IMG/VR virus record: IMGVR_UViG_3300010885_016694
Location: 1-64,000 of that record
From: a virus
Strand: one strand, 5' to 3'
Length of the DNA: 64,000 nucleotides
Shown here piece by piece: positions 1 through 64,000 of this stretch. Under the pieces are notes generated by a model, which was given only the letters and a program-made list of their open reading frames with translations, made no database searches and was not told where the DNA came from. How positions within the stretch are numbered: position 1 is the first letter of the stretch; the number at the start of each line of letters is the position of its first letter. Both the position numbers and the translations under genes were made by a program.

Positions 1-108
1 ATTATTCCCTTAATTGATGAAAAGATAAAGATTGAATGGGCATATTCATCAAATCAAGCAAAAGAAAATACTGCATTGGAAAGTGAAATAGAAGAAGAAC
101 AAGAATAA
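1..108 (+). CDS. C-terminal end of an unidentified protein (partial)
   Basis: An open frame enters from the left edge and ends at the TAA at 106-108. The 35 visible residues start IIPLIDEKIKIEW and end in an acidic tail (ESEIEEEEQE-like). The tail is typical of many phage proteins and does not identify this one. The stop codon is embedded in the TAAATA box that serves the next gene, so this gene probably ends where a new late transcript begins. No function can be assigned from this fragment. Confidence 0.6.
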   Translation: MIPLIDEKIKIEWAYSSNQAKENTALESEIEEEQE

Positions 109-111
109 ATA
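106..111 (+). promoter_or_regulatory. Late promoter box for the gene at 117
   Basis: TAAATA followed by 5 nt (GACTT) and then ATG. It overlaps the stop codon of the upstream gene. Confidence 0.6.
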
Positions 112-116
112 GACTT

Positions 117-341
117 ATGAATAATATAAATTCAATATCTTCGGTTTTGTTTACAGAGTTTGCTAAAATGGGTAAATATGTTGCTGTACATGCAGAAGGA
201 AATATACTAGTAGTAAAAGTTGGAGATGCTGATACCAGAATAATGAACTGGGAAACAATGCCAGCTACTTCTATATTAGAAATAGCAAAAGGTCTTACAA
301 TAAAAGAGAGTTTTAGAGGAAGTACATTACTTCATGGATAA
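117..341 (+). CDS. Small hypothetical protein, 74 aa
   Basis: A small soluble protein of mixed alpha/beta character (MNNINSISSVLFTEFAKMGK at the N terminus, ending STLLHG). I recognise no domain. It has its own TAAATA-N5-ATG start signal and is followed directly by a strong hairpin terminator, so it looks like a monocistronic or end-of-operon late gene. It has no Shine-Dalgarno sequence. The promoter and the terminator that bracket it are the main reason to believe it is real. Confidence 0.6.
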   Translation: MNNINSISSVLFTEFAKMGKYVAVHAEGNILVVKVGDADTRIMNWETMPATSILEIAKGLTIKESFRGSTLLHG

Positions 342-342
342 T

Positions 343-381
343 AAAAAAGCCCCTTTTAAGGGGCTTTTAAGGGGCTTTTTT
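343..381. terminator. Bidirectional intrinsic terminator between convergent genes
   Basis: A run of A, then GCCCC, a TTTTAA loop, GGGGC and a T run, followed by a second GGGGC and T run. The A and T tracts flank the stem on both sides, so it can end transcription from 117-341 (+) and from 383-994 (-). The duplicated right arm allows two alternative foldings. Confidence 0.85.
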
Positions 382-382
382 A

Positions 383-994
383 TTAATATCTTCTGTATCT
401 TTCTTCCATCATAAATCTATGCTGACGAGATTTATGATAATTTTCCTTTAATAGTTTATCAACAGCTTTTGGTGACAATTTAATACTTTCTTTCTTTAAA
501 ATGTTATTTATGTGCGGTTCTGCTACTGGTCTTTGTGATTCGCATTCTTCGTCTTCTTCACTCATATCTCCCTCTAGACTCCCCATGTCTTCTTCTTGTC
601 CTTCATGCTCTTCGTGTTCTTGATAGTCCGATTCTTCGCTTTCGTGGTCTTTATCTGAAGGTAATCCGTCCTCTACTCCAGACATATTATCTTCGGATTC
701 TTGTCTTGCATCCGAAATTGAATTTTTCAATTCTGGTTTAAATTTTCCATTAGTAACTTCATCATCACTTGCAACTCTGATGATGTCTTCGTCAGCAACA
801 TCATTAATATCTACGTCATCACCTTTTTCTCTCCTTAGAAGGTCTGCTATTTTACCTACTGCATAAGTGGGTGAGTTACCCAATGATGTGCGTACAAACA
901 AATTTGATATTCTTTGTTTCAATTCATCCGAATGAAGTCTTCCTTCTGTTAAAACTGAACGATTAGCCCAACCTGGACGATTTAAAATACTCAT
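383..994 (-). CDS. Acidic late protein, 203 aa, function unknown
   Basis: I chose the start at 994 (MSILNRPGWANRS...) rather than an upstream Met because TAAATA lies exactly 5 nt before it. The N-terminal ~75 residues are ordinary. Residues ~80-160 are very acidic (runs of E, D and S), and the last 45 are basic with an RRY end. An acidic middle between ordered ends fits a scaffold, an internal head protein or a binding partner of a basic protein, but there is no specific match. The N terminus contains VLTEG, which matches the phi-x-E pattern cut by T4-type prohead protease. It sits alone on the minus strand, facing the gene at 117-341 across a terminator. Confidence 0.7.
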   Translation of the reverse strand: MSILNRPGWANRSVLTEGRLHSDELKQRISNLFVRTSLGNSPTYAVGKIADLLRREKGDDVDINDVADEDIIRVASDDEVTNGKFKPELKNSISDARQESEDNMSGVEDGLPSDKDHESEESDYQEHEEHEGQEEDMGSLEGDMSEEDEECESQRPVAEPHINNILKKESIKLSPKAVDKLLKENYHKSRQHRFMMEERYRRY

Positions 995-999
995 ATTAC

Positions 1000-1005
1000 T
1001 ATTTA
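1000..1005 (-). promoter_or_regulatory. Late promoter box for 383-994
   Basis: TAAATA on the minus strand, 5 nt (GTAAT) before the ATG at 994. Confidence 0.65.
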
Positions 1006-1019
1006 TTGATTTTAAAACA

Positions 1020-1043
1020 ATTTGTAATAAATTTATTACAAAT
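1020..1043. promoter_or_regulatory. Perfect 24-bp palindrome over the glycosyltransferase start
   Basis: The two 12-nt halves (left half ATTTGTAATAAA) are exact reverse complements. The right half contains the first two bases of the ATG at 1042. It lies in the 47-bp divergent gap between 383-994 (-) and 1042-1728 (+). It could be an operator for a dimeric repressor or an RNA hairpin hiding the start codon; the sequence alone cannot decide. Confidence 0.6.
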
Positions 1044-1728
1044 GATACCAAAATTAGTTATAACCGCATGTACTAGGAAAACTGAACAAGAAGCATTAAA
1101 TTTGCCGATATTTCGTTCTTGGAGGGATGGTCTTAATACCCCGAATTACAAATTGGATATAGTTTGGGGAAACACGGAAGGATTATCAAAAGTATACAAT
1201 CAAAAAATAGAAGAATACAAAGACACTCAAGTTGAATTTTTGGTTTGTGTTCATGATGATGTATATATTGATGATTTAAAACTTTACGAAAAACTATCAC
1301 AAGGACATAAATTGGGATATAACATAATTGGATTAGCAGGTGGACTAAATCCTAAATTGACAAACCCCGCATTATGGCATATAATGACCGAAAGAAATCA
1401 GCAAAGAGGACAGGTTGCTCATCCAGCAGGAAGTCCAAATCAAAATATGGTGACTCCTTTTGGCCCAACACCATCTAGAGTTGCGATAGCTGATGGGTTA
1501 TTTTTAGCAATACATCTACCATCAGTTACAAAAACAAAATGGAAATTTAACGAAAATTATACATTTCATCACTATGATATCGCAAGTTGTATTGATGCAA
1601 ATAGAGAAAAATTAAAAATTGGTGTATACCCAATTCATGTCATACATAGCTCACCAGGTTTAATGTCTATTCATGATAAAATGTGGTCTGATAGTAATGA
1701 AACATTTCTAAAAGAATATCAACAGTAG
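1042..1728 (+). CDS. Glycosyltransferase, GT-A fold, family-2-like
   Basis: This 228-residue protein probably transfers a sugar from a nucleotide-sugar donor. It begins with a beta-strand and nucleotide-binding pattern (MIPKLVITACTR), and at residues ~66-76 it has FLVCVHDDVYI. The HDD is the metal/diphosphate-binding D-x-D-type motif of the 'glycosyltransferase-like' GT2-related families. Further on are GLAGG (~105), a loop with conserved H and W, and HHYD near residue 185. I chose ATG 1042 over the upstream in-frame ATG because it begins the recognisable fold. The target could be modified phage DNA bases, a virion protein or a host surface glycan; nothing nearby decides. A 24-bp palindrome covers its start codon. 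Confidence 0.75.
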   Translation: MIPKLVITACTRKTEQEALNLPIFRSWRDGLNTPNYKLDIVWGNTEGLSKVYNQKIEEYKDTQVEFLVCVHDDVYIDDLKLYEKLSQGHKLGYNIIGLAGGLNPKLTNPALWHIMTERNQQRGQVAHPAGSPNQNMVTPFGPTPSRVAIADGLFLAIHLPSVTKTKWKFNENYTFHHYDIASCIDANREKLKIGVYPIHVIHSSPGLMSIHDKMWSDSNETFLKEYQQ

Positions 1729-1750
1729 ACTTTTTTAACATTTTAATTAA

Positions 1751-2173
1751 ATGTTAAAGATGGAATTAGATACAGACAAGAAAGAAAATAATCATAATTT
1801 TTTATGTTTTTGTAGTTTAGTGTGTATTATAAATGGTAAAAAATTAAATTTACCAAATATATTTTTATTGGTTCTTAAAAATGAGACATATAAAACTTTA
1901 TTAAAATATTTGCTAACAATAGATAACGATTATGATCTTTTTAAGTTTTTTATAGACTACGATTCCACCATATCAAAAAGTAAATATATTTCAAAATATT
2001 TAAATTCATCACAAGGAGTAAGAATAAAGAAAAATGTATACGGATTTAGAAAAGACAATTTACAACGAGCATCTAAAAGAATCAAGAAAGTCAAAAAACA
2101 AACCGTACAAAATAAGGAAGGATTTCTCAAAGATAACCAACCAAACGGGGTTAATCCTGAAAAGATTATCTAG
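1751..2173 (+). CDS. Hypothetical protein, up to 140 aa, possibly frameshifted
   Basis: The N-terminal ~95 residues look like a compact alpha-helical protein (FLLVLKNETYKTLLKYLLTI). The last ~45 residues are very basic and overlap the next gene by 140 nt in another frame. The next gene's reading frame looks like the conserved one across that overlap. Either this protein really ends in a basic tail read out of frame, or its original stop has been lost by an indel. The start may be ATG 1751 or ATG 1760. Short inverted arms (AACATTT...AAATGTT, 1737-1755) lie over the start. No function recognised. Confidence 0.45.
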   Translation: MLKMELDTDKKENNHNFLCFCSLVCIINGKKLNLPNIFLLVLKNETYKTLLKYLLTIDNDYDLFKFFIDYDSTISKSKYISKYLNSSQGVRIKKNVYGFRKDNLQRASKRIKKVKKQTVQNKEGFLKDNQPNGVNPEKII

Positions 2174-2330
2174 TCTTTTTCAAAAGCATAAAGAAATTAA
2201 TCTTTCTGATTTTTTTAGAGCACCATATTCAGTATATTCCGATTCCGAAAATTTTCCTTTAAAGTTCTACACATCACAAAAAGCAATTTCTATTTATAAA
2301 ATTTACATGGAGTCGAAAAAAGACTCTTGA
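2034..2330 (+). CDS. Small conserved phage protein upstream of gp32, 98 aa
   Basis: The pattern is a basic helical first half (TIYNEHLKESRKSKNKPYK) and a C-terminal half with FFRAPYSVY and FYTSQKAISIYKIYM. I recall the FF-x-APY ... FY-x-x-KAI-x-x-Y layout from small proteins of T4-like phages, but I cannot name a function. A stop at 2025 precedes the ATG in this frame, so the start is well defined. AAGGAG lies 15 nt upstream, rather far for a ribosome site. The stop codon overlaps the -35 element of the gp32 promoter. Confidence 0.65.
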   Translation: MYTDLEKTIYNEHLKESRKSKNKPYKIRKDFSKITNQTGLILKRLSSLFQKHKEINLSDFFRAPYSVYSDSENFPLKFYTSQKAISIYKIYMESKKDS

Positions 2331-2355
2331 CTAAAACAAAAAACAATGCTAATAT
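2327..2355 (+). promoter_or_regulatory. Sigma70-type promoter of the gp32 gene
   Basis: TTGACT (2327-2332), a 17-nt spacer, and TAATAT (2350-2355). The predicted start is near 2362, which leaves a ~43-nt leader. This is the best host-type promoter in the window and it overlaps the upstream stop codon. Confidence 0.7.
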
Positions 2356-2361
2356 ACCAAC

Positions 2362-2404
2362 GTAAATTAACAAAACCAAAACAAACCAAAAACTAAAATA
2401 ACCC
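2362..2404 (+). promoter_or_regulatory. A/C-rich, G-poor leader of gp32 mRNA
   Basis: After the first two bases the leader is nearly all A and C with a few T, and G is essentially absent, so it cannot form a stable stem. T4 gp32 represses its own translation by binding unstructured leader RNA next to the start. This leader has the expected character of such a target. The assignment is inferred. Confidence 0.45.
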
Positions 2405-3253
2405 ATGATTACATCATCAATGTTCCAATCCATCAAAGAAGCTCTTGCTAAGAGCGAATCGTCAACAGGAAATCCCCTTTATAAGGAAATCCTAAAGTTT
2501 AAAGAAGGCAACACATATGTTCTTCGCCTTCTTCCAAATGTTAAAGAACCATCCAAAACATTTTACCACTTCTTCACGCATGGGTGGAATAGTTTTTCTA
2601 CTGGGCAGTATGTGTCTGCATTGAGCCTACAGACTGTAGGACAACCTGATCCAATTGGCAGGGAACGCTATCGCCTGTCTAAGACGGGAACTTCTGAAGA
2701 GAAGAAGAAGGTCGAAGCAGTCAAGTGGCAGGAACAGTGGTATGTGAATGTCTATGTGATTGATGATCCAGTTAATCCACAAAACAATGGAACAGTTAAA
2801 ATCTTTCGCTACGGAAAGAAGCTAGATCAAAAGATTACATCTGCAATTAGTGGAGATGATTCTGATGAGTTTGGAGCAAAGGTTTTTGATCTTTCTTCTT
2901 CTGGTGTCAACTTTAAGTTGAAGGTTGAAAAGAACCAAGGTGGATACATTACTTATGATAGCAGTAGATTTACATCTCCTGTTGATCTAGGGTTAACGAA
3001 AGATCAACAGAAGGAAGTTTATGATTCTGTTTTTGATTTGTCTTCGGTTAATCAGTTGAAGACTGAAGAAGACCTGATGAAGATGTGGAATCTACACTTT
3101 CTTTGTGTTGATGAATCCAAATCTGTTAGTGTCCCAACAGAAACATTTACACCAAAACCTGTTGTTGTTGAAAAGGCAAAGAATACCCAATCGGAAGATG
3201 ATGGTGAAATCTCTGATGAAATGGTTGAAGAACTATTGAAGGGTCTTGAATAG
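2405..3253 (+). CDS. 32: Single-stranded DNA-binding protein, gp32-like
   Basis: A 282-residue protein that coats single-stranded DNA at the replication fork. The N terminus is basic/helical (MFQSIKEALAK). The core carries GNTYVLRLLPN, then aromatic-rich strands (FYHFFTHGW) and TVGQPDP, followed by WYVNVYVIDDP and FRYGKKLDQKI, which is the OB-fold of the gp32 family. T4 gp32 binds zinc with a His-Cys3 cluster. No equivalent cysteines occur here, and the TVGQPDP loop takes that place, as I recall for cyanophage versions. The C terminus is acidic (EDDGEISDEMVEELLKGLE), as expected for the partner-docking tail. Codons are richer in AAG, CGC and C-ending codons than in neighbouring genes, fitting high expression. 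It is a monocistronic unit with promoter, leader and terminator. Confidence 0.9.
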   Translation: MITSSMFQSIKEALAKSESSTGNPLYKEILKFKEGNTYVLRLLPNVKEPSKTFYHFFTHGWNSFSTGQYVSALSLQTVGQPDPIGRERYRLSKTGTSEEKKKVEAVKWQEQWYVNVYVIDDPVNPQNNGTVKIFRYGKKLDQKITSAISGDDSDEFGAKVFDLSSSGVNFKLKVEKNQGGYITYDSSRFTSPVDLGLTKDQQKEVYDSVFDLSSVNQLKTEEDLMKMWNLHFLCVDESKSVSVPTETFTPKPVVVEKAKNTQSEDDGEISDEMVEELLKGLE

Positions 3254-3271
3254 AAAAGATTAAAAATTTAT

Positions 3272-3308
3272 AAAAAACCCTGAGTATAGACAACTCAGGG
3301 TTTTTTTA
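3272..3308 (+). terminator. Intrinsic terminator after gp32
   Basis: A strong stem (CCCTGAGT / ACTCAGGG, 8 bp, extended by A-T pairs) with a 7-nt loop and seven T residues. It also ends in TATAAGTA, which begins the next start signal. Confidence 0.9.
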
Positions 3309-3314
3309 TAAGTA
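3309..3314 (+). promoter_or_regulatory. Variant late promoter box for the gene at 3320
   Basis: TAAGTA, 5 nt (TTCAT), then ATG. One mismatch from TAAATA; the terminase gene uses the same variant. Confidence 0.5.
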
Positions 3315-3319
3315 TTCAT

Positions 3320-3784
3320 ATGTCCGAAAACTTTTTACAAGAAAATACTGATATTGATCCAAGAGAATTACAAGATATTTTAATTGGATTTTTGGGGAGT
3401 ACTTATGGCGAAGTTGCAAAATTTGATAATAATTTAATAAATGCAAATTCTACTTTATCTCATAAGAAACACGAATTTGAAAAATTAGCCGAAAGGGTAC
3501 TGCATGAAGCAGCACCACGACAAAATAGAATGCAGGGGTCACCACCAAACCCCAATGCACATATACAACAATATCCTGTACAACCACATCAACCACCACC
3601 TGTACAAATTCCACAACATGTTATTGATACAAATCAGATGGAATTTTCTTTTGATAATAGTATCACTGCTATAACAATAAATACAAAATTAGAAGACATC
3701 GAAAAGAGATTAAAAAGACTAGACAAAGCTATAGAGAATGTGATATCATTACTAGAAAAGCATGAGATTAAAGATAAACAATAA
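3320..3784 (+). CDS. Hypothetical protein with Pro/Gln linker and C-terminal coiled coil, 154 aa
   Basis: Residues 1-65 are helical. Residues ~70-100 form a Pro/Gln/His-rich flexible linker (PHQPPPVQIPQH). Residues ~115-154 have heptad-like spacing (IEKRLKRLDKAIENVISLL), a probable coiled coil. The 3' end overlaps the sliding clamp gene by 23 nt, so the two are translated from one message. No domain recognised; the layout suggests an oligomeric adaptor. Confidence 0.7.
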   Translation: MSENFLQENTDIDPRELQDILIGFLGSTYGEVAKFDNNLINANSTLSHKKHEFEKLAERVLHEAAPRQNRMQGSPPNPNAHIQQYPVQPHQPPPVQIPQHVIDTNQMEFSFDNSITAITINTKLEDIEKRLKRLDKAIENVISLLEKHEIKDKQ

Positions 3785-4502
3785 AGTAGATTTTGTTCAA
3801 AAGTTTCTTAGTCCTATTTCTAGGATTAATGATTTGTGTACTTTAAAAATACAAGCTGACGGAATTTCCAATTTGAGTAGAACTTCTGATAATAGTTTTG
3901 CATTGTATGCAAATTGTTTAGATGTTGAAGTTTTAGATTATGAAGTAGATCAGAATGTAAGTTTTTCTGATGTCAAGAAATTTATAAAGGCTTTTGATTG
4001 TGTTCAAACACCATCTGTTGAATTGGTGATAAGTAAAAATAAAATTGAATATACATCATCAGATATTAAGTTTAAGTTCCATTTAATAGATGATAACATA
4101 ATCAAATCTCCAAATTTTACGGTGGATAAGATAAATTCATTTACATATGATACAGAATTTAGATTGTATCCACCAGTTATAACATCTTTAATAAAAAGCA
4201 GTACATTTATTACTGATAGTAATAAAATATATATCCAGACAAACGAATCTAAAGTTTTTGGAGAATTATCTGATAAAACCAGAGACAATATAGATAGTTT
4301 CACTACAGTATTGTCTGAGGAATATACTGGAGAAGATGTTAATCCTCCTTTGGTTTTTAATTTTGATGTATTTAGGAATATTTCAATACTAAAGGTTCAA
4401 GAGATGGATGTTAAATTAAATACTGAAAGAGGGTTTATTGCTTTCGATGTCAAAGAAGATAAGTATAATCTTAAATATATAGCAACAGCAATGGTATCTT
4501 GA
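3762..4502 (+). CDS. 45: DNA polymerase sliding clamp, gp45-like
   Basis: A 246-residue protein close in length to T4 gp45 (228 aa). It starts MRLKINNKVDFVQKFLSPIS and shows alternating strand/helix patterns with NLSRTSDNSFALYA and the duplicated-domain rhythm of the gp45 family. In T4 a ring of three clamps tethers the polymerase and also activates late transcription with gp33 and gp55. The start ATG lies inside the end of the previous gene, and the stop is followed by TATG of the next gene, so it is in an operon. The matching clamp loader large subunit lies far away, at 39844. The call rests on overall pattern and context, not on a short diagnostic motif. Confidence 0.75.
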   Translation: MRLKINNKVDFVQKFLSPISRINDLCTLKIQADGISNLSRTSDNSFALYANCLDVEVLDYEVDQNVSFSDVKKFIKAFDCVQTPSVELVISKNKIEYTSSDIKFKFHLIDDNIIKSPNFTVDKINSFTYDTEFRLYPPVITSLIKSSTFITDSNKIYIQTNESKVFGELSDKTRDNIDSFTTVLSEEYTGEDVNPPLVFNFDVFRNISILKVQEMDVKLNTERGFIAFDVKEDKYNLKYIATAMVS

Positions 4503-4503
4503 T

Positions 4504-4860
4504 ATGAATTTAAATAAAAGACAACAGAATAAAATTAAGACTCCTGGTTACTTTATAAAAAGACTAAGAGATTGTAAATTTGGTGTCTTGAGAGTATTCC
4601 AACAATATGGAATACAAGACCATAGAAGATGGACAGTAATGATTGACCCTGGTGGTTGTTCTATTTTTGTAACTTGTTATAATAATAGAAGTTTTAATGA
4701 TGAGATTATGTTTGAATTTAATGATGGTGGAAATTATTTTCCTAAAAATTTTTCTATTAGCACAGAATCAATAGAAGTTATAGTACAATTATTGATAGAT
4801 AAAAAGGTTCCATCATTAGATAATGATAGTAAATTTTACAAGGAAAAATCAAATGATTGA
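4504..4860 (+). CDS. Conserved hypothetical protein of T4-like phages, 118 aa
   Basis: The N terminus is basic (TPGYFIKRLRDCKFGVLRVF). It is followed by DHRRWTVMIDPGGCSIFVTC and FEFNDGGNYFPKNF, and an IEVIVQLL helix. I recall the PGYFIKRLRD ... RRWT ... DPGG pattern from small proteins next to replication genes in marine T4-like phages, but I know of no function. Its ATG is 1 nt after the clamp stop (TGATATG), and its end overlaps the next start by 8 nt. This suggests translational coupling with the clamp. Confidence 0.7.
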   Translation: MNLNKRQQNKIKTPGYFIKRLRDCKFGVLRVFQQYGIQDHRRWTVMIDPGGCSIFVTCYNNRSFNDEIMFEFNDGGNYFPKNFSISTESIEVIVQLLIDKKVPSLDNDSKFYKEKSND

Positions 4861-5197
4861 AAATAGTGATGAAACACCTAACCCAAAAAAGAAAAAAGTT
4901 GTAAGTAAGAAAAAAATAACTTCCTCTTCGATTTCTTCTGAACAGATTCAACGTCTTCTAAAAGAAGCTTTGATGAAAAATATGGAAGAAAGATTTAAGA
5001 GAAGTGATGTTGAGGTGGATGCATTGATTTCCACTATGGAAGAGTTTCTTAGATCATTTATAGTAATAGGTTATAACATGAACAATGAACCAATAGTGAT
5101 TACAAATGCAAAATCACAATTAGATGCTGATGCATTATATACTTCATTAGGAAGGTTGTTTTATTCGATAAATAATGGTGGAGGAAATAGTTTATAA
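4853..5197 (+). CDS. Small protein with basic N terminus, 114 aa
   Basis: I chose the start at 4853 (MIENSDETPNPKKKKVV) because AAGGA lies about 8 nt upstream, one of the few clear Shine-Dalgarno sites in the window. Residues ~8-22 are Lys-rich. The C-terminal part has EEFLRSFIVIGYNMNNEPI and DADALYTSLGRLF. Its position after the clamp would suit a clamp-binding transcription co-activator (T4 gp33 role), but I see no clear gp33 signature. Function unknown. Confidence 0.65.
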   Translation: MIENSDETPNPKKKKVVSKKKITSSSISSEQIQRLLKEALMKNMEERFKRSDVEVDALISTMEEFLRSFIVIGYNMNNEPIVITNAKSQLDADALYTSLGRLFYSINNGGGNSL

Positions 5198-5469
5198 TGA
5201 AAAAGGATGAAGAAAATCACCCAATAGTAGGTCACTCTTATGCCATCTTAACTGGAGGGTATGTTGGTGAAATTTTTGTTTTTATTGAAGAACAAGAGCA
5301 TGGATACGGTTTTATATCTATACCAAAAAATATAAACAGAAGTGTACCAAAAGATAAGTTTCATTATGGTTTATCACATAATATTGTTGAGCATGTTGAG
5401 AAGATACAGACCAAAGTTTTCAATCTATTGAAAAAACAACATGCATTTAACCTGAATAGTGATAAATAG
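5197..5469 (+). CDS. Hypothetical protein, 90 aa
   Basis: It starts at the ATG overlapping the previous stop (TAATGA). The first 60 residues are strand-rich (YAILTGGYVGEIFVFI), possibly a small beta-barrel. The last 25 are helical and basic. A GGAGG lies ~13 nt upstream of the start. It is the last gene of the clamp operon before a new TAAATA start signal. No family recognised. Confidence 0.65.
   Translation: MKKDEENHPIVGHSYAILTGGYVGEIFVFIEEQEHGYGFISIPKNINRSVPKDKFHYGLSHNIVEHVEKIQTKVFNLLKKQHAFNLNSDK
5463..5468 (+). promoter_or_regulatory. Late promoter box for the gene at 5474
   Basis: GATAAATA, then 5 nt (GTATT), then ATG. It overlaps the upstream stop codon. Confidence 0.6.
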
Positions 5470-5473
5470 TATT

Positions 5474-5677
5474 ATGGAAATAGTAAGACCAATACAAATA
5501 ACTTCCCCTATTAGCGGAGAACCAGTTAACCCCCGTATTGTTGAGCGTATGTATGGGGATAAAATATATGTGGAAGCACATTGGATATGCCCTAAGTCTG
5601 GTTCTTTTATCAGAAAAGGAATGGTAAAGATTTTGGATGCAGTTACAAAAGAAGATATCACTTCTCAATGTAGGTAA
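5474..5677 (+). CDS. Small hypothetical protein, 67 aa
   Basis: I chose the start MEIVRPIQITSPISGEPVNP from the TAAATA-N5-ATG signal. The protein reads as a small beta fold with PISGEPVNPRI and WICPKSGSFIRKG. The paired 'P-x-SG' loops resemble the two knuckles of a zinc ribbon in which the cysteines are mostly lost (only one Cys is in the second loop). Function unknown. Confidence 0.6.
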   Translation: MEIVRPIQITSPISGEPVNPRIVERMYGDKIYVEAHWICPKSGSFIRKGMVKILDAVTKEDITSQCR

Positions 5678-5680
5678 GTG

Positions 5681-5708
5681 TTGTGTTTTTTGAGTTTTAT
5701 GGTATAAT
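5681..5708 (+). promoter_or_regulatory. Possible sigma70-like promoter of the primase gene
   Basis: TTGTGT (5681-5686), 16 nt, and TATAAT (5703-5708). The GTG start is at 5717, only 8 nt after the -10 box, so this transcript would also have almost no leader. Confidence 0.45.
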
Positions 5709-5716
5709 CTCTTATT

Positions 5717-6715
5717 GTGAGAAACTTACCAGAAGATTATGTTGTAAATAAATTCTTTCAGTTTGTCGGTGCTCCTGAAAGAAATAAATACAATAATACA
5801 TATCAAGGATCTTGTCCTATATGCAGAGAAGGATCAAGTTGGCTTAAAAAAAGAAGATTCTATTATATTCCAAAAAATAATAGAATCTTTTGCCATAATT
5901 GTGGATATAACAAATCTCCTGTAAGCTGGATATCAGAAATTACTGGATCTAGCATAAGTGAGATACTGCTAGAGTCTAATGATTCGGCAACAGAATTAAA
6001 TTTTGAAGATGAACCACTTCATAAAGGTTTAGTTTATACGGAAACTTTACCAAAAGACTGCATCAATCTTTTCAATAAAAACCAATTAAATTTTTACAGA
6101 AATGATAGAATTGTCCAAAAAGCATTGGACTTCATGAATCGACGTTTATTGGGATTATCAATTAATAAACCACAAGGGTTGTACTTGTCTTTAACGGATA
6201 AAGTACATAAAAATAGATTGGTCATACCATTTTATGATGAGAACAACAAAATTGTTTATTATCAAACAAGAACAATTCTGGAAACCGATGAATTATGTAA
6301 ACCAAGATATCTATCTAAGATTGGGAGTGACAAAACTATATTTAACATTAATAATATTGATGTATCATTAGATAATATTTTTATATTTGAAGGTCCGATA
6401 AATTCTTGTTTTATGAAAAATGGGGTAGCAATAGGAGGCATACAAGAGAATTCATATCAACTGTTTACTACAAGACAACAAGAACAGATTGATAAGTATC
6501 CGTTTCACAAAAAAATATGGATACTCGATTCGCAATGGAAAGATAAAGCATCTTTAAATAAAACAAAAAAATTGTTAGAATTGAAACAAAATGTTTTTAT
6601 TTGGCCCAAAGAAATTGGAAAAAGATATAAGGATTTTAATGATATAACGATATCACTAAACAAAACTGAAATATCTCCAGAATTTGTATTAAAATATACA
6701 ATAAAAGGAAGTTAA
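5717..6715 (+). CDS. 61: DNA primase, gp61-like (zinc ribbon plus Toprim)
   Basis: A 332-residue protein, close to T4 gp61 (342 aa), that would make RNA primers for lagging-strand synthesis with the replicative helicase. An N-terminal zinc ribbon has CPIC at 33-36 and CHNC at 59-62. A Toprim domain follows, with FIFEGP near residue 225 giving the catalytic Glu and AIGG closing the first strand-turn. The second Toprim motif reads ILDSQWKDK near 270, so the usual D-x-D is not intact in that position. The start is GTG. The stop overlaps the stop of the convergent gene at 6712 by 4 nt (TTAA). Confidence 0.8.
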   Translation: MRNLPEDYVVNKFFQFVGAPERNKYNNTYQGSCPICREGSSWLKKRRFYYIPKNNRIFCHNCGYNKSPVSWISEITGSSISEILLESNDSATELNFEDEPLHKGLVYTETLPKDCINLFNKNQLNFYRNDRIVQKALDFMNRRLLGLSINKPQGLYLSLTDKVHKNRLVIPFYDENNKIVYYQTRTILETDELCKPRYLSKIGSDKTIFNINNIDVSLDNIFIFEGPINSCFMKNGVAIGGIQENSYQLFTTRQQEQIDKYPFHKKIWILDSQWKDKASLNKTKKLLELKQNVFIWPKEIGKRYKDFNDITISLNKTEISPEFVLKYTIKGS

Positions 6716-7137
6716 ACTCCCTTATATTTGGGATCAGAAGCACTGGCTAGATAACCTTTTAACATTTCGTTCAAGGACGTAACTTCCATAGAAACACGAG
6801 CAATTTTTTTAGTTTCTGCTACTCTAATTTTGTCGAAAAGAGAATCTGGAATACAATTTTTTAATTTAGATTGCATAGATTCTGGTCCAGTACCATTCAA
6901 AGAATCGGAGAATTGTTCTAAACTTGAAATCCAAGTTTGTAAAGATGCAACCATTTGTTGTTGCATTTTAGATGTGGCTGCAAGATGATCTGCTGCCGCA
7001 CCACCATCAACATCAAAATCTGCTGGATTTGTCCCTTTATCTAGGCTTTGTTCCATTGCCTGACCATCTGTCATCTCTTCTGGGGTGGGTTGTTCGCGTA
7101 ATACACGGACAAATGCTTTTTGGAATATATTATTCAT
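6712..7137 (-). CDS. Late protein, 141 aa, possible internal head protein
   Basis: A helical, Gln/Ser/Ala-rich protein. The N terminus MNNIFQKAFVRVLREQPTPE is a short amphipathic helix ending in L-R-E, which resembles the capsid-targeting peptides that T4 prohead protease removes after a phi-x-E site. The rest has helices (MQQQMVASLQTWISSLEQF and AETKKIARVSMEVTSLNEML). It has a TAAATA-N5-ATG late signal and sits alone on the minus strand between replication genes. No domain match; head location is inferred only from the N terminus and the late promoter. Confidence 0.65.
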   Translation of the reverse strand: MNNIFQKAFVRVLREQPTPEEMTDGQAMEQSLDKGTNPADFDVDGGAAADHLAATSKMQQQMVASLQTWISSLEQFSDSLNGTGPESMQSKLKNCIPDSLFDKIRVAETKKIARVSMEVTSLNEMLKGYLASASDPKYKGV

Positions 7138-7142
7138 GTGAT

Positions 7143-7148
7143 TATTTA
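7143..7148 (-). promoter_or_regulatory. Late promoter box for 6712-7137
   Basis: TAAATA on the minus strand, 5 nt (ATCAC) before ATG. It is back-to-back with the box at 7160. Confidence 0.65.
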
Positions 7149-7159
7149 GTCGAAAATAG

Positions 7160-7165
7160 TAAATA
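7160..7165 (+). promoter_or_regulatory. Late promoter box for the gene at 7172
   Basis: TAAATA, 6 nt, then GTG. It supports GTG 7172 as the start. Confidence 0.5.
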
Positions 7166-7171
7166 ATTACA

Positions 7172-7534
7172 GTGAAACCTAAAAATTTAAGAGAAGATAT
7201 AATGGCTAATTCTGAAAGGCAGGTGGCGGGTGTTGGACCCGGTGCAACAGATCAACCATTCTACCAGATGGCAATACCAAAACCTGATGAAGGTCATATC
7301 AAATCTGGTAATATAAATTATCCATTTGAGATGGCACGATTTAAGGAAGAAATATTTAATATATTTGAGAAGATGGTAATTCTTCGAAATGAATTTGAGA
7401 AAGCAAAAGAAAATCCATCTGTAACCGATTCACAAAAAATAGGGTTAGATAAATCAATTAAAAGAATGGATTTGATAAATCAAAAATTAATACAAATACC
7501 CGATTTTTTAACTATTTTTAGTGTTGAAATTTAA
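7172..7534 (+). CDS. Hypothetical helical protein, 120 aa
   Basis: Two starts are possible. GTG 7172 lies 6 nt after TAAATA. ATG 7202 (MANSERQVAGVGPGATDQ) begins the more normal-looking N terminus, and I cannot exclude it. After a flexible Gly/Pro-rich segment come helices (FKEEIFNIFEKMVILRNEF and IKRMDLINQKLIQIPDFL). This fits a small structural or adaptor protein. No family recognised. Confidence 0.6.
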   Translation: MKPKNLREDIMANSERQVAGVGPGATDQPFYQMAIPKPDEGHIKSGNINYPFEMARFKEEIFNIFEKMVILRNEFEKAKENPSVTDSQKIGLDKSIKRMDLINQKLIQIPDFLTIFSVEI

Positions 7535-7551
7535 TAATATTGTGGTATAAT
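7524..7551 (+). promoter_or_regulatory. Sigma70-like promoter for the gene at 7555
   Basis: TTGAAA (7524-7529), 16 nt, and TATAAT (7546-7551). The start codons ATGATG begin 4 and 7 nt after the -10 box, so the expected RNA start falls on the second ATG. Confidence 0.5.
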
Positions 7552-7554
7552 ATA

Positions 7555-7980
7555 ATGATGTGGTTGAATTTTTTAAAACCTATATTAACACTATTTTCTA
7601 TTAGTTCTATATTCGCATTATCATTTTCAAATGATTGGGTTTCATTTTTAAAATTATTTTTAGTTTCATGCTTAACTCAAGTATTTGTTTATAATGTCTA
7701 TAAACACATTCTACATCTTTCTGCTGAAAGAATAAAAAATGATAGAATTAAAGAGTTTTCTAAACAAGGCATGGATATTGTTTGTCCTTGTTATTTAGAA
7801 AAGAGAATGTTTGTACCAGTTGAATTGAATACGACAAATACATTCAATTGTGATGAATGTAAAAAGGATTGTATAATTCAAATTACTGCAAAAACTTTTA
7901 ATAAAACGGATATAATTGATTTAGACGGAGCGGATGCTGCTCTTATTGAAGTCTACAATAAAATACAAAGCGCACCATAA
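7555..7980 (+). CDS. Small membrane protein with a cytoplasmic zinc-knuckle domain, 141 aa
   Basis: Residues ~3-22 and ~27-48 are hydrophobic (LFSISSIFALSF; FLKLFLVSCLTQVFVYNVY), predicting two membrane helices. They are followed by a charged helix (LSAERIKNDRIKEF). The C-terminal ~75 residues contain CPC and CDECKKDC, four to five cysteines arranged like a zinc ribbon. A membrane anchor with a zinc-binding domain could act on host membrane functions or on translation/transcription near the membrane; this is a guess. ATG 7558 is an alternative start and coincides with the predicted transcription start. Confidence 0.65.
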   Translation: MMWLNFLKPILTLFSISSIFALSFSNDWVSFLKLFLVSCLTQVFVYNVYKHILHLSAERIKNDRIKEFSKQGMDIVCPCYLEKRMFVPVELNTTNTFNCDECKKDCIIQITAKTFNKTDIIDLDGADAALIEVYNKIQSAP

Positions 7981-7983
7981 TAT

Positions 7984-8379
7984 ATGGAGTTTCAATCAAA
8001 AGAGTTGATGTCTGCCGTTGATGTGGATTCGTCTATAACATACTCGAAACCAATATCTTTGGATGTAAAATCATTAAAAGATGATATTAGAATTTTTATC
8101 TTATCGAAAGATAAAGCACTTTTAAATGCCTTCGAGGAAGCATCTTTAAAAAGATCGCCAACTATATACGGAAATGACACTTTAAAGAATATTTTAAATA
8201 TATTAAAGGATAATTTGTGTTCAAAATATAAACACGATAATGTTAAACAATTAACATTGAGAAAGAATTTTGATATTATTTTTTCTGTATTAGATACACT
8301 TACAATTAATGGTATTGGTTGTACGTCTGATGAACTAAATACCATTATTTTGGGATTTTTGAGTAATAATTTTATATGA
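7984..8379 (+). CDS. Hypothetical protein, 131 aa
   Basis: An alpha-helical protein starting MEFQSKELMSAVDVDSSITY, with IRIFILSKDKALLNAFEEA and a C-terminal helix pair (LNTIILGFLSNNFI). It begins 3 nt after the upstream stop without a Shine-Dalgarno site, and its stop overlaps the next start (ATGA), so it sits in a three-gene operon from 7555. No function recognised. Confidence 0.6.
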   Translation: MEFQSKELMSAVDVDSSITYSKPISLDVKSLKDDIRIFILSKDKALLNAFEEASLKRSPTIYGNDTLKNILNILKDNLCSKYKHDNVKQLTLRKNFDIIFSVLDTLTINGIGCTSDELNTIILGFLSNNFI

Positions 8380-8618
8380 TAAACCGTGTTTCGGTGAAAA
8401 CTAAATCAAACAAAGAGCATGTAATGGATGTCGAAACCTATGCTAGATGGTTGTGCTTGGTTGAAGCATTGGAATTTATAAATCAAAAAGCAAAACATAG
8501 CAAAATTGACTTAGATAAAGATGATAAATGGATTAAGCCACTAGCTATACAAAAATACATAAAACAACGATATCCGAGTATGTTTCATGATTTTAGGATA
8601 GAAGAGTATTTGGTTTAG
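8376..8618 (+). CDS. Hypothetical protein, 80 aa
   Basis: A small basic/helical protein (VETYARWLCLVEALEFIN; KPLAIQKYIKQRYPSMF) whose ATG overlaps the previous stop. It ends the operon, and its TAG overlaps the stop of the convergent fibre gene by 4 nt (8615-8618). Function unknown. Confidence 0.6.
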   Translation: MINRVSVKTKSNKEHVMDVETYARWLCLVEALEFINQKAKHSKIDLDKDDKWIKPLAIQKYIKQRYPSMFHDFRIEEYLV

Positions 8619-9877
8619 ATTATAGATATAAATGCAGGTGTAGCGGTTCCAGTGTACATATTACTATAATCGTTTACTGTATTATTGAATGGAGCTTTTC
8701 CTACATCATTTAAACAAGCTAAAACTTCAGCATTAGTTGGTCTAGTTAAGGGATCTGTAAAATATCTATCAGGATCATCAACATCTGTTATGGCTGGTTT
8801 ATAAGCTTGTGTGCATCCAATTTGATATCCACTAGATCCAGCATCAGTTTTTCCCCATATATTTAAATCACAACCAAAAGGTTTCCAAAATATAAATCTA
8901 CCATTTCCATCGTGTGCATCATCTAAATCATCACCAATAGGACCAATTAATCCATGAAAAAATGAATCAGTAGTCCACACACCTAAAGAATTTTGGTATG
9001 GTTTGCTTATCATACTGATATAGTATTGATCTGGAACATTATATGCATCAAAACAAAATATAAACCATCCTTCGGATTTAAATGGATAATCGTTTGTAAC
9101 AGTATCATACATAGGATACTTAGAAAAAGCTTTTGGTACATTATTTTCATTTATAGTTCTTCCTAAAAAGCCTTGCACTATTCTAATAAGACTATCATTT
9201 ATACTACCACCAACAGAGGCTTTTTCTGTATTTTTGATGCCACATATACTATTTTGTATTTCATAATTTATAAATGATATTCCAGCAGAAGCTCCAAGTG
9301 GTAAAGCCGAAGTTGTAAATTTAATAACAGTATCTGTAACACTATCTATAGTTATATTTGGTGATGCAACCACACTACCAGTTACTATACTTATGTTTTG
9401 TGCTGGAACATTAACATCTCTGTCAGGAACACCATTATTGAAGGTAATTGCTCCTGGTGCTGTGTTGGTTTTTGTTATATCAAATGTATAAGAAGTGCTT
9501 TCAGTTAAATTTAAAGATTTTGGTTCTTGTTTAGGTGGTAAACATTTTACAGCAACTTTTACTGTACCAGTATTTGATGATGCCATACCATCTGTAACAT
9601 TATAAGTAAACATATCATTACCAAACCAATTAGTCTTTGGTGTATATGTAAATGTTTTTTTGTCCCCACTTCTGGTTATAGTAGATCCTCCCAAAGACGT
9701 ACTATCAAAAGTGTTTATGGTTATATTTCCATCTGGAAAAGAATCTTGGTCAAAATCATTAATTAAAGCATTAATATTAATTGGTATCCCCATGTTTGTT
9801 TCATAAGAATCATCAAAAACTACTGGTGGTAAGTTTTTGACACTAATTGTGATTGCATATCCAACTCCTATAGCCAT
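8615..9877 (-). CDS. Receptor-binding tip protein with VCBS/cadherin-like domain and a new C-terminal module
   Basis: I chose the start at 9877 (MAIGVGYAITISV), 2 nt after the upstream stop. Residues ~20-110 form a Big_9/cadherin-like beta-sandwich (ININALINDFDQDSFPDG; FTYTPKTNWFGNDMFTY). A second beta region spans ~110-220. The last ~190 residues are a conserved module (IRIVQGFLG; EGWFIFCFDAYNVPDQYY; FHGLIGPIGD; YQIGCTQAYKP) with no family I recognise. The whole protein is paralogous to 62258-63514, and the C-terminal module is the best conserved part. It is probably distal on a fibre and contacts the host. Confidence 0.75.
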   Translation of the reverse strand: MAIGVGYAITISVKNLPPVVFDDSYETNMGIPININALINDFDQDSFPDGNITINTFDSTSLGGSTITRSGDKKTFTYTPKTNWFGNDMFTYNVTDGMASSNTGTVKVAVKCLPPKQEPKSLNLTESTSYTFDITKTNTAPGAITFNNGVPDRDVNVPAQNISIVTGSVVASPNITIDSVTDTVIKFTTSALPLGASAGISFINYEIQNSICGIKNTEKASVGGSINDSLIRIVQGFLGRTINENNVPKAFSKYPMYDTVTNDYPFKSEGWFIFCFDAYNVPDQYYISMISKPYQNSLGVWTTDSFFHGLIGPIGDDLDDAHDGNGRFIFWKPFGCDLNIWGKTDAGSSGYQIGCTQAYKPAITDVDDPDRYFTDPLTRPTNAEVLACLNDVGKAPFNNTVNDYSNMYTGTATPAFISII

Positions 9878-9879
9878 AA

Positions 9880-11415
9880 TTAATAGTTTTGTCCTCCAAT
9901 AAACCCATACCAAGTAGTACCGACTTTAGTTAAACAAAATATGTCAACTTTATCTTGTACTTTAGTTATTTCTGGAGTTCTTGTTGCTGCCCATTTTACT
10001 GGAGTATTATTTATTTTCCAATTAGTTACATTAAAAGGAGCTATATTAGTTCCTTTTTGGGTTATAAAAAGAGATACGGTATATGAATCTGCTGGTTCAT
10101 CAGTAAATGTAAATTCGGTTATATTTCCTGTCATATTTATTGTAAATATGTTTGAGGATTTTATGGATAATGATACATTTCCACTAGATCCTCCAACAGT
10201 ATATTTTTCCGAATGATTTTTTATTATTAATCTTCCTGACATTTCTCCACCAGAAAGTGGTAAAAAATTGTCATCTACATAAGATTTTTTAGCTAAATTA
10301 CCAGATGTGTTTGATACCAAAGTATCAACATAAACTTTAGTAACAAGATTTCTAGCAACTGCTGGATTATCATAAGGTGCTGTAATATAACCTTGAGTCA
10401 TTGTGCCACCAGATAATGGCAAATAGTTCGAAAGATTACTAAATTTAACATCTACATAATTTTTAGTTGAAGCTTGTTTTGGATCTGATAACAATACTGG
10501 ATCTTCGTTTAAGATCAATTTTCCAGTCATTGTATCATTTCCAGAAATATGTACAAAATTGCTATTTACATATGATTGTTTCGCTAAAAGTCCAGAAACC
10601 CCACTTAATGTAGTATCAACATAATTTTTATTGGTTGCATGACCAGATAAAGTAGGTAATCCACCTAGTGTCAAATAACTACCAACTTCCATCGAATCGG
10701 TAGATTTTTTTAAATATGTGGTATTATTGGTATTTCCAGCATTTGTTAATTTTGTTGTTATCTGGTCATCAACATATTTTTTATTTGCTGCTACGTTATC
10801 ACCCTGTCCAGTTACATCACCAACGAGATACAAATATCCCGTCATTGGTTTGGAAGCTCCACCAGATAGAGGAACAAATTTATCTACATAATTTTTATTG
10901 GCTGCTTGTTCTGCTGATATTGGATCATTATACAAATGTAAATATCCAGACATTTTTTTAGACTGTCCTCCAGATAAAGGAACATAAGCACCAGATAATT
11001 TGTCTACATATTGTTTATTCACCGCATCATTTGCAGATAATGGTGTATCTAGATTCTTGATTCTGTAATTGTGCATGTCCACAATACTATAAAATTCAGA
11101 AGTTCCGCTAACTGTCAGTGTATTGTTGAGATACAATGGACCCGCCATTTTTTCTGTTTGTAGATAATTTAATCCTCCTTTATCTAATTTTGATTGAAGT
11201 TGTTGGTTTGCGGTATTTACTGAATTTTGTAATGTAGTTAATCTTGTGTTTAAACCAGCTAAAACATCACCGCTAATTTTTTTAGACAATGTATCTAATC
11301 TTATCTTTTTAGTAAAATATGTTCCTCTATTGCTATCACCAACATCAAATACAGTATAATCCGTATCTTTGATAACAGATGATTCGTCTAGTCTATTTAT
11401 AAAAGAATCTGGCAT
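9880..11415 (-). CDS. Tail fibre shaft protein with repeated LPLSGG / KNYVD motifs
   Basis: A 511-residue protein. The N terminus (FINRLDESSVIKDTDYTVFD) resembles virion attachment modules of the gene at 57544. The middle has about eight repeats in which 'YVPLSGGxxKxMxGYLxL' alternates with 'NKxYVDxxxS', a pattern common in trimeric phage fibres. The last ~95 residues are a beta-rich tip ending WYGFIGGQNY. That tip matches the end of 61345-62256 in pattern (F-x-x-N-x-x-G, W-x-x-x-x-N, WY-x-FI-x-G-x-N). It is followed 2 nt later by the tip gene 8615-9877, as in cluster B. Confidence 0.8.
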   Translation of the reverse strand: MPDSFINRLDESSVIKDTDYTVFDVGDSNRGTYFTKKIRLDTLSKKISGDVLAGLNTRLTTLQNSVNTANQQLQSKLDKGGLNYLQTEKMAGPLYLNNTLTVSGTSEFYSIVDMHNYRIKNLDTPLSANDAVNKQYVDKLSGAYVPLSGGQSKKMSGYLHLYNDPISAEQAANKNYVDKFVPLSGGASKPMTGYLYLVGDVTGQGDNVAANKKYVDDQITTKLTNAGNTNNTTYLKKSTDSMEVGSYLTLGGLPTLSGHATNKNYVDTTLSGVSGLLAKQSYVNSNFVHISGNDTMTGKLILNEDPVLLSDPKQASTKNYVDVKFSNLSNYLPLSGGTMTQGYITAPYDNPAVARNLVTKVYVDTLVSNTSGNLAKKSYVDDNFLPLSGGEMSGRLIIKNHSEKYTVGGSSGNVSLSIKSSNIFTINMTGNITEFTFTDEPADSYTVSLFITQKGTNIAPFNVTNWKINNTPVKWAATRTPEITKVQDKVDIFCLTKVGTTWYGFIGGQNY

Positions 11416-11421
11416 ACAAAT

Positions 11422-11427
11422 TATTTA
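11422..11427 (-). promoter_or_regulatory. Late promoter box for 9880-11415
   Basis: TAAATA on the minus strand, 6 nt (ATTTGT) before ATG. It overlaps the stop of the upstream gene. Confidence 0.55.
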
Positions 11428-12117
11428 TGGTTTTTGTGCTATTAATGCTCCTACTGAGTTGTTATTAATTGATATTTGTATCTTTGAACTTAACGGTGAC
11501 TGTATAATATAATTAGTATTTAATACTGGCCTTGCTGTATATCTTGTTGTTGGTTGTACAGTACTTCCCTGAACATGTATATCTTTTAATAAAAGTTTAA
11601 TGTTTTTATCTGCTGATGCAAGTGGTGTCGAATAACCAAATCCAACTCTATAAAAATCAAAATCTTGGGGATATGGTATATCGGTTTTTAGCTTAAGTAC
11701 ATCATAATACCTATCATTTATATCCTTTATCGAAATTACCAGATTTTGAGCAAAATTAGTTAAATTAAATCTAATCGTGTTGTATTTCTCTGTTGGTTTT
11801 ACTAAGGGTGATAATTGTTGATATAAAGGGAATGATGTTAATGTATCAAAAGTGATACCTTTAACCGTTACTCGATTATTACTATCAAACATTATACCAA
11901 TAAGTGAATTTACAACACCATAATCACCTTGGTATGGTGCATATCCAAGTCCATCATATTTACCCCCTCCATCTAATGTGGGGTTATTGTATAAAAATGT
12001 AGAGAATCCACCAGAAGATCCTGCTCCACCTGATACACAATATTGGAAGGACCATGTAATATCAAAATTTGCATTTACTTGTTGGTTTACAGAAAAATTA
12101 AAAGTAGAATCTGCCAT
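11425..12117 (-). CDS. Lectin-like (concanavalin fold) structural protein, 230 aa
   Basis: The pattern resembles an L-type lectin sandwich. FNFSVNQQVNANFDITWSFQ comes first, then GFSTFLYNNPTLDGGG with DGLGYAPYQ, GVVNSLIGIMFDSNN and a long set of strands. The G-F-x-x-FLY and GLGY ... I-x-FD-x-x-N elements are what one expects around the carbohydrate-binding face of legume-lectin-like folds. Inferred role: sugar binding on the host surface as part of a tail fibre, next to other fibre genes. It has its own late signal, divergent from 12149. Family assignment is by eye and moderate. Confidence 0.6.
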   Translation of the reverse strand: MADSTFNFSVNQQVNANFDITWSFQYCVSGGAGSSGGFSTFLYNNPTLDGGGKYDGLGYAPYQGDYGVVNSLIGIMFDSNNRVTVKGITFDTLTSFPLYQQLSPLVKPTEKYNTIRFNLTNFAQNLVISIKDINDRYYDVLKLKTDIPYPQDFDFYRVGFGYSTPLASADKNIKLLLKDIHVQGSTVQPTTRYTARPVLNTNYIIQSPLSSKIQISINNNSVGALIAQKP

Positions 12118-12123
12118 TCTAAT

Positions 12124-12129
12124 TATTTA
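12124..12129 (-). promoter_or_regulatory. Late promoter box for 11425-12117
   Basis: CCTAAATA on the minus strand, 6 nt before ATG. It is 8 nt away from the oppositely directed box at 12138. Confidence 0.6.
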
Positions 12130-12137
12130 GGATACAC

Positions 12138-12143
12138 TAAATA
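12138..12143 (+). promoter_or_regulatory. Late promoter box for the gene at 12149
   Basis: ACTAAATA, 5 nt (CTTTA), then ATG. Confidence 0.7.
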
Positions 12144-12148
12144 CTTTA

Positions 12149-15100
12149 ATGGCAGGAAATGCACGTTTTCATGATAAACTTCACAGAAAAAATCACCATA
12201 CATTACCAACTGTAGGATATCCCGACAGTGCTAATGATCCGATTGCTTCTGCTTCGGAGCCATTTCAGGGAGATTTTGTAGTTAATGGTAGATTAAGCGC
12301 AAGTTCTGGGATAAGCATTCTTTCTGCACACATTGAACAGGATCTAGATTGCGAAAATGCATATGTAAGAGACACCACATATACTAATTTTATATCTGGA
12401 TATGGAACAGAAACGATTATAAGTGACGGAGCATTAACTGGATATGGGGATAAAACATTAACAATGGACTACAGAAAAGCTGTTTATGTTAAAACTCCAG
12501 TATTTAATATATTGGGTAATGTATCTGCTACTTCTGCTTTATATGTTGACGAGAATGCAACGATTAAAAATAAATTGGTAGCAGATAATATTGGCGTTGC
12601 GATGAGTTCTCCTAATGAGAAATTAACTATTAATGGGAATGTATCTTTTTATGGGACATCTGCACATTATATTAAATCTCCTTACGGAAGTGATAACGGA
12701 TTGATGGTATTTGGGGGTTCAAATACTGGGGCTAATTCATATCTGGTCCACTTATTTTATAGTTTAAGTACACGGACTGGTGGAAGAATTGATGCAGACG
12801 GATCACACGATATCATACTACCATATCAACAAAGAAACGTAGTATACGGATCAGAAAATGTAACAAGATACTTTTTAGTTAGCGGTACAACGGCAAGCCC
12901 ATCAGCAGTAGCATCAGATTCTGTTGTTGGTGGAATTAGAGCATTCGCATATTCTGGAGGTAATAAATTTAATACTTATGGTGGTGGTGGAAATGCATCA
13001 ATTGATTTAAAAACTTCTGGAGAACAATCATTAACAAATGGTGGTGGATATATTATATTTAATACCATGCCTATGAATAGTGGTAACACAGTAGGAGCAT
13101 CAGAAAGAATGCGTATTACTTCGGAAGGCAAAGTGGGAATTGGTACTACAACACCTACTGGTAGTGCTACTCCATTATCTGCTGAAGGTAGATCATTGCA
13201 TGTATATAATAATACAAATGATAACACATCTACGAATTCTGATACTGTAGTTGTTGCTGAAAGTGTTAATAGAAATGCTTATTTCTTAGCATCTGTTGGT
13301 GTAGATGGTGGATTATCAATAAAAAGGAGTTCTGATGCAAAACATTTAGGAAGAATAATAATGAATCAAACAAATGACACCATTTTTCAAGCTGGAGATG
13401 GTAGTTATGGATTGAACGAAACCATGCGTATTCTTTCTGGTGGAAATGTTGGGATTGGTACAATCACCCCAAATCAAAAATTAACTGTAAATGGTGTTAT
13501 AAGTTCTAATAATTACATATATTCTCAAGATATTTGGCTTAATAGAGGAAACACTGATCGTGAAGGTGGACAAATTAATTTCAATAGATCGTATGACAAT
13601 GCCCTTGCGTGGGCTATAGATACATATACTGATGTTATCGGTTCTTTGAGTAGTAGATTGAGGTTTATAGATACTAATTCTAACACAGAAAGAGTAACAA
13701 TATTAAGTAGTGGAAATGTTGGTATAGGAACTCATAATCCTACAGAGAGATTACATGTAATTGGAAATGTACTAATATCAGGAAATTTATCGGCATTGGG
13801 AGACACAACACAAATAGATACAGCTATAGTAACAACCAGTGCAATGGTTATTGATATGCTGGGAAGTGCCAATGCATTAAGAATAACCCAAAGAGGAACA
13901 GGAAATGCCTTGTTGGTTGAAGATGAATCATCCGATAGTACTGCTTTTGTAATTAATAGTGCTGGTGATGTCGGTATAGGTCACAACACACCAAGCAGTA
14001 AATTACATGTTGTTGGGTCTATTACAATACCATATGATAATTATTTAAATTTTTCAGAAAATGGTAATGGTCACACTTCAATAAAAAGAAATGGTGCGGA
14101 TAACGGAATGGAGTTTTTTACTAATTCTAATTCCAGAATGTTTATTTCTGATGCGGGAAATGTTGGGATAGGAACTAAGACTCAATTACACTCTCCAAAT
14201 GATAAATTAGAAGTTGCTGGTAATGTGGGTGCATATGGTTATAGAGCAAAACAGCAAAAACCGAGCGGAAATCCGTTAACTGATTCGTCTCCTAATGGTT
14301 ATGCTTTTGGTGATGACGGAGATACTGGAATGTTTTCACCACTTAACACAGGAGATACTGAAAATGAATCAGTAGGTAAAATTGGATGGTATTGTAATAA
14401 TATTGAAACCGCAAGAACATTTATAAATTCTCAACCAATATTCACAATAGGTGGATTGTCGGCAGCTTCTGAAACATATGGAAGAACTACATTAGTAGTG
14501 GGAGACGGTAATAATGGAGGTTTAATGGAATTGAGAGATGGTGCTGGCGGTCATAGCATCATATATCGTGATGCATTTACAAATTCTCTTTGGTTAGAAG
14601 GCAGAACCAATAATTCAAATATAGTATTATCAACCATTGGTACAGGATCAATAACAATGGCGGTAACTGGTTCTTCGACTGGATTGTTTTTAGGTTCTAA
14701 TGGTAATATAGGAATGGGAACAAACGCCCCAGAATCCAAATTACATGTTAATGGTGGATTGACTTTAGATGCATGGAATCCAAGCGCACCAGCAAGTGTA
14801 GAATCTACTAATTTATCTTCTGTTTATATAAAATTTAATTCTGGTGGTGCGGCTACAGATTGGGCATATTTAAGACAGATTGGAAATTCCGACGAATTAT
14901 CTCTTGCATTAGATTTGCACGATAACGAAAATGTAACATCAGGTGGACAATCATTTTGTATAAGAAACATTAAGAGCACAGCTACTCCAGATATCATATA
15001 TACTAATTTTATAGTAACTATGTCGGGCGGTGTTGGTGCTCCTTATTCTCTATCTGGAACAGGAAATCGTGCAGTTTATTCTGATGGAAATGGGATATTA

Positions 15101-15421
15101 ACAAATACAGCATCTGATAGTACTTTAAAGAAAGATGTATCAATAATTTCTCAAGGATTAAACGAAGTTTTACAACTAAATCCTGTATCATTTAATTGGA
15201 AAAATACTCAAAAATATGGAGAACAAAGAGAAATAGGCTTTCTTGCACAAGAGGTACAACCGATTGTTCCAGAAGTAATAGGATCTAATAGTGATGGAAC
15301 ATTATCGTTGGATTATTCGAAAATGATTGCAGTTTTAACTAAAGCTATTCAAGAACTTAACACCAAAGTTGATGCTCAGGCATTAGAAATTGCAAAATTA
15401 AAAAATAATCAATCCAAATAA
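12149..15421 (+). CDS. Long tail fibre with C-terminal intramolecular chaperone (peptidase S74)
   Basis: A 1090-residue fibre. The body has many repeats of the type 'GNVGIGTxxPxxKLxVxGxV', alternating with Asn/Ser/Thr-rich strands, typical of S74-type fibres. From about residue 989 (SDSTLKKDVSII) to the end is the intramolecular chaperone: FNWKNTQKYGEQREIGFLAQ, then VQPIVPEVIG, then a coiled coil (MIAVLTKAIQELNTKV). In this family the chaperone trimerises the fibre and cuts itself off just before the SD of the S-D-x-x-LK motif, so the mature fibre should end near residue 988. It diverges from the lectin-like gene across a 31-bp gap with two late promoter boxes. Confidence 0.9.
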   Translation: MAGNARFHDKLHRKNHHTLPTVGYPDSANDPIASASEPFQGDFVVNGRLSASSGISILSAHIEQDLDCENAYVRDTTYTNFISGYGTETIISDGALTGYGDKTLTMDYRKAVYVKTPVFNILGNVSATSALYVDENATIKNKLVADNIGVAMSSPNEKLTINGNVSFYGTSAHYIKSPYGSDNGLMVFGGSNTGANSYLVHLFYSLSTRTGGRIDADGSHDIILPYQQRNVVYGSENVTRYFLVSGTTASPSAVASDSVVGGIRAFAYSGGNKFNTYGGGGNASIDLKTSGEQSLTNGGGYIIFNTMPMNSGNTVGASERMRITSEGKVGIGTTTPTGSATPLSAEGRSLHVYNNTNDNTSTNSDTVVVAESVNRNAYFLASVGVDGGLSIKRSSDAKHLGRIIMNQTNDTIFQAGDGSYGLNETMRILSGGNVGIGTITPNQKLTVNGVISSNNYIYSQDIWLNRGNTDREGGQINFNRSYDNALAWAIDTYTDVIGSLSSRLRFIDTNSNTERVTILSSGNVGIGTHNPTERLHVIGNVLISGNLSALGDTTQIDTAIVTTSAMVIDMLGSANALRITQRGTGNALLVEDESSDSTAFVINSAGDVGIGHNTPSSKLHVVGSITIPYDNYLNFSENGNGHTSIKRNGADNGMEFFTNSNSRMFISDAGNVGIGTKTQLHSPNDKLEVAGNVGAYGYRAKQQKPSGNPLTDSSPNGYAFGDDGDTGMFSPLNTGDTENESVGKIGWYCNNIETARTFINSQPIFTIGGLSAASETYGRTTLVVGDGNNGGLMELRDGAGGHSIIYRDAFTNSLWLEGRTNNSNIVLSTIGTGSITMAVTGSSTGLFLGSNGNIGMGTNAPESKLHVNGGLTLDAWNPSAPASVESTNLSSVYIKFNSGGAATDWAYLRQIGNSDELSLALDLHDNENVTSGGQSFCIRNIKSTATPDIIYTNFIVTMSGGVGAPYSLSGTGNRAVYSDGNGILTNTASDSTLKKDVSIISQGLNEVLQLNPVSFNWKNTQKYGEQREIGFLAQEVQPIVPEVIGSNSDGTLSLDYSKMIAVLTKAIQELNTKVDAQALEIAKLKNNQSK

Positions 15422-15426
15422 CAAAC

Positions 15427-16593
15427 ATGTTCATTAAAAATGGGAGTTTTAAAAATATAACGCACATAATTTCTTATGTGCCTCCCTTTATTACTGTACA
15501 ATTACTTTCTGGTACTGCTTTTTCTGGACAAGATTATACTTTTAAAATTAAAGTTAGAGGAAGTAAACCTATAACATATCAATGGTATAAAAATAATTTT
15601 CCATTAATAAATAAAACTAATAGTGAATTATTGATAGAGGATGTCACCTCATCTGATCAAGCATATTATTATTGTAAAATATCAAATAATGGACATTATG
15701 TAGAAAGTAATGTAGTACCATTAAGCGTAATCGAATCTCCATATATTGTAACACAACCAGTATCTGTATTATCGGCTATAGGAAGTAATATTTTGTTGAG
15801 CGTTTCGGCAACAGGTACAGAACCATTAACATATGAATGGTATAAAAATAATTTAATATATCAAGATAGTACTTCTAAAAATTTATATATTAATAACATA
15901 AATTATATAAATGAAGGTAGTTATTATGTGATAGTAACAAATGAATTTGGTAGTGCAACTAGTTTATCAGCTTCGGTTAGAATTATAGAACCTTTAATAA
16001 TAAGAACTCAGCCAACAAATTTAAATGTTAATAAAAATAATAATGCACAATTTTCTTTATCCTGTACTGGATATTTCCCTGTAAGTTCTCAATGGAGAAA
16101 GGATGGATCTTTATATGGAGATTTATCATCAAATAATAATGGTATTATTACTTTAAATATAAACACAACAAAATTGTCAGATATAGGATACTATGATTGT
16201 GTTTTAAGTAGTAAATACGATTCGGTAACTAGTGAAAAAGTTTATTTACAAGTTAATGAAAAACCAGTATTTACATTAAATCCATTATCAGCAGAAATAC
16301 CAATGACTCAAACGGTAACATTTATGGTGGACGCATCGGGTACAGACCCAATAACATACCAATGGATAAAAATTGGTACTGGTAATGTTTTAAACGAGAA
16401 AACAAAATTATATACAATACAAAATGTGGTTTTATCGGATCAAGCTGAATATGCATGTGTCGCCACTAATTTAGTGGGAAGTACTACCAGTTTATATGCA
16501 GCACTTTCGATAACACAACAGGAATTGATATTGTCCGATTCAAATCCGTATGAGTTTATATTATTAGATCAAAATGTTTATTGGTCTTTTTAA
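15427..16593 (+). CDS. Protein of four tandem immunoglobulin-like domains
   Basis: A 388-residue protein built almost entirely of Ig-like domains (about residues 20-105, 107-190, 191-280, 282-367). Each shows the I-set signature: a Trp in TYQWYKNN / TYEWYKNN / SSQWRKDG / TYQWIKIG, and a C-terminal Y-x-C (YYYCKI, YYDCVL, YACVAT; the second domain has YYVIV without Cys). The first and third domains lack the usual partner Cys, so disulfides are not general. A short tail motif (ELILSDSNPYEF) ends the protein, as in 59336-61309. Ig domains on phage tails usually give weak glycan binding. No N-terminal virion-anchoring module is visible, so it may pair with the fibre encoded just upstream. Confidence 0.85.
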   Translation: MFIKNGSFKNITHIISYVPPFITVQLLSGTAFSGQDYTFKIKVRGSKPITYQWYKNNFPLINKTNSELLIEDVTSSDQAYYYCKISNNGHYVESNVVPLSVIESPYIVTQPVSVLSAIGSNILLSVSATGTEPLTYEWYKNNLIYQDSTSKNLYINNINYINEGSYYVIVTNEFGSATSLSASVRIIEPLIIRTQPTNLNVNKNNNAQFSLSCTGYFPVSSQWRKDGSLYGDLSSNNNGIITLNINTTKLSDIGYYDCVLSSKYDSVTSEKVYLQVNEKPVFTLNPLSAEIPMTQTVTFMVDASGTDPITYQWIKIGTGNVLNEKTKLYTIQNVVLSDQAEYACVATNLVGSTTSLYAALSITQQELILSDSNPYEFILLDQNVYWSF

Positions 16594-16594
16594 A

Positions 16595-16600
16595 TAAATA
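16595..16600 (+). promoter_or_regulatory. Late promoter box for the gene at 16606
   Basis: Three overlapping TAAATA copies occur at 16591-16604. The middle one (16595) is exactly 5 nt before the ATG. Confidence 0.65.
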
Positions 16601-16605
16601 AATAT

Positions 16606-18804
16606 ATGTCTTACAAAAGAATATTAGAGTTTACAAATTATAAAGATTTATCTGGATACGATAATATTCTTATTGATCATGATAATACAACATACAGAAC
16701 AGAATTAAGTTCTTTTGTATCGTATGTTTCAAATCAAGCTAAAGATACACCAAGTATATTGATAATATCTACTAATAATATAGCAGATAATTCAATAACT
16801 TTAAATAAATTAAATACTAATAGTGTAACCACTGAAAAAATATTAAATTCTAATGTTACTACAGAAAAAATAGCAGATAATTCAATTACTTCTTTTAAAT
16901 TATCTACAAATAGTGTTACTACAGAAAAAATTAATGACGGAGCAGTTACAGCATTAAAATTGGCAGATAATGTTTTTAATGCATCAAAATTACAAGATTT
17001 ATCAATTACAAATGCTAAATTAGCAGACGATTCTGTTACTGCAATTAAAATATCAAACAATTCTGTAACTTCAGCAAAAATAAATGACTCTGCTGTTACT
17101 GCTAGTAAAATAGCAGACGGAAATGTTACAACAATTAAAATAGTTAATTCTGCTGTTACTACAGATAAGTTAGCTGATGGTAGTGTTACTACTATAAAAC
17201 TTGCAAACTCTGCTGTTAATACAGATAAGTTAGCTGATGGTAGTGTTACCACGATTAAAATAGCTAATTCGGCAATAACAACTGATAAATTAACTGACGG
17301 ATCAGTAACAACAATTAAAATAGCTAATTCAGCAGTAACTACTGATAAGTTAGAGGATTCTTCTGTTACTACAATAAAAATAAATAACTCTTCTGTTACT
17401 ACAGATAAGTTAACTGATTCTGCTGTCATTACTTCAAAGCTAAATAACTCTTCTGTTATTACTGATAAATTAGCAGACTCTTCGGTTACTACTGCTAAAA
17501 TAGGAAATAATTCAATTACTACAGAAAAATTATCTACTGGTATTGTGACATCATTAATATTGGCAGATGGGTCGGTAACCACAGCAAAACTAGCTAATAA
17601 TGCAGTTACTACTGATAAATTATCTTCTTTATCTGTAACTAGTGATAAATTAGCTGATTTGTCGGTAACTACAGGAAAAATATCAAATTTATCTATAACA
17701 ACAGAAAAAATATATGATAATTCTGTTACAAACGCAAAATTGGCAGATAATTCGGTTTCCTCTGTAAAATTATCGTCTGATTCTGTAACCACAGACAAAA
17801 TACTCAATAGATCCGTAACAAATGCTAAATTAGCAGATACATCTGTAGATAATAGAGTTTTAGCATTGACTTGTGTAGCAACTAATAATATACAAGATTT
17901 ATCAATATCTACAAATAAAATACAAAATGGATCTATTACTACTGAAAAATTGGCAGGAAGTTTATCAGTTCCAATAGCATTAGCTGAAAAATCTGTTACC
18001 AATCCCATATTAGCCGATAGTGCTGTTGATACAGTAAAATTATCAGCAAGTTCGGTTACTACGGAAAAAATTAATGATAGTGCTGTTACCACAACTAAAA
18101 TAGCAACAGATGCGATTACTGAAATTAAAATTAAAGATAATGCCGTTATATCATCAAAATTAGCAGATAATGCTGTGGTTACATCAAGAATTAATGACGG
18201 TGCCGTAACAACAATAAAGCTTAATGATTTGGCAGTAACAAATGCTAAAATAGGAAATACATCAATTAATACTGATAAATTATCATCTTCAGCAGTAACT
18301 TCAGATAAACTTTCAGCTAGTTCTGTTATTACAGAAAAAATTAATGATTTAGCAGTAACAAATGCTAAAATAGCAAATGATGCTATTAATACTAGAACTC
18401 TTAGTGCAAATTGTGTCACCCCCGCTAAACTAGCAACAACTATAGTACAAACTAATGGTGGATTGAAATTGGATTCTACAAATGGTTTAGCAATTTCTAC
18501 AAAAGTAACCGAATATACCGTAAGTACAATATTAGGTTTGGCTGATGCTAATAGTATAATTGAAGTAAATGCGGCAGCGGGAGTTACAATTACTATACCA
18601 CAAGATACAGTTGCAAATCTTGATGTGGGAACTAATATAGTAATATACCAAAAGGGTGCTGGACAAGTTACTATTTCTTATGCTGTCGGTATGACTGTTG
18701 TGAGTAATGGTTCAAAATTTAAAACATCTGCACAATATGCTGCAATAGCATTATTTAAACTTGGAGCAAATAGATGGTTAGTTGGTGGGGATTTAACCGC
18801 ATAA
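16606..18804 (+). CDS. Tail fibre made of about 55 perfect-register decapeptide repeats
   Basis: A 732-residue fibre. Residues 1-60 (ILEFTNYKDLSGYDNILIDH) look like the virion-binding head shared with 57544. From about residue 61 to 610 there is an unbroken series of 10-residue repeats with consensus [DN]-x-[SA]-[VI]-T-T-x-K-[LI]-x, for example DGSVTTIKIA and NSAVTTDKLA. The last ~100 residues form a globular tip (IIEVNAAAGVTITIPQD ... ALFKLGANRWLVGG) resembling the tips of other fibres here. The regular spacing of V/I, K and L/I suggests a long, uniform trimeric beta shaft. It has its own late promoter box. Confidence 0.85.
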   Translation: MSYKRILEFTNYKDLSGYDNILIDHDNTTYRTELSSFVSYVSNQAKDTPSILIISTNNIADNSITLNKLNTNSVTTEKILNSNVTTEKIADNSITSFKLSTNSVTTEKINDGAVTALKLADNVFNASKLQDLSITNAKLADDSVTAIKISNNSVTSAKINDSAVTASKIADGNVTTIKIVNSAVTTDKLADGSVTTIKLANSAVNTDKLADGSVTTIKIANSAITTDKLTDGSVTTIKIANSAVTTDKLEDSSVTTIKINNSSVTTDKLTDSAVITSKLNNSSVITDKLADSSVTTAKIGNNSITTEKLSTGIVTSLILADGSVTTAKLANNAVTTDKLSSLSVTSDKLADLSVTTGKISNLSITTEKIYDNSVTNAKLADNSVSSVKLSSDSVTTDKILNRSVTNAKLADTSVDNRVLALTCVATNNIQDLSISTNKIQNGSITTEKLAGSLSVPIALAEKSVTNPILADSAVDTVKLSASSVTTEKINDSAVTTTKIATDAITEIKIKDNAVISSKLADNAVVTSRINDGAVTTIKLNDLAVTNAKIGNTSINTDKLSSSAVTSDKLSASSVITEKINDLAVTNAKIANDAINTRTLSANCVTPAKLATTIVQTNGGLKLDSTNGLAISTKVTEYTVSTILGLADANSIIEVNAAAGVTITIPQDTVANLDVGTNIVIYQKGAGQVTISYAVGMTVVSNGSKFKTSAQYAAIALFKLGANRWLVGGDLTA
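16787..18436 (+). repeat. 30-bp tandem coding repeats (about 55 copies)
   Basis: The DNA encoding the decapeptide array has a strict 30-bp period with no insertion or deletion visible from start to end. Neighbouring copies differ mainly at third positions, but several blocks (around 17140-17340) are almost identical. Such an array can lengthen or shorten by recombination in 30-bp steps without breaking the frame. Confidence 0.85.
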
Positions 18805-18807
18805 TAT

Positions 18808-19893
18808 ATGATAGGAGCAAGCGTTTTATTAAAATCTGGAATAGTAACTCCACCGCCATTTTCTATTACAGGAGCAGTAACAAATTATGCTGGTGCTGGA
18901 GGATTAGGAACAGTTGTAAATGGAACTACATTGTTAAATTCTAATTTTAACGGACCAATTGGAATGTGGTTTGATGCATCAGACAATTTATATATATGTG
19001 ATTATAACGGCAATGCACTTAGAAAAATATCAAACGCTACCCAAACAATTACTACTTTTGCTGGAGGAAATACAGTAGGGGCATATGTTAATGGTATTGG
19101 TACTGCCGCAAAATTCGACCACCCCGTTGGAATTGTTGGTATATCAAATGTTTTATATATAGTAGATTCATTTACTTCCGTAATAAGAACAAGTACTACT
19201 GATAAACCCTTATCTGGTACTATTAATGTTAAAGCTGGAGATAGTGTCAATTATACTTCTGGATATGTAGAAGGAACTGGATCAACAGCAAAATTCAATT
19301 TTCCAACTTTAATGACCCAATATAATAGTGCATTATATGTTGCAGATGCCAAAAATAATGCAATAAGAAAAGTTACCACTGCTGGGGTTGTATCAACCCA
19401 CGCTGGTACTAGTATAGCTGGATATAAAAATGATACTACAGCCACTAATGCAACATTTAGTGAACCAAATGGTATAGCAGTAGATACAAATGGTAATTTC
19501 TATGTTTCCGATACAAACAATCATACAATAAGAAAAATAGCATCTAATGGTACAGTCACAACATTTGCTGGTGCTGTTGCTAGTAATGGCAGTGGGACAA
19601 GTGGATCTACGGACGGCACGGGAACAGCAGCAAGATTTAAAACTCCGTGGGGTATCGTATATAATCCTGTTGATGGAAATTTATATGTTTGTGATACTGG
19701 AAACCACACAATAAGACAAATTACCCTAGCAGGTGTAGTTACTACTATTGCTGGTTCTGCTGGTACAACAGGAACTACAAATGGAACTGGAACAGCAGCA
19801 AGATTTAATGGTCCAAAAGGAATAGCAGTGCATTCCAATGGTTCATTGTATGTAGCAGATACTGGGAACAATAAAATTAGAAAAATAACTTAA
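18808..19893 (+). CDS. Six-bladed NHL-repeat beta-propeller, fibre-associated
   Basis: A 361-residue protein with six NHL repeats, each reading 'F-x-x-P-x-GI-x-x-D-x-x-G-x-LYV-x-DT-x-N-x-x-IRKI' (clear examples: FSEPNGIAVDTNGNFYVSDT, GNLYVCDTGNHTIRQI, FNGPKGIAVHSNGSLYVADT), separated by 'G-x-V-T-T-x-AG' and 'G-x-G-T-A-A-x' loops. The pattern predicts a closed six-bladed propeller, a common ligand-binding scaffold. It starts 4 nt after the repeat-fibre gene without a promoter (TAATATATG), suggesting that the two are coexpressed and may be partners. Its stop overlaps the stop of the neck gene by 4 nt. Confidence 0.85.
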   Translation: MIGASVLLKSGIVTPPPFSITGAVTNYAGAGGLGTVVNGTTLLNSNFNGPIGMWFDASDNLYICDYNGNALRKISNATQTITTFAGGNTVGAYVNGIGTAAKFDHPVGIVGISNVLYIVDSFTSVIRTSTTDKPLSGTINVKAGDSVNYTSGYVEGTGSTAKFNFPTLMTQYNSALYVADAKNNAIRKVTTAGVVSTHAGTSIAGYKNDTTATNATFSEPNGIAVDTNGNFYVSDTNNHTIRKIASNGTVTTFAGAVASNGSGTSGSTDGTGTAARFKTPWGIVYNPVDGNLYVCDTGNHTIRQITLAGVVTTIAGSAGTTGTTNGTGTAARFNGPKGIAVHSNGSLYVADTGNNKIRKIT

Positions 19894-20648
19894 TTTAAAT
19901 CATAAGTACCGTATATAGAAGTATCATTTACTCCCATATCGATTACAAAGGTTTTTCCTTCAATATCAGCAGAACCTTCATAAGATTTACCAGCAGAAGA
20001 AACTTCTCCAACAATATTGCTGGAAAGCTTACCATAAAATGTATCATCGTTGAGTTGATCATTGGCGGTTTCTTGTGGAAGACCCGGTTCCCAGCTATAC
20101 TCTAGACGTTTAGCAGTAATTTTCCAACCATAGTGACCTCCTAACGGATTTATACTATCACCAATATCTTGATCTCTTCTTTCCGTAATTTGGAAAAAAT
20201 TTCCAGATCGTCCACTAACACGATCATTTCCATACTCTGTCATGCGAAACACATCACCAGATTTTGGTTCTACGACATGATGTAATTCTGTGTATATTGT
20301 TTCTCCTGACATTGCTTTATAAAAATTATTAAATGCCATATAACCAACAACTTCATCATCAGCCTGAAAACCAAATTTACTTAATGATAAACTACTTTCA
20401 TTAAGGTTTATAATCATTTTCATTAATATTGGTCCGTGATATACGCTAGTTGGTTCCTCTCCATACATCATATCCGCTCCAGAAGTAGTTGTGGTGTTTA
20501 CCCAATAGTCAATTTTTTGACCCATTGCCTGAACCATTTCTTCTGCGACATTTGCTATTACTTTTCTGTCTGGTTGTAATCGAGTTTTGTCATATAGTTC
20601 ATAACATAAACTACCATTTCCAGCTCCACTATAATAACAATCTTGCAT
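19890..20648 (-). CDS. 14: Neck protein, gp14-like
   Basis: A 252-residue protein (T4 gp14 is 256 aa) that would cap the filled head and join it to the tail. Supporting pattern: an N-terminal helix with EEMVQAMGQKIDYWVN, then MMYGEEPTSVYHGPILMKM, then LSLSKFGFQADDEVVGYMAF. These correspond to the family sequence 'dlyGEd ... LSKFGl ... d-x-x-x'. The later part is strand-rich with KSGDVFRMTEYG. The stop overlaps the NHL gene stop by 4 nt, and the start overlaps the stop of 20648-20959 by 1 nt, so those two minus genes are coupled. Confidence 0.6.
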   Translation of the reverse strand: MQDCYYSGAGNGSLCYELYDKTRLQPDRKVIANVAEEMVQAMGQKIDYWVNTTTTSGADMMYGEEPTSVYHGPILMKMIINLNESSLSLSKFGFQADDEVVGYMAFNNFYKAMSGETIYTELHHVVEPKSGDVFRMTEYGNDRVSGRSGNFFQITERRDQDIGDSINPLGGHYGWKITAKRLEYSWEPGLPQETANDQLNDDTFYGKLSSNIVGEVSSAGKSYEGSADIEGKTFVIDMGVNDTSIYGTYDLN

Positions 20649-20959
20649 TATTTTACTTCCTTTCTTATTCCAAATGGAGTTTTAATAATTACAAATTTAC
20701 TTTTTCCTAATCTTTTTGCTCGCCCCATTGGGATATTATCAATTTTTATGTTGTATTTATCGGTAATTTCTTCGTTATCTTCTGGAGTCATTGCTCCTAA
20801 TTTATGTTCTTTATCTTTATTAACATAATTAATATCATTTCGATCTTTGTGTCTTTTTGCAATTAATCCAGTTTTATTAGGATTTACCAGAACCGAATCT
20901 CTTCTGTGATAAGGCATTGATAATTCTTGAACTAAATAAAATTCTTTAAAAGATATCAT
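20648..20959 (-). CDS. Small basic late protein, possible internal head or neck protein, 103 aa
   Basis: The N terminus MISFKEFYLVQELSMPYHRR resembles the capsid-targeting peptides of T4 internal proteins (as I recall, a K/Q-E-F core ending in phi-x-E). The rest is rich in K and R, with a C-terminal KFVIIKTPFGIRKEVK. A basic, possibly packaged protein would fit, but a small neck-associated protein is equally possible because it is coupled to the gp14-like gene. Late promoter box directly upstream. Confidence 0.55.
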   Translation of the reverse strand: MISFKEFYLVQELSMPYHRRDSVLVNPNKTGLIAKRHKDRNDINYVNKDKEHKLGAMTPEDNEEITDKYNIKIDNIPMGRAKRLGKSKFVIIKTPFGIRKEVK

Positions 20960-20964
20960 AATAG

Positions 20965-20970
20965 TATTTA
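20965..20970 (-). promoter_or_regulatory. Late promoter box for 20648-20959 and the neck gene
   Basis: ACTAAATA on the minus strand, 5 nt (CTATT) before ATG. Confidence 0.7.
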
Positions 20971-20972
20971 GT

Positions 20973-21006
20973 CAAAAAGAAAGGGGACTCCGAAGAGTCC
21001 CCTTTT
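20973..21006 (-). terminator. Intrinsic terminator after 21032-21667
   Basis: Read on the minus strand: GGGGACTC, a TTCG tetraloop, GAGTCCCC, then a T-rich run. The extra-stable UUCG loop makes this a strong terminator. It separates two minus-strand transcription units. Confidence 0.9.
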
Positions 21007-21031
21007 AAATTTCTAATTATTTTTTAAATGA

Positions 21032-21667
21032 TTAGGGATGAAATACTGACTTACCGGGTCCGCTTACATTTGCGGCTCTTCCGTTAGCCTTCATGGACTT
21101 GCCGTCATTATACTTGGTGCTGGCGGGCATATACTTTTCAGTACCAGAAGTCTGTGAAGTCTTTTCGGCCTTTCCTTGACCAGAGGTCTTAGCAGCCAAT
21201 GCTCCATTAACAACTTGATTACGATTTCTTAAAGATTCGCCTTTGTTATTGTATGGTTCATACTTGCCTTGAGGAGATTCTTTTAATTCTCCGTCTTCGT
21301 CATCAGAATCTTCTTCCGAATCTTCTTCCTTTTCTTCTTTATCCCAACTTTCAGCAGATTCGTCTCCCATTCCTCCACCAAATTCTTCACCACCCATTCC
21401 TTCTTCTTCACCACCCATTCCTTCTTCTTCACCACCCATTCCTTCTTCTTCACCACCACCTAGAACACCACCAAGCATATCATATAATGCTTGTGCGGTA
21501 GAACGGTCTAGAGTCAATGTGACTTCATCGCCACCTTCTTCTTGACCAAATTCACCACCACCTTCGCCACCTTCACCACCTTCGGGGGTGGATTCAATGC
21601 CGAGTGCTTGTTCATCACTTTCCATTACTTCTTCGAATAACTTTTCAAATAGAGATTTATTGCTCAT
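21032..21667 (-). CDS. Gly/Glu-rich acidic late protein, 211 aa
   Basis: The N terminus MSNKSLFEKLFEEVMESDEQ has the look of a prohead-targeting helix (L-F-E). Residues ~30-50 are EGGEGGEGGGEF-like. A short folded helix follows (STAQALYDMLGGVLGG), then three exact 7-residue repeats (GGEEEGM) and a long acidic stretch. The C-terminal ~70 residues are Ser/Thr/Lys-rich and basic. Its position next to terminase and neck genes, its strong late promoter and its own terminator suggest an abundant head or scaffold protein. I recognise no family. Confidence 0.7.
   Translation of the reverse strand: MSNKSLFEKLFEEVMESDEQALGIESTPEGGEGGEGGGEFGQEEGGDEVTLTLDRSTAQALYDMLGGVLGGGEEEGMGGEEEGMGGEEEGMGGEEFGGGMGDESAESWDKEEKEEDSEEDSDDEDGELKESPQGKYEPYNNKGESLRNRNQVVNGALAAKTSGQGKAEKTSQTSGTEKYMPASTKYNDGKSMKANGRAANVSGPGKSVFHP
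21380..21450 (-). repeat. 21-bp tandem repeat encoding GGEEEGM
   Basis: Three consecutive nearly identical 21-nt units lie in the middle of the acidic protein gene, followed by a degenerate fourth (GGEEFGGGM). It is probably a replication-slippage hotspot that keeps the frame. Confidence 0.8.
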
Positions 21668-21672
21668 ATTTT

Positions 21673-21678
21673 TATTTA
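21673..21678 (-). promoter_or_regulatory. Late promoter box for 21032-21667
   Basis: TAAATA on the minus strand, 5 nt (AAAAT) before ATG. Confidence 0.65.
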
Positions 21679-21730
21679 CTCTCCACGATGTTATTTTTTG
21701 AAAATTTTTTAAAATTTTTTTTATTTTTAT

Positions 21731-21736
21731 TAAGTA
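21731..21736 (+). promoter_or_regulatory. Variant late promoter box for the large terminase gene
   Basis: TAAGTA, 5 nt (TAAGT), then ATG 21742. Confidence 0.5.
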
Positions 21737-21741
21737 TAAGT

Positions 21742-23439
21742 ATGGCTAGAAATCCAAAAAAAGAAATTTACATGAATAACCCAGCTCTACCTACAGTAGA
21801 AGCTCAGTTTGAATGGACACCTAAAATGGTTTCAGAATTAAAAAAATGTAAAGAAAATATTTTACATTTTGCTGAAAATTATTTTTATATTATTAATACG
21901 GACGAAGGACGACAAACTATAAAATTACACTCATTTCAGAAAAAAGCACTTAGGATGATTCGTGATAATCGTTTCAGTCTTTTGTTGTTTAGTAGACAGG
22001 TGGGTAAAACTACTATTTCTACAATATTTTTATTATGGGTTGCAATATTTCAAAACGATCAAAGACTATTACTTGTTGCAAACAAAGAAAATACGGCAAA
22101 AGAAATTTTTAGAAGAGTTAGATTTGGATACGAAAATCTACCAAACTGGTTAAAAGCCCCAGTTCAGTATTATGGATTAGAATCAATGGAACTCGCAAAT
22201 GGTTCTCGTATAGGTATTACTACGACAACAGGTACTGCTGGTCGTGGTTCTTCTGCTAATTTATTATTTGTTGATGAGGCTGACTGGATTGAACCGAATA
22301 TGTTGAACGAATTTTGGGCATCGGTATATCCAATTATTTCTTCTTCAAAAAAATCAAAAATTATCATGGCATCCACTCCAAGAGATACATCAGGATTATT
22401 TTATAGATTATATGATCAATCCGTAAAAGGAGAAAGTGATTGGGCACACATGAAGGTTTTGTGGAATGAGGTGCCCGGTAGAGACGAAAAATGGGTTAAA
22501 GACACAAAAGGTGGTATGGCTGATCCTACTGCTTGGAAACGAGAATTTGAGTGCGAATTTGATGAAGTGGGAGAATCGGCTATTGATGTTGAACTTTTCG
22601 ATGATATGAAAAGACAAACAATGGAACCCATGTATGTATATGATGATGGGAAATATTTTTTATGGGAAAAACCAAATGAAGAAAAATTGTATGTAGCTGG
22701 TGTTGATATATCAGAAGGAGTCGGCAAAGATGCTTCTGTTATACAAATATTAGATATTACAGAACCCAGAAGAATAAAACAGGTAGCTATATATCATAAT
22801 AATAAAATATCTCCATCGGAATTCACCCCAAAATTAGCCGAAATATTACGACATTGGGGAAATCCTTTGGCTATGATAGAAAGAAATGGTTGTGGGGGTC
22901 AAGTTGTTGATAATTTAAAACGTGATTTTAATTATGACAACATTGTAAATTGGGGAATTAACAAAATTGCATCCAGAAAATCCAATCAACATGGTATTGT
23001 TGCACATACAAATACCAAATCTGATGCAGTAATGAATCAAAGATATTGGATTAATATTATGAAATCCGTTCAAATTAATGATGTTAACACTATAATTGAA
23101 TTAAAAGATTTTATAAAACAAAAAAATAATACATGGGGAGCAAAGCATGGATCGCATGATGACAGAGTTATGTCATTAGCATGGGCACTGATGGTATTAC
23201 ACGAAGAAATAGCTCCTGTATACTTTGATATTGTGGAAAAAAATGAAAGCAGTAAACCAATGGTAATCAAATCAATGGATTATGGTATAAGATATTTTGA
23301 AAACCCAACATCAATATATACTAATGAAAAAAATGGTTTAGGTGGAGACGCATTACCTGTTTTTATGGGTAGCGGAAAAACCTCTGAAAATCCTGAATTG
23401 GATGATCTATATGGTCAAGGTTGGAGAAATTTGTATTAA
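21742..23439 (+). CDS. 17: Terminase large subunit, gp17-like
   Basis: A 565-residue packaging motor (ATPase plus headful nuclease). In the ATPase domain, SRQVGKTT at 84-91 is the Walker A variant of T4-type terminases, LLFVDEAD at 174-181 is Walker B with the catalytic Glu, and MASTP at 209-213 is motif III. In the nuclease domain, VAGVDISEG (Asp ~322), AMIERNG (Glu ~380) and HDDRVMSLAWAL (Asp 473/474) give the RNase-H-like acidic triad. All key residues are present. I chose ATG 21742 because the longer frame runs antisense through the neighbouring gene and lacks a start signal. The small subunit is not adjacent (see 38854). Confidence 0.95.
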   Translation: MARNPKKEIYMNNPALPTVEAQFEWTPKMVSELKKCKENILHFAENYFYIINTDEGRQTIKLHSFQKKALRMIRDNRFSLLLFSRQVGKTTISTIFLLWVAIFQNDQRLLLVANKENTAKEIFRRVRFGYENLPNWLKAPVQYYGLESMELANGSRIGITTTTGTAGRGSSANLLFVDEADWIEPNMLNEFWASVYPIISSSKKSKIIMASTPRDTSGLFYRLYDQSVKGESDWAHMKVLWNEVPGRDEKWVKDTKGGMADPTAWKREFECEFDEVGESAIDVELFDDMKRQTMEPMYVYDDGKYFLWEKPNEEKLYVAGVDISEGVGKDASVIQILDITEPRRIKQVAIYHNNKISPSEFTPKLAEILRHWGNPLAMIERNGCGGQVVDNLKRDFNYDNIVNWGINKIASRKSNQHGIVAHTNTKSDAVMNQRYWINIMKSVQINDVNTIIELKDFIKQKNNTWGAKHGSHDDRVMSLAWALMVLHEEIAPVYFDIVEKNESSKPMVIKSMDYGIRYFENPTSIYTNEKNGLGGDALPVFMGSGKTSENPELDDLYGQGWRNLY

Positions 23440-23442
23440 ATA
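23437..23442 (+). promoter_or_regulatory. Late promoter box for the gene at 23448
   Basis: TTAAATA containing the terminase stop codon, 5 nt (TAAAC), then ATG. Confidence 0.65.
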
Positions 23443-23447
23443 TAAAC

Positions 23448-24023
23448 ATGAATCATTATGATCAATCAATTTTAAACAAATCAAGAAAAGACAAATTTAC
23501 ACTTACTGTAGTTTTGCCTAAAGAATTGATATCACATAATAAAAGATTTGATAGAAGTAATAATAATGTAAGCTTGGACACCCTTCAATTTTCTATATAT
23601 GGAGTTGTAGTACCAAAAAACAATATACCACAAGAAGATGCCAGATATGCTGGCGGTAATGTTTATGTTTCTTCTCACAATAAACCATCATATGATCCAG
23701 TTAGTGTTAATTTTACAATTGATAATGAATTTAATAATTATTGGGTAATCCATAAATGGTTAGATTTACTCAGAAATGAAAAAACTGGGATATACGGAGG
23801 AGATGAAATTTATAAAAAAGACATGGGATTAGGTAGTTATACTAGTGATTTTATTTTAACAGCAAAAGATGAATTTCATAATGATGTTATACAATGGACA
23901 TATAAAACTGCATTTCCGATAGGATTAGGGGAAATAACTTATAATCATAGAGATGCTGGAGAAATTGAAACGTCTTTTGAATTTGTTTTTAGAAGAATTG
24001 AAACAAATTTATTAAAAGTATAA
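23448..24023 (+). CDS. Tail-tube-fold protein, gp19 paralogue, 191 aa
   Basis: The sequence follows the gp19 tube fold: early strands (KFTLTVVLPKEL), GVVVPKNNIP in the position of the tube 'P-A-G' loop, then VNFTIDNEFNNYWVIHKW and LDLLRN, and AFPIGLGEITYNHRD with IETSFEFVFRRIE. These match the order 'v-d-W-x-x-x', 'W-P-x-x-v-G-E-L-x-x-d' and 'i-q-t-F-e-V-t-L' of T4 gp19. It lies before the sheath gene, where T4 has no gene. It may be a tube-terminating or head-proximal tail protein (T4 gp3 role) or a second tube protein. I chose ATG 23448 from the late promoter box. Confidence 0.6.
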   Translation: MNHYDQSILNKSRKDKFTLTVVLPKELISHNKRFDRSNNNVSLDTLQFSIYGVVVPKNNIPQEDARYAGGNVYVSSHNKPSYDPVSVNFTIDNEFNNYWVIHKWLDLLRNEKTGIYGGDEIYKKDMGLGSYTSDFILTAKDEFHNDVIQWTYKTAFPIGLGEITYNHRDAGEIETSFEFVFRRIETNLLKV

Positions 24024-24044
24024 AAAAAATCAAGTAAAAAATAC

Positions 24045-24050
24045 TAAATA
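24045..24050 (+). promoter_or_regulatory. Late promoter box for the sheath gene
   Basis: CTAAATA, 5 nt (TCTTT), then ATG. Confidence 0.7.
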
Positions 24051-24055
24051 TCTTT

Positions 24056-27037
24056 ATGGCAAGAAGCATACAATCCCCCGGTGTAGAAATAGTCGAAAAG
24101 GATCTTTCGTTATCACCAGTATTACCAGTAGGAACTAATATATTCATGACTGGATTTGCTGGGAAAGGACCATCTGATGAAATTCTACAAATAACATCTT
24201 TAGAAGAATTTGAGCAAGTATACGGAGTACCAACCAATTCGGCTGAAAGGTATTTCTACTATAGTGCTCGTCAAGTTTTGAACAGTTCATCAGGAAACCT
24301 TTTCCTCAGTCGTATGCCTTATGGTGATGGTACTGGTGACGGTTATGGCACATCATATGGAGCATTGGTTTATCCTGCTGTTGCTGTAAAGCAAATGTTT
24401 GTAGAACAATATTCAAATACTATAATTCCTGTATTGTCTACCATGTTTTTGTTGTCTTCTGTAAACACAAAAATTAATGCAAACAGAGAATTGTTAGGAA
24501 TTAAATCCAGTTTACAAACCAACGGATTGCAAACATATCAAATTTTCAGTTCCAAAGCTGGAGAAGATTTGATTGCTGGTTGGAATGCATATTATCAATA
24601 TAATCGTGCATTAACTGGATTCGACGTAACTTTAAATGCTGATGTTAGTGCATTAGCAACACAAGCAAGAGACACCGCATCAATTTTTGTAAAATCCACA
24701 CTTACAACTAAAGCTGAAGTTTATAGAAATACAGCATTAATTGATAAACAATTTTTCCAATTATCTTCTGTAGTAAATAGAATTGATTCGGTTCCAAGTT
24801 TATATGTAATTAAACATTCATTAACTTCAGTTGGATTGTCTTCTTATGATGTGTTCAACACCGTTGAAGGTGCTGCATTAGTTTCTGGATTGACTGAATA
24901 TTATACAAATAATTACAACAGTCCAATTGCATACTACAGAAATTTAGCATTAAGTGCAAAATCAGTTTCTGACTTTTTGGTAAAATCACCAGATACTGTA
25001 GTAACTACAGATTTGGAATCCGATTTGACAAATAAATGTACATATGTCTTAGGTGCTCCTAAATTCTTTGATTTGACTTTTGAACAATATCAAGGAGTAT
25101 TAGACAGTTCTGCATTTTCAAATACCAATTATGTGTGGTCTAAAAATTCCGCAGCTTTGTCTGGTATTAATGGTCCTGCTGACTTCGGTAAAGCTGGTAT
25201 GATCATAGTTAATAAAATTCAATCTACAATTAACAACAGATTTGAAGGACATTATATTGGTTTAGCTGATAATACTGGAATTCAACCAAATACCGACCAT
25301 AATGCAATTAAATCAATATATACAAATGGTCAACCTTCAATGGGAACTGGTTTGAAATTAAATGGTGCTAGTGCTGCAACCAGATATCTCGAAATACCTG
25401 TATCTAAACTTTCATTCCCATTATCTGCAACAGCAGATAATGGAAGTAATAGAAATTCTGATAGCATTTCTGAGGCATTGGAAAAGACTTCATTCCCATT
25501 TGCTGATATTACCACAGAAAAATTTGATGATACTGTATCTTTTGGATTATTCAAGCTTCGTACAAGCCCATACAATCCTGATGCCGTAACATTAGGATTT
25601 GCATTTGAAGAAGCAAGAACTGGATCGTTTGACCATTATCGTCAAGTAAATAATCCGAATGGCGGAATTCCTCAAAGTTTCTTTATTGAAAATACTGTAA
25701 ATGGATCAAACAACATTCAGTTGCTTGTCAATAGTTTCATCAGCTCTAAAAACATTGGTCCTTGGTTGGATGATGCTGGAATACCAATCAAAAAGGTTCG
25801 TGTTTTAACTCAAAATGCTCAAAATAATTTAACTTCTAGTTACGAAAATTTAGCAGGATCTTATGGATACCATTTACACGATTTGGTGCAAATTCGTCAA
25901 TACTTAGATAGTTCTGATGCACTATTTCCAATTGGTTGCTATTCTTCTTTCACAACTACTGGAAAGAGCATTGGTTCACTTCCATTTAAAATAGATCGTA
26001 CTCTTCGTAAGATTGAAAACGATGAATTGTTTGATTTGGATATTGTTTGTGAAGCTGGTCTAGGAACTATCTACGCAACCGCATGTGCAAACCATGTTAA
26101 TTATTTCGATGATGCTCAAAGCTCTGATGGATTAATCAAAGGCGTGCAAGCAATTTGTCAAAATGAAATGGCTAATGTTCAAGATGATAGAGATAGTGTT
26201 ACACTAAACTATCGTACAATATTCCAAACTTTTGATAATTTCTGTTCAAAACTTCGTAAAGACTGTTTGTTCATTGCAGATCCTTTGAGACAGATATTCA
26301 TTACTGGTTCAAATAACTTGGTAATGTCTGATCATAATAAGTCATTCTCGCAATACATATACAATCCATTACGCCACATGTACGAAACCGCAAATAGTAG
26401 CTATTCTACTGTTTACGGAAACTGGGTGAAAGTTAATGATATTTTCTCAGGCATAAATATATGGGTTCCATTCTCTGGATTTGCTGCTGCTGATATGGCA
26501 AATGTCGATAAAGACTTTGAACCTTGGTATGCACCTGCTGGATTTACCAGAGGACGTATTACTAATGCAATACAATTAGCAATTGCACCAAAACAAAAGG
26601 AACGTGACATGCTTTATAAAATATCTATAAATCCCGTGGCATTCTTCCCAAATGATGGTATGAATATTTTTGGTCAAAAGACCTTACTACGTCAACCAAG
26701 TGCATTTGATCGTATTAATGTTCGTAGATTGTTCTTGTACTTAGAAAAAGCTACTAAAAAAACCACAAAATATTTTGTGTTTGAACCTAATACATCATTC
26801 ACAAGAAATCGCGTAGTTGCGACACTATCACCTATTTTTGATAGAGCTAAAAATACCCAAGGGTTATATGATTATCAAATTGTTTGTGATCAAAGAAATA
26901 ATACTCCAGCAGTAATTGATCAAAATGAATTAGTTGTTGATATTTATATCAAGCCTGTTCGTTCCGCAGAATTCATATTAGTGAACTTCTACGCAACTTC
27001 TACTGGATCTAACTTTAACGAAATAATTGGTGCTTAA
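24056..27037 (+). CDS. 18: Contractile tail sheath protein, gp18-like, enlarged
   Basis: A 993-residue sheath subunit (T4 gp18 is 659). Family signs at the N terminus: RSIQSPGVEIVEKDLSLSPV, GFAGKGPSDEI, then a 'G-N-LF-x-SR' segment. At the C terminus: PWYAPAGFTRGRITNA, RDMLYKISINPVAFFPNDG, QKTLLRQPSAFDRINVRRLF, and a strand-rich end with VDIYIKPVRSAEFI. The extra ~300 residues lie between about 110 and 450. They include a visible internal duplication: LGIKSSLQTNGLQTYQIFSS near 143 and YVIKHSLTSVGLSSYDVFNT near 249. Codons favour CGT and TTC more than in the baseplate genes, fitting an abundant protein. Confidence 0.92.
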   Translation: MARSIQSPGVEIVEKDLSLSPVLPVGTNIFMTGFAGKGPSDEILQITSLEEFEQVYGVPTNSAERYFYYSARQVLNSSSGNLFLSRMPYGDGTGDGYGTSYGALVYPAVAVKQMFVEQYSNTIIPVLSTMFLLSSVNTKINANRELLGIKSSLQTNGLQTYQIFSSKAGEDLIAGWNAYYQYNRALTGFDVTLNADVSALATQARDTASIFVKSTLTTKAEVYRNTALIDKQFFQLSSVVNRIDSVPSLYVIKHSLTSVGLSSYDVFNTVEGAALVSGLTEYYTNNYNSPIAYYRNLALSAKSVSDFLVKSPDTVVTTDLESDLTNKCTYVLGAPKFFDLTFEQYQGVLDSSAFSNTNYVWSKNSAALSGINGPADFGKAGMIIVNKIQSTINNRFEGHYIGLADNTGIQPNTDHNAIKSIYTNGQPSMGTGLKLNGASAATRYLEIPVSKLSFPLSATADNGSNRNSDSISEALEKTSFPFADITTEKFDDTVSFGLFKLRTSPYNPDAVTLGFAFEEARTGSFDHYRQVNNPNGGIPQSFFIENTVNGSNNIQLLVNSFISSKNIGPWLDDAGIPIKKVRVLTQNAQNNLTSSYENLAGSYGYHLHDLVQIRQYLDSSDALFPIGCYSSFTTTGKSIGSLPFKIDRTLRKIENDELFDLDIVCEAGLGTIYATACANHVNYFDDAQSSDGLIKGVQAICQNEMANVQDDRDSVTLNYRTIFQTFDNFCSKLRKDCLFIADPLRQIFITGSNNLVMSDHNKSFSQYIYNPLRHMYETANSSYSTVYGNWVKVNDIFSGINIWVPFSGFAAADMANVDKDFEPWYAPAGFTRGRITNAIQLAIAPKQKERDMLYKISINPVAFFPNDGMNIFGQKTLLRQPSAFDRINVRRLFLYLEKATKKTTKYFVFEPNTSFTRNRVVATLSPIFDRAKNTQGLYDYQIVCDQRNNTPAVIDQNELVVDIYIKPVRSAEFILVNFYATSTGSNFNEIIGA

Positions 27038-27040
27038 CAA

Positions 27041-27046
27041 TAAATA
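27041..27046 (+). promoter_or_regulatory. Possible late promoter box for the tail tube gene
   Basis: ATAAATA, here with 9 nt before ATG instead of the usual 5, so this message would have a short leader. Confidence 0.45.
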
Positions 27047-27055
27047 ATAATACAT

Positions 27056-27649
27056 ATGCAAACAGATCAAGTAATCAATACGTTTTACGATAATGCAATT
27101 ATAGATGATTTTTCAAGAGATTATCTATTCCGTGTGGAATCAATAGTAATAGATGGTCTTAGAGGACCAGCATTAATATTAGATCCTACCGATCTATTGT
27201 ACGCTAGAACCGCTAAACTACCAGGACGTACAATTGTCAATCATCAAGTAAAATATGCTGGTCAGACCTTTAATGTTCCCGGTTCCGTTGAATATCCTGG
27301 TAGCGAAAGCTACGAAATGGAATTCTACTGTCCAGAAACTTCCACTATCAGAGAAAGATTAATGAATGAATCTCACAGAACATTCGGTAATGTTTTCGGT
27401 CTAGCTGGTAGTGGTAGAACTGGTGGTTCTATTACAAATCGTTTTTCCAAAATAACACTATTACAATTAGATAAGCGTTTAGACGTAGTTTCTCAATATG
27501 AATTGATTGGATGTTCAATTCGTAATGTTGGTGAAATATCTTATAGTATTGCTGATGGTAATGGCGCAATTATGTCATTCAACGTAGGAGTTGCCTACCA
27601 TTTCTTCCATCGCAAAAATAATAATGGTGTTACTGCAAATAATAGTTAA
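27056..27649 (+). CDS. 19: Tail tube protein, gp19-like
   Basis: A 197-residue major tube subunit; hexamers would stack inside the sheath. Pattern: FRVESIVIDGLRGP, then ARTAKLPGRTIVNHQVKYAG (the P-G-R loop and following strand of gp19), FNVPGSVEYPGSESYEMEF, and a late ELIGCSIRNVGEISYSI matching the 'W-P-x-x-v-G-x-l-x-x' strand. It follows the sheath gene directly, as in T4. The final ~15 residues (KNNNGVTANNS) are a flexible tail. Confidence 0.88.
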   Translation: MQTDQVINTFYDNAIIDDFSRDYLFRVESIVIDGLRGPALILDPTDLLYARTAKLPGRTIVNHQVKYAGQTFNVPGSVEYPGSESYEMEFYCPETSTIRERLMNESHRTFGNVFGLAGSGRTGGSITNRFSKITLLQLDKRLDVVSQYELIGCSIRNVGEISYSIADGNGAIMSFNVGVAYHFFHRKNNNGVTANNS

Positions 27650-27652
27650 ATA
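27647..27652 (+). promoter_or_regulatory. Late promoter box for the gene at 27658
   Basis: TTAAATA including the tube stop codon, 5 nt (GTTTA), then ATG. Confidence 0.65.
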
Positions 27653-27657
27653 GTTTA

Positions 27658-28356
27658 ATGCCAGCGGAAACACAAACGCCAAGTTTAGTAAATAATTTTT
27701 TAGATTTACTTGGGGGAGATTGGGCATATGCTCTCCCCTTAAAAACTCAATGGACTGTTGTGATTCAACCAGATGCTGGGAATAATTTGTTTTCAATTAT
27801 AGGTGATTATACTGATGTAGATGTTCATAATTTTAAAGTATCACCTAGCATACAAACTAAATTACTTAATAATAAGACCCAACCCAATATTGATGGGTTG
27901 GGTCTTTATTTTGCTCAATCGGTTAAAATGCCTAAAGAATCTTTTACTGTAGGCAGTGCGGGTGTAGATGGGATGGCTGGTTATCTAAAGGGTAGTATTG
28001 CTGGAGATAGGTTAGATAATATAGGAAGACATTTAAACATTGATTTTCTAGAAACTAATGTAGATTTTGTCGAAGGATTAATTAGACCTTGGATTATTGC
28101 TGCTTCTTATAAAGGATTAATAGACATAGGAACAGGTAATTCTATAAAATCAACAATTACCGTTAGAGAATTTACCAGAGAAAGCGGTAAATCAAAAAAA
28201 CCAGAAAGAATAAATCACATATTTACTGGTTGTGTTCCAATAGACATTCCAGAAAAAATATTAAAATACGATACAGAAGAACCATTGATAAATTCTGTAT
28301 CATGGATATATAATCATTATACTTATGTAGTCGATCCAGCTACTAATAGGACTTAA
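27658..28356 (+). CDS. Tube-like baseplate protein (gp54/gp48-type tube initiator), 232 aa
   Basis: The fold pattern again recalls the tube: LKTQWTVVIQP, then QSVKMPKESFTVGSAGVDG, HLNIDFLETNVDFVEGLIRPW, STITVREFTR, then HIFTGCVPIDIPEKILKYDT and NSVSWIYNHYTYV. A variant tube protein following gp19 would suit the junction between tube and baseplate (T4 gp54 or gp48 role). The gene contains two RNA hairpins (27713-27738 and 27874-27906), the second with a perfect 12-bp stem. Its stop overlaps the next ATG by 1 nt. Confidence 0.6.
   Translation: MPAETQTPSLVNNFLDLLGGDWAYALPLKTQWTVVIQPDAGNNLFSIIGDYTDVDVHNFKVSPSIQTKLLNNKTQPNIDGLGLYFAQSVKMPKESFTVGSAGVDGMAGYLKGSIAGDRLDNIGRHLNIDFLETNVDFVEGLIRPWIIAASYKGLIDIGTGNSIKSTITVREFTRESGKSKKPERINHIFTGCVPIDIPEKILKYDTEEPLINSVSWIYNHYTYVVDPATNRT
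27713..27738 (+). other. Intragenic hairpin near the gene start
   Basis: GGGGAGA and TCTCCCC arms (7 bp) around a 12-nt loop that itself contains GCATATGC. It sits about 55 nt into the coding sequence and is followed by TTAAAAAC, not a T run. Confidence 0.5.
27874..27906 (+). terminator. Intragenic terminator-like hairpin, 12-bp perfect stem
   Basis: AAGACCCAACCC pairs exactly with GGGTTGGGTCTT across a 9-nt loop and is followed by TATTTT. It lies inside the coding sequence of 27658-28356, just downstream of the highly expressed sheath and tube genes. It could act as an attenuator lowering transcription into the hub genes. The weak T run makes full termination unlikely. Confidence 0.5.
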
Positions 28357-29255
28357 TGAAATTTAATAATAAAATATATTTACCAATTATTAAAAAATTT
28401 GTTAGAGTAGAGCCATTAGTCAATAAACATTATTTAGAATTATCTAAATTTATAACAAATAATGATGATGAAGGTATATCAGATTATTTGAATTATATTG
28501 TAAGTGAAGTATTGTTTGAAAAAAATGTATTAAATGATTTATCTAACATAGATAAATTTATAATAATTTTAAGTTCTAAGATTATATCTTCGGGAAGCAA
28601 GATAAGCATACTTGGAACAAATAATGTAAAAACCGAATTTTCATTAAGCGGTATTATTAATAATATTGTAAAAAAAATAAAAGATTTTGATTATGAAAAA
28701 ATAATAACTTCTGATAATTTAGAAATTACAATATCTCTTCCCAAAAATTTATTAATACAAGATATAGATCAAATTTATAAAGAAATAATAAACAAAATAA
28801 AAATTAATGATGAATGTATATTTTTTAATAACTTGACAGAAAAAGAAAAAGTTGATATAATGGAAATTATTCCAATTTCTTTAACAGGAGATATTATGGA
28901 CTATATCAATAAAATACAAGACATTTTTAAAAATGCTAGTATTATTCAAGAAAATTTAAAAATGGGGATGCAAAATTTAACATTAAATGCATTTGATAAT
29001 ACTTTATTTGTGTTTATAAAATCTCTTTTTGGAGAAAATTTAAAAAATTATTACGAATTACAATATATATTATATACTAAATTAAATATGTCTTTGGAAC
29101 ATTATATGTCTATTACTCCGAATGATTGCAAAATATTTATTAATTTGTATAACGAAGACATGAAAAAACAACAAGAAGAACAGCAAAATGGGTCTTCTGG
29201 TGGTATGCCTAAATTGCCTCCAATGCCGTCGATGCCATCAGCTCCTAAATTTTAA
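28356..29255 (+). CDS. Baseplate hub protein of the gp26/gp51 (T4_baseplate) family, 299 aa
   Basis: Family-like pattern: an N-terminal strand pair (IYLPIIKKFVRVEPLVNKHY), then SDYLNYIVSEVLFE and IDKFIIILSSKIISSGSKISI. This corresponds to the 'P-x-x-g-k-x-i-x-f-R-P-f ... i-x-n-C ... D-x-e-y-l-f-l-x-l-R-x-x-S-x-g' arrangement of hub distal subunits. The second half is helical, and the C terminus is a Pro/Met linker (MPKLPPMPSMPSAP). The next gene shares the same plan, so the two are probably paralogues. ATG overlaps the upstream stop by 1 nt. Confidence 0.55.
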   Translation: MKFNNKIYLPIIKKFVRVEPLVNKHYLELSKFITNNDDEGISDYLNYIVSEVLFEKNVLNDLSNIDKFIIILSSKIISSGSKISILGTNNVKTEFSLSGIINNIVKKIKDFDYEKIITSDNLEITISLPKNLLIQDIDQIYKEIINKIKINDECIFFNNLTEKEKVDIMEIIPISLTGDIMDYINKIQDIFKNASIIQENLKMGMQNLTLNAFDNTLFVFIKSLFGENLKNYYELQYILYTKLNMSLEHYMSITPNDCKIFINLYNEDMKKQQEEQQNGSSGGMPKLPPMPSMPSAPKF

Positions 29256-29292
29256 CTCCTATATAATCTCTTGTAATTCCTTCTTCACAGTA

Positions 29293-29298
29293 TAAATC
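29293..29298 (+). promoter_or_regulatory. Variant late promoter box for the gene at 29304
   Basis: TATAAATC, 5 nt (ATATT), then ATG. Confidence 0.5.
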
Positions 29299-29303
29299 AT
29301 ATT

Positions 29304-30053
29304 ATGAGTGTTAATAACATCCTATCTAAATTAAAAGAGATTAATGATTCAAATTTAGTGTCTGTTTATGTTCCTTCTGTTGGAAAAAGTGTTGATTTTA
29401 AACCAATTTCTGTAAAACAACAAAAAGATTTAATTAAAAGTGGATTGGACGGAACACTTTCTGGTATTACTATCAGTAATACAATAAATCAAATTATAAT
29501 TGATAATTCCGTAGAAAAACATCCATTTGTTGTTACTGACAAATATCCTATAATTATTGCTCTTAGAAGGCAATCATTTGGTTCTGAAGTTATCGTTAAG
29601 CAAGATGGTAAACAAATTAATTTTAATTTAGATCGTATTCTTGTTAAAAAGTTACAATATAGTTCTACTAGTCAACATGCTATTGAATTGACTGGAACCG
29701 AATTAAAAGCACATTTAGATTTAGTTTCTTTGGAAGATGATATTAAAATTAATAATATTCAATTGGAAAAGTCTAGAAAAAATAAAGACGAAGAAATTAG
29801 TGAAACTGTAGGATCTTTATTTATTTATGAAATTGTTAAATTTGTTTCAAAAATTGAAATTGGTGAAGAATCTGTTGTAGATATGTCAAAACTTCCTATT
29901 AAGGATCGTTTAACTATTATAGAGAATATTCCTGCTACACTGAATAATCAAATTTTAGAATATATCCAACAATTCAGGAAAGAAGAGATGGATTATATAA
30001 CGGTAGACGGAGAATCATTACCAATTGATGCAAGATTGTTCTCTAAAGAATAA
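29304..30053 (+). CDS. Baseplate hub protein of the gp26/gp51 (T4_baseplate) family, 249 aa
   Basis: SVYVPSVGKSVDFKPISVKQ begins the family strand pattern. ISNTINQIIIDNS and YPIIIALRRQSFGSEVIV supply the middle, with the conserved R-x-x-S-x-G. The C-terminal half is helical (LTIIENIPATLNNQILEYIQ). This is the clearer of the two gp26-type proteins. The late start signal is a one-base variant. In T4 gp26 helps build the central hub under the tape measure, which agrees with the tape measure gene coming next. Confidence 0.65.
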   Translation: MSVNNILSKLKEINDSNLVSVYVPSVGKSVDFKPISVKQQKDLIKSGLDGTLSGITISNTINQIIIDNSVEKHPFVVTDKYPIIIALRRQSFGSEVIVKQDGKQINFNLDRILVKKLQYSSTSQHAIELTGTELKAHLDLVSLEDDIKINNIQLEKSRKNKDEEISETVGSLFIYEIVKFVSKIEIGEESVVDMSKLPIKDRLTIIENIPATLNNQILEYIQQFRKEEMDYITVDGESLPIDARLFSKE

Positions 30054-30058
30054 ATGGG

Positions 30059-30066
30059 TATAAATA
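30059..30066 (+). promoter_or_regulatory. Perfect T4-type late promoter TATAAATA for the tape measure gene
   Basis: The complete 8-base T4 consensus, 6 nt before GTG 30073. Confidence 0.75.
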
Positions 30067-30072
30067 TTATTG

Positions 30073-33000
30073 GTGGATGATACTAAACTAATATCAAATC
30101 TAGATTCGATAACCAAACAGTTGCAGAAGATCGCTGCAACTATTGGTATTTCTGTGGGTATTTCTGATAAAGGGGGAAAACCTAAACTAAAATCTACCTT
30201 AGATACCTCAGAAAAGGCTAGAACTAGAGCAATTGCAAAAGAAACCGCAGACGAATATAAAAAGGTTTTAGGTATTGGGTTTAAAAAAAGTGATTCGGAA
30301 AGTAATGTTAAAATATTTGATGATAAATTAAAAATAACATCATTTTTTAAAAATACAGAATCGGTTTTTAAAAAAATATCAAAAAGCGTAGATTCATTAG
30401 TCACTATAAATGCAAATACTTCTACTAAAAGTATTAATGGTATATCTGCATCAAATCAAATATTATCTAGTATAGCTTCAAAAATTAAAGATTATACATC
30501 AAACTTTCTTTCATTAGAAAAAAAGTTTGATCTTCCAGAAGAAGGATCAAAGGACTATACATCAATTTTTGATAAATTACAAACTACTTTAAATTCTATT
30601 TTTAATAATACAAAAAAAGATTATACACAAAATTTAAAAACTGTCGAGACATCTTTATCAAGAATATCATCAAATTTACCAAAAGATTATACATCAATAT
30701 TTTCTAAATTACAAACTTCGTTAAATTCTATTTTTAATAATACAAAAAAGGATTATACACAAAATTTAAAAAATGTAGAAACATCTTTATCAAGAATATC
30801 ATCAAATTTACCAAAAGATTATACTACAAACTTCCAAGCTATAGAAGGATCTTTAAATTCCATAGCTACAAATACCCCAAAGGATTATACTACAAACTTC
30901 CAAGCTATAGAAGGATCTTTAAATTCCATAGCTACTAATGTTCCTAAAGATTATGAACTAAACTTCCAAGCTATAGAAGGATCTTTAAATTCTATAGCTA
31001 CTAATGTTCCTAAAGATTATGAATCGTATTTTCAGGCTATACAGAGTTCTCTTTTAATTGTGTCCACTAATGTTCCAAAAGATTATGAACCAATTTTTAC
31101 AGAGACTAATAGTAAATTAGAAACAATAAAAAAGGGAATATTAGATTTATTTGGATCTATTCCTAACGGTAGAGATATAGCCAGAGGTTGGGACTTACTT
31201 CTTAGGAGAATGAAATGGGAAAGTTTTAGAACAATAGTAACTGATTATTTTGTAAGAGCTGAATTAGCAGCAACTGGTTTAAATGAAAAGCTATCTGAAT
31301 TAATTCAAGTAAACACAGATATTTTAAATAAAAAACCAAAGGATTCTGGTGGAGGATCAATGAATTTGGGTAATATTGCTGGATTGATGGCACTAGGTGT
31401 TGGATTAGTGTTAATTATAAACGCTTTAGTAAAATCCAATATGATAGATACTGGTAATTTACTCAAAGTATTAGGTGTTGTGGGTGCGGTGGTAGCAATG
31501 TTTATATTTGTTGGAAAGGTTGGAGGCGGGATTAAAAGTGCTGCTGTTGGTTTTGGTATATTGTCTGCAACTATTTTATTTTTAATTATACCGATGATGC
31601 TGGCTTTAACTAAAATAGATGCATCAACATTAATAGAAGGTTTAATTAAATTGGGAGTAGTGTTTGCAACTTGTATTGGAGTGTTAAAATTGATGAGTAT
31701 GATCAAATCTAGTGAGGTGATACAAAACACTAAAGGATTTGGTCTATTTGCGTTAATAGTAGGATTTCTGGTAATACCATTAATTACACATATTACATCA
31801 ATACCATATGAACAATTAATTGAAGGACTAGTTAAATTAGCATTAGTATTTGGTGCTTGTTTGCTTGCAATGAAAGGTGCTGAACAAATTAAAGGAGGAG
31901 AAGTGATGAAATCTATGGGTGGAGTACTTATTCTTTCGTTGATGTTGAAATTTTTAATTATACCAATGCTTCTTGAAATGGCAAATTTAGATTGGACTTT
32001 ATTATTAAAAGGTTTAGCTAATGCTGGATTAGCAATTATTGGGATGGGTGCAATTGCTTATGTTATTGGTCAGTTATCAAAAAAAGGTGGTGCAAACATG
32101 CTTATGGGTGCAGCTACGATGCTGGCTTTGTCTTTTGTTGTCGGATATTTGGGAGATTCGTTAACTAAAGTTGCGAATAAAGACTGGAAAGAGATTTTTA
32201 AAGGTTTGGGATTAGCTACATTAGCTATTGTTGCATTTGGATTAGCAGTAGCAGCAATAGGAGCATTGGTTGCCAATCCAGTAGCAGCATTATTGCTTGG
32301 TGCTGGTGCTATTGCTATAGTTGGACTTTCCTTTGTTGCTGGATATATGGCAGATTCTTTAAGTAAATTTGCTGGACATGATTGGAATGAAATAACAAAT
32401 GGAATATCTGGATCAGCAATGGCAATGTGGACTTTTGGTAAAACTGTAGCAAAAATGGGAGTTTTGGCTGTATTAGCAGCTCCATTCATGGTAGCTGGTG
32501 GTGCAGTTTTAATGAAATTGGCACATGTTTCTGGGTTATTAGCATCGAACTTACAACAATTTGCGGGAAGACCTTGGGACGAAATAGTACCTGGTTTAAG
32601 GGGTGCTTCTGACGGCATGTGGTCTTTTGCAAAAACCGTAGCAGGAATGGGAGCAATAGTCAAAATTTTTGGAAGTTCAGTAATGGACACAGGATCAGCA
32701 GTATTATATGATCTTTCTATATTAGCTGGAGTATTGGCAAACAATCTTATGGAGTTTGCTGATAAGCCTTGGGATAGTATTATAGGTGGATTGGAGTCAT
32801 CAACAGTTGCTATGGCTAAATTCGGCCTTTTTGTGGCGGGAGTGGGTGTTTTTTCTAAGCTAATGGAAATGGGTATTGATGTGGTATATAAAATATCAGA
32901 TTTGATAGGTAATATTGCCGAAAATTTATTTAAATATGCAGGAGTAGATCAGATTAATTTTGAACAAATTGGAAAAGGTTTGATATTTTTGGGTGAAGGA

Positions 33001-33621
33001 CTCAAAGGAATGTTTATGGGGTCATTAGGAAATCTTGGATCTTCTATGATAGATTCGGTTACTGGGTTTTTTAAATCAGATCCTGTTAGTAAAATTAAAA
33101 AATTTGAAAGTATTGATTCTGGTAAAATATATGAATTAGGATTAGGATTAAAATTTATGGGTGAAGGTCTTAGGAGTTTAACCACCGACCTTAATTTAAC
33201 AAATTTAATTAAAGACTTGACCTTAATGGCTAAACCAGTCATAGATTTGGCATATGGTATATCCGAATTTTCTGATGCATACAAAAAATTTCAAGCGGTA
33301 CAGATGGAATCTGATTTAAATCAGATTAAAAATATAAATGTACAGAATGATAACGGAATAAAAGAAGCAATAACTCAATCATCTGAATTACAATTGGATA
33401 TTATGAGAGATCAATTAGTAGAATTGAGAAGAAGTAACCAATTGATGGAGGTTCTAGTGGCAAATGGAGCTAATTCTGGATCACCATCATTCCAAAATGC
33501 TGGGATGATGTCTCCTATGGCGTCTAATGGATCAAACGAAACTTATACTAGTCCTTCTTTTAATACAAAAGGGCATTATAGAGATAATTTAAAATTATTA
33601 GCCATGTCTTTTCAGGGATAA
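30073..33621 (+). CDS. Tail tape measure protein with 22-residue ruler repeats
   Basis: About 1182 residues. I prefer GTG 30073 over TTG 30070 because it is 6 nt from the promoter box. Residues 1-130 are charged. Residues ~160-357 consist of nine 22-residue repeats starting KDY (for example KDYTTNFQAIEGSLNSIATN), the first four forming two copies of a 44-residue double unit. From ~430 to ~800 there are many long hydrophobic segments (LMALGVGLVLIINALV; LGVVGAVVAMFIFVG) with Gly/Ala-rich spacing, as in tape measure proteins that enter the host membrane. The C terminus is soluble, with a helix (IMRDQLVELRRSNQLMEVL). At 1.5 angstrom per helical residue this predicts a tail of up to ~175 nm, longer than T4. 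It takes the T4 gp29 position. Confidence 0.88.
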   Translation: MDDTKLISNLDSITKQLQKIAATIGISVGISDKGGKPKLKSTLDTSEKARTRAIAKETADEYKKVLGIGFKKSDSESNVKIFDDKLKITSFFKNTESVFKKISKSVDSLVTINANTSTKSINGISASNQILSSIASKIKDYTSNFLSLEKKFDLPEEGSKDYTSIFDKLQTTLNSIFNNTKKDYTQNLKTVETSLSRISSNLPKDYTSIFSKLQTSLNSIFNNTKKDYTQNLKNVETSLSRISSNLPKDYTTNFQAIEGSLNSIATNTPKDYTTNFQAIEGSLNSIATNVPKDYELNFQAIEGSLNSIATNVPKDYESYFQAIQSSLLIVSTNVPKDYEPIFTETNSKLETIKKGILDLFGSIPNGRDIARGWDLLLRRMKWESFRTIVTDYFVRAELAATGLNEKLSELIQVNTDILNKKPKDSGGGSMNLGNIAGLMALGVGLVLIINALVKSNMIDTGNLLKVLGVVGAVVAMFIFVGKVGGGIKSAAVGFGILSATILFLIIPMMLALTKIDASTLIEGLIKLGVVFATCIGVLKLMSMIKSSEVIQNTKGFGLFALIVGFLVIPLITHITSIPYEQLIEGLVKLALVFGACLLAMKGAEQIKGGEVMKSMGGVLILSLMLKFLIIPMLLEMANLDWTLLLKGLANAGLAIIGMGAIAYVIGQLSKKGGANMLMGAATMLALSFVVGYLGDSLTKVANKDWKEIFKGLGLATLAIVAFGLAVAAIGALVANPVAALLLGAGAIAIVGLSFVAGYMADSLSKFAGHDWNEITNGISGSAMAMWTFGKTVAKMGVLAVLAAPFMVAGGAVLMKLAHVSGLLASNLQQFAGRPWDEIVPGLRGASDGMWSFAKTVAGMGAIVKIFGSSVMDTGSAVLYDLSILAGVLANNLMEFADKPWDSIIGGLESSTVAMAKFGLFVAGVGVFSKLMEMGIDVVYKISDLIGNIAENLFKYAGVDQINFEQIGKGLIFLGEGLKGMFMGSLGNLGSSMIDSVTGFFKSDPVSKIKKFESIDSGKIYELGLGLKFMGEGLRSLTTDLNLTNLIKDLTLMAKPVIDLAYGISEFSDAYKKFQAVQMESDLNQIKNINVQNDNGIKEAITQSSELQLDIMRDQLVELRRSNQLMEVLVANGANSGSPSFQNAGMMSPMASNGSNETYTSPSFNTKGHYRDNLKLLAMSFQG
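30550..31143 (+). repeat. 66-bp tandem repeats in the tape measure gene (9 copies)
   Basis: Exact 66-nt period, each unit encoding 22 residues. Units 5 to 7 (30814-31011) are almost identical at DNA level, and units 1-2 are duplicated as 3-4. It is a likely place for tail-length change by repeat gain or loss. Confidence 0.85.
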
Positions 33622-33643
33622 GCCTGTATCTAATTTGAGTGGT

Positions 33644-33649
33644 TAAATA
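33644..33649 (+). promoter_or_regulatory. Late promoter box for the gene at 33655
   Basis: GTTAAATA, 5 nt (ATTCT), then ATG. Confidence 0.7.
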
Positions 33650-33654
33650 ATTCT

Positions 33655-35124
33655 ATGGCAGAAGAAGATAAAATTAGAATAACTAAACAAAAAACAGAGT
33701 CCCAAAACGGGAATCTTCGTTATGCTAAGAGATATTCTAACAACACTTTTGAATATTCTGGATTTGCCTCTCAAGCAGAAGCCGAAAAATTTTTAGATGA
33801 AAAAAAGAATATAGAAACTATAAAGGAGAACACTCCATATCAAGAATCTATACCAGCAGCACAAACGGTTAGTTCAGCATTTAATCAACCATCTGATAAG
33901 ATACTAAATACCCCCACACAACAAACAGATAGTGTAATAAATGTGGTTAGAGATTATGACTGGACTTATTCTAAAAATAAAATAAAAAAATGGACCGAAA
34001 TACCTTACGTTTCTATACAAGAATTTAAACTTGCGGGAAATTCTTATCTGTCTTCCTTGATGTCATCAGCTTTGTTATTTCCTGATGTGTTGGAAAGTAG
34101 TTACGGAGAAGGTACGATAGCAAAAAATTTATATGACATATTAAAAAGTGATTTTGGTAATAATGAATTTGGTAAATTTATGGGAGCAATAGGGGACAAT
34201 GCAAATAAAGTCACCGAAAAACTACAAAAGGGGGTATATGATTTTGCTAATAGAATTTCTGATCAAGTTAAAGGTATAGATACTACAGCAGAAGCATGGA
34301 AAAGCATAACGGGAGATGATGATTTAAAGAAGAAGTATGCATATCTTTATATAAGAGAGAAGACAGGAAGAAATTACAAATTTCCTTATTTTGAAAAGGG
34401 ATATATTAATATATCCAATGATTTTTCCGATACTTACAGTAATGCTAATGAATTACAAGAAATGGCAGCAGGATTTTCCAAATTAGCAGAAAAGACTGCT
34501 GGAATGATGAACCTAGCATCCATAACGGAACCGGGTATGTTTATTCAACGTCCAAAGTTTTTTAATTTTGCAAATAGTGAATTCACTATTGATGTTAATT
34601 TTTATCTTTTTAATACTATAACACCAAATGCTTATTTAAAAAATTTGGATTTAATAACAAAATTATTAATACAGAATACACCACATAGACATAATCGTAT
34701 TTTGGTAGATCCTCCAGCTATATATGAATTAAGAGTACCTGGTAGGGGATTTTATCCATATACTTTTATATCCAAATTGGAAGTTAGCCACGAGGGCACA
34801 AAAAGAATTTTAACAGTAAACAGTAAAGATACAATTGTTCCAGATGCATTTAGAATTTCATTATCATTTAAATCATTAACAAATGAAGTTAATAATTTCA
34901 TGATACCTGAAATGGGTACTGCTGGTATTGATGTATCTAAAAGAAGTACTTCGGTTAGAGATGCGGTAATAAATGCTATAAATGGTACTAGTAGTAATCC
35001 TTCACCAAATCCAAAATTGGATACAACATCGTCTCCTATTGGAGGATCGGCAACAATATCTACAGGAACAAGAAATTCAACACCAGCGCAAGCTGGGTTT
35101 TTACCAAGTGTTAAAACAATATAA
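33655..35124 (+). CDS. Baseplate tail-tube cap protein, gp48-like
   Basis: A 489-residue protein. The N terminus (RITKQKTESQNGNLRYAKRY) is a flexible, charged segment. The middle is helical. Residues ~300-420 carry the tube-like domain: RPKFFNFANSEFTIDVNFYL, LLIQNTPHRHNRILVDPPAI, YELRVPGRGFYPYTFISKLE, then IVPDAFRISLSFKSLTNEV. The last part, 'P-D-A-f-x-i-x-l-s-F-x-s-L', resembles the end of T4 gp48. The role would be to start tube growth on the baseplate. A Ser/Thr/Pro-rich tail follows. Assignment rests on pattern and on its place between tape measure and gp53. Confidence 0.65.
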   Translation: MAEEDKIRITKQKTESQNGNLRYAKRYSNNTFEYSGFASQAEAEKFLDEKKNIETIKENTPYQESIPAAQTVSSAFNQPSDKILNTPTQQTDSVINVVRDYDWTYSKNKIKKWTEIPYVSIQEFKLAGNSYLSSLMSSALLFPDVLESSYGEGTIAKNLYDILKSDFGNNEFGKFMGAIGDNANKVTEKLQKGVYDFANRISDQVKGIDTTAEAWKSITGDDDLKKKYAYLYIREKTGRNYKFPYFEKGYINISNDFSDTYSNANELQEMAAGFSKLAEKTAGMMNLASITEPGMFIQRPKFFNFANSEFTIDVNFYLFNTITPNAYLKNLDLITKLLIQNTPHRHNRILVDPPAIYELRVPGRGFYPYTFISKLEVSHEGTKRILTVNSKDTIVPDAFRISLSFKSLTNEVNNFMIPEMGTAGIDVSKRSTSVRDAVINAINGTSSNPSPNPKLDTTSSPIGGSATISTGTRNSTPAQAGFLPSVKTI

Positions 35125-35126
35125 TT

Positions 35127-35477
35127 ATGGAAAAAATAACAATAACGCATAATCCAGAAAGATATGAAAATATTTTTAATATGTATCAATTTGATACTGA
35201 AGCTAAAGATACATATGTTTTTTATAATATATTAAGTAAAATTGTTATACCAGCAAATTTGGATGATAATATATATGAATATTATATTATTGATTCTGAA
35301 ATGCCTTTTACAACATTAAGTTATAAATTTTACAAAACACAACATTTATGGTGGTTGATATTAGCAGTAAATAATTTAAAAAATCCAGTTAAATTAATTA
35401 AAGCGGGATCAACAATTAAAATATTAAAAAGTGAATATTTGGGAATCATATATAGTGCTATAAAACAAAAAATATAA
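35127..35477 (+). CDS. 53: Baseplate wedge protein, gp53-like
   Basis: A 116-residue protein, short compared with T4 gp53 (196 aa). DNIYEYYIIDSEMPFTTLSY, FYKTQHLWWLILAVNNLKNP and IKAGSTIKILKSEYL give the conserved core: 'D-x-P-e-x-i-A-x-k-x-Y-x-d-x-x-l-W-W-v-i-l-x-x-N', then a LysM-like 'l-x-x-G-x-x-l-x-I-P' strand. In T4 gp53 ties the wedges to the hub. It starts 2 nt after the upstream stop without its own promoter. Confidence 0.8.
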   Translation: MEKITITHNPERYENIFNMYQFDTEAKDTYVFYNILSKIVIPANLDDNIYEYYIIDSEMPFTTLSYKFYKTQHLWWLILAVNNLKNPVKLIKAGSTIKILKSEYLGIIYSAIKQKI

Positions 35478-35478
35478 A

Positions 35479-37023
35479 ATGGCTGCAAATACTTCTAGTA
35501 GTTTCGATAAATCTCATTTTTATGCAAAATATGGAAATGAAGAATTTGTGTTTTCCATATATATGGCAAACAATGAAGGATATTTTACATATTTGAATAG
35601 AAATTCTTTGTTATTCCTTGAAATCGACGATAACATTTTTAATCCGTTTCATTCTGCCACAATGATTGTAGCAAATGATCAAAACGTAATAGAAAAATCG
35701 TCATCTCCTTATGTATTTTTAGGAAATGGTAGGGATGTAGTTAATATAGAAATAATGCCTACTGCTACGGGAGAATTTGACAAGGATAAAGATGATGAAA
35801 AAATGAAAGAATGGTTGAGACTAAAATTTAATTTTGTTGTAGTCGAAGCTACCGAAGTCACTTATAATAATACAGTATGTAAAAAGTTGGTTTTGGTTGA
35901 ATGGGCACAATATGCAATGTCTGAAAATATATGTAATATTTTTGGGATGCAAAAAGCTGGGGCAGTGGTTGGAAATTATATGGAAACCAATGCGGGAAAC
36001 GGAAAACCAACTGGTGATATAATAAAGGCTATTTTATATGCTGTTTATAATGACAATAATCCTTCCGAAGATTTGTTTTTTAAAGATGTAAAAACAAATC
36101 AAAAAATATTTGATGAAGATGGAGAATCTCAATTAAATTTAAATCCTTATGGAGTTATGTCATACATGGAAATATTAAATTATGTTTTAACATTTCATTC
36201 ATATAAAAAATCTCCATGTTTATTGCAATATGATAGACATCAAAAGAAATTTTTATTAATTTCTCTATACACTGCGTTTAAATCTCATGTTGATAATGTC
36301 ATAGAAACTTTAAAATTCCCTGCATTAAGCCAATCAAATTCTAATACTAGTGATAAAAAAGAAGGATCGTCTATTGTATGGAACACATTTCCAGTAACTT
36401 TTGAAGAATCTAAAATAAATCAATTTTACATAGAATCACCGTCATGCAAAGATAATATTATATTGGCGGGAAATGCTGGTATAATGTCGTGTTCCAGATC
36501 GTATAAATCAATGGTTTTTAATTTAAAAACTTTAAACAGTGAATCATTTATGAAAGACTATTATGATTTATTTGTAAAACCATTTAAAGATTTATTTTCT
36601 AAAGACGGAAATCAAAAATACGAAGTTTTTCCTAATTTTTATCCAAATCCAAATAAGAAAAATAATTATGATACTCATAAGGGTGTTCTTCCCCCAGAAA
36701 TGGATGAGAAAAAATATTTAAATCAAAAATTATCATCTTTATTGTATTTAAATAATACATATCAATTTAAATTAACTGGAAAAACACATAGAAAGTCATT
36801 ATCTTTTGTAGATGTAATAAAAACTGCCGAAAATAAAGATGGAAGATTCACAGCAACTAAATATGATATGAATGTTTTAGGTAGACATTTTATCACAAGT
36901 GTTAAACATGTTTTTGAATTTAATACTTATAGAAATGAAATGGAAACCATAAAACCATATAGATTAGTTGATGGTGACGAAAATGGAACTACATTAGAAG
37001 AATTTTTACAGAAAGGTATATAA
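35479..37023 (+). CDS. Baseplate hub protein, gp27-like
   Basis: A 514-residue protein. The N-terminal domain reads YLNRNSLLFLEIDDNIFNPF, ATMIVANDQNVIEKSS and DVVNIEIMPTAT, followed by KLVLVEWAQYAMSENICNIF. These correspond to the paired beta-barrels at the start of gp27, the trimeric hub ring. A later segment (YGVMSYMEILNYVLTFHSY) and the C-terminal barrel (YQFKLTGKTHRKSLSFVDVI) complete the plan. ATG comes 1 nt after the gp53 stop (TAAAATG) and the hub-spike gene follows with TAATATG, so 35127-38857 is one coupled block. Confidence 0.65.
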   Translation: MAANTSSSFDKSHFYAKYGNEEFVFSIYMANNEGYFTYLNRNSLLFLEIDDNIFNPFHSATMIVANDQNVIEKSSSPYVFLGNGRDVVNIEIMPTATGEFDKDKDDEKMKEWLRLKFNFVVVEATEVTYNNTVCKKLVLVEWAQYAMSENICNIFGMQKAGAVVGNYMETNAGNGKPTGDIIKAILYAVYNDNNPSEDLFFKDVKTNQKIFDEDGESQLNLNPYGVMSYMEILNYVLTFHSYKKSPCLLQYDRHQKKFLLISLYTAFKSHVDNVIETLKFPALSQSNSNTSDKKEGSSIVWNTFPVTFEESKINQFYIESPSCKDNIILAGNAGIMSCSRSYKSMVFNLKTLNSESFMKDYYDLFVKPFKDLFSKDGNQKYEVFPNFYPNPNKKNNYDTHKGVLPPEMDEKKYLNQKLSSLLYLNNTYQFKLTGKTHRKSLSFVDVIKTAENKDGRFTATKYDMNVLGRHFITSVKHVFEFNTYRNEMETIKPYRLVDGDENGTTLEEFLQKGI

Positions 37024-37024
37024 T

Positions 37025-38857
37025 ATGTTTTACGCTAACACGTTTCCCAAATTTTTAGAAGCAATAACAATAGGACCAAATCCAGATTTTTTAAAAAATA
37101 ATACTACGAATTGTGATTTTGTAAGCGCATTTCCACAAGAAGTAGAACTTATGTATGACTGGAAAGCTGTAAAGCGTTCTTCTAACCCAATAAATGCTCT
37201 TAGAAATTTTACAAAAAAGTTTTTAATTTATGGACCAGATTTGGACGTTCAAACTATAAACTTTTTTGTTAAAAAAGTAAGAGTATATCCACCATATTAT
37301 GCAGATGTCATTTTACAAGAAGTGGAGTATGCGTTTGATAAAGTGAAATTGATATCAAATCCATCTGACGTACTCCCAACTCAACCAAACAATACTCCAA
37401 TAAAAGGAGATTTTATTAATAACAATACAAGCATACATGAGGATAACAGTTTTTTAAATAAATTAGCACAAATGCTTAAAACTTGTAAAAGACCTTGTAA
37501 TTATTTTACTCCTAAATCATCTAGTATTGGAACATTAGCAGATTTTGGAAGAGCAATGAGTGATAGCGCATCAATTTTAGCTGCTGCGGGTGATGAAATG
37601 TTACATGCTCCAGTTAATATTGCTACTAATATTTTAAATAAAATTAAACCTCAAGTAAGAGGTGAATTTTTTAAATTAAAAATAGCAACACAAGATTTAT
37701 ATCGTGATGGCGTAAAGCCATTCTTCTCAGATAAAGATAGAGAAAGAGTAAAGTCACAAATATCTAGCGGACAATCGCCAGATACTACATTTGCTCGACT
37801 ACCATTGACAGGAGATACGCAAACATACTTTACCGTATCCGAAGTTCATTCGGAAATACAAGCAAAAATACAAGAAGCACTGGGAGACTGTCACAGACAA
37901 CATGAATATGGACAAAGATATAATCCATATGATCCAATGATGAATTCGGCATATGCAAAAAGAAAATACATGGGTATTAAAAATGGTAATGTTAAATCGT
38001 TAGTTGATATAATGGGATCTCCAGCACCTGCTCAATATGCTACGGAAAATACATTTGCTAATGCCTTAGATTGCGTTAAAAATAACCAAGAATACACAAG
38101 ATTTGAAGATGCCAAGAAAGCACCAACATATAATACATATGATGGACCGTCTAAAGGTGCAGAACAGGTGGTAACTGCTGGTGGTGGTAGCACAGTAAGC
38201 CCAGCACAGGCTGCTGGGGCACAACCTGCTGCTGGTGCAGGTTTAGAAAATGTACCAGCAACTGGAAAAGAAATACAATTTGATTTCGGTGAAGTTAAAT
38301 TAACCGCATATGGATATGCTGAAGACGAATGTCCAGATTCTGGATCTGAAATTGGATTGGGTAATGCTAGTAATATGATTATTCCTATGAAAACCGTTGC
38401 TATAAATCCAGAAGCATATAAAGCATATGGAATTAAACCGTTTGATGTATTAATCATAACAGTAGTTGACAAAGCAGGAAATACATGGATTGAACGCAGA
38501 CAAGTAGGAGATACTTCAGCAGCACTTGGCAAATTAGGAACTAAATTTAAAATGGTTATTGATGAATTTTTGCCAACAAAAAAAGGAAGTAAACTAGCAG
38601 ATAGAACTGCTCAACTTAAATTAAAAATACAAATAGCAGATACAAAAGAACCTAAAGTTTTATGGAATCCTCAACAAGCATCTCAATTTGCTCCTATGTT
38701 TATATGCAAAACTGATTGGGATCGTGTTAAATTAAGAGGCCCAGCAGCAACTTCTGGATTTGTAAAAGCCAAAATGGATTCGGAATATAGACAATATTGT
38801 AAATGGAATGATGGTGATAAAGTGAAACAGAAAATTATTGACAGTAAAGGTTGTTAA
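37025..38857 (+). CDS. Baseplate hub/spike protein with a 3D/RlpA-like (double-psi barrel) domain
   Basis: A 610-residue protein at the T4 gp5 position. Residues ~1-125 look like an OB-type hub domain (LIYGPDLDVQTINFFVKKVR; YYADVILQEVEYAFDKV). The middle is helical. An Ala/Gly linker (AQAAGAQPAAGAG) leads at ~415 into VKLTAYGYAEDECPDSGSE, IPMKTVAINPEAYKAYGIK, FDVLIITVVDKAGNTW and RRQVGDTSAALGKLG. The order T-A-Y-G ... G-x-G ... VAINP ... G-x-x-x-x-D-V-L-x-I ... G-D-T matches the 3D/RlpA-like double-psi barrel of peptidoglycan-cleaving enzymes, with Asp in the expected final site. It may replace the T4 gp5 lysozyme. No lysozyme motif is visible. Confidence 0.6.
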   Translation: MFYANTFPKFLEAITIGPNPDFLKNNTTNCDFVSAFPQEVELMYDWKAVKRSSNPINALRNFTKKFLIYGPDLDVQTINFFVKKVRVYPPYYADVILQEVEYAFDKVKLISNPSDVLPTQPNNTPIKGDFINNNTSIHEDNSFLNKLAQMLKTCKRPCNYFTPKSSSIGTLADFGRAMSDSASILAAAGDEMLHAPVNIATNILNKIKPQVRGEFFKLKIATQDLYRDGVKPFFSDKDRERVKSQISSGQSPDTTFARLPLTGDTQTYFTVSEVHSEIQAKIQEALGDCHRQHEYGQRYNPYDPMMNSAYAKRKYMGIKNGNVKSLVDIMGSPAPAQYATENTFANALDCVKNNQEYTRFEDAKKAPTYNTYDGPSKGAEQVVTAGGGSTVSPAQAAGAQPAAGAGLENVPATGKEIQFDFGEVKLTAYGYAEDECPDSGSEIGLGNASNMIIPMKTVAINPEAYKAYGIKPFDVLIITVVDKAGNTWIERRQVGDTSAALGKLGTKFKMVIDEFLPTKKGSKLADRTAQLKLKIQIADTKEPKVLWNPQQASQFAPMFICKTDWDRVKLRGPAATSGFVKAKMDSEYRQYCKWNDGDKVKQKIIDSKGC

Positions 38858-39312
38858 TTTGGGGTTATATTAATGATTTTAGCTGATTTATTCATTAATT
38901 CTTTAAGAATTTCATCTCTTGAAGCAATTAATGCTGTAGTTGTTTTGACTTCAAGCTCTTCTCGTTTGCTGGCAACATCCATCTCTTTAATTTTTACAGA
39001 ATTTTGAAGTTTATCTTTGTTAATTACAATTTTATTTAAAATTTCTAATGCTCCTGAAGTGGATTTTATTAATTCAGCCAAAGAAATGACATCGTCCGCA
39101 GTTGGGGCAGCTTGTACATTATCTTTTATATATTCTACAGATTCTGTGGCGTTTTCAACTAGTCTACTTGCATATTGAATTACAAATTTTTCTAAATGTT
39201 CTTTGGTTAAGTCAGATTGCATCTGATTTACTTTCTTTGCAATAACAGGAACAGTTTTTAATTGATCTAAAATGGAATTTACAGTATCATTTAATTCACT
39301 ATCGTCAGACAT
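38854..39312 (-). CDS. Candidate small terminase subunit (gp16-like), 152 aa
   Basis: I chose ATG 39312 (MSDDSELNDTVNSILDQL), 5 nt after TAAATA. The protein is almost wholly helical. VENATESVEYIKDNVQA, then ADDVISLAELIKSTSGALEI and LNKIVINKDKLQNSVKIKEM follow the plan of T4-type gp16, where a helical pair ('a-r-x-n-m-x-x-x-i-e-x-g-x-e-a-l' and 'p-R-a-y-E-v-x-x-q-l-m-k-t') precedes a coiled coil. Length (T4 gp16: 164 aa) agrees. The rest of a terminase pair is otherwise missing here. The alternative is an unrelated coiled-coil structural protein. Its stop overlaps the hub gene's stop by 4 nt. Confidence 0.45.
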   Translation of the reverse strand: MSDDSELNDTVNSILDQLKTVPVIAKKVNQMQSDLTKEHLEKFVIQYASRLVENATESVEYIKDNVQAAPTADDVISLAELIKSTSGALEILNKIVINKDKLQNSVKIKEMDVASKREELEVKTTTALIASRDEILKELMNKSAKIINITPN

Positions 39313-39317
39313 GAAAA

Positions 39318-39323
39318 TATTTA
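39318..39323 (-). promoter_or_regulatory. Late promoter box for 38854-39312
   Basis: CCTAAATA on the minus strand, 5 nt (TTTTC) before ATG. Confidence 0.7.
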
Positions 39324-39335
39324 GGCGAAAATGTC

Positions 39336-39359
39336 TTGCTTTCCAGCACAAAGTATAGT
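39336..39359 (+). promoter_or_regulatory. Possible T4-middle-type promoter for dUTPase
   Basis: TTGCTT (39336-39341), 12 nt, then TATAGT (39354-39359), with ATG at 39363. A TTGCTT MotA box 11-13 nt before a -10 box is the hallmark of T4 middle promoters. This is a single example, so chance cannot be excluded. Confidence 0.4.
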
Positions 39360-39362
39360 ATT

Positions 39363-39842
39363 ATGAATAAAACTATGCCATTTACAAACTCTCCATTTCC
39401 ACATATTAAGATATGTTTCGTAAAGACCCACGAAAATGCACGGCTACCACAAAGAAACAACAACGAACCATTAATTGGTGATACAGGATATGACATTTAT
39501 GCAGTAGAAAAAGTAAATATTGATCCTCATAGTACTATAACAGTTCCTATTGGGCTGGATATTGGCTTTATACAAAGGGGATACTGGATTCGGATTGAAT
39601 CTAGATCAGGAATGTTCTTCAGGCACGGGATTACGGCATTTCCCGGTGTGATCGACTGTTCATACAGGGGCAAATTGGGAGCAGCATTGATTAATAATAC
39701 GGATACACCTTATATAGTTCAGGCTGGTGATCGAATTGCACAACTAGTTGTGTATAAATTGATTGAACCAGAGGTTTGTTGGGTGGAAATCAAGGACGAA
39801 ACAAGTAGAGGTGATAAAGGATTTGGCTCATCAGGACGATAA
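39363..39842 (+). CDS. dut: dUTP pyrophosphatase (trimeric dUTPase)
   Basis: A 159-residue enzyme hydrolysing dUTP to dUMP and pyrophosphate, keeping uracil out of phage DNA and feeding dTMP synthesis. All five trimeric dUTPase motifs are present in order: DTGYDIYA (40-47), RSGMF (81-85), GVIDCSYRGKLGAALIN (95-111), GDRIAQLV (122-129) and RGDKGFGSSG (149-158, the C-terminal lid). ATG 39363 is chosen, but ATG 39375 is possible. The clamp loader gene starts 1 nt after the stop (TAATATG). It is an early/middle-type gene embedded among late structural genes. Confidence 0.95.
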   Translation: MNKTMPFTNSPFPHIKICFVKTHENARLPQRNNNEPLIGDTGYDIYAVEKVNIDPHSTITVPIGLDIGFIQRGYWIRIESRSGMFFRHGITAFPGVIDCSYRGKLGAALINNTDTPYIVQAGDRIAQLVVYKLIEPEVCWVEIKDETSRGDKGFGSSGR

Positions 39843-39843
39843 T

Positions 39844-40779
39844 ATGAACTTCAATACTCTTTGGTGTGAAAAATATAGACCGAAAACACTAGAATCACTA
39901 TGTGTATCGGATGAAACAAGAGAAATCTTGGAGTCTTATAAGAAGAATAGGGATATTCCACACTTGTTATTTGTGTCTACACCCGGTACTGGGAAGACTT
40001 CTACGGCTAAAATCATAGTCAATGACATTTTAAAGTGTGATTATCTGTATATTAATGCTTCGGATGAGAATGGAATTGACACAATTCGTCATAAAATCAT
40101 TGGATTTTCTCAAACTAAGTCATTTGATGGTGGAATTAAGGTTGTTATTTTAGATGAGGCTGATTCTTTGAGTGGAGAAGGTGCCAGAGCACTCAGAAAT
40201 GTTATGGAAGAGTATGCCCATAACACCAGATTCATTCTTACAGCAAATTATAAGCACAGAATCATCGATCCAATCAGAAGTAGGTGTGTAATTCTTAATT
40301 TTGATCATAATATAGCAGATGTTGTTAAGCATTGTGCTAAAATTTTGGGAAAAGAAGGTATTTCCATCACACAAGATCAAATTTTGGGATTTAGGACATT
40401 GATTAAGACCAATTTTCCCGATTTTAGGAAAATGCTGAATGATTTACAGAAATATTCAACATCGGGATTACTTAATATCAGGAATTCTTTAGTATCGGAA
40501 GAGTTTGTGGAAGAATTGTATACAAATTTGATTCAAAATGATATTATTTGTGTTAGAGAATTTATAATAAAGCATGAAATGACATTTCAGTCGGATTTTC
40601 ATGCCTTGATGAAGGCTGTGTTAAATTTAATTTATAACAAATCTATCGATACCTTAAAGAAAAAAGAAGCAATATTGACGATAGCCCATCATATGGATAG
40701 ACATTCGCAAGTAATTGATGTCGAAATTAATTGTTTTGCTTGTATGGTTGGATTATCCAAGATATTCCATTCCACTTAA
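39844..40779 (+). CDS. 44: Clamp loader large subunit, gp44-like AAA+ ATPase
   Basis: A 311-residue protein (T4 gp44: 319). It starts LWCEKYRPKTLESLC, the standard loader N terminus. TPGTGKTS (46-53) is Walker A, VILDEAD (101-107) Walker B, LTAN (132-135) sensor 1, and RSRC (145-148) the SRC arginine-finger motif. It would open and load the gp45 clamp onto primer ends. I find no small subunit (gp62) in the window. The start is set by the TAATATG junction with dUTPase. Its 3' end overlaps the convergent gene 40753-41310 by 27 nt. Confidence 0.93.
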   Translation: MNFNTLWCEKYRPKTLESLCVSDETREILESYKKNRDIPHLLFVSTPGTGKTSTAKIIVNDILKCDYLYINASDENGIDTIRHKIIGFSQTKSFDGGIKVVILDEADSLSGEGARALRNVMEEYAHNTRFILTANYKHRIIDPIRSRCVILNFDHNIADVVKHCAKILGKEGISITQDQILGFRTLIKTNFPDFRKMLNDLQKYSTSGLLNIRNSLVSEEFVEELYTNLIQNDIICVREFIIKHEMTFQSDFHALMKAVLNLIYNKSIDTLKKKEAILTIAHHMDRHSQVIDVEINCFACMVGLSKIFHST

Positions 40780-41310
40780 ATATTCGGTGGTATATGATTC
40801 TTTCTTGACTTTAGTCTTTTTGACTTTTTCAACAGGAATTTTAATATCAACTGTTGGGAGAGCATAGGTAACACCTTTGGCTCCACTTTCGACTTCACCA
40901 ACCTCTTCTGGTTGGTGAATTTCTTTGTTGTCGTAATTGAATTGATCTGGGAACGGAGCAAGATTTGGATAAAAGTCTTTTACAACACATAAGCAGGAAG
41001 GAACTAGTACGTTATAATATCTTCTTCCTCCACCTTGATCCTGCGCGACAGATAATATTACATGTCCAGTCATCATTTCTGGATTTCCACCATATCTTTG
41101 TGGTTGTGTATCATTAACACCAATTACTCTTAGGTGTTGTTTACTGTCAACTAAACTGTCTAAATCTTTTTTGACGTTATCATGAAGTTTTTTGTATTCT
41201 TCATGAGATTTATAAGTTTTCATTAATTCAATATAGTCTCCAACCAAAAAACCACCTCTAGTTGCTCTGGTAATATTGGATTCAACCAATCTTATAAACT
41301 TTTTTTCCAT
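40753..41310 (-). CDS. Probable virion structural protein, 185 aa
   Basis: The N terminus MEKKFIRLVESNITRATRGG includes L-V-E-S, a possible prohead-protease site. It is followed by GFLVGDYIELMK, a helical stretch, HLRVIGVNDTQPQRYGGN and HVILSVAQDQGGGRRYYNVL, then a Lys-rich tail (VEKVKKTKVKKES). I recall 'TRGG(F/Y)LVGD ... APDQGGGR' from unnamed virion proteins of marine T4-like phages. It is expressed from a late box back-to-back with that of gp25. Function unknown. Confidence 0.65.
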   Translation of the reverse strand: MEKKFIRLVESNITRATRGGFLVGDYIELMKTYKSHEEYKKLHDNVKKDLDSLVDSKQHLRVIGVNDTQPQRYGGNPEMMTGHVILSVAQDQGGGRRYYNVLVPSCLCVVKDFYPNLAPFPDQFNYDNKEIHQPEEVGEVESGAKGVTYALPTVDIKIPVEKVKKTKVKKESYTTEYLSGMEYLG

Positions 41311-41315
41311 AAGAT

Positions 41316-41321
41316 TATTTA
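41316..41321 (-). promoter_or_regulatory. Late promoter box for 40753-41310
   Basis: ACTAAATA on the minus strand, 5 nt (ATCTT) before ATG. It is paired with the box at 41332 in the opposite direction. Confidence 0.7.
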
Positions 41322-41331
41322 GTGTGACTAT

Positions 41332-41337
41332 TAAATA
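41332..41337 (+). promoter_or_regulatory. Late promoter box for the gp25 gene
   Basis: TTAAATA, 5 nt (TTTTT), then ATG. Confidence 0.7.
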
Positions 41338-41342
41338 TTTTT

Positions 41343-41822
41343 ATGGGAAAAATCTTAATAAGCGATCTTCCAAAATCTCCATTGGGATCTCAAAATTATT
41401 TATATGCTGATCTGCACTTAGAATTACAACCAAGATATGATGTAAATAGTATTTTATTCCAAAATTCAGATGTTAATGATTTTAAAGTAGATTATGATAT
41501 TAATGCTATTAGAAATTCATTAAAAAATCTATTTACTACAACACCTGGTGAAAAGGTTTTAAACCCAGAATTTGGAATGGATTTAAGAAGATATTTGTTC
41601 GAACCAGCCACAATAGAAGTAGCCGAATTAATACGAAGCCAGATATATACACAAATAGGAACATTCGAACCAAGAGTTAAACTAAACAGTGTTAAAATAA
41701 CAGTATTTGAGGACGTTAATGAATTTGATATTTCGATAAACTACAGCATACCTTCATTAAATATAAATAATGCATCAATGTTTGGTACGCTAAACAATAG
41801 TGGATATAATTACAGAACATAA
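41343..41822 (+). CDS. 25: Baseplate wedge protein, gp25-like
   Basis: A 159-residue protein (T4 gp25: 132), the conserved sheath-initiating wedge subunit. DINAIRNSLKNLFTTTPGEK, then VLNPEFGMDLRRYLFEP and IRSQIYTQIGTFEPRVKLNS give the family core, including 'P-G-E-R/K-x-x-x-P-x-f-G-s-x-l-x-x-x-l-F-e-p' and the hallmark E-P-R. The late promoter is back-to-back with the minus-strand gene. The wedge gp6 gene follows 2 nt after the stop, as in T4. Confidence 0.93.
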   Translation: MGKILISDLPKSPLGSQNYLYADLHLELQPRYDVNSILFQNSDVNDFKVDYDINAIRNSLKNLFTTTPGEKVLNPEFGMDLRRYLFEPATIEVAELIRSQIYTQIGTFEPRVKLNSVKITVFEDVNEFDISINYSIPSLNINNASMFGTLNNSGYNYRT

Positions 41823-41824
41823 AA

Positions 41825-43654
41825 ATGAGTACTTCCAATTTTACAGAATTTAAATTACCAAGAAATGCGTATGCCGCATTTGATGCATTAAGTCTAAAGC
41901 AATTAATCAAAAATAGATTAAAAACTATAGGAGTTTTTCCTGATATTGACTTCGAAGGAAGTAATATAAACGGATTAGTTGATGTCGTTGCTTACACATA
42001 TCATGTATTGTTGTTTTATCTAAACCAAACAGCATCGGATTCATTATTTTCACAAGCTGAATTGTTTGAAAACATGAATAAAATTGTAAATTTGATTGGA
42101 TATAAACCAAATGGATCGCATACAGCATCTTTAAAGGTTGATATGTATGCAACTACGCTTATTCCAGTAGGATCATATACGATTGAAAGATTTTCTTACA
42201 TGATAATAAACAATATACCTTATTCTTTTAATAAGGATGTATCTTTTCAGAAGATTACAAATTCTTCTCAAGATGAATTAATTGAATCTGTGGGGGCAAA
42301 TAATTTATTATACCAAGGAGCTTTTAAAGAATATCCATTATATACCGCTATTGGAGAAAATTTTGAATCTTTTACTTTAAATCTTGATTATCCTTTAGAT
42401 ATAGCACCATCTAAAATGATAGATCATAACAATGTTTATGTGTTTGTAAAGGATGTTAATACACAAAAATGGTCAGAATGGAAAGAAGTTAGTAGTTTAT
42501 ACTTATCTGATAATATTTCTAATTATTTTGAAAAGAGATTGAACGAATATGGTCATCATGAAATAAAATTTGGTGATGATATTAACGGAAAACGATTAAA
42601 TTCTGGAGATGTTGTAGCAATTTATTATTTGGAAAGTGATGGTAATTCTGGTATTATTGGAATAAATGCCAGTAAATCTGGTAAGGTTTCTTCTTATATT
42701 TCTGATTTGTTTTTTGAAATACAAAACGATATCAAAGATCCTAATGTTAATTATTTGTCAAAGGATAATACTTTAGCATTAAAATTTGAAAACGAATATG
42801 CATCAATACCTCCTACTCCAGTTGAAAACGTAACAGAAATGAGAAAAAATGCACCATTGTTGTTTTCTTCGCAAAATAGAGCGGTTACGGTATATGATTA
42901 TGAATCTTATGTATATAAGAATTTCTCTAATATAATACAAAGTGTTAAAGCGGTTTCAAATAAACAATATACATCAGAATATTTGTCATATTATTATGAC
43001 TTGGGACTCCAAAGACCTAATTTGGATGATAAATTGTTGTTTAATCAAGTTGCATTTAATGATTCTTGTGACTTTAATAATGTTTATTTGTTTTGTGTAC
43101 CTAGATTAGGCGCAATCAAAGACGAAACAACCCCAATCGATTTGTTTTTTTCTCAAAAACAAGCAATAGTTGATAAATTAGAAGAAGTTAAGATGTTGAA
43201 TCATAATATTGTTGTAAATGATCCGATATATTTGGCATTTGATATAGCATTACCAATATTAGGTGAAATAATAACTCCCGATATTAGAGATGAGACTGTT
43301 TTACGAGTAACTAGAAGTACAACACAGATAATATCTAAAGATCAAATTAAAAATTCTATATATGTGTTATTTAAACAATTCTTTTTACAAGCTAGTAATT
43401 CATTAGAGCAAACTTTAGATTTAACTGAATTGAGTTTTAATATTTTAAGTATAGAAGGCATCAAATCATTAGAAACTGTTAGAATTTCAAATGGTGTTGA
43501 ATATAAAACTTCAAAAATAAGTTTTATATATTGGAATCCGTTGTATGGAAATGCTAATGTGAACACAACTTCACAAAATATGTCGTTAAAATTCTTCGAA
43601 TTTCCGTTTTTTTATAAAATATCAAATTTAATTAATAAAATAGAAGTAATATAA
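41825..43654 (+). CDS. 6: Baseplate wedge protein, gp6-like (baseplate J family)
   Basis: A 609-residue protein (T4 gp6: 660). Signs: LKQLIKNRLKTIGVFPDIDF with GSNINGLVDVVAYTYHVLLF at the N terminus, YEIKFGDDINGKRLNSGDV-like strands near 250 (HHEIKFGDDING) giving the baseplate-J 'i-x-f-G-d-g-x-x-G-x-x-l-x-x-G-x-x-v' motif, RNAPLLFSSQNRAVTVYDYE near 340, and a late 'D-x-I-k-n-x-i-x-x-x-f'. It would form the wedge ring around the hub with gp25. The stop overlaps the next ATG by 1 nt. Confidence 0.88.
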   Translation: MSTSNFTEFKLPRNAYAAFDALSLKQLIKNRLKTIGVFPDIDFEGSNINGLVDVVAYTYHVLLFYLNQTASDSLFSQAELFENMNKIVNLIGYKPNGSHTASLKVDMYATTLIPVGSYTIERFSYMIINNIPYSFNKDVSFQKITNSSQDELIESVGANNLLYQGAFKEYPLYTAIGENFESFTLNLDYPLDIAPSKMIDHNNVYVFVKDVNTQKWSEWKEVSSLYLSDNISNYFEKRLNEYGHHEIKFGDDINGKRLNSGDVVAIYYLESDGNSGIIGINASKSGKVSSYISDLFFEIQNDIKDPNVNYLSKDNTLALKFENEYASIPPTPVENVTEMRKNAPLLFSSQNRAVTVYDYESYVYKNFSNIIQSVKAVSNKQYTSEYLSYYYDLGLQRPNLDDKLLFNQVAFNDSCDFNNVYLFCVPRLGAIKDETTPIDLFFSQKQAIVDKLEEVKMLNHNIVVNDPIYLAFDIALPILGEIITPDIRDETVLRVTRSTTQIISKDQIKNSIYVLFKQFFLQASNSLEQTLDLTELSFNILSIEGIKSLETVRISNGVEYKTSKISFIYWNPLYGNANVNTTSQNMSLKFFEFPFFYKISNLINKIEVI

Positions 43655-46600
43655 TGCAAGATTATCACAGATATATTTATTTTCAAACATTAGATTACAC
43701 TGGAACTCAAACAACCAGTGGATATACGCTTCCTATTACCCCTTTTACGTTTATTCCAATTTTTGATGATGGGACATCCGTAGATTATTCTAAAAAAAGG
43801 ATATTATGGGATTTTGGTGATGGGACAACATCAGAATCTGTTACTGCTGTTCATAGTTATAAATTTCCCGGTTGGTATAATGTTAAATGTTATGTATTAG
43901 GTAAATTGGGAGAAGGATATGTTGATGCTTTTTCTCAAAATTTGATGGTGCATGATTATATAAGTGATGTATTGTCTTTGTCGGGATTTATAGGAAAAAC
44001 CGAATCAGGAACTAAACAAAATCCATTTAAAATATTTCGTTTTAATAGCTGGCAAACATATGATGTGTTATCAGCAGAAGGATATACAATAAAATTAAAT
44101 GTAAATGGTAACACAGCTCCACTTTTAAATGTAGAAGAATATAAAAAGGATTCTTGGGGTCATTTAAAGCCCTCTTCTAGATTTGAATCTATAGAATATA
44201 ATGTAATTACACAACAATACGAAAAACAACCAGTTAATAGTATTAAAACTTCAAATATAGAAATATATGCAAGAGTTTTTAATAATAAATTAACATTATG
44301 CGAAAAAAACGACATAGGATCTTGTTTTGTGGGTACTTCAGGAAGTAAAGAATTCTATTTTATTGATGATTTACCAAAATTATTAGAAGATGTTACGAGA
44401 GAGCAGCCAATAACGGTTTATGCATCGTTTGATACAAGAAAATTTAAAGATTTTGATTCGGATCATATAAAATTTCCAGAAAATTATATATCAGTTTTAA
44501 ATAATATATTCGATACGACAGCATTTACTATATTAATTGAACAATTATATTCAGACCATTTGACAATAACATCAAATGGTATTGATGATGATAATAATGG
44601 TAATTTAATTGATACGTTTAACATATATCCTCAAAAATTTGTTAATCAAAAAATACCATTTGTTGTAAAAATTAAAGATATTGCGAAATTAACATCAAAA
44701 TACAATCCAATATTAACATTAAAACCAGATCCTAATGTATTACCCGGTGAAATATACTTGGAACTTAGGGATGAATATGATAATAAATTAGAAAATGTCG
44801 AATTTAATTCAAATTATGGAGTTCTTTCGTCACAAAAATTTGGTGGTTATTTCAAAGGATATTTGATTGCCGATAATCCGTTGAAAAATGTACACATTTT
44901 TGCAAAAGCTATACCCATAGCCACAAAAAGATATTTAGTGGACACGGCATGTGCAATTATAAGTGAACCACAATCGGATAAAATACATAGTATTGTGGTG
45001 AAGCAGGATACTAATGATAAAACCAGAAAAATATTGAGCGATAATTTGATTAGAACCTATAGTTTAACTGGCATTTATTCATCTTGTGTCGTATCTAAGA
45101 GATTACCGAACGGAAAAACTACATACGAAGCATTTTTGGTCGATGCTGATAAAGAAAAGATAATGAAGTACGATCCAATAAATTTGGAATTGTTGTATGA
45201 TGGGTATGTATTACCAGAAAATTCGTCTCCATCTGATATTTGTAGTGACAGTAAAGGAAATATATGGGTTACATTATATGATTCGATCAGTACTATACGA
45301 ATTAACAATTTATCTAATCTTGTAGATAGGATAATACGTCCATCAGTAGCAAACACAGTAACGGATTATGAAAATAGTGTTACTCCAGCATCTTTGGACA
45401 CAGATTTAAATGATAATTTATGGATATCATATTCAAACGAACAATTATCGTTTATTGAAAAGTATGATATCAGTACTAATTTCTTATTTAAAATCAATCT
45501 AACACCAAATTACGAATCAACCGAAATTATAACGGATCTAAATTGTAATGCATGGGGTATAGCAAAAGAGCTAGAGTCCCCATCATTAGTTTTATCTTCT
45601 AGTAATGATAAAATATATAAAATAGATCCAGATGGAAATAGTGTAACCTATTATGATGTTAGTGGTAGCTTGTGGAATCTAACATTAGATGTTTCAGGAA
45701 ACATATGGGCAACAAAAAATAGGAATGAATTAGCATTCATCAACACACAAACGAATACATTTAGTACATTTTCGTTAAGTACCTATTCTTCATTAGATCC
45801 AGAAACGAATTATATTAGTGATTTGGAAGGGATTGCTTGTACTACGGATAATACTATATTAGTAGTAGATAATACAAACAGGAAAATACATTATTTTTCT
45901 GCAAATGTTATGAGATATGGGTTCCATCCATCGTCTATGAGTTTATATTACACAAACGACATACCAGCTAATAGAACACAAGATAAAATAAATGCATACG
46001 GAGATTGGAATGGGTTTAAGTATATTAATAAATACCAAAATACATTCGGAAACCCCAAACCTGTATACGGAAATAGTAATAATTTTAATTTATATCCTTC
46101 TACTCAAGGAGAATATGAGATAAGAAAGGTTAATGAAAATTTTGACATGAAACAACAAATAAAATCATATCGTTTTCAAGATTATTTGTTGGATAATACT
46201 ATTGTTTTTGATGACTTTATAGGAACAGCAGTGGGTGCGTTGTCATCAAAACCAAATGAAATAGGAAAGGTTGTTTATGAAAAAATCTCTAATTTTACAA
46301 ACAATTTACATAATATTGATGTTTGTGGCGTTCAAGCATTAAAATCAATGTATGAAATGTTGGATGAACCATTCTATACATTTAATAATACTTCATACAA
46401 TCTTCCAGCAGAATTAAACAGATTAATTGATTTGTTTTCTATAAATTTTTCAAAATTAAAGGGAAGTTATGATAAATTTGATTTAAATTTTTATAATAAA
46501 GGATATAATAATGAATATTTGAGACAAAATAATCAACCTGTAAATTATGGGATAAACAAAGGAGAAGAATTAGACTTTTTTACTTCGATTTTGACTGCGG

Positions 46601-46974
46601 GTAATAATATAATAAGTTATGAAAAATTCAGCGAAACATATAGAGTTTTAAATACTAATATATTAAGTTCTGTATCAGGGAACATAACATATATAGATGC
46701 AAATACAAGAACATATCAATTAAGCACATACCACCCAAATTGGGGATGGGGGTTGCTGTTGCCAGAAGAATATTCCAACGACCAAATACCATTGTTATAC
46801 ACTTTTTATAACTATGTTACAGGATATACTGACATCCAAAACGAAGGTGTCATAAATTGGAGTGATCCGTATAACAATATACCGAAAAATATAACAGATA
46901 TACAAGTATGGGATTCCATCAAACAAAAGATGATTTGCTATACATTAGCAAAAGGATTGGGCATCATTAAATAA
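43654..46974 (+). CDS. Large baseplate-associated protein with PKD domain and beta-propeller
   Basis: A 1106-residue protein. Residues ~40-100 are a PKD domain (RILWDFGDGTTSESVTAVHS, then FPGWYNVKCYV). Residues ~460-750 contain repeats of the type 'D-x-x-G-N-I-W-V': DSKGNIWVTLYDS, DLNDNLWISYSN, DLNCNAWGIAKE, DVSGNIWATKNR, predicting a lyase-like or NHL-like propeller. The C-terminal ~350 residues contain FPAELNRLIDLFSINFSKLK-type helices and resemble wedge-anchored sequence. It occupies the T4 gp7 position and length class (gp7: 1032 aa), but I see no direct gp7 match. It may combine a wedge role with surface binding. Confidence 0.6.
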   Translation: MQDYHRYIYFQTLDYTGTQTTSGYTLPITPFTFIPIFDDGTSVDYSKKRILWDFGDGTTSESVTAVHSYKFPGWYNVKCYVLGKLGEGYVDAFSQNLMVHDYISDVLSLSGFIGKTESGTKQNPFKIFRFNSWQTYDVLSAEGYTIKLNVNGNTAPLLNVEEYKKDSWGHLKPSSRFESIEYNVITQQYEKQPVNSIKTSNIEIYARVFNNKLTLCEKNDIGSCFVGTSGSKEFYFIDDLPKLLEDVTREQPITVYASFDTRKFKDFDSDHIKFPENYISVLNNIFDTTAFTILIEQLYSDHLTITSNGIDDDNNGNLIDTFNIYPQKFVNQKIPFVVKIKDIAKLTSKYNPILTLKPDPNVLPGEIYLELRDEYDNKLENVEFNSNYGVLSSQKFGGYFKGYLIADNPLKNVHIFAKAIPIATKRYLVDTACAIISEPQSDKIHSIVVKQDTNDKTRKILSDNLIRTYSLTGIYSSCVVSKRLPNGKTTYEAFLVDADKEKIMKYDPINLELLYDGYVLPENSSPSDICSDSKGNIWVTLYDSISTIRINNLSNLVDRIIRPSVANTVTDYENSVTPASLDTDLNDNLWISYSNEQLSFIEKYDISTNFLFKINLTPNYESTEIITDLNCNAWGIAKELESPSLVLSSSNDKIYKIDPDGNSVTYYDVSGSLWNLTLDVSGNIWATKNRNELAFINTQTNTFSTFSLSTYSSLDPETNYISDLEGIACTTDNTILVVDNTNRKIHYFSANVMRYGFHPSSMSLYYTNDIPANRTQDKINAYGDWNGFKYINKYQNTFGNPKPVYGNSNNFNLYPSTQGEYEIRKVNENFDMKQQIKSYRFQDYLLDNTIVFDDFIGTAVGALSSKPNEIGKVVYEKISNFTNNLHNIDVCGVQALKSMYEMLDEPFYTFNNTSYNLPAELNRLIDLFSINFSKLKGSYDKFDLNFYNKGYNNEYLRQNNQPVNYGINKGEELDFFTSILTAGNNIISYEKFSETYRVLNTNILSSVSGNITYIDANTRTYQLSTYHPNWGWGLLLPEEYSNDQIPLLYTFYNYVTGYTDIQNEGVINWSDPYNNIPKNITDIQVWDSIKQKMICYTLAKGLGIIK
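46968..46973 (+). promoter_or_regulatory. Late promoter box for the gene at 46979
   Basis: TTAAATA over the upstream stop, 5 nt (ATAAT), then GTG. Confidence 0.65.
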
Positions 46975-46978
46975 TAAT

Positions 46979-49900
46979 GTGTCGGAATCACTCGTATTTG
47001 CTAAAACATTACCATTATATTCCATAGTAAATCCTTCGGTACTTGAAAGGGATTACTTGGACTATGAAGCTCCGTTTTCATTTTTTGACTTTTTAAAGTA
47101 CACTAGAGCAGATTTAACTCCGTTACAATTTAATGATCTATATTTATCATATTTAAAAGAATGGAATGTAGTTAAAAAACTAAGTGATGGTCAATCAGAA
47201 CAATCAATACAAGAAAGATATGTAGAATTAATAAAGGAAATAACTTTACAATATAGTTCTACAGAAGAAAGAAGATTCCTAGCAAATATAAATTATTCGG
47301 ATGAGACGGAATTGGATATTATAATACCATTCTATTCTTCCAAATTAATAGAAATATGTAAATTCTATTCGGATAAAAGAGAAAAATTAAAATATAAAGT
47401 ACAAAAAAACAAAGTAAAAGGAACTAATATAAGTATAAAAAAATCAATTAACGAAACCGTAATTGATACAATATTTTCTGGTACATTTGATTTTTCTGCT
47501 GAAAAAACACTACAACAAAACATAATACAGAACGAACTCCTTAAGGATTTAAAGATAGAAATTGAAACATTATATGATACATATACGAATTATCACGATA
47601 ATGATCCAACGGAAGTTCCAGAAACATATGATGTTAAAACTGGATTAAGAAATAAACTATATTCAACAAATTTAAATGCAATTGATGTTGATATTTTTAT
47701 TAATTTTGATCAAGCCGTAAAAAATAAACTATTTGAAAATATTAAACTGTTTTTAACTCAATTTGGGAAAATATTTACAATCAATTATGCATTGGATCAA
47801 GTAGATTTAGATTGTAAACCTGATCAAAAACTTTATAATTTAGTTTCTGAAGAAAAACCGAAGGCAAATAAATTAGTTTTATTAAATGCTGATTTGGTTA
47901 AAAAATATATTGGAGCAGATATGTACTATATTCAGACGGGAAGTACTATTTTTGATATAACGTCTGGAGTTTTGGTTAAAGCAGAAAATCCAACAGGAAA
48001 TTTGTTGAATAGGCATTATCCAACAACAGCAACAATAGAAGAAGAATCTGTGTTGTATTCCGAAAGAGATATTGGATTATTTTTTACACCAGATAAAAAT
48101 AGTATTTTATATTTTTCTGTGCCAGAAAAATTATACAAAATAAATGAATCTAAATTACAACCAAATAGTGTATATGTATTTCCCGATCCATCATTATACG
48201 GAAATACTATGGGTGTATCTAGAATATATGACACAAAGTATCCATTAACACATATATGCGAATACACTAAATCGGTTAATAATAGAAGTCGTGATTATTC
48301 ATCTGGAGATATCAATTCAACACCATTTTCACAAGATTATTATTCGTATTTTTCAAGACATCAAATAGCAAATAGTTACGAATTAGGATTAAGTGGGATT
48401 AAATCCAATTTTGCACCTTTGTATGATAGAGGTATTGTATATAGATGGAATTCTGATATTTATGGTAACCAATATGGTTTATTTAAACATAAAATTAAAC
48501 AAAAGTTGATAGATTATAGCTTTTTGGAAGAAATTCCAGTAAAAGAATGCGAAGATTATGATGGCGGTCCTATAGAATTTTATGAAAACGGGATATTACC
48601 AGAAGTTGTATTAACCAGCAACCCAAAATGGGTAAAACCCGATGTTTGGGCGTCTAATTATTATTATAATATAGCAATAGAAGGCGGAATAGGGGGATTT
48701 AAATACGGAATGATGGAGAGAGGGTTTTATTGGGAAGGATATAGCGTAGATGGGCTGATGATTAATGAAAATCAAAGAAGTTTAGAAACATTTGATGTTA
48801 ATTTTAATGTATTATATCCTATAGAATTAGCAACTTTTGATGGGAATGCCTACAATAATTTGGAACCAATAGAAATTGATCAAGAATTTAATAATTCTGT
48901 TACTAGTTTGTATGATCAATATACATATTTAATTGATGATCTTTTTTACTGTAGAAATGGGAAAAATAATTTAAAACAAAGACCATTAAATGTATTGGAC
49001 GGTAATTCTGGCGAAAACATTAGTGAATTTCCTCCTAATTTTAACAATAATTATATTTTATCTTCAATAAAGAATAAAAATTTTGATGCTGGTAAGATAA
49101 CGGATTTTTGTGATGTTCAGTTTGATTTTGAAGATCAAACAAATCACATAATAAAGGAAACATTATCAGCATCCAGAACTATATTAGCAGATGTAGATAC
49201 AGAAACCGAATCATTAATAGAAAAAAGAAATCAATTTGGCTCTATTTACATAAATGACATAGTATCCAATACTGTACGTCCATTATCTACAGCTATGGAA
49301 GTGCAGTTCAGAAAATACAACAGTAGTGAATATGATACATTAAGATATCAAATAAGTAATGAAGTATTAGATTTCAATGTTTATAATGATTTTTTATGGA
49401 TTAAAACAAAAGAATATGTGGTTTTTGAAAAAATAGCCTACAGTGAAAATCAATATAGTTATTCTGGAACAGATTTGAATTTTATTAAATATAAATCGGG
49501 AAATTTGTTATCTCATATAACAAATCCATTTATATTTGAAAATAGAGATTATAGTTTAATTGTATTATTGTCTTCTATAAACACAGAATCAAATAATTTT
49601 TCTATTATACCATTGTTCTATAAAGTTAATTTATCAAATGGAAAATACGAAAAAATAAGCACATCTACAATACCTCTAAGTGTGTATTTAAATGATATAG
49701 AAAAAAATAATATAAAATTGTGTAGAGTTAATCAACCTGTATTAACGTATAATAGTAGAAATGAAAAATATTGTGTTATGACTACTATAGAAGATTTGAA
49801 TGAAATGTTTTACATTTATCGTATTAAATTTGATTTTGATGGGCAAAATATATTAAATCCTGAAGTGAATTTATATACTCCAAATACCGAAGAATACATC

Positions 49901-50014
49901 AACACAACAAATTTTAATGACACTACTAATATAATTAATTTAAACATAACACAAAACGATATTACCGAAAATACAAATATAACTATTAATGATGGAGTTT
50001 TAATATTAGGATAA
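46979..50014 (+). CDS. Large baseplate-associated structural protein, 1011 aa
   Basis: The start is GTG 46979, set by the promoter spacing; the overlapping ATG at 46977 is in another frame. Residues ~1-250 are helical and charged (ADLTPLQFNDLYLSYLKEWN; a Lys-rich coiled stretch near 130-160), while residues ~300-1011 are strand-rich with many Asn/Tyr. Repeating short motifs near 780-960 (LWIKTKEYVVFEKIAY; YKVNLSNGKYEKISTS) suggest a propeller-like region. No named family. It is probably assembled with its neighbours on the wedge or as baseplate fibres. Confidence 0.55.
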   Translation: MSESLVFAKTLPLYSIVNPSVLERDYLDYEAPFSFFDFLKYTRADLTPLQFNDLYLSYLKEWNVVKKLSDGQSEQSIQERYVELIKEITLQYSSTEERRFLANINYSDETELDIIIPFYSSKLIEICKFYSDKREKLKYKVQKNKVKGTNISIKKSINETVIDTIFSGTFDFSAEKTLQQNIIQNELLKDLKIEIETLYDTYTNYHDNDPTEVPETYDVKTGLRNKLYSTNLNAIDVDIFINFDQAVKNKLFENIKLFLTQFGKIFTINYALDQVDLDCKPDQKLYNLVSEEKPKANKLVLLNADLVKKYIGADMYYIQTGSTIFDITSGVLVKAENPTGNLLNRHYPTTATIEEESVLYSERDIGLFFTPDKNSILYFSVPEKLYKINESKLQPNSVYVFPDPSLYGNTMGVSRIYDTKYPLTHICEYTKSVNNRSRDYSSGDINSTPFSQDYYSYFSRHQIANSYELGLSGIKSNFAPLYDRGIVYRWNSDIYGNQYGLFKHKIKQKLIDYSFLEEIPVKECEDYDGGPIEFYENGILPEVVLTSNPKWVKPDVWASNYYYNIAIEGGIGGFKYGMMERGFYWEGYSVDGLMINENQRSLETFDVNFNVLYPIELATFDGNAYNNLEPIEIDQEFNNSVTSLYDQYTYLIDDLFYCRNGKNNLKQRPLNVLDGNSGENISEFPPNFNNNYILSSIKNKNFDAGKITDFCDVQFDFEDQTNHIIKETLSASRTILADVDTETESLIEKRNQFGSIYINDIVSNTVRPLSTAMEVQFRKYNSSEYDTLRYQISNEVLDFNVYNDFLWIKTKEYVVFEKIAYSENQYSYSGTDLNFIKYKSGNLLSHITNPFIFENRDYSLIVLLSSINTESNNFSIIPLFYKVNLSNGKYEKISTSTIPLSVYLNDIEKNNIKLCRVNQPVLTYNSRNEKYCVMTTIEDLNEMFYIYRIKFDFDGQNILNPEVNLYTPNTEEYINTTNFNDTTNIINLNITQNDITENTNITINDGVLILG

Positions 50015-50015
50015 C

Positions 50016-50492
50016 ATGAATACAATATATTATACATTAACGTCAGAATATAATAGTATAAACTATGTATCAATAGATGATGTCAAAGTTTCTAAAGGAA
50101 AAACCGAAGTAATATTTGATATTTCTCAATTACCTAATCAAAATTCAAATATAATTAGAACCGAAATCATTTTTGGAGATTCGTCTCCAAATTTTGAAAA
50201 AAACTATATATTTGAAGAAAATTTTAATATTTTAAGAGAAAAGGTTCGTCATATATACTATCCTGATACTGTAAATTCAAATATTATATATTATCCTACT
50301 ATAGTTGTAACATATTCTAATTTTAATCAATTAATATTTCAACTTACTCTCAAAATTGCTAAATCTTCAATACTTTCTGATTACAGGGGAGTTGTTGTGT
50401 CTTCGATTCAATTTGTGGATGACGAAGATGACAGTATATTCACTGTATTAGAATCTTTAAATGGTGACATTTTGAACTTAAAAATTAAATAA
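50016..50492 (+). CDS. Single beta-sandwich (PKD-like) protein, 158 aa
   Basis: KGKTEVIFDISQLP, then RTEIIFGDSSPNFEKNYIFE, REKVRHIYYPDTVNS and YYPTIVVTYSNFNQ follow the PKD outline: 'i-x-F-G-D-x-S ... x-x-H-x-Y-x-x-p ... y-x-v-x-v'. It is about the size of one domain plus edges. It starts 1 nt after the upstream stop (TAACATG), with AGGA 4 nt before the ATG. Likely an accessory subunit of the large neighbouring proteins. Moderate confidence in the fold, none for a role. Confidence 0.5.
   Translation: MNTIYYTLTSEYNSINYVSIDDVKVSKGKTEVIFDISQLPNQNSNIIRTEIIFGDSSPNFEKNYIFEENFNILREKVRHIYYPDTVNSNIIYYPTIVVTYSNFNQLIFQLTLKIAKSSILSDYRGVVVSSIQFVDDEDDSIFTVLESLNGDILNLKIK
50486..50491 (+). promoter_or_regulatory. 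Late promoter box for the gene at 50497
   Basis: TTAAATA over the upstream stop, 5 nt (ATTTA), then GTG. Confidence 0.65.
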
Positions 50493-50496
50493 TTTA

Positions 50497-52473
50497 GTGG
50501 AGATTATTAATCTAGCATCCAAATCTGTAGCTTTATCAACGTCATATCTAGGAGACGATGATGTAAGATTTATTGGTGTTCTTGATTATACGGAAGAGGG
50601 ATATAATTTTAATAAAGAAACGTATTTATTAAACATATCTGATCAAAAAATAAACAATTATTCTTCGTTGTATCTAACATCAAAATATAGAACAGACGAA
50701 ATAATAAAAATAAATGAATTACCAGAAGTATCAAATATTTACAATTTTAATACTTCTATAATAGACAATAATACTGGAGCATATCTTACGGTTTCTAGTG
50801 AATACGATTCAAGTACAGAAGAATTAATAAATTATTTTTCTGCTTCAAATGCAAAATTTATAGAACCTTCAGAAAGAATTTTCGAAGTTACTCTGCTGAA
50901 TTCTACTAGTGCTAGTATTTTACATAGAGGTAAAAATAGAATAAATTATAATTTATTACACAATAATGGGGTATTTTATTTTTCTTCTGTTTTTAAACCA
51001 GAATTTTGTATTTTTAATTATGTTTTAGATAAAACAAACAATAAAATGTGTTTGTTTCATAATTCTCAATTGATTGTATTTTCTAATAATAAGTTATCCG
51101 CAACTCCTAATTTAAGTTCATTTAAAACAAATTATTTTAATGTTAATTACTATATACAAAAATTAAAACCAAAACTTAATACTTCTTGGGTATCATACAA
51201 AAGTGAGCATACAAATGCTTATGAAGTAAATCAAGAAAAAAGTAGAAACAATTTAAAAAATAATTTTATTGCTTACAATAATTATAGTAGTATAACTGGA
51301 AATGTTTTAAAAAGTAATATATTAACATTAAAAAATCAAAAAACTCACAAAAATTATACTTACAGATCAGATTATATAGAAAAATTCAATGAAGAAGTAC
51401 CAGCAGTAGAAAATAGAAACTATACAGGATTGTTTACTGGTAATGATCAAGAAATGGGTGATTATGGTATAACTTTAAATTATGAATTTTATAACATGGA
51501 TTATAAATTTTTTGCCGACAAATACACTCAATTCATAACCCCAGAAAGTCTCTATCCATATAAACAAATAAACATCAATGATTTAAGTTGGAACTACAGG
51601 GGTTCTATTGCGGGTGAAAATCCATATTTATCTGATAAGATTTTTCAAAAAAGAACAAAATCCTCGGATTCGACTGGAGAATATCTATGCTCATGGCTTT
51701 ACAAAAACAGAGATGGTTCAACTATATGGTTAGATAGATATTATTATCCAGAAAAAACATCATATTCGTTAGCACTAGCAACGAATTTTAATTATACTTA
51801 TATTGATCCAGTAAATGATTTAATTAAAACCAAATTATTATCATCTGAATATTATGATGTCCCAGACGTATACAATAGTTTAGAGGAAGAAGCAGCACAC
51901 ACTCCTCAAACGATAGAATATGCTCTGTATGGTAGATCGTTTTTTGATAAAAGAAGTGATTTGATAATTCTTCCAAATTCCGAATACATATATCATCGTT
52001 TGGGTGAAAAATATGTATCTGAAGTAATTTCTGGATTAGAAAAATTTATAATAAAAAATGGATTGGAGCTTTTAAATGGGAATGATGCTACCATTTATAT
52101 TGATAATACCGATTTAGAATCAATTGAATATGTTTTAAATGGAAATTCGTATTCATTAATACAAGATTATAATGACGCAAATTTAGGGCATCAATTTACA
52201 CTATCTTTTTGGATGCAGTCTAATAATTGGCAAGAAGGATTTGGGCATCAGATACTAGGAAATTTAAATGATAAAGGATTTGGTATTTTATACGACAGAT
52301 TAATAACTCCTTTAATTACAATACAATCTAATCAAAACGTGTATGTATATAACACGAATTTTCAATTATTGGATGTTGCGATATCAGACAATGAATTAAA
52401 TCAAACTACGAAAATAAAAGATATATACAGAACGGATCATTTGGATTCGTTTTACACCATTAATATAGAATAA
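50497..52473 (+). CDS. Large structural protein ending in a LamG-like segment, 658 aa
   Basis: The start is GTG 50497 (MEIINLASKSVALS). Tyr/Asn-rich strands run throughout. Near residue 565 comes HQFTLSFWMQSNNWQEGFGH, then QILGNLNDKGFGILYD, the N-terminal strands of a concanavalin/LamG-like sandwich. The last ~50 residues (NQNVYVYNTNFQLLDV; LDSFYTINIE) look like the beginning of a beta-propeller that continues in the next gene 1 nt later. The pair may be one protein split in two or two tightly interlocking subunits. Confidence 0.5.
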   Translation: MEIINLASKSVALSTSYLGDDDVRFIGVLDYTEEGYNFNKETYLLNISDQKINNYSSLYLTSKYRTDEIIKINELPEVSNIYNFNTSIIDNNTGAYLTVSSEYDSSTEELINYFSASNAKFIEPSERIFEVTLLNSTSASILHRGKNRINYNLLHNNGVFYFSSVFKPEFCIFNYVLDKTNNKMCLFHNSQLIVFSNNKLSATPNLSSFKTNYFNVNYYIQKLKPKLNTSWVSYKSEHTNAYEVNQEKSRNNLKNNFIAYNNYSSITGNVLKSNILTLKNQKTHKNYTYRSDYIEKFNEEVPAVENRNYTGLFTGNDQEMGDYGITLNYEFYNMDYKFFADKYTQFITPESLYPYKQININDLSWNYRGSIAGENPYLSDKIFQKRTKSSDSTGEYLCSWLYKNRDGSTIWLDRYYYPEKTSYSLALATNFNYTYIDPVNDLIKTKLLSSEYYDVPDVYNSLEEEAAHTPQTIEYALYGRSFFDKRSDLIILPNSEYIYHRLGEKYVSEVISGLEKFIIKNGLELLNGNDATIYIDNTDLESIEYVLNGNSYSLIQDYNDANLGHQFTLSFWMQSNNWQEGFGHQILGNLNDKGFGILYDRLITPLITIQSNQNVYVYNTNFQLLDVAISDNELNQTTKIKDIYRTDHLDSFYTINIE

Positions 52474-52474
52474 T

Positions 52475-54103
52475 ATGATACCTTTAATTAAAAAATATAA
52501 CTCAGACACAGCTTTATATGATTCTTTAGGAGAAGTTGGTAATTCTTATATATCTTTAATACAAGAAGAAAATTTTATTTATTTTTTAAAAGATACTTAC
52601 GGAAAAGTTGTTAGATATAACACTATTACAGAAGAATTAAGTGTTCTTAATTTAGTATTTTCAAATGGAGGATTAGTTGGTATGCCTTTTATTGATAATT
52701 ACGGTAACATAACATATCCACCAGAAAAAGATTACATCGTAACGCCATTAGAATATGGAGAAGATGCTTTAATACCTTTAGGATTGCAAGAAAACATTCA
52801 AAATGGAGTGGCTCCAAATGAAGTTGTATTAGATAACTACATCCCAGCTAAAACAGTGTATTTAAACAATGAAACACAAGAAGTATATTCAATTTTAAAA
52901 TATAAAGGATCTATATACGGATTTGATGGATATGATACTAAAAGGTTTGTAGATGATACAGTCTTATACATTAAAGATAATAACAAATTGATACAAGAAT
53001 CTTTTGATAGAAAAATAAATACCACACATTTATCCAGTTCTAGTGAAATTAGAGATTTTATTATAGATGATTCGTATAACTACTATGTTATTCATAACAA
53101 AAACAAGATAACAAAATTTGATAAAAATAGAATTTTGCTTTATTCTTTTAATATATCAGCATCAACCGATAGCTTATTCAATACATTATCGGTAATGATA
53201 GACAATAAAATAGAATTATTAAAAATTGATTTAGTAAGAGAGTATACCGATAATGGATTAAACGAGTATCCTATAGTTTTGGGTAAAATAACAAATGTAA
53301 CAAATCTTTTATCTGCTAATCAATTATTTTTGGCAAAAATAGATGAAACCACAAAAACAATATCTAGTTTAAATTTTTTAAGTTTAACTGCTAATTATTA
53401 TTCTTTTGGTGATTCTAAAAAAGTAAATTATAATTTAACAAATTACGAATACTTAAAAAACAAATATCCAATCAAAAAAGAGATGATATTTAAATTGACA
53501 TTACAAAATGTTTATAACAATAAAGATAAAATTAAAGTAGAAATTCCTGTAAGTATAGAAAAATTTCAATCAGAATATCATAATTTTGCTTTTAAATTAG
53601 ACGGATTAGAAGGGATGATTACTTTGTTTGTAGATGGTATTAAATTTAAAACAGTTTATGTACAAAAGGGTCAATACGTTTTTCAAGATATTTTTAGTGA
53701 ATCTATAAGTGTCGGGAATACATATTTTCGCAATAATATTTCATTAAGTAAACACTTAAATCAACCAAATTATTATTATGTCAACAATGCTAAAATTAAA
53801 CAATTTAAATTATATAAAAAAGCATTATCGGATAATGAAATACTGTTCCATACATATCACGGATTAACTATGGATGATTTGGTAATTTCTTTACCATGTG
53901 ATCAAAGAAATGAACTTGATGGTATTGAAAGGCAGTTTAAATTGGATACTACAGGGAATAAAAGTAATAAAGTTAATGTTATTATAAGAAATTCTAAATT
54001 ATCAAATAATACTTTAAAAAATGAAATGAAAGATATTTTGCTGGAGAAACTAAAGAAAATTCTTCCAATAACAACTTCAGTAAATAATATAGAATTTAAA
54101 TAA
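52475..54103 (+). CDS. Structural protein with propeller-like N terminus and LamG-like C terminus, 542 aa
   Basis: Residues ~10-280 hold strands of the kind ENFIYFLKDTYGKVVRYNTI and NYYVIHNKNKITKFDKNRIL, compatible with a propeller. Residues ~330-470 have a LamG/concanavalin-like pattern (YHNFAFKLDGLEGMITLFVD; KIKQFKLYKKALSDNEI, the usual exit strand). The C terminus is a small domain (NKVNVIIRNSKLSNN ... LLEKLKKILPITTSVN). The TAATATG junction joins it to the previous gene. Function inferred only as a baseplate-side surface protein. Confidence 0.5.
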   Translation: MIPLIKKYNSDTALYDSLGEVGNSYISLIQEENFIYFLKDTYGKVVRYNTITEELSVLNLVFSNGGLVGMPFIDNYGNITYPPEKDYIVTPLEYGEDALIPLGLQENIQNGVAPNEVVLDNYIPAKTVYLNNETQEVYSILKYKGSIYGFDGYDTKRFVDDTVLYIKDNNKLIQESFDRKINTTHLSSSSEIRDFIIDDSYNYYVIHNKNKITKFDKNRILLYSFNISASTDSLFNTLSVMIDNKIELLKIDLVREYTDNGLNEYPIVLGKITNVTNLLSANQLFLAKIDETTKTISSLNFLSLTANYYSFGDSKKVNYNLTNYEYLKNKYPIKKEMIFKLTLQNVYNNKDKIKVEIPVSIEKFQSEYHNFAFKLDGLEGMITLFVDGIKFKTVYVQKGQYVFQDIFSESISVGNTYFRNNISLSKHLNQPNYYYVNNAKIKQFKLYKKALSDNEILFHTYHGLTMDDLVISLPCDQRNELDGIERQFKLDTTGNKSNKVNVIIRNSKLSNNTLKNEMKDILLEKLKKILPITTSVNNIEFK

Positions 54104-54104
54104 T

Positions 54105-56024
54105 ATGCAAACTAGATTTAACTATTCTACGGGTGGCGAGTTTTTGAATTCTGATTTAACACATTATGTTGGATATTTTAATGTTAATGATAACCGAGAA
54201 GTGTATACTGGAAAATATTACACAAACACTTCTTCTAAATTACTAACATTAATAAGTGAATATTCTGCCGATTATCACAAATCCGAATATTTTAAAGACA
54301 GATATGTATTTGATGAGTTGTCTTTACCGTATACTTTGGATGAAATATTGATCCAACCAAATGAATTGGTTGGATATACAAGTTTAAACAAAAAATTAAG
54401 ATTTTTGCATGAAAATTTAATTTATATGTATAGTAAGTTGTTCATGGGGAGCACCGATGTTCCGTATGACAAACATGTTAATACTTTGTGTAATCCAATT
54501 CGTAGTGAAGAATTTGACTGGCAAATACGAGCAAATAATTCGGTATTTGCATATAATACATTATCTAGTGTTTCGTCTTTATCGGGATTTAAGGAGTTTG
54601 ATAATATGAAACGATTTGTTGTTATTCCATTTGTGTATAAGACAGGAATAAGCATATTATCTATATCTAATACTCATTTAATGGGACTTACAAGTAAAAT
54701 TACAGAAAATGGGCAATTATCGGAAGCAAATTTTACTTTATATACTGATGTAATTGATAATTTTTCTAATCAAAAATGTCAAAATTTAGAAGATATAACA
54801 TGTGATGGAGAATTTTTATATATAAGCGATTCTAAAATTAATGGTGGTGGTCAGGTATTTAAATATGATATTAATTCGTATCTTACTAATGATATAATAT
54901 ATGAAGGAAATAGATATTTGGTAGAAACAATAGGAGGTATAGGAGATATACAAAGAATTAATAAATTTAATGGGTGTAGTGTATTAGGATCTAGGCCAAA
55001 TGAATTATGGGTTTATGATTACGGTAACAATTCCATAAAAATTTATGATAAAAATTTTGTTTGGAAAAAAACAATAAAAATACCCTCAATAAGAAAATAT
55101 AAAGTTTTGGATATACGTCATAGAATAATAAATAATCATGTATATGTCTTATTTGAAGATAGTTATGATGGCAAAAATATACAATATGGTTTATTTGAAT
55201 ATGACGAATTAAATCAATTTATAAATACCTATGTATTTGAAGATATATTATATGATGCATCTGATAAATCGTTTAAAAGAATTGCAATATCAGAACAAGA
55301 TTCTAATGTATTTTATGCAATAACAAATACTACAATATACAAAAAGTTCTTTTCAAGACCAGAAAAGACTTTTGCAGTCTTCGAAAGAGATGACTTTGCT
55401 CCAGACGATATATTTATTTATGATTATATAAATCAAAATTGGGAAGATCTTGAAGACAACAAAACATGGAATTATACTGAATATTTTAATTTAAACTTTA
55501 CAACAAATGATATCTATATATCATCTTCTGATAAAAATAAAGACGATTTATACTTTTTAGGTAATTCTTATATATCACATTTAAACGAAAAAACTGAATA
55601 TCTTTCATTATTACAGCATGATAATCTTCCATATTATAATTTTGAAAGAATAAAGTTCGAAAATGTGGAATATAACCAATCTTGGGTCTTAAATAAAGAA
55701 TTTTATAAATTATTTTCAAACATAATTCAATTTAAAAATAATTTAAAAGGTAGGTTTTATGCTCAATTTAATAATTACGGTGATTTGGTATATAAAGATT
55801 ACATATATCTTACCGATGAGGAAATTAATACTTTAGACATAGAATTAGAATATAACTCATTTATTAATGACAATGAATTTGTTCAGCCGAATGTAATCAA
55901 TAGGTTATTTAAAAAAATATATCAATTTGAATTAAATTTATTGAATCTAACAAAAGTTAAATTAAAAAACCTCAAAACATGGGTTGATTTGGAAAATGGA
56001 ACAAACATCTATCCAATTGATTAG
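54105..56024 (+). CDS. Structural protein with propeller-like repeats, 639 aa
   Basis: The N-terminal ~150 residues include helical parts (LPYTLDEILIQPNELVGY). Residues ~180-450 hold repeated strand sets (EDITCDGEFLYISDSK; RPNELWVYDYGNNSIKIYDK; IRHRIINNHVYVLFEDSYDG; SNVFYAITNTTIYKKF), which read as propeller blades. The C terminus is helical (VINRLFKKIYQFELNLLNLT) and may be the assembly end. It starts with TAATATG after the previous gene and is the last member of the 43654-56024 set before a new promoter. Confidence 0.5.
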   Translation: MQTRFNYSTGGEFLNSDLTHYVGYFNVNDNREVYTGKYYTNTSSKLLTLISEYSADYHKSEYFKDRYVFDELSLPYTLDEILIQPNELVGYTSLNKKLRFLHENLIYMYSKLFMGSTDVPYDKHVNTLCNPIRSEEFDWQIRANNSVFAYNTLSSVSSLSGFKEFDNMKRFVVIPFVYKTGISILSISNTHLMGLTSKITENGQLSEANFTLYTDVIDNFSNQKCQNLEDITCDGEFLYISDSKINGGGQVFKYDINSYLTNDIIYEGNRYLVETIGGIGDIQRINKFNGCSVLGSRPNELWVYDYGNNSIKIYDKNFVWKKTIKIPSIRKYKVLDIRHRIINNHVYVLFEDSYDGKNIQYGLFEYDELNQFINTYVFEDILYDASDKSFKRIAISEQDSNVFYAITNTTIYKKFFSRPEKTFAVFERDDFAPDDIFIYDYINQNWEDLEDNKTWNYTEYFNLNFTTNDIYISSSDKNKDDLYFLGNSYISHLNEKTEYLSLLQHDNLPYYNFERIKFENVEYNQSWVLNKEFYKLFSNIIQFKNNLKGRFYAQFNNYGDLVYKDYIYLTDEEINTLDIELEYNSFINDNEFVQPNVINRLFKKIYQFELNLLNLTKVKLKNLKTWVDLENGTNIYPID

Positions 56025-56031
56025 ATATAAA

Positions 56032-56037
56032 TAAATA
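56032..56037 (+). promoter_or_regulatory. Late promoter box for the gene at 56043
   Basis: Two overlapping boxes: a full TATAAATA at 56026-56033 and TAAATA at 56032-56037. The second is 5 nt (CATTT) before ATG. Confidence 0.7.
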
Positions 56038-56042
56038 CATTT

Positions 56043-57050
56043 ATGGCAGAAGAAACATCAAATAGTCTTGAATCAAAAAAAGTATCAACCACATTTAGGG
56101 GTATACTACATTTTCCTCATAGTATAGACTCATCTTTGGCTAAACAAAGGGTATATGATGGTAAAGGTGCTGCAACCTCATTAAAGCTTGGAGGAGGAAC
56201 CACAGGAGCCGATATAGAGGGTTCTGTAATAATATCGGGAGATACTACTATACAAAATAATTTATCTTTATCGGGAAATGCTGTAGTAAAAGGTAACATT
56301 AGTTTGGTAGACGGTGGTAGTATAAATGATATTATAGTTGGATCTACTGGAGCCGAAGTAACCACAAGAATCCAGAACACAGTTGAAACTGGTAAATTGA
56401 GAATAAGAGAATCTAATTTAAATAGTGATTATGAAATTGTTTTTGGTAATCCAGATGATTTGACAACCCCTAGTTTATTCTCTATAAAAGTAAATAAAAA
56501 TTCTGGAAACAATTTATACATTAAACATAGACCTTTTGATTTTGATACAACATCTCCATTTTGGATAAATCAATCTACAGGAGAAGTTAATATTAAAAAT
56601 TTAAAAGTATCAAATTTAATATCTTCTCCAAATACTACAAATGGGCTTGCACCAGGTAATCAACCTTCAGATTCAAAAAGAAATATAGTACCAGTTGGAT
56701 CTATTGTTATGTTTCCATCGTTAGTTGTTCCCGTAGGATGGTTTGAGTGTGATGGTAGAGAAATAAGCACAAATGATTACCCAGAATTGTTTACTATTTT
56801 GGAATATAAATATTCTACAGTAACTAGTGGTAGTTTATTTAAAGTTCCTGATTTAAGAGGTTTATTTGTTCGTGGATTAGATCACGATACAACATCTAGT
56901 GGAGGTAGCGTTGCAACTGGAAGAGATCCTGATACTGGAAGAGACTTAAACAATATACAAACCGATGAATTTAGTAGTTTAACTAGTTCTGGTGGGGGAG
57001 CAACAACTCGTCCCAAAAACATGGCATTAGTATATTGTATTAAATGGTAA
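56043..57050 (+). CDS. Short tail fibre / collar-domain protein
   Basis: A 335-residue protein. The N-terminal ~100 residues are linker strands (SLSGNAVVKGNISLVDGG). The middle has fibre-like beta segments. Residues ~215-335 form a phage tail collar domain: VGSIVMFPSLVVPVGWFECD, then FTILEYKYSTV, FKVPDLRGLFVRGLDHDT and KNMALVYCIKW. This is the full 'G-x-i-x-x-f-a-g-x-x-x-P-x-G-W-l-x-c-d-G ... f-x-l-P-D-l-R-G-x-F-x-r' signature, also found in T4 gp12-type short fibres. It probably grips the host surface after baseplate opening. Confidence 0.85.
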   Translation: MAEETSNSLESKKVSTTFRGILHFPHSIDSSLAKQRVYDGKGAATSLKLGGGTTGADIEGSVIISGDTTIQNNLSLSGNAVVKGNISLVDGGSINDIIVGSTGAEVTTRIQNTVETGKLRIRESNLNSDYEIVFGNPDDLTTPSLFSIKVNKNSGNNLYIKHRPFDFDTTSPFWINQSTGEVNIKNLKVSNLISSPNTTNGLAPGNQPSDSKRNIVPVGSIVMFPSLVVPVGWFECDGREISTNDYPELFTILEYKYSTVTSGSLFKVPDLRGLFVRGLDHDTTSSGGSVATGRDPDTGRDLNNIQTDEFSSLTSSGGGATTRPKNMALVYCIKW

Positions 57051-57054
57051 TTAT

Positions 57055-57531
57055 ATGAAAGTCCCAAAAATTCTTAAACTAAGACGATTGAAGATTAGAA
57101 GGGGTAACGAAATTCAAAGAAAAGATGTTTTATTTGAAGAAGGGGAACCAGTCTTTACCAAAGATAATAAAAGAGTTTATATTGGTGATAACAAAACAAT
57201 AGGAGGAATTTCATCAACAACAAGAAATTATGTTAAACCAACAGCAGAAATACCACCAGATTCAAAAAAATTCGATATAATATATGCCGAAGATAAAAAA
57301 CAAGGATTAATAATAGAAAAAAATGGAAATTTGAGATCAATATTTCCTTCTTTTGTTGATTGTTGTATTAATATCAAAAAAGATATAGATATTATTGCAG
57401 CATTATTAACAAGAATGGAAATTGAGTGCTGTAATCCTGATTTGATGTTGATTAGAGATGACGAAGATAAGATATTAACTGATCAAGGTGTTTGGATTAA
57501 ACTAAAAGATTATAAATATCCATCTCCATAA
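57055..57531 (+). CDS. Small fibre protein with Mtd-like N-terminal module, 158 aa
   Basis: Residues ~8-60 (LKIRRGNEIQRKDVLFEEGE ... DNKRVYIGDNKTIGG) match the short beta module at the N terminus of the Bordetella phage tropism determinant and many phage fibres: 'l-R-R-G ... r-x-x-x-x-f-x-x-G-E-x-x-y-x-t-D-x-x-r-x-x-i-G-d-g-x-x-x-G-G'. Residues ~108-135 carry CCINIKKDIDIIAALLTRM, a short coiled coil after a Cys pair that is shared with 59336-61309. It ends with no distal receptor domain. It may therefore be an adaptor onto which another fibre assembles. Confidence 0.7.
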   Translation: MKVPKILKLRRLKIRRGNEIQRKDVLFEEGEPVFTKDNKRVYIGDNKTIGGISSTTRNYVKPTAEIPPDSKKFDIIYAEDKKQGLIIEKNGNLRSIFPSFVDCCINIKKDIDIIAALLTRMEIECCNPDLMLIRDDEDKILTDQGVWIKLKDYKYPSP

Positions 57532-57532
57532 T

Positions 57533-57538
57533 TAAATA
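57533..57538 (+). promoter_or_regulatory. Late promoter box for the gene at 57544
   Basis: TTAAATA over the upstream stop, 5 nt (TAATT), then ATG. Confidence 0.7.
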
Positions 57539-57543
57539 TAATT

Positions 57544-58173
57544 ATGGGCGTTAAAATAGTAGATCTTCCAGCAATTCCAGCGACACTAAAAAATGAGGAT
57601 TTGTTTCCTGTTTCAGAAGATAATTCAGGAACTAGGGATACTTATAAAATTTCTGCACAAAGTGTAGCATCTTTTGTTAATACTGGTCCTTATCAGGCTA
57701 TAAGTGATTTAGAAACTAGATTAGGATCTTCTGGTAATACAAATATTTCAAATTTACAAAATTTTTTAATTTCTAATTATCTCCCTTTAAGTGGAGGTAC
57801 TATGAGAGGTGATTTGGATTTACAAAGCAATAAATTAAAACACTTTTCTGGGGAGATAACCACAATTACCACCGAAACATTTTTAACATCAGCACACAAT
57901 GGGATGATAATTTTAGTACAAAAAAGCCCAATAGTTACTCCAGATGATCGCGTTTTATTAAAAATCAACAATGGAACATTACCTTTAGGATTTAATGCGC
58001 TTGTAATTCAAACTGGAGATATACAAGCAAAAATTTCAAATCCAGATACTAATGTTGATTTAGTAAATGCTGATAGTTCTTTATCTACTAGACAAAAATA
58101 TTCCCAAATGAATGTTTGTGTGATTAAAAAGGGAACGAGAGATATGGTTTGGTTATCTGGTGATATAGTTTAA
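57544..58173 (+). CDS. Short tail fibre protein with LPLSGGTM motif, 209 aa
   Basis: The N-terminal module (VKIVDLPAIPATLKNEDLFP; DTYKISAQSVASFV) resembles those of 9880-11415 and 16606-18804. A helical neck follows (YQAISDLETRLG), then YLPLSGGTMRGDLDLQSNKL, a single copy of the fibre shaft repeat. The C-terminal ~100 residues are a small beta tip (HNGMIILVQKSPIVTPDDRV ... VCVIKKGTRDMVWLSGDIV). It looks like a minimal version of the long minus-strand fibre: one repeat instead of eight. Confidence 0.7.
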   Translation: MGVKIVDLPAIPATLKNEDLFPVSEDNSGTRDTYKISAQSVASFVNTGPYQAISDLETRLGSSGNTNISNLQNFLISNYLPLSGGTMRGDLDLQSNKLKHFSGEITTITTETFLTSAHNGMIILVQKSPIVTPDDRVLLKINNGTLPLGFNALVIQTGDIQAKISNPDTNVDLVNADSSLSTRQKYSQMNVCVIKKGTRDMVWLSGDIV

Positions 58174-58178
58174 TTTTT

Positions 58179-59324
58179 ATGATTGCTGCACCTACAGTTA
58201 GAACAATATATAAAAAGAAACAAAGAAATGTATTGGATTTATTCTCTGTAGAAGGAGAAGGTGGTTATATGTCTCCAAATTATACGTTCATGTTTAAGTC
58301 TTCTGCATTTTTTAATAATAATATATTAACAGATGTTCAAAATATGATTGCTTCGACAAGAACAATTAAAAGTTTTACATTAGGTACTGAAACATATAAT
58401 TATCTTGACAATGTATTACGAGTTTCTTTAGGAAATAATAACGAATGTGTGATGTACCGAGATGGAACAGTAGACATAAATAAAAAAACTTACAATTTTC
58501 CATATTTAAAAAGTGTAATGTATGATATAAGAGACACGTTTACTCCAAGTAGTTATGCTGGAGGTGGAAGTCAATATCAACAAATGTTGTTACTAGAAAA
58601 TGGTGATTTGGTTGAAATAAATACATATACCCAAACAAATTCGATATTATTAACAGATGTTAAACAATTTATAACAAAAAACCAAGCACATAGAACTGAT
58701 GCTATAATTGGTATGAATAATGGAGATATGTATCATGTATGGGTTGGTCCTACTCCCACGGGTTCTAGTGGAAATGGCACAGCAACAGGAGTTTTAAAAA
58801 TTAATGGATTAAATCACAACGATCTTCTTTTTTGTACAATAGGAGATCCACCAGCAGGAGCCACATTTTGTAAAAAAAGTGATCCACAAAATCTTTATAG
58901 ATTTATTAAAGGATCTGGAACTAGTTTTAAAATAACAGGATTTAACACAACTCCTATTGCTAGTATGGCTTTAACAGATCCAATCGAATATTATGTTGAT
59001 GGTATGTCTCAAGAATTTAATTCTTTATTTTTGACAAATAAAAAATTAATACATAAACATACGGGAAGTTGGTATACTGCTGTAGATTGGGGTGCTGGAG
59101 GATGGACTAGAAGTTATGACGGAGAAACTCCTAAATTATATGCAAAAAGAATAGCAACCCCGACAGCGTATTCTATGATTGTCGAGGATATGTATGGTAA
59201 ATTTTGGTTATGTAATAATGGTGGTGCGACTAGTTCGCCGGGAGGATTTAATAAACCAATAAGTTATGATTTTTTTGATACACTAAAAACTTATCTAGAA
59301 CCCATAAGAGCAAAAATTAGCTAA
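58179..59324 (+). CDS. Probable receptor-binding tip protein, RCC1-like propeller pattern, 381 aa
   Basis: Strand repeats such as NECVMYRDGTVDINKKTYNF, QQMLLLENGDLVEINTYTQT, TDAIIGMNNGDMYHVWVG and YSMIVEDMYGKFWLCNNGG have the 'L-x-x-x-G-x-v' blade rhythm of RCC1-type propellers. No membrane or enzyme motif is seen. It follows the minimal fibre at 57544 without a promoter, mirroring the shaft/tip gene pairs at 9880/8615 and 61345/62258. Likely a fibre tip; the fold is a visual guess. Confidence 0.5.
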   Translation: MIAAPTVRTIYKKKQRNVLDLFSVEGEGGYMSPNYTFMFKSSAFFNNNILTDVQNMIASTRTIKSFTLGTETYNYLDNVLRVSLGNNNECVMYRDGTVDINKKTYNFPYLKSVMYDIRDTFTPSSYAGGGSQYQQMLLLENGDLVEINTYTQTNSILLTDVKQFITKNQAHRTDAIIGMNNGDMYHVWVGPTPTGSSGNGTATGVLKINGLNHNDLLFCTIGDPPAGATFCKKSDPQNLYRFIKGSGTSFKITGFNTTPIASMALTDPIEYYVDGMSQEFNSLFLTNKKLIHKHTGSWYTAVDWGAGGWTRSYDGETPKLYAKRIATPTAYSMIVEDMYGKFWLCNNGGATSSPGGFNKPISYDFFDTLKTYLEPIRAKIS

Positions 59325-59327
59325 ATA
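59322..59327 (+). promoter_or_regulatory. Possible late promoter box for the gene at 59336
   Basis: CTAAATA, 8 nt, then ATG, so spacing is longer than usual. Confidence 0.45.
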
Positions 59328-59335
59328 ATATTCAA

Positions 59336-61309
59336 ATGATCGATAGAAGAATAGGAAAAATAAAGGTCAGAAGAGGTAAGGAAATAGAAAGGAAGCCCTT
59401 AATATTTGAAGAAGGGGAACTTATTTATTCTATCGATAAACAGAGACTTTTTATTGGTGATGGTGTATTGCCTGGTGGTATTTTAGTTTCTAATAGAAAT
59501 TATGTTTTAGTTTCTTTAGGCGTAACTACTAAAGTTATACCATCTACTGGTGTATATGGTGACATAATACACGAAACAAGTACCAATAGAACTTATATTA
59601 TAGGCTATGAATCAGATAATGTAACTTTAAAGTTAATATTATTAGCAGATGGTAATTGTTGTATTAATTTACAAAATGAAATTGATGATTTGTATGCTAG
59701 ATTAAGACCTTTGACGGCTTGTTTAAATTCTCAAGGACCATCAACTCCCCCACCCCCACCACCAGCAACATTTGCGTGGAGTATACAACCAGATTCTGTT
59801 GCTGGTAATGTAGGAGAATCCGTCACATTACATGCTAGAGCCTACGGGCCAAGTTCTATAGTATATCAATGGACTAATCTATCTACTGGAGATATTTTGG
59901 GTGCAGTTGGAGAGTATTATGCAATACCATCATTATCACTTAGTAATATAGGAAATTATACTTGTAAAGCAACTTCAAGTTTGGGGACTATAGTTAGTAA
60001 TCCAGCATCAATCACTGTTGCTGGTAATTCTATTTTAGCAGAAACATCCGAATATATCTTAACAGAAAATGGAGATTATATAGATTGGGAAGTTAGCGTC
60101 AACGTATCTCCTAAAATAACAACTCAACCCATAACTCAATCGACAGTAGCATTGACAAATAAAATATTTACAGTTAATGCCACGGGCACTTTACCATTAA
60201 CATATCAATGGAGGATAAATGGAGTCGATATTTCAGGAGAAACAAATAACACATATACAGCACAATCACCAACACTTGATATACTGGGTCTTACATGTAA
60301 AGTCAGCAATATTGCTGGTGAAGTTATTAGTAATTCTGTAAATTTAACAGTAGGTTCATTACCAGCTATTACCAAACAACCAACAGGCTCAACAGTATCT
60401 AAGGGAACTAAAATTACATTAGATGTAGATGCAACTGGATCTTCGCCATTAACATATCAATGGATGCGTAATGGTAGTGCAATTACAGGAGCAAATTCTG
60501 ATACATATGTAATAAATTCTGGAAGTGTTACTGATTCTGGAACTTATAAATGCGTAGTCAGTAATCCATTTGGATCAGCTACCAGTAGTGAAGTTTCGGT
60601 AGTTGTTAATAATTCTTTTGATGCTGGGGATATTATAATAGCAGCAGATGTTGTTGATTTTTCGTTAAAAAAAGCATTAATTAATAAAGGATGGGATCAA
60701 GTTTTACCAGTTATTGTAACTGTTACGGTTAATAGTGGTATTAAAGTTGGATCTAGTTCAACTGCAACTGCGGCATTTAATGTTGAATCACTTCCAAGTG
60801 GCAGTACAGTAAAATTAATAAATAATGGATATATTGTAGGAGCAGGTGGTGTTGGTGGAGGAGATGTAACAAATGGAGGTAATGGAGGTAATGCATTAAA
60901 CTTATTAAGTGATATTACCATTATTAACAATGAAACAATTGGTGGTGGTGGAGGTGGTGGAGGTGGTACTGGGCTTAATCAAAGAGGTCAGCCAGCCAGA
61001 GCTAGTTTTGGTGGTGGTGGTGGTGCAGGACATATAGTCGGAAAGGGTGGCGTTCAACAGGCACAATCTGGAAATTATGGTACTGCTAATATAGCAAAAT
61101 CGGGGCAACTATTGCTTGGTGGGTCTGGTGGATTAGCAATAGGTAGTACTCATGGAGGAAGTGGTGGTGCATTAGGAAAAAATGGATTTACTGCTGTAAA
61201 CGAATTTAATTCTCCTGTTGGTACAGGAGGACAAGCAGGTTATTCGATAACTGGAGTTACATATGTAACATGGATAACTAAAGGATCTATATTAGGACCG
61301 ATGCAGTAA
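59336..61309 (+). CDS. Adhesin: Mtd-like module, three Ig domains and a gp38-like glycine-rich tip
   Basis: A 657-residue protein with a clear order. Residues ~5-60 form the Mtd-like N-terminal module (IKVRRGKEIERKPLIFEEGE). Next is a CCINLQNEIDDLYARL coiled coil near 105-120 and a poly-Pro hinge (PSTPPPPPPA). Ig-like domains follow at ~144-230 (VYQWTNL, YTCKAT), ~259-339 (TYQWRING, LTCKVS) and ~342-425 (TYQWMRNG, YKCVVS), with a short ILTENGDYIDWE motif between the first two. The last ~160 residues are glycine-rich (GGGGGGGGGTGLNQRG; FGGGGGAGH; LLGGSGGLAIG), like the poly-glycine sandwich tip of gp38-type adhesins of T-even phages. This is the strongest receptor-binding candidate in cluster B. 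Confidence 0.75.
   Translation: MIDRRIGKIKVRRGKEIERKPLIFEEGELIYSIDKQRLFIGDGVLPGGILVSNRNYVLVSLGVTTKVIPSTGVYGDIIHETSTNRTYIIGYESDNVTLKLILLADGNCCINLQNEIDDLYARLRPLTACLNSQGPSTPPPPPPATFAWSIQPDSVAGNVGESVTLHARAYGPSSIVYQWTNLSTGDILGAVGEYYAIPSLSLSNIGNYTCKATSSLGTIVSNPASITVAGNSILAETSEYILTENGDYIDWEVSVNVSPKITTQPITQSTVALTNKIFTVNATGTLPLTYQWRINGVDISGETNNTYTAQSPTLDILGLTCKVSNIAGEVISNSVNLTVGSLPAITKQPTGSTVSKGTKITLDVDATGSSPLTYQWMRNGSAITGANSDTYVINSGSVTDSGTYKCVVSNPFGSATSSEVSVVVNNSFDAGDIIIAADVVDFSLKKALINKGWDQVLPVIVTVTVNSGIKVGSSSTATAAFNVESLPSGSTVKLINNGYIVGAGGVGGGDVTNGGNGGNALNLLSDITIINNETIGGGGGGGGGTGLNQRGQPARASFGGGGGAGHIVGKGGVQQAQSGNYGTANIAKSGQLLLGGSGGLAIGSTHGGSGGALGKNGFTAVNEFNSPVGTGGQAGYSITGVTYVTWITKGSILGPMQ
60823..61190 (+). 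repeat. Glycine-codon-rich (GGT/GGA) region of the adhesin gene
   Basis: Runs of GGT/GGA codons, densest at 60939-60969 and 61010-61026, encode the glycine-rich tip loops. The simple sequence favours slippage in multiples of 3 bp. Confidence 0.6.
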
Positions 61310-61333
61310 TATGCTTAGTTTATAAAATTAATC

Positions 61334-61339
61334 TAAATA
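61334..61339 (+). promoter_or_regulatory. Late promoter box for the gene at 61345
   Basis: CTAAATA, 5 nt (ATTAA), then ATG. Confidence 0.7.
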
Positions 61340-61344
61340 ATTAA

Positions 61345-62256
61345 ATGGCAACCCAAATTGATGCACTAATTAAACTCCGTAGAGGACCAGATTCAGAAAG
61401 ACAGTTAATAAATTTTGATTCTGGAGAAATTGTATTCTCTACGGATATCAAACGTGCATTTATTGGGAATAACGATCAAATTGGTGGTTATATTATTGGT
61501 AACCTAAATACAGTAGGCACAATACCAAGCCCATCTGCGTTACAATACGATTTATTTTATAAACCATCCATAAGCACCCTTTACATGCTTACAGCATTTA
61601 ATTTAGGACCAGATTTACTTCAAAATTATGCAAGAATAACACCAGATGGGGACGGAACTACCATAAAATTTGAAAATGGAAAGTATTCTGTAATTGATTC
61701 TTTTATTTATGGTACATTAGATAGTAGATATGTTAATGTAACGGGGGATACCATGACTGGTTCTTTGTGTATAAACAACACAACAGGCAATTCTTTAGAG
61801 GTTAACAGACCTATTAAGGTAGATTATATCACATCAACACAGACATTGTCAATACAAAAACCAACTATTCAAATTTTTAATAATTATAGTGAAGTTGTTT
61901 CTTCTATTGATGTGAATACAACTACTCCAATACCAACAATAAATTTAAATCAGGCAAATAATTTTATTTTAAATTTATATGGACACTTGAGTGGATTCAA
62001 TATAACAAATTGTCCTACAGAGGGGGCATCGTTTACTGTGGTGTTAAGACATAAATCAAATAATTTAAAAGTTGATTGGAAATTACAATTAAATGGTGGG
62101 TCTTTTTTAATTCCTAAATGGCAAATGGGTAGACTACCATTAACGTCTAAAGTAAATGGTTGCGAAGATGCATTTGCTTTTGCTTATATGTCTGGACAGT
62201 GGTATTGTTTTATTGCTGGTGTAAATATGATATCACCAATAGCAACTGTTTCATAA
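61345..62256 (+). CDS. Tail fibre with Mtd-like N terminus and globular tip, 303 aa
   Basis: Residues ~8-55 (LIKLRRGPDSERQLINFDSG; DIKRAFIGNNDQIGG) are the Mtd-like module. Residues ~120-160 have a short shaft element with MTGSLCINNTTGNSLEV. The last ~105 residues match the tip of 9880-11415: NFILNLYGHLSGFNITNCP, then WKLQLNGGSF, then GQWYCFIAGVNM. A tip gene follows with TAATATG (62258), reproducing the two-gene cassette of cluster A with a different virion anchor. Confidence 0.75.
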   Translation: MATQIDALIKLRRGPDSERQLINFDSGEIVFSTDIKRAFIGNNDQIGGYIIGNLNTVGTIPSPSALQYDLFYKPSISTLYMLTAFNLGPDLLQNYARITPDGDGTTIKFENGKYSVIDSFIYGTLDSRYVNVTGDTMTGSLCINNTTGNSLEVNRPIKVDYITSTQTLSIQKPTIQIFNNYSEVVSSIDVNTTTPIPTINLNQANNFILNLYGHLSGFNITNCPTEGASFTVVLRHKSNNLKVDWKLQLNGGSFLIPKWQMGRLPLTSKVNGCEDAFAFAYMSGQWYCFIAGVNMISPIATVS

Positions 62257-62257
62257 T

Positions 62258-63514
62258 ATGCCAATAGGACTACCCAGAATCTTCATGAAAAGCTCCAACA
62301 TACCGCCTGTGGCGTTGGGAGACGAATTATCTACATATATGGGGGTTCCTGTTGATGTAAATCCATTGTTAAACGATAATGATCCTGATAATTTTCCCGG
62401 TACTGGACTTTTGGTTTACTCATACGACACTACATCATTTGATGGTTCAATAATTACAATATACCCAACTAAAACAACTTTAAAATATACACCAAAAACA
62501 AATTATTTTGGTGTTGACATATTTCAATATACGGCAACCGATGGATTAGGCGTTTCTAATACTGCTGTTGTTAAATTGAGTGTAATATGCAAACCTCCTA
62601 TTAAAGTTTCTAGAACTTTAAATCTTGTGAGTGGGAAAACCTATAATCTTGACATTACCGACCCAGCTTCCGTTCCAGCAGGAGAAATAAAATTTGTTGG
62701 TGGTTTGGGGGATAGAGATGTAAACATTCCTGCACAACCAATTAGAATTATACCGGGATCAATTGCTAAATCATCAAATATAACAATTAATTTAACTTCA
62801 AATACTGTAATTAATTTTACGGTTTCGGTTCCAACAGGAGGAGCTTCTACTTCAGTTGGAACTTTTATAGATTATGAATTAGAGAACACAACATGTGGGT
62901 TAAAATCCACCGATAAATCTAGCACTGGGGGTTCATCAAACAACTCAAATATTCGTATCGTTCAAGGATATTTGGGTGTTACTATAAATGAAGGAAATGT
63001 TCCTTTAGCATTTACTAAATATCCAATGTTTGATTTAGCAACAAAGGATTATCCTTGGGACAATGAAGGTTGGTTTTTGTTTACGTTTGATACTTATAGT
63101 GTTCCCGACCAATATTATATAACTATGGTTAGTAAACCATATAAAGACATTAATGGAAATTGGACGACTGATAAATCATTTCATGGTTTGATCGGTCCTA
63201 TTGGAGATAGTATTAATGAAGGCAATGGCAGATTTTTATTCTGGAAAGATAAAGGAATGGATTTAAATTGTTGGGGATGTACTCCTAATGGAGGTAGTGC
63301 ATACCAAATGGGTTGTGTCCAAGCATATAAACCTAGTGTAACCGATCCTAAAGATCCTGCTAGATATTTTATGGATAAAAATGTACCACCAACGAATGCA
63401 GAAATTGCTACATGTTTGGCTGCGGTTGGTAGTCCACCATTTACAAATACAGCAGTAGATTACACTGGAACATTTACTGGTACAGGATTACCACCATTTG
63501 TTGCTGCAATTTAA
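62258..63514 (+). CDS. Receptor-binding tip protein, paralogue of 8615-9877
   Basis: A 418-residue protein. Residues ~15-110 form a Big_9/cadherin-like sandwich (PVDVNPLLNDNDPDNFPGTG; KYTPKTNYFGVDIFQYTATD). A second beta region follows. From ~225 comes the conserved C-terminal module: IRIVQGYLGVTINEGNVPLA, EGWFLFTFDTYSVPDQYY, FHGLIGPIGDSI, GNGRFLFWKDKG, YQMGCVQAYKP. About half or more of the C-terminal positions are identical to 8615-9877 by eye. Differences concentrate in loops (WGCTPNGG versus WGKTDAGS; KDLNGNW-type loops), as expected for receptor-contact surfaces. It has no promoter of its own. Confidence 0.75.
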   Translation: MPIGLPRIFMKSSNIPPVALGDELSTYMGVPVDVNPLLNDNDPDNFPGTGLLVYSYDTTSFDGSIITIYPTKTTLKYTPKTNYFGVDIFQYTATDGLGVSNTAVVKLSVICKPPIKVSRTLNLVSGKTYNLDITDPASVPAGEIKFVGGLGDRDVNIPAQPIRIIPGSIAKSSNITINLTSNTVINFTVSVPTGGASTSVGTFIDYELENTTCGLKSTDKSSTGGSSNNSNIRIVQGYLGVTINEGNVPLAFTKYPMFDLATKDYPWDNEGWFLFTFDTYSVPDQYYITMVSKPYKDINGNWTTDKSFHGLIGPIGDSINEGNGRFLFWKDKGMDLNCWGCTPNGGSAYQMGCVQAYKPSVTDPKDPARYFMDKNVPPTNAEIATCLAAVGSPPFTNTAVDYTGTFTGTGLPPFVAAI

Positions 63515-63520
63515 TAAATA
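63515..63520 (+). promoter_or_regulatory. Late promoter box for the gene at 63526
   Basis: ATAAATA right after the upstream stop, 5 nt (TTAAT), then ATG. Confidence 0.7.
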
Positions 63521-63525
63521 TTAAT

Positions 63526-64000
63526 ATGCCAACAAATCCGTATAAAAATACAGAACAAGTAAATGCTGTAATAAAAGTCCGTAGAGGACCAGAAGTAGAC
63601 AGAGTACAAGTCACATATGAAGATGGTGAATTAATCTACTCTACTGATAAAAAAAGATTGTTTGTTGGTGATGGTGTTGGTGATGAAGGAACCGATGGAG
63701 GAAATTTAGTTGGTAATAGATTGTGGATTTCTAATAGTTTTAACTCCGCAAGTTTACCATATATTGAAAAATATGATTTAGTATATCGTCCTATTACTAC
63801 TGGATTTTATATATTAACTGGAGATTCAATTGTAGATCCAGCCAGCTATTTATTGGTTGGGGGTAAAGAATTAATACCACAAGTATCAACTTATACGATA
63901 CCAAAAGCATCAAATTCTATTTTAGGTGGAGTTATTGTTAAAACGGGTTTGACAGTAGATGTAAATGGTAATCTTAATCTTGATTATGATTCAAATACTT
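63526..64000 (+). CDS. Tail fibre with Mtd-like N-terminal module (partial, runs off the window)
   Basis: The 158 visible residues begin MPTNPYKNTEQVNAVIKVRR. The Mtd-like module follows: VRRGPEVDRVQVTYEDGELI, then TDKKRLFVGDGVGDEGTDGG. After it come YIEKYDLVYRPITTGFYILT, a segment shared in style with 61345-62256 (QYDLFYKPSISTLYML), and the beginning of a beta shaft (SNSILGGVIVKTGLTVDVNG). The gene continues past the right edge, so its receptor-binding end is not seen. The frame is open to the edge. Confidence 0.75.
   Translation, partial: MPTNPYKNTEQVNAVIKVRRGPEVDRVQVTYEDGELIYSTDKKRLFVGDGVGDEGTDGGNLVGNRLWISNSFNSASLPYIEKYDLVYRPITTGFYILTGDSIVDPASYLLVGGKELIPQVSTYTIPKASNSILGGVIVKTGLTVDVNGNLNLDYDSNT

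What the first reader, a model, noticed from the sequence alone, without database searches (positions are those of the whole stretch)
59336..61309. Adhesin combining Ig domains with a gp38-like glycine-rich tip
T-even gp38 tips are separate proteins on long fibres. Here a similar Gly-rich tip is fused to three Ig domains and a short virion anchor. This offers a candidate host-range determinant with hypervariable loops between glycine runs.
Basis: partly seen in the sequence, partly recalled or inferred. Interest (0 to 1): 0.55.

Follow-up and report, generated by a model that had tools for sequence, protein, structure and literature searches.

The report
Ig-stalked phage adhesin with gp38 tip
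This virus gene appears to encode a host-recognition protein in which a glycine-lattice tip, known from T2- and S16-like phage fibres, is joined to an immunoglobulin stalk and a mounting domain that related phages fit with quite different tips.

Summary
In detail: 59336-61309 is one 657-aa ORF with an Mtd_N anchor, three Ig domains and a Gly-rich end scoring above the Pfam GP38 cut-off. AlphaFold2 with 45 aligned sequences gives a confident tip model (pLDDT 94.1, pTM 0.90) that matches solved gp38 of S16 (Z 24.9, rmsd 2.4 over 198 residues) and PP01 (Z 23.8), against a collagen-like or unstructured reading. gp38's helical attachment domain is missing; Ig domains stand in its place. The five segments matching PP01's receptor loops are the most variable part of the domain family.

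Related contigs carry the anchor-Ig scaffold with other heads: a sortilin-like propeller, RCC1 repeats, NHL plus Ig repeats, or none. Best reading: a tail-mounted adhesin with a swappable head. Binding, virion location and host are untested.

In passing: 11 of 86 tip loci cut the tip after its long poly-Gly run, with the second half seen as a separate ORF in 10; a radical-SAM gene is near in 9 of 11, versus 0 of 59 intact-tip loci.

The parts
59336..61309 (+). Gene for the 657-aa adhesin (stop codon included)
   Evidence: ORF list; Pfam and PHROGs
59336..59503 (+). Mtd_N-type anchor, residues 1-56
   Evidence: Pfam Mtd_N 9-44, marginal; anchor alignment and HMM; fold not confirmed
59504..59716 (+). 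Second N-terminal beta segment and helix 108-127, residues 57-127
   Evidence: Full-length model; conserved in relatives
59711..59761 (+). Pro-rich linker, residues 126-142, pLDDT under 50
   Evidence: Model
59762..60019 (+). Ig domain 1, residues 143-228
   Evidence: Pfam Ig_3, 3 stretches in the protein; model
60020..60100 (+). Hinge with ILAETSEYILTENGDYIDWE motif, residues 229-255
   Evidence: pLDDT under 50 at 231-254; conserved in relatives
60101..60358 (+). Ig domain 2, residues 256-341
60359..60613 (+). Ig domain 3, residues 342-426
   Evidence: Best Ig_3 stretch 343-410
60614..60826 (+). Start of the gp38-type tip: beta scaffold, residues 427-497
   Evidence: Model; 63 of 71 identical to L002
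60827..61243 (+). Gly-rich polyglycine-II part of the tip, residues 498-636
   Evidence: GP38 match 457-655; fold match
61244..61306 (+). C-terminal beta strands of the tip, residues 637-657
   Evidence: Strands 638-640, 644-648, 651-653
60860..60874 (+). Loop A, residues 509-513
   Evidence: Placed by eye from the profile alignment with PP01 gp38; coordinates
60968..61006 (+). Loop B, residues 545-557
   Evidence: As loop A
61052..61108 (+). Loop C, residues 573-591
   Evidence: As loop A
61133..61153 (+). Loop D, residues 600-606
   Evidence: As loop A
61187..61219 (+). Loop E, residues 618-628
   Evidence: As loop A
57055..57531 (+). Small protein with a related anchor, 158 aa
   Evidence: Mtd_N 24.3 bits, under the cut-off; anchor alignment
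61345..62256 (+). Protein with a related anchor, 303 aa
   Evidence: Mtd_N only 10.3 bits; anchor alignment
63526..64000 (+). Anchored protein that runs to 65322 of the record and ends in a second, different Gly-rich stretch
   Evidence: Mtd_N 30.3 bits; full ORF L004:3527-5323

Best explanation
The gene encodes a modular receptor-binding protein of a distant T4-like myovirus. The N-terminal Mtd_N segment mounts it on the tail or a tail fibre (inferred). A short helix, a flexible Pro-rich linker and three Ig domains with a flexible hinge between Ig1 and Ig2 form a stalk (predicted). The C-terminal 230 residues fold as a gp38-type beta-helix plus polyglycine-II sandwich (predicted with high confidence), presenting five variable loops that contact a host surface receptor (inferred from PP01 and S16 gp38). 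The Ig stalk takes the place of gp38's helical cap and the gp37 fibre. The same anchor-Ig scaffold in related phages carries other folds as heads, so host recognition in this group can change by exchange of the whole head as well as by loop variation.
For: Domains. Tip fold: pLDDT 94.1, pTM 0.90; 6f45_D Z 24.9, rmsd 2.4 over 198 and 9v85_A Z 23.8, rmsd 2.5 over 205; Foldseek E 4.7e-11 (9v85_C) and 1.4e-7 (6f45_D); profile match to 6f45_D E 2.2e-7. Loops placed from PP01 have mean entropy 2.74 bits against 1.45 for the rest of the PGII part; 0 of 138 circular shifts of the loop mask reach that difference. In the one close relative, residues 427-497 are 63 of 71 identical, while 498-524 are 15 of 27 with 7 gap columns. 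Mount: the anchor occurs with a sortilin-like propeller, RCC1 repeats, NHL repeats or no extra head in other contigs. L096:7001 and L098:7001 are 60-96% identical in each anchor, Ig and hinge region, but one head is sortilin-like and the other has no Pfam match. Context: baseplate gp25 and a Tail Collar protein upstream. A stand-alone homologue of the tip is encoded directly after the annotated tail-fibre gene in Sphaerotilus phage R1, and another directly after a long gene annotated only as hypothetical in a Limnohabitans phage.
Against: No virion proteomics, binding or mutant data. Residues 1-30 are modelled poorly (block pLDDT 41-58) and the anchor profile found no solved relative, so tail mounting rests on a marginal Pfam hit, similar neighbours and context; of 10 anchored relatives tested only 5 pass the Mtd_N cut-off, 4 score below it and 1 has no listed match. 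The best solved sequence matches of the Ig part are 9ncf_S, named only 'Immunoglobulin-like domain protein', and 9c2d_S, which I take to be Sf14 gp20, a capsid decoration protein. The entropy contrast is partly circular, since loops are the stretches between Gly runs. Loops B-E of a close relative were not seen. The full-length model has pTM 0.49, so domain arrangement is unknown.
Confidence: 0.8

Rival explanations
1. It is a Hoc-like capsid decoration protein: Ig domains project from the head and the Gly-rich domain gives weak, general adhesion, not primary host recognition.
For: Among solved chains the Ig part matches 9ncf_S (E 1.5e-50) and 9c2d_S (E 1.8e-37) best; 9C2D is the Sf14 virion, whose gp20 is a Hoc-like decoration protein with three Ig-like domains (PMC11821841, passages). 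phrog_4069 and phrog_2973, both 'Hoc-like head decoration', match the Ig part.
Against: The two printed alignments cover query 254-426 only; the N-terminus is Mtd_N-like; the gene lies beside a collar protein and other anchored genes, downstream of baseplate genes; the tip is a gp38 fold.
Confidence: 0.1
2. The Gly-rich tip is a structural cap or folding aid and the Ig domains bind the receptor, as Ig-like domains of lambda gpJ do.
For: Ig-like domains at the end of lambda gpJ recognise LamB (PMC12309495, passages). Ig1 is the most divergent of the three Ig domains against the close relative (47 of 89 identical in 141-230).
Against: The tip is distal in sequence and resembles a domain with mapped receptor contacts in PP01 gp38 (PMC12892980, abstract and one section). 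In relatives the tip is replaced by other folds while the Ig part stays.
Confidence: 0.12
3. The tip is diversified by a diversity-generating retroelement, as Mtd of Bordetella phage is.
For: Mtd_N-type anchor.
Against: No PF00078 match in the 67.5-kb record; the same search gave matches in 4 of 14 control genomes, 3 over the cut-off. Of 13 direct-repeat families in 57-64 kb, the long ones are anchor and Ig copies; the rest are GGT-type runs and short two-copy matches. The record is a fragment, so an element elsewhere is not excluded.
Confidence: 0.03
4. The Gly-rich part is collagen-like or disordered.
For: High Gly content.
Against: pLDDT 94.1 and the gp38 fold.
Confidence: 0.02

Closest known systems
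gp38 adhesin of phages S16 and PP01 (PF05268; PDB 6F45, 9V85)
   Same: Tip fold over residues 431-657; like S16 gp38, a short and a long Gly-rich extension from a beta-helix, the second starting with a poly-Gly run, with variable loops between Gly runs.
   Different: The structural alignment starts at S16 gp38 residue 47, so the helical attachment domain is absent; not a separate protein. Identity 24-28% over the structural alignments.
Stand-alone gp38-like proteins of Limnohabitans phage YIMV22061, Sphaerotilus phage vB_SnaP-R1 and Macromonas phage BK-30P
   Same: The only three named-phage records matched by the tip at E <= 0.01, 39-44% identity over tip residues 5-65.
   Different: 252-278 aa proteins with a short N-terminal stretch, no Ig or anchor seen in the translations.
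Longer proteins with a gp38-like tip (phrog_11439; BFVD A0A6J5L9H1)
   Same: Tip at positions 576-764 of a 775-position tail-fibre profile; best BFVD match is a 756-aa 'Tail fiber protein'.
   Different: Whether any has an Mtd_N anchor or Ig domains was not seen. phrog_10745 (unknown function) aligns across the Ig3-tip junction, residues 388-546, so a similar junction may already be in that family.
Mtd of Bordetella phage (Mtd_N, PF18454)
   Same: N-terminal segment of about 36 residues; Mtd is a host-specificity protein at the ends of tail fibres (PMC3567102, passages).
   Different: No reverse transcriptase found in the record; the head is a gp38-type tip; anchor fold not confirmed.
Hoc-like Ig decoration proteins (Sf14 gp20)
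   Same: Three Ig domains; 9c2d_S matches at E 1.8e-37.
   Different: Printed alignments cover Ig only; gp38 tip present; tail-gene neighbourhood.

Membership tests
GP38 domain family (PF05268), for the tip only | Profile match above the curated cut-off | tested here: met
   50.3 bits against 25, E 3.6e-13, residues 457-655, profile 27-216 of 218.
GP38 domain family (PF05268), for the tip only | beta-helix plus polyglycine-II sandwich fold of solved gp38 | tested here: met
   Predicted model, Z 24.9 and 23.8 against 6f45_D and 9v85_A. A prediction, not a solved structure.
GP38 domain family (PF05268), for the tip only | Gly-rich motifs separated by hypervariable segments | tested here: met
   Loops 2.74 bits mean entropy against 1.45 for the rest of the PGII part; loop choice partly circular.
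T2/S16-type gp38 as a whole protein | N-terminal helical attachment domain capping a gp37 trimer | tested here: not met
   The alignment covers gp38 residues 47-249; the chain before residue 427 is Ig.
T2/S16-type gp38 as a whole protein | Separate gene product | tested here: not met
   One 657-aa ORF.
T2/S16-type gp38 as a whole protein | Binds a host surface receptor and sets host range | not testable with these tools
   Host unknown; no binding data.
Mtd_N domain (PF18454) | Profile match above the curated cut-off | tested here: met
   26.4 against 26.3 bits, marginal. Neighbours: 63526 scores 30.3, 57055 24.3 and 61345 10.3. Relatives: 5 of 10 above, up to 33.6, 4 below, 1 not listed.
Mtd_N domain (PF18454) | Trimeric N-terminal fold mounted on the tail | tested here: inconclusive
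   Residues 1-30 at pLDDT 41-58 as a monomer; no credible PDB match by sequence profile.
Major tropism determinant with retroelement | Reverse transcriptase and template repeat | tested here: inconclusive
   No PF00078 match in the record, which is a fragment.
Hoc-like capsid decoration protein | Several Ig domains | tested here: met
   Three stretches of Ig_3.
Hoc-like capsid decoration protein | Capsid-binding domain | tested here: inconclusive
   Printed matches to 9c2d_S cover Ig domains only and the N-terminus is Mtd_N-like, but location in the virion was not observed.

The most novel reading that the evidence does not exclude
The locus is an array of exchangeable adhesins. One phage carries several anchored proteins with unrelated ends (here a gp38-type tip and a second Gly-rich end), and related phages replace the whole head on a conserved anchor-Ig scaffold with a sortilin-like propeller, RCC1 repeats or NHL repeats. 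Host jumps would then come from swapping entire receptor-binding folds at the Ig boundary, and the gp38 lattice would work without gp37, possibly as three tips per anchor if the anchor is trimeric like Mtd.
Probability: 0.45. Interest if true: 0.6.

Novelty: new variant of a known kind. Interest (0 to 1): 0.45.

Why it matters
gp38 tips have been studied as caps on trimeric T-even fibres. A gp38-type tip carried by an Ig-stalk chain would show that the polyglycine lattice is a portable receptor-binding head. The relatives give a natural series, same mount and stalk with different heads, in which the rules of head exchange and host change in uncultured T4-like phages could be read from sequence.

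Tried and rejected
Collagen-like or disordered Gly region: rejected by the model and fold match. Retroelement diversification: no PF00078 in the record; not excluded genome-wide. Hoc-like decoration: kept as a rival. Named phages near window 40,000-64,000 by megablast: none. Residues 1-140 against named phages by tblastn at E <= 0.01: none. Anchor profile against solved structures: one chance-level chain. Gene 54105 as bait for syntenic loci: no match; the anchor alignment worked. A resemblance by eye of the L096 head to the start of the gp38 tip: not supported, hhalign probability 1.5%. Weak VIA rows (5w6f_A Z 6.0, 8yk3_B 3.6, 9d93_Qa 3.1, 7ypx_A 3.0) were not pursued. Papers: searches listed nothing that I recognised as an Mtd_N-Ig-gp38 fusion; two searches listed nothing that I recognised as a radical-SAM-linked phage tip. 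That is an open-access library, of which I saw listings and, in five papers, an abstract, passages or a section.

Sets and dropped rows: of 108 related viral stretches only the best 80 were returned, plus 6 genome loci. L009 and L095 are the L002 contig, L107 the L003 contig. 59 of 86 tip proteins counted as intact by my C-terminal pattern, 45 distinct; L087 and L091 were left out of the 45-row alignment. 11 of 86 were classed as split by eye; the other 16 are cut by a contig end or have another ending, and some of them (such as L031 and L081) look whole. L002 was left out of the entropy count. Pfam was run on 10 tip proteins and 10 anchored proteins, not on all. ORF starts in my scripts are the first ATG, GTG or TTG after a stop, so lengths before the tip are upper estimates.

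Full report
What is there. The window is the first 64,000 bases of a 67,531-base viral record. Its terminase is 31% identical to that of Synechococcus phages and matches the T4-type terminase family; the record also encodes a contractile-tail sheath and baseplate gp25, so it is part of a distant T4-like myovirus. The ORF at 59336-61309 has 657 codons. Pfam gives Mtd_N at 9-44, three Ig stretches and GP38 at 457-655.

Tip. I built a tip alignment from the window, its close relative L002 and 43 tips from other viral or genome contigs. As a profile it finds the solved gp38 of S16 (E 2.2e-7) and PP01 (E 1.3e-4). The AlphaFold2 model of residues 431-657 has pLDDT 94.1 and pTM 0.90. Foldseek's three PDB chains with E <= 0.001 are all gp38. 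VIA-align gives Z 24.9 (rmsd 2.4, 198 residues) for 6f45_D and 23.8 (rmsd 2.5, 205 residues) for 9v85_A, against 6.0 for the next entry. The layout follows the published S16 description, a beta-helix with a short extension and a long extension beginning with a poly-Gly helix (PMC6851490, passages). The S16 attachment domain before residue 47 has no counterpart in the alignment; the chain up to residue 426 is Ig domain.

Loops. PP01's putative receptor loops A-E are listed in PMC12892980 (one section; abstract). Reading the alignment by eye I placed their counterparts at residues 509-513, 545-557, 573-591, 600-606 and 618-628. Mean column entropy there is 2.74 bits, against 1.45 in the rest of the PGII part and 1.48 in the beta scaffold; 0 of 138 circular shifts of the loop mask reach the difference. 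Because loops are the stretches between Gly runs, part of that contrast is built in. Against the only close relative the beta scaffold is the best conserved part listed (63 of 71 identical), while the next 27 residues, holding loop A, are 15 of 27 identical with 7 gap columns, and 525-541 are 9 of 17; that contig ends inside the tip.

Stalk and anchor. A full-length model (36 rows, pLDDT 84.4, pTM 0.49) shows a helix at 108-127, poorly modelled stretches at 1-8, 126-142 and 231-254, three Ig domains and the tip. The anchor fold is therefore not confirmed. Related anchors start genes 57055, 61345 and 63526; the last ends at 65322 of the record in a second Gly-rich stretch that the tip profile does not match. 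At the DNA level the anchor copies at 57087, 59359 and 63570 are 68-70% identical over 108 nt.

The anchor as a mount. The anchor alignment brought in 15 loci from 15 contigs, two of them contigs already held. Their anchored proteins have different ends. Of 10 examined with Pfam, all have an Ig match at E <= 0.01, 7 of them over a cut-off: L098:7001 ends in a sortilin/Vps10-like propeller, L099:7001 and L099:8752 carry RCC1 repeats, L100:7001 has NHL and Ig repeats, L096:7001 has three Ig stretches and a last 115 residues without a Pfam match, and L096:6241 and L098:5988 show only anchor and Ig. L096:7001 and L098:7001 are 60-96% identical region by region up to the head, whose forced alignment has 24 of 99 identical. 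Against the window protein their anchors are 75-77% identical and Ig2 55-59%, the heads 18-28% in forced alignment. A gp38 head on this scaffold was seen only in the window and in L002: 1 of 86 tip proteins (L009, the L002 contig) has the anchor and this Ig type, and among the ORFs of at least 90 aa in L096-L109 none matches the tip profile at E <= 1. Other Ig-like or fn3-type domains occur before the tip, for example Big_12 in L011 and L089, in the 10 tip proteins tested.

How it most likely works. Shown or predicted: domain order, the gp38 fold of the tip, absence of the gp38 attachment domain, sharing of the scaffold with other heads. Inferred: mounting on the tail through Mtd_N, the Ig part as a spacer with two flexible joints, receptor contact by loops A-E. 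Mtd sits at the ends of Bordetella phage tail fibres as a homotrimer, though hexamers are also discussed (PMC3567102, passages); this suggests but does not show several tips per mount.

Known or new. The tip belongs to the GP38 domain family; the whole protein is not a T-even gp38, since the attachment domain and the separate gene are lacking. Tips in longer proteins exist already (phrog_11439; BFVD A0A6J5L9H1). The Mtd_N plus Ig scaffold with exchangeable heads, one of them a gp38 tip, was not recognised in the literature searches listed under Tried and rejected. I rate it a new variant of a known kind.

A side result. In 11 of 86 tip loci the ORF stops just after the first long poly-Gly run. 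In 10 of these a second ORF restarts the tip: first halves cover profile positions 1 or 2 to 124-129 of 244; second halves run from 131-135 to 243-244 in nine, and from 109 in L038. The eleventh, L022, ends before a second half could be seen. All 10 second halves have a Cys-rich motif near their start (CGAC, CACAC, CVCAC or CECC). A radical-SAM protein is found in 9 of 11 split loci and 0 of 59 intact ones, and an ATP-grasp-like protein in 9 of 11 and 0 of 59; the 16 other loci have neither. Radical_SAM passes the Pfam cut-off in the 2 tested. In the 4 tested with NCBIfam the best full-length models are PapB ranthipeptide maturase or viperin, all under their cut-offs, while L064 passes the SPASM-domain model TIGR04085 (29.4 against 27 bits). 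The ATP-grasp name rests on one match under the cut-off (L026, 25.5 against 26.8 bits) and weak hits of L040; others tested gave no family. 42 of the 59 intact loci have at least 3 kb downstream, and L011 and L022 have only about 1 kb. The two HMMs were trained on proteins from split loci, and several split loci are close relatives, so independent cases are fewer than 11. The window's record has no radical-SAM match. This deserves its own study.

Noticed in passing
L011:2596-4095, L012:2-1552, L026:4855-8261, L028:5812-6818, L032:3917-5419, L034:5800-8275, L038:5818-6819, L040:5809-6775, L058:5821-6786, L064:5818-9045, L022:5800-6393: gp38-like tips encoded in two pieces, cut just after the first long poly-Gly run; the second ORF (seen in 10 of 11) has a Cys-rich motif near its start. 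A radical-SAM gene is near in 9 of 11 and an ATP-grasp-like gene in 9 of 11, each 0 of 59 for intact tips. May be a RiPP-like matured or ligated two-piece receptor tip.
   Followed up: partly
L022:6412-7578, L026:6407-7867, L034:6412-7827, L064:6376-8624: The radical-SAM gene follows the first tip half directly in L022, L026 and L034, and after a fatty-acid desaturase gene in L064; in L026, L034 and L064 the second tip half comes after it.
   Followed up: partly
63526-64000 of the window, to 65322 of the record (L004:3527-5323): A second anchored protein of the same phage ends in a different Gly-rich domain with no Pfam match at E <= 0.01 and no named-phage match by tblastn.
   Followed up: partly
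L003:2278-2985, L109:8366-9010, L028:9293-10150: Fatty-acid desaturase genes near Mtd_N-type or gp38-tip genes; L109 also has a radical-SAM protein with a B12-binding-like domain and a TauD-like gene.
   Followed up: no
L090:3938 onward: Tip-like ORF in a Candidatus Gracilibacteria MAG is interrupted by in-frame stops under table 11; that group is recalled to read TGA as Gly, which would suit a Gly-rich tip, so it was not counted as split. Not tested.
   Followed up: no
L096:10443-11681: IS605 OrfB/TnpB-like gene (Cas12f1-like TNB domain) a few genes downstream of the adhesin array in a 236-kb relative.
   Followed up: no
60020-60100 (residues 229-255); ends of L096:6241-6990, L097:3725-4582 and window 15427-16593: A short ILxExxxYILxE..IxWE-like motif ends several anchored or Ig proteins, but here it lies between Ig1 and Ig2, as if Ig2, Ig3 and the head were added behind an older end.
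   Followed up: partly
8615-9913 (-) and 62258-63514 (+): Two Big_9/cadherin-like proteins that look paralogous by eye, on opposite strands and in different fibre-gene groups.
   Followed up: no
16606-18804 (+): 732-aa protein of degenerate VTTxKI-type repeats with a 561-aa antisense open frame at 16734-18419; no Pfam match.
   Followed up: no
57531-59336, compared with L002:6366-6437: The close relative L002 has no room for the two genes 57544-58173 and 58179-59324, so gene content of the array differs between near relatives.
   Followed up: no
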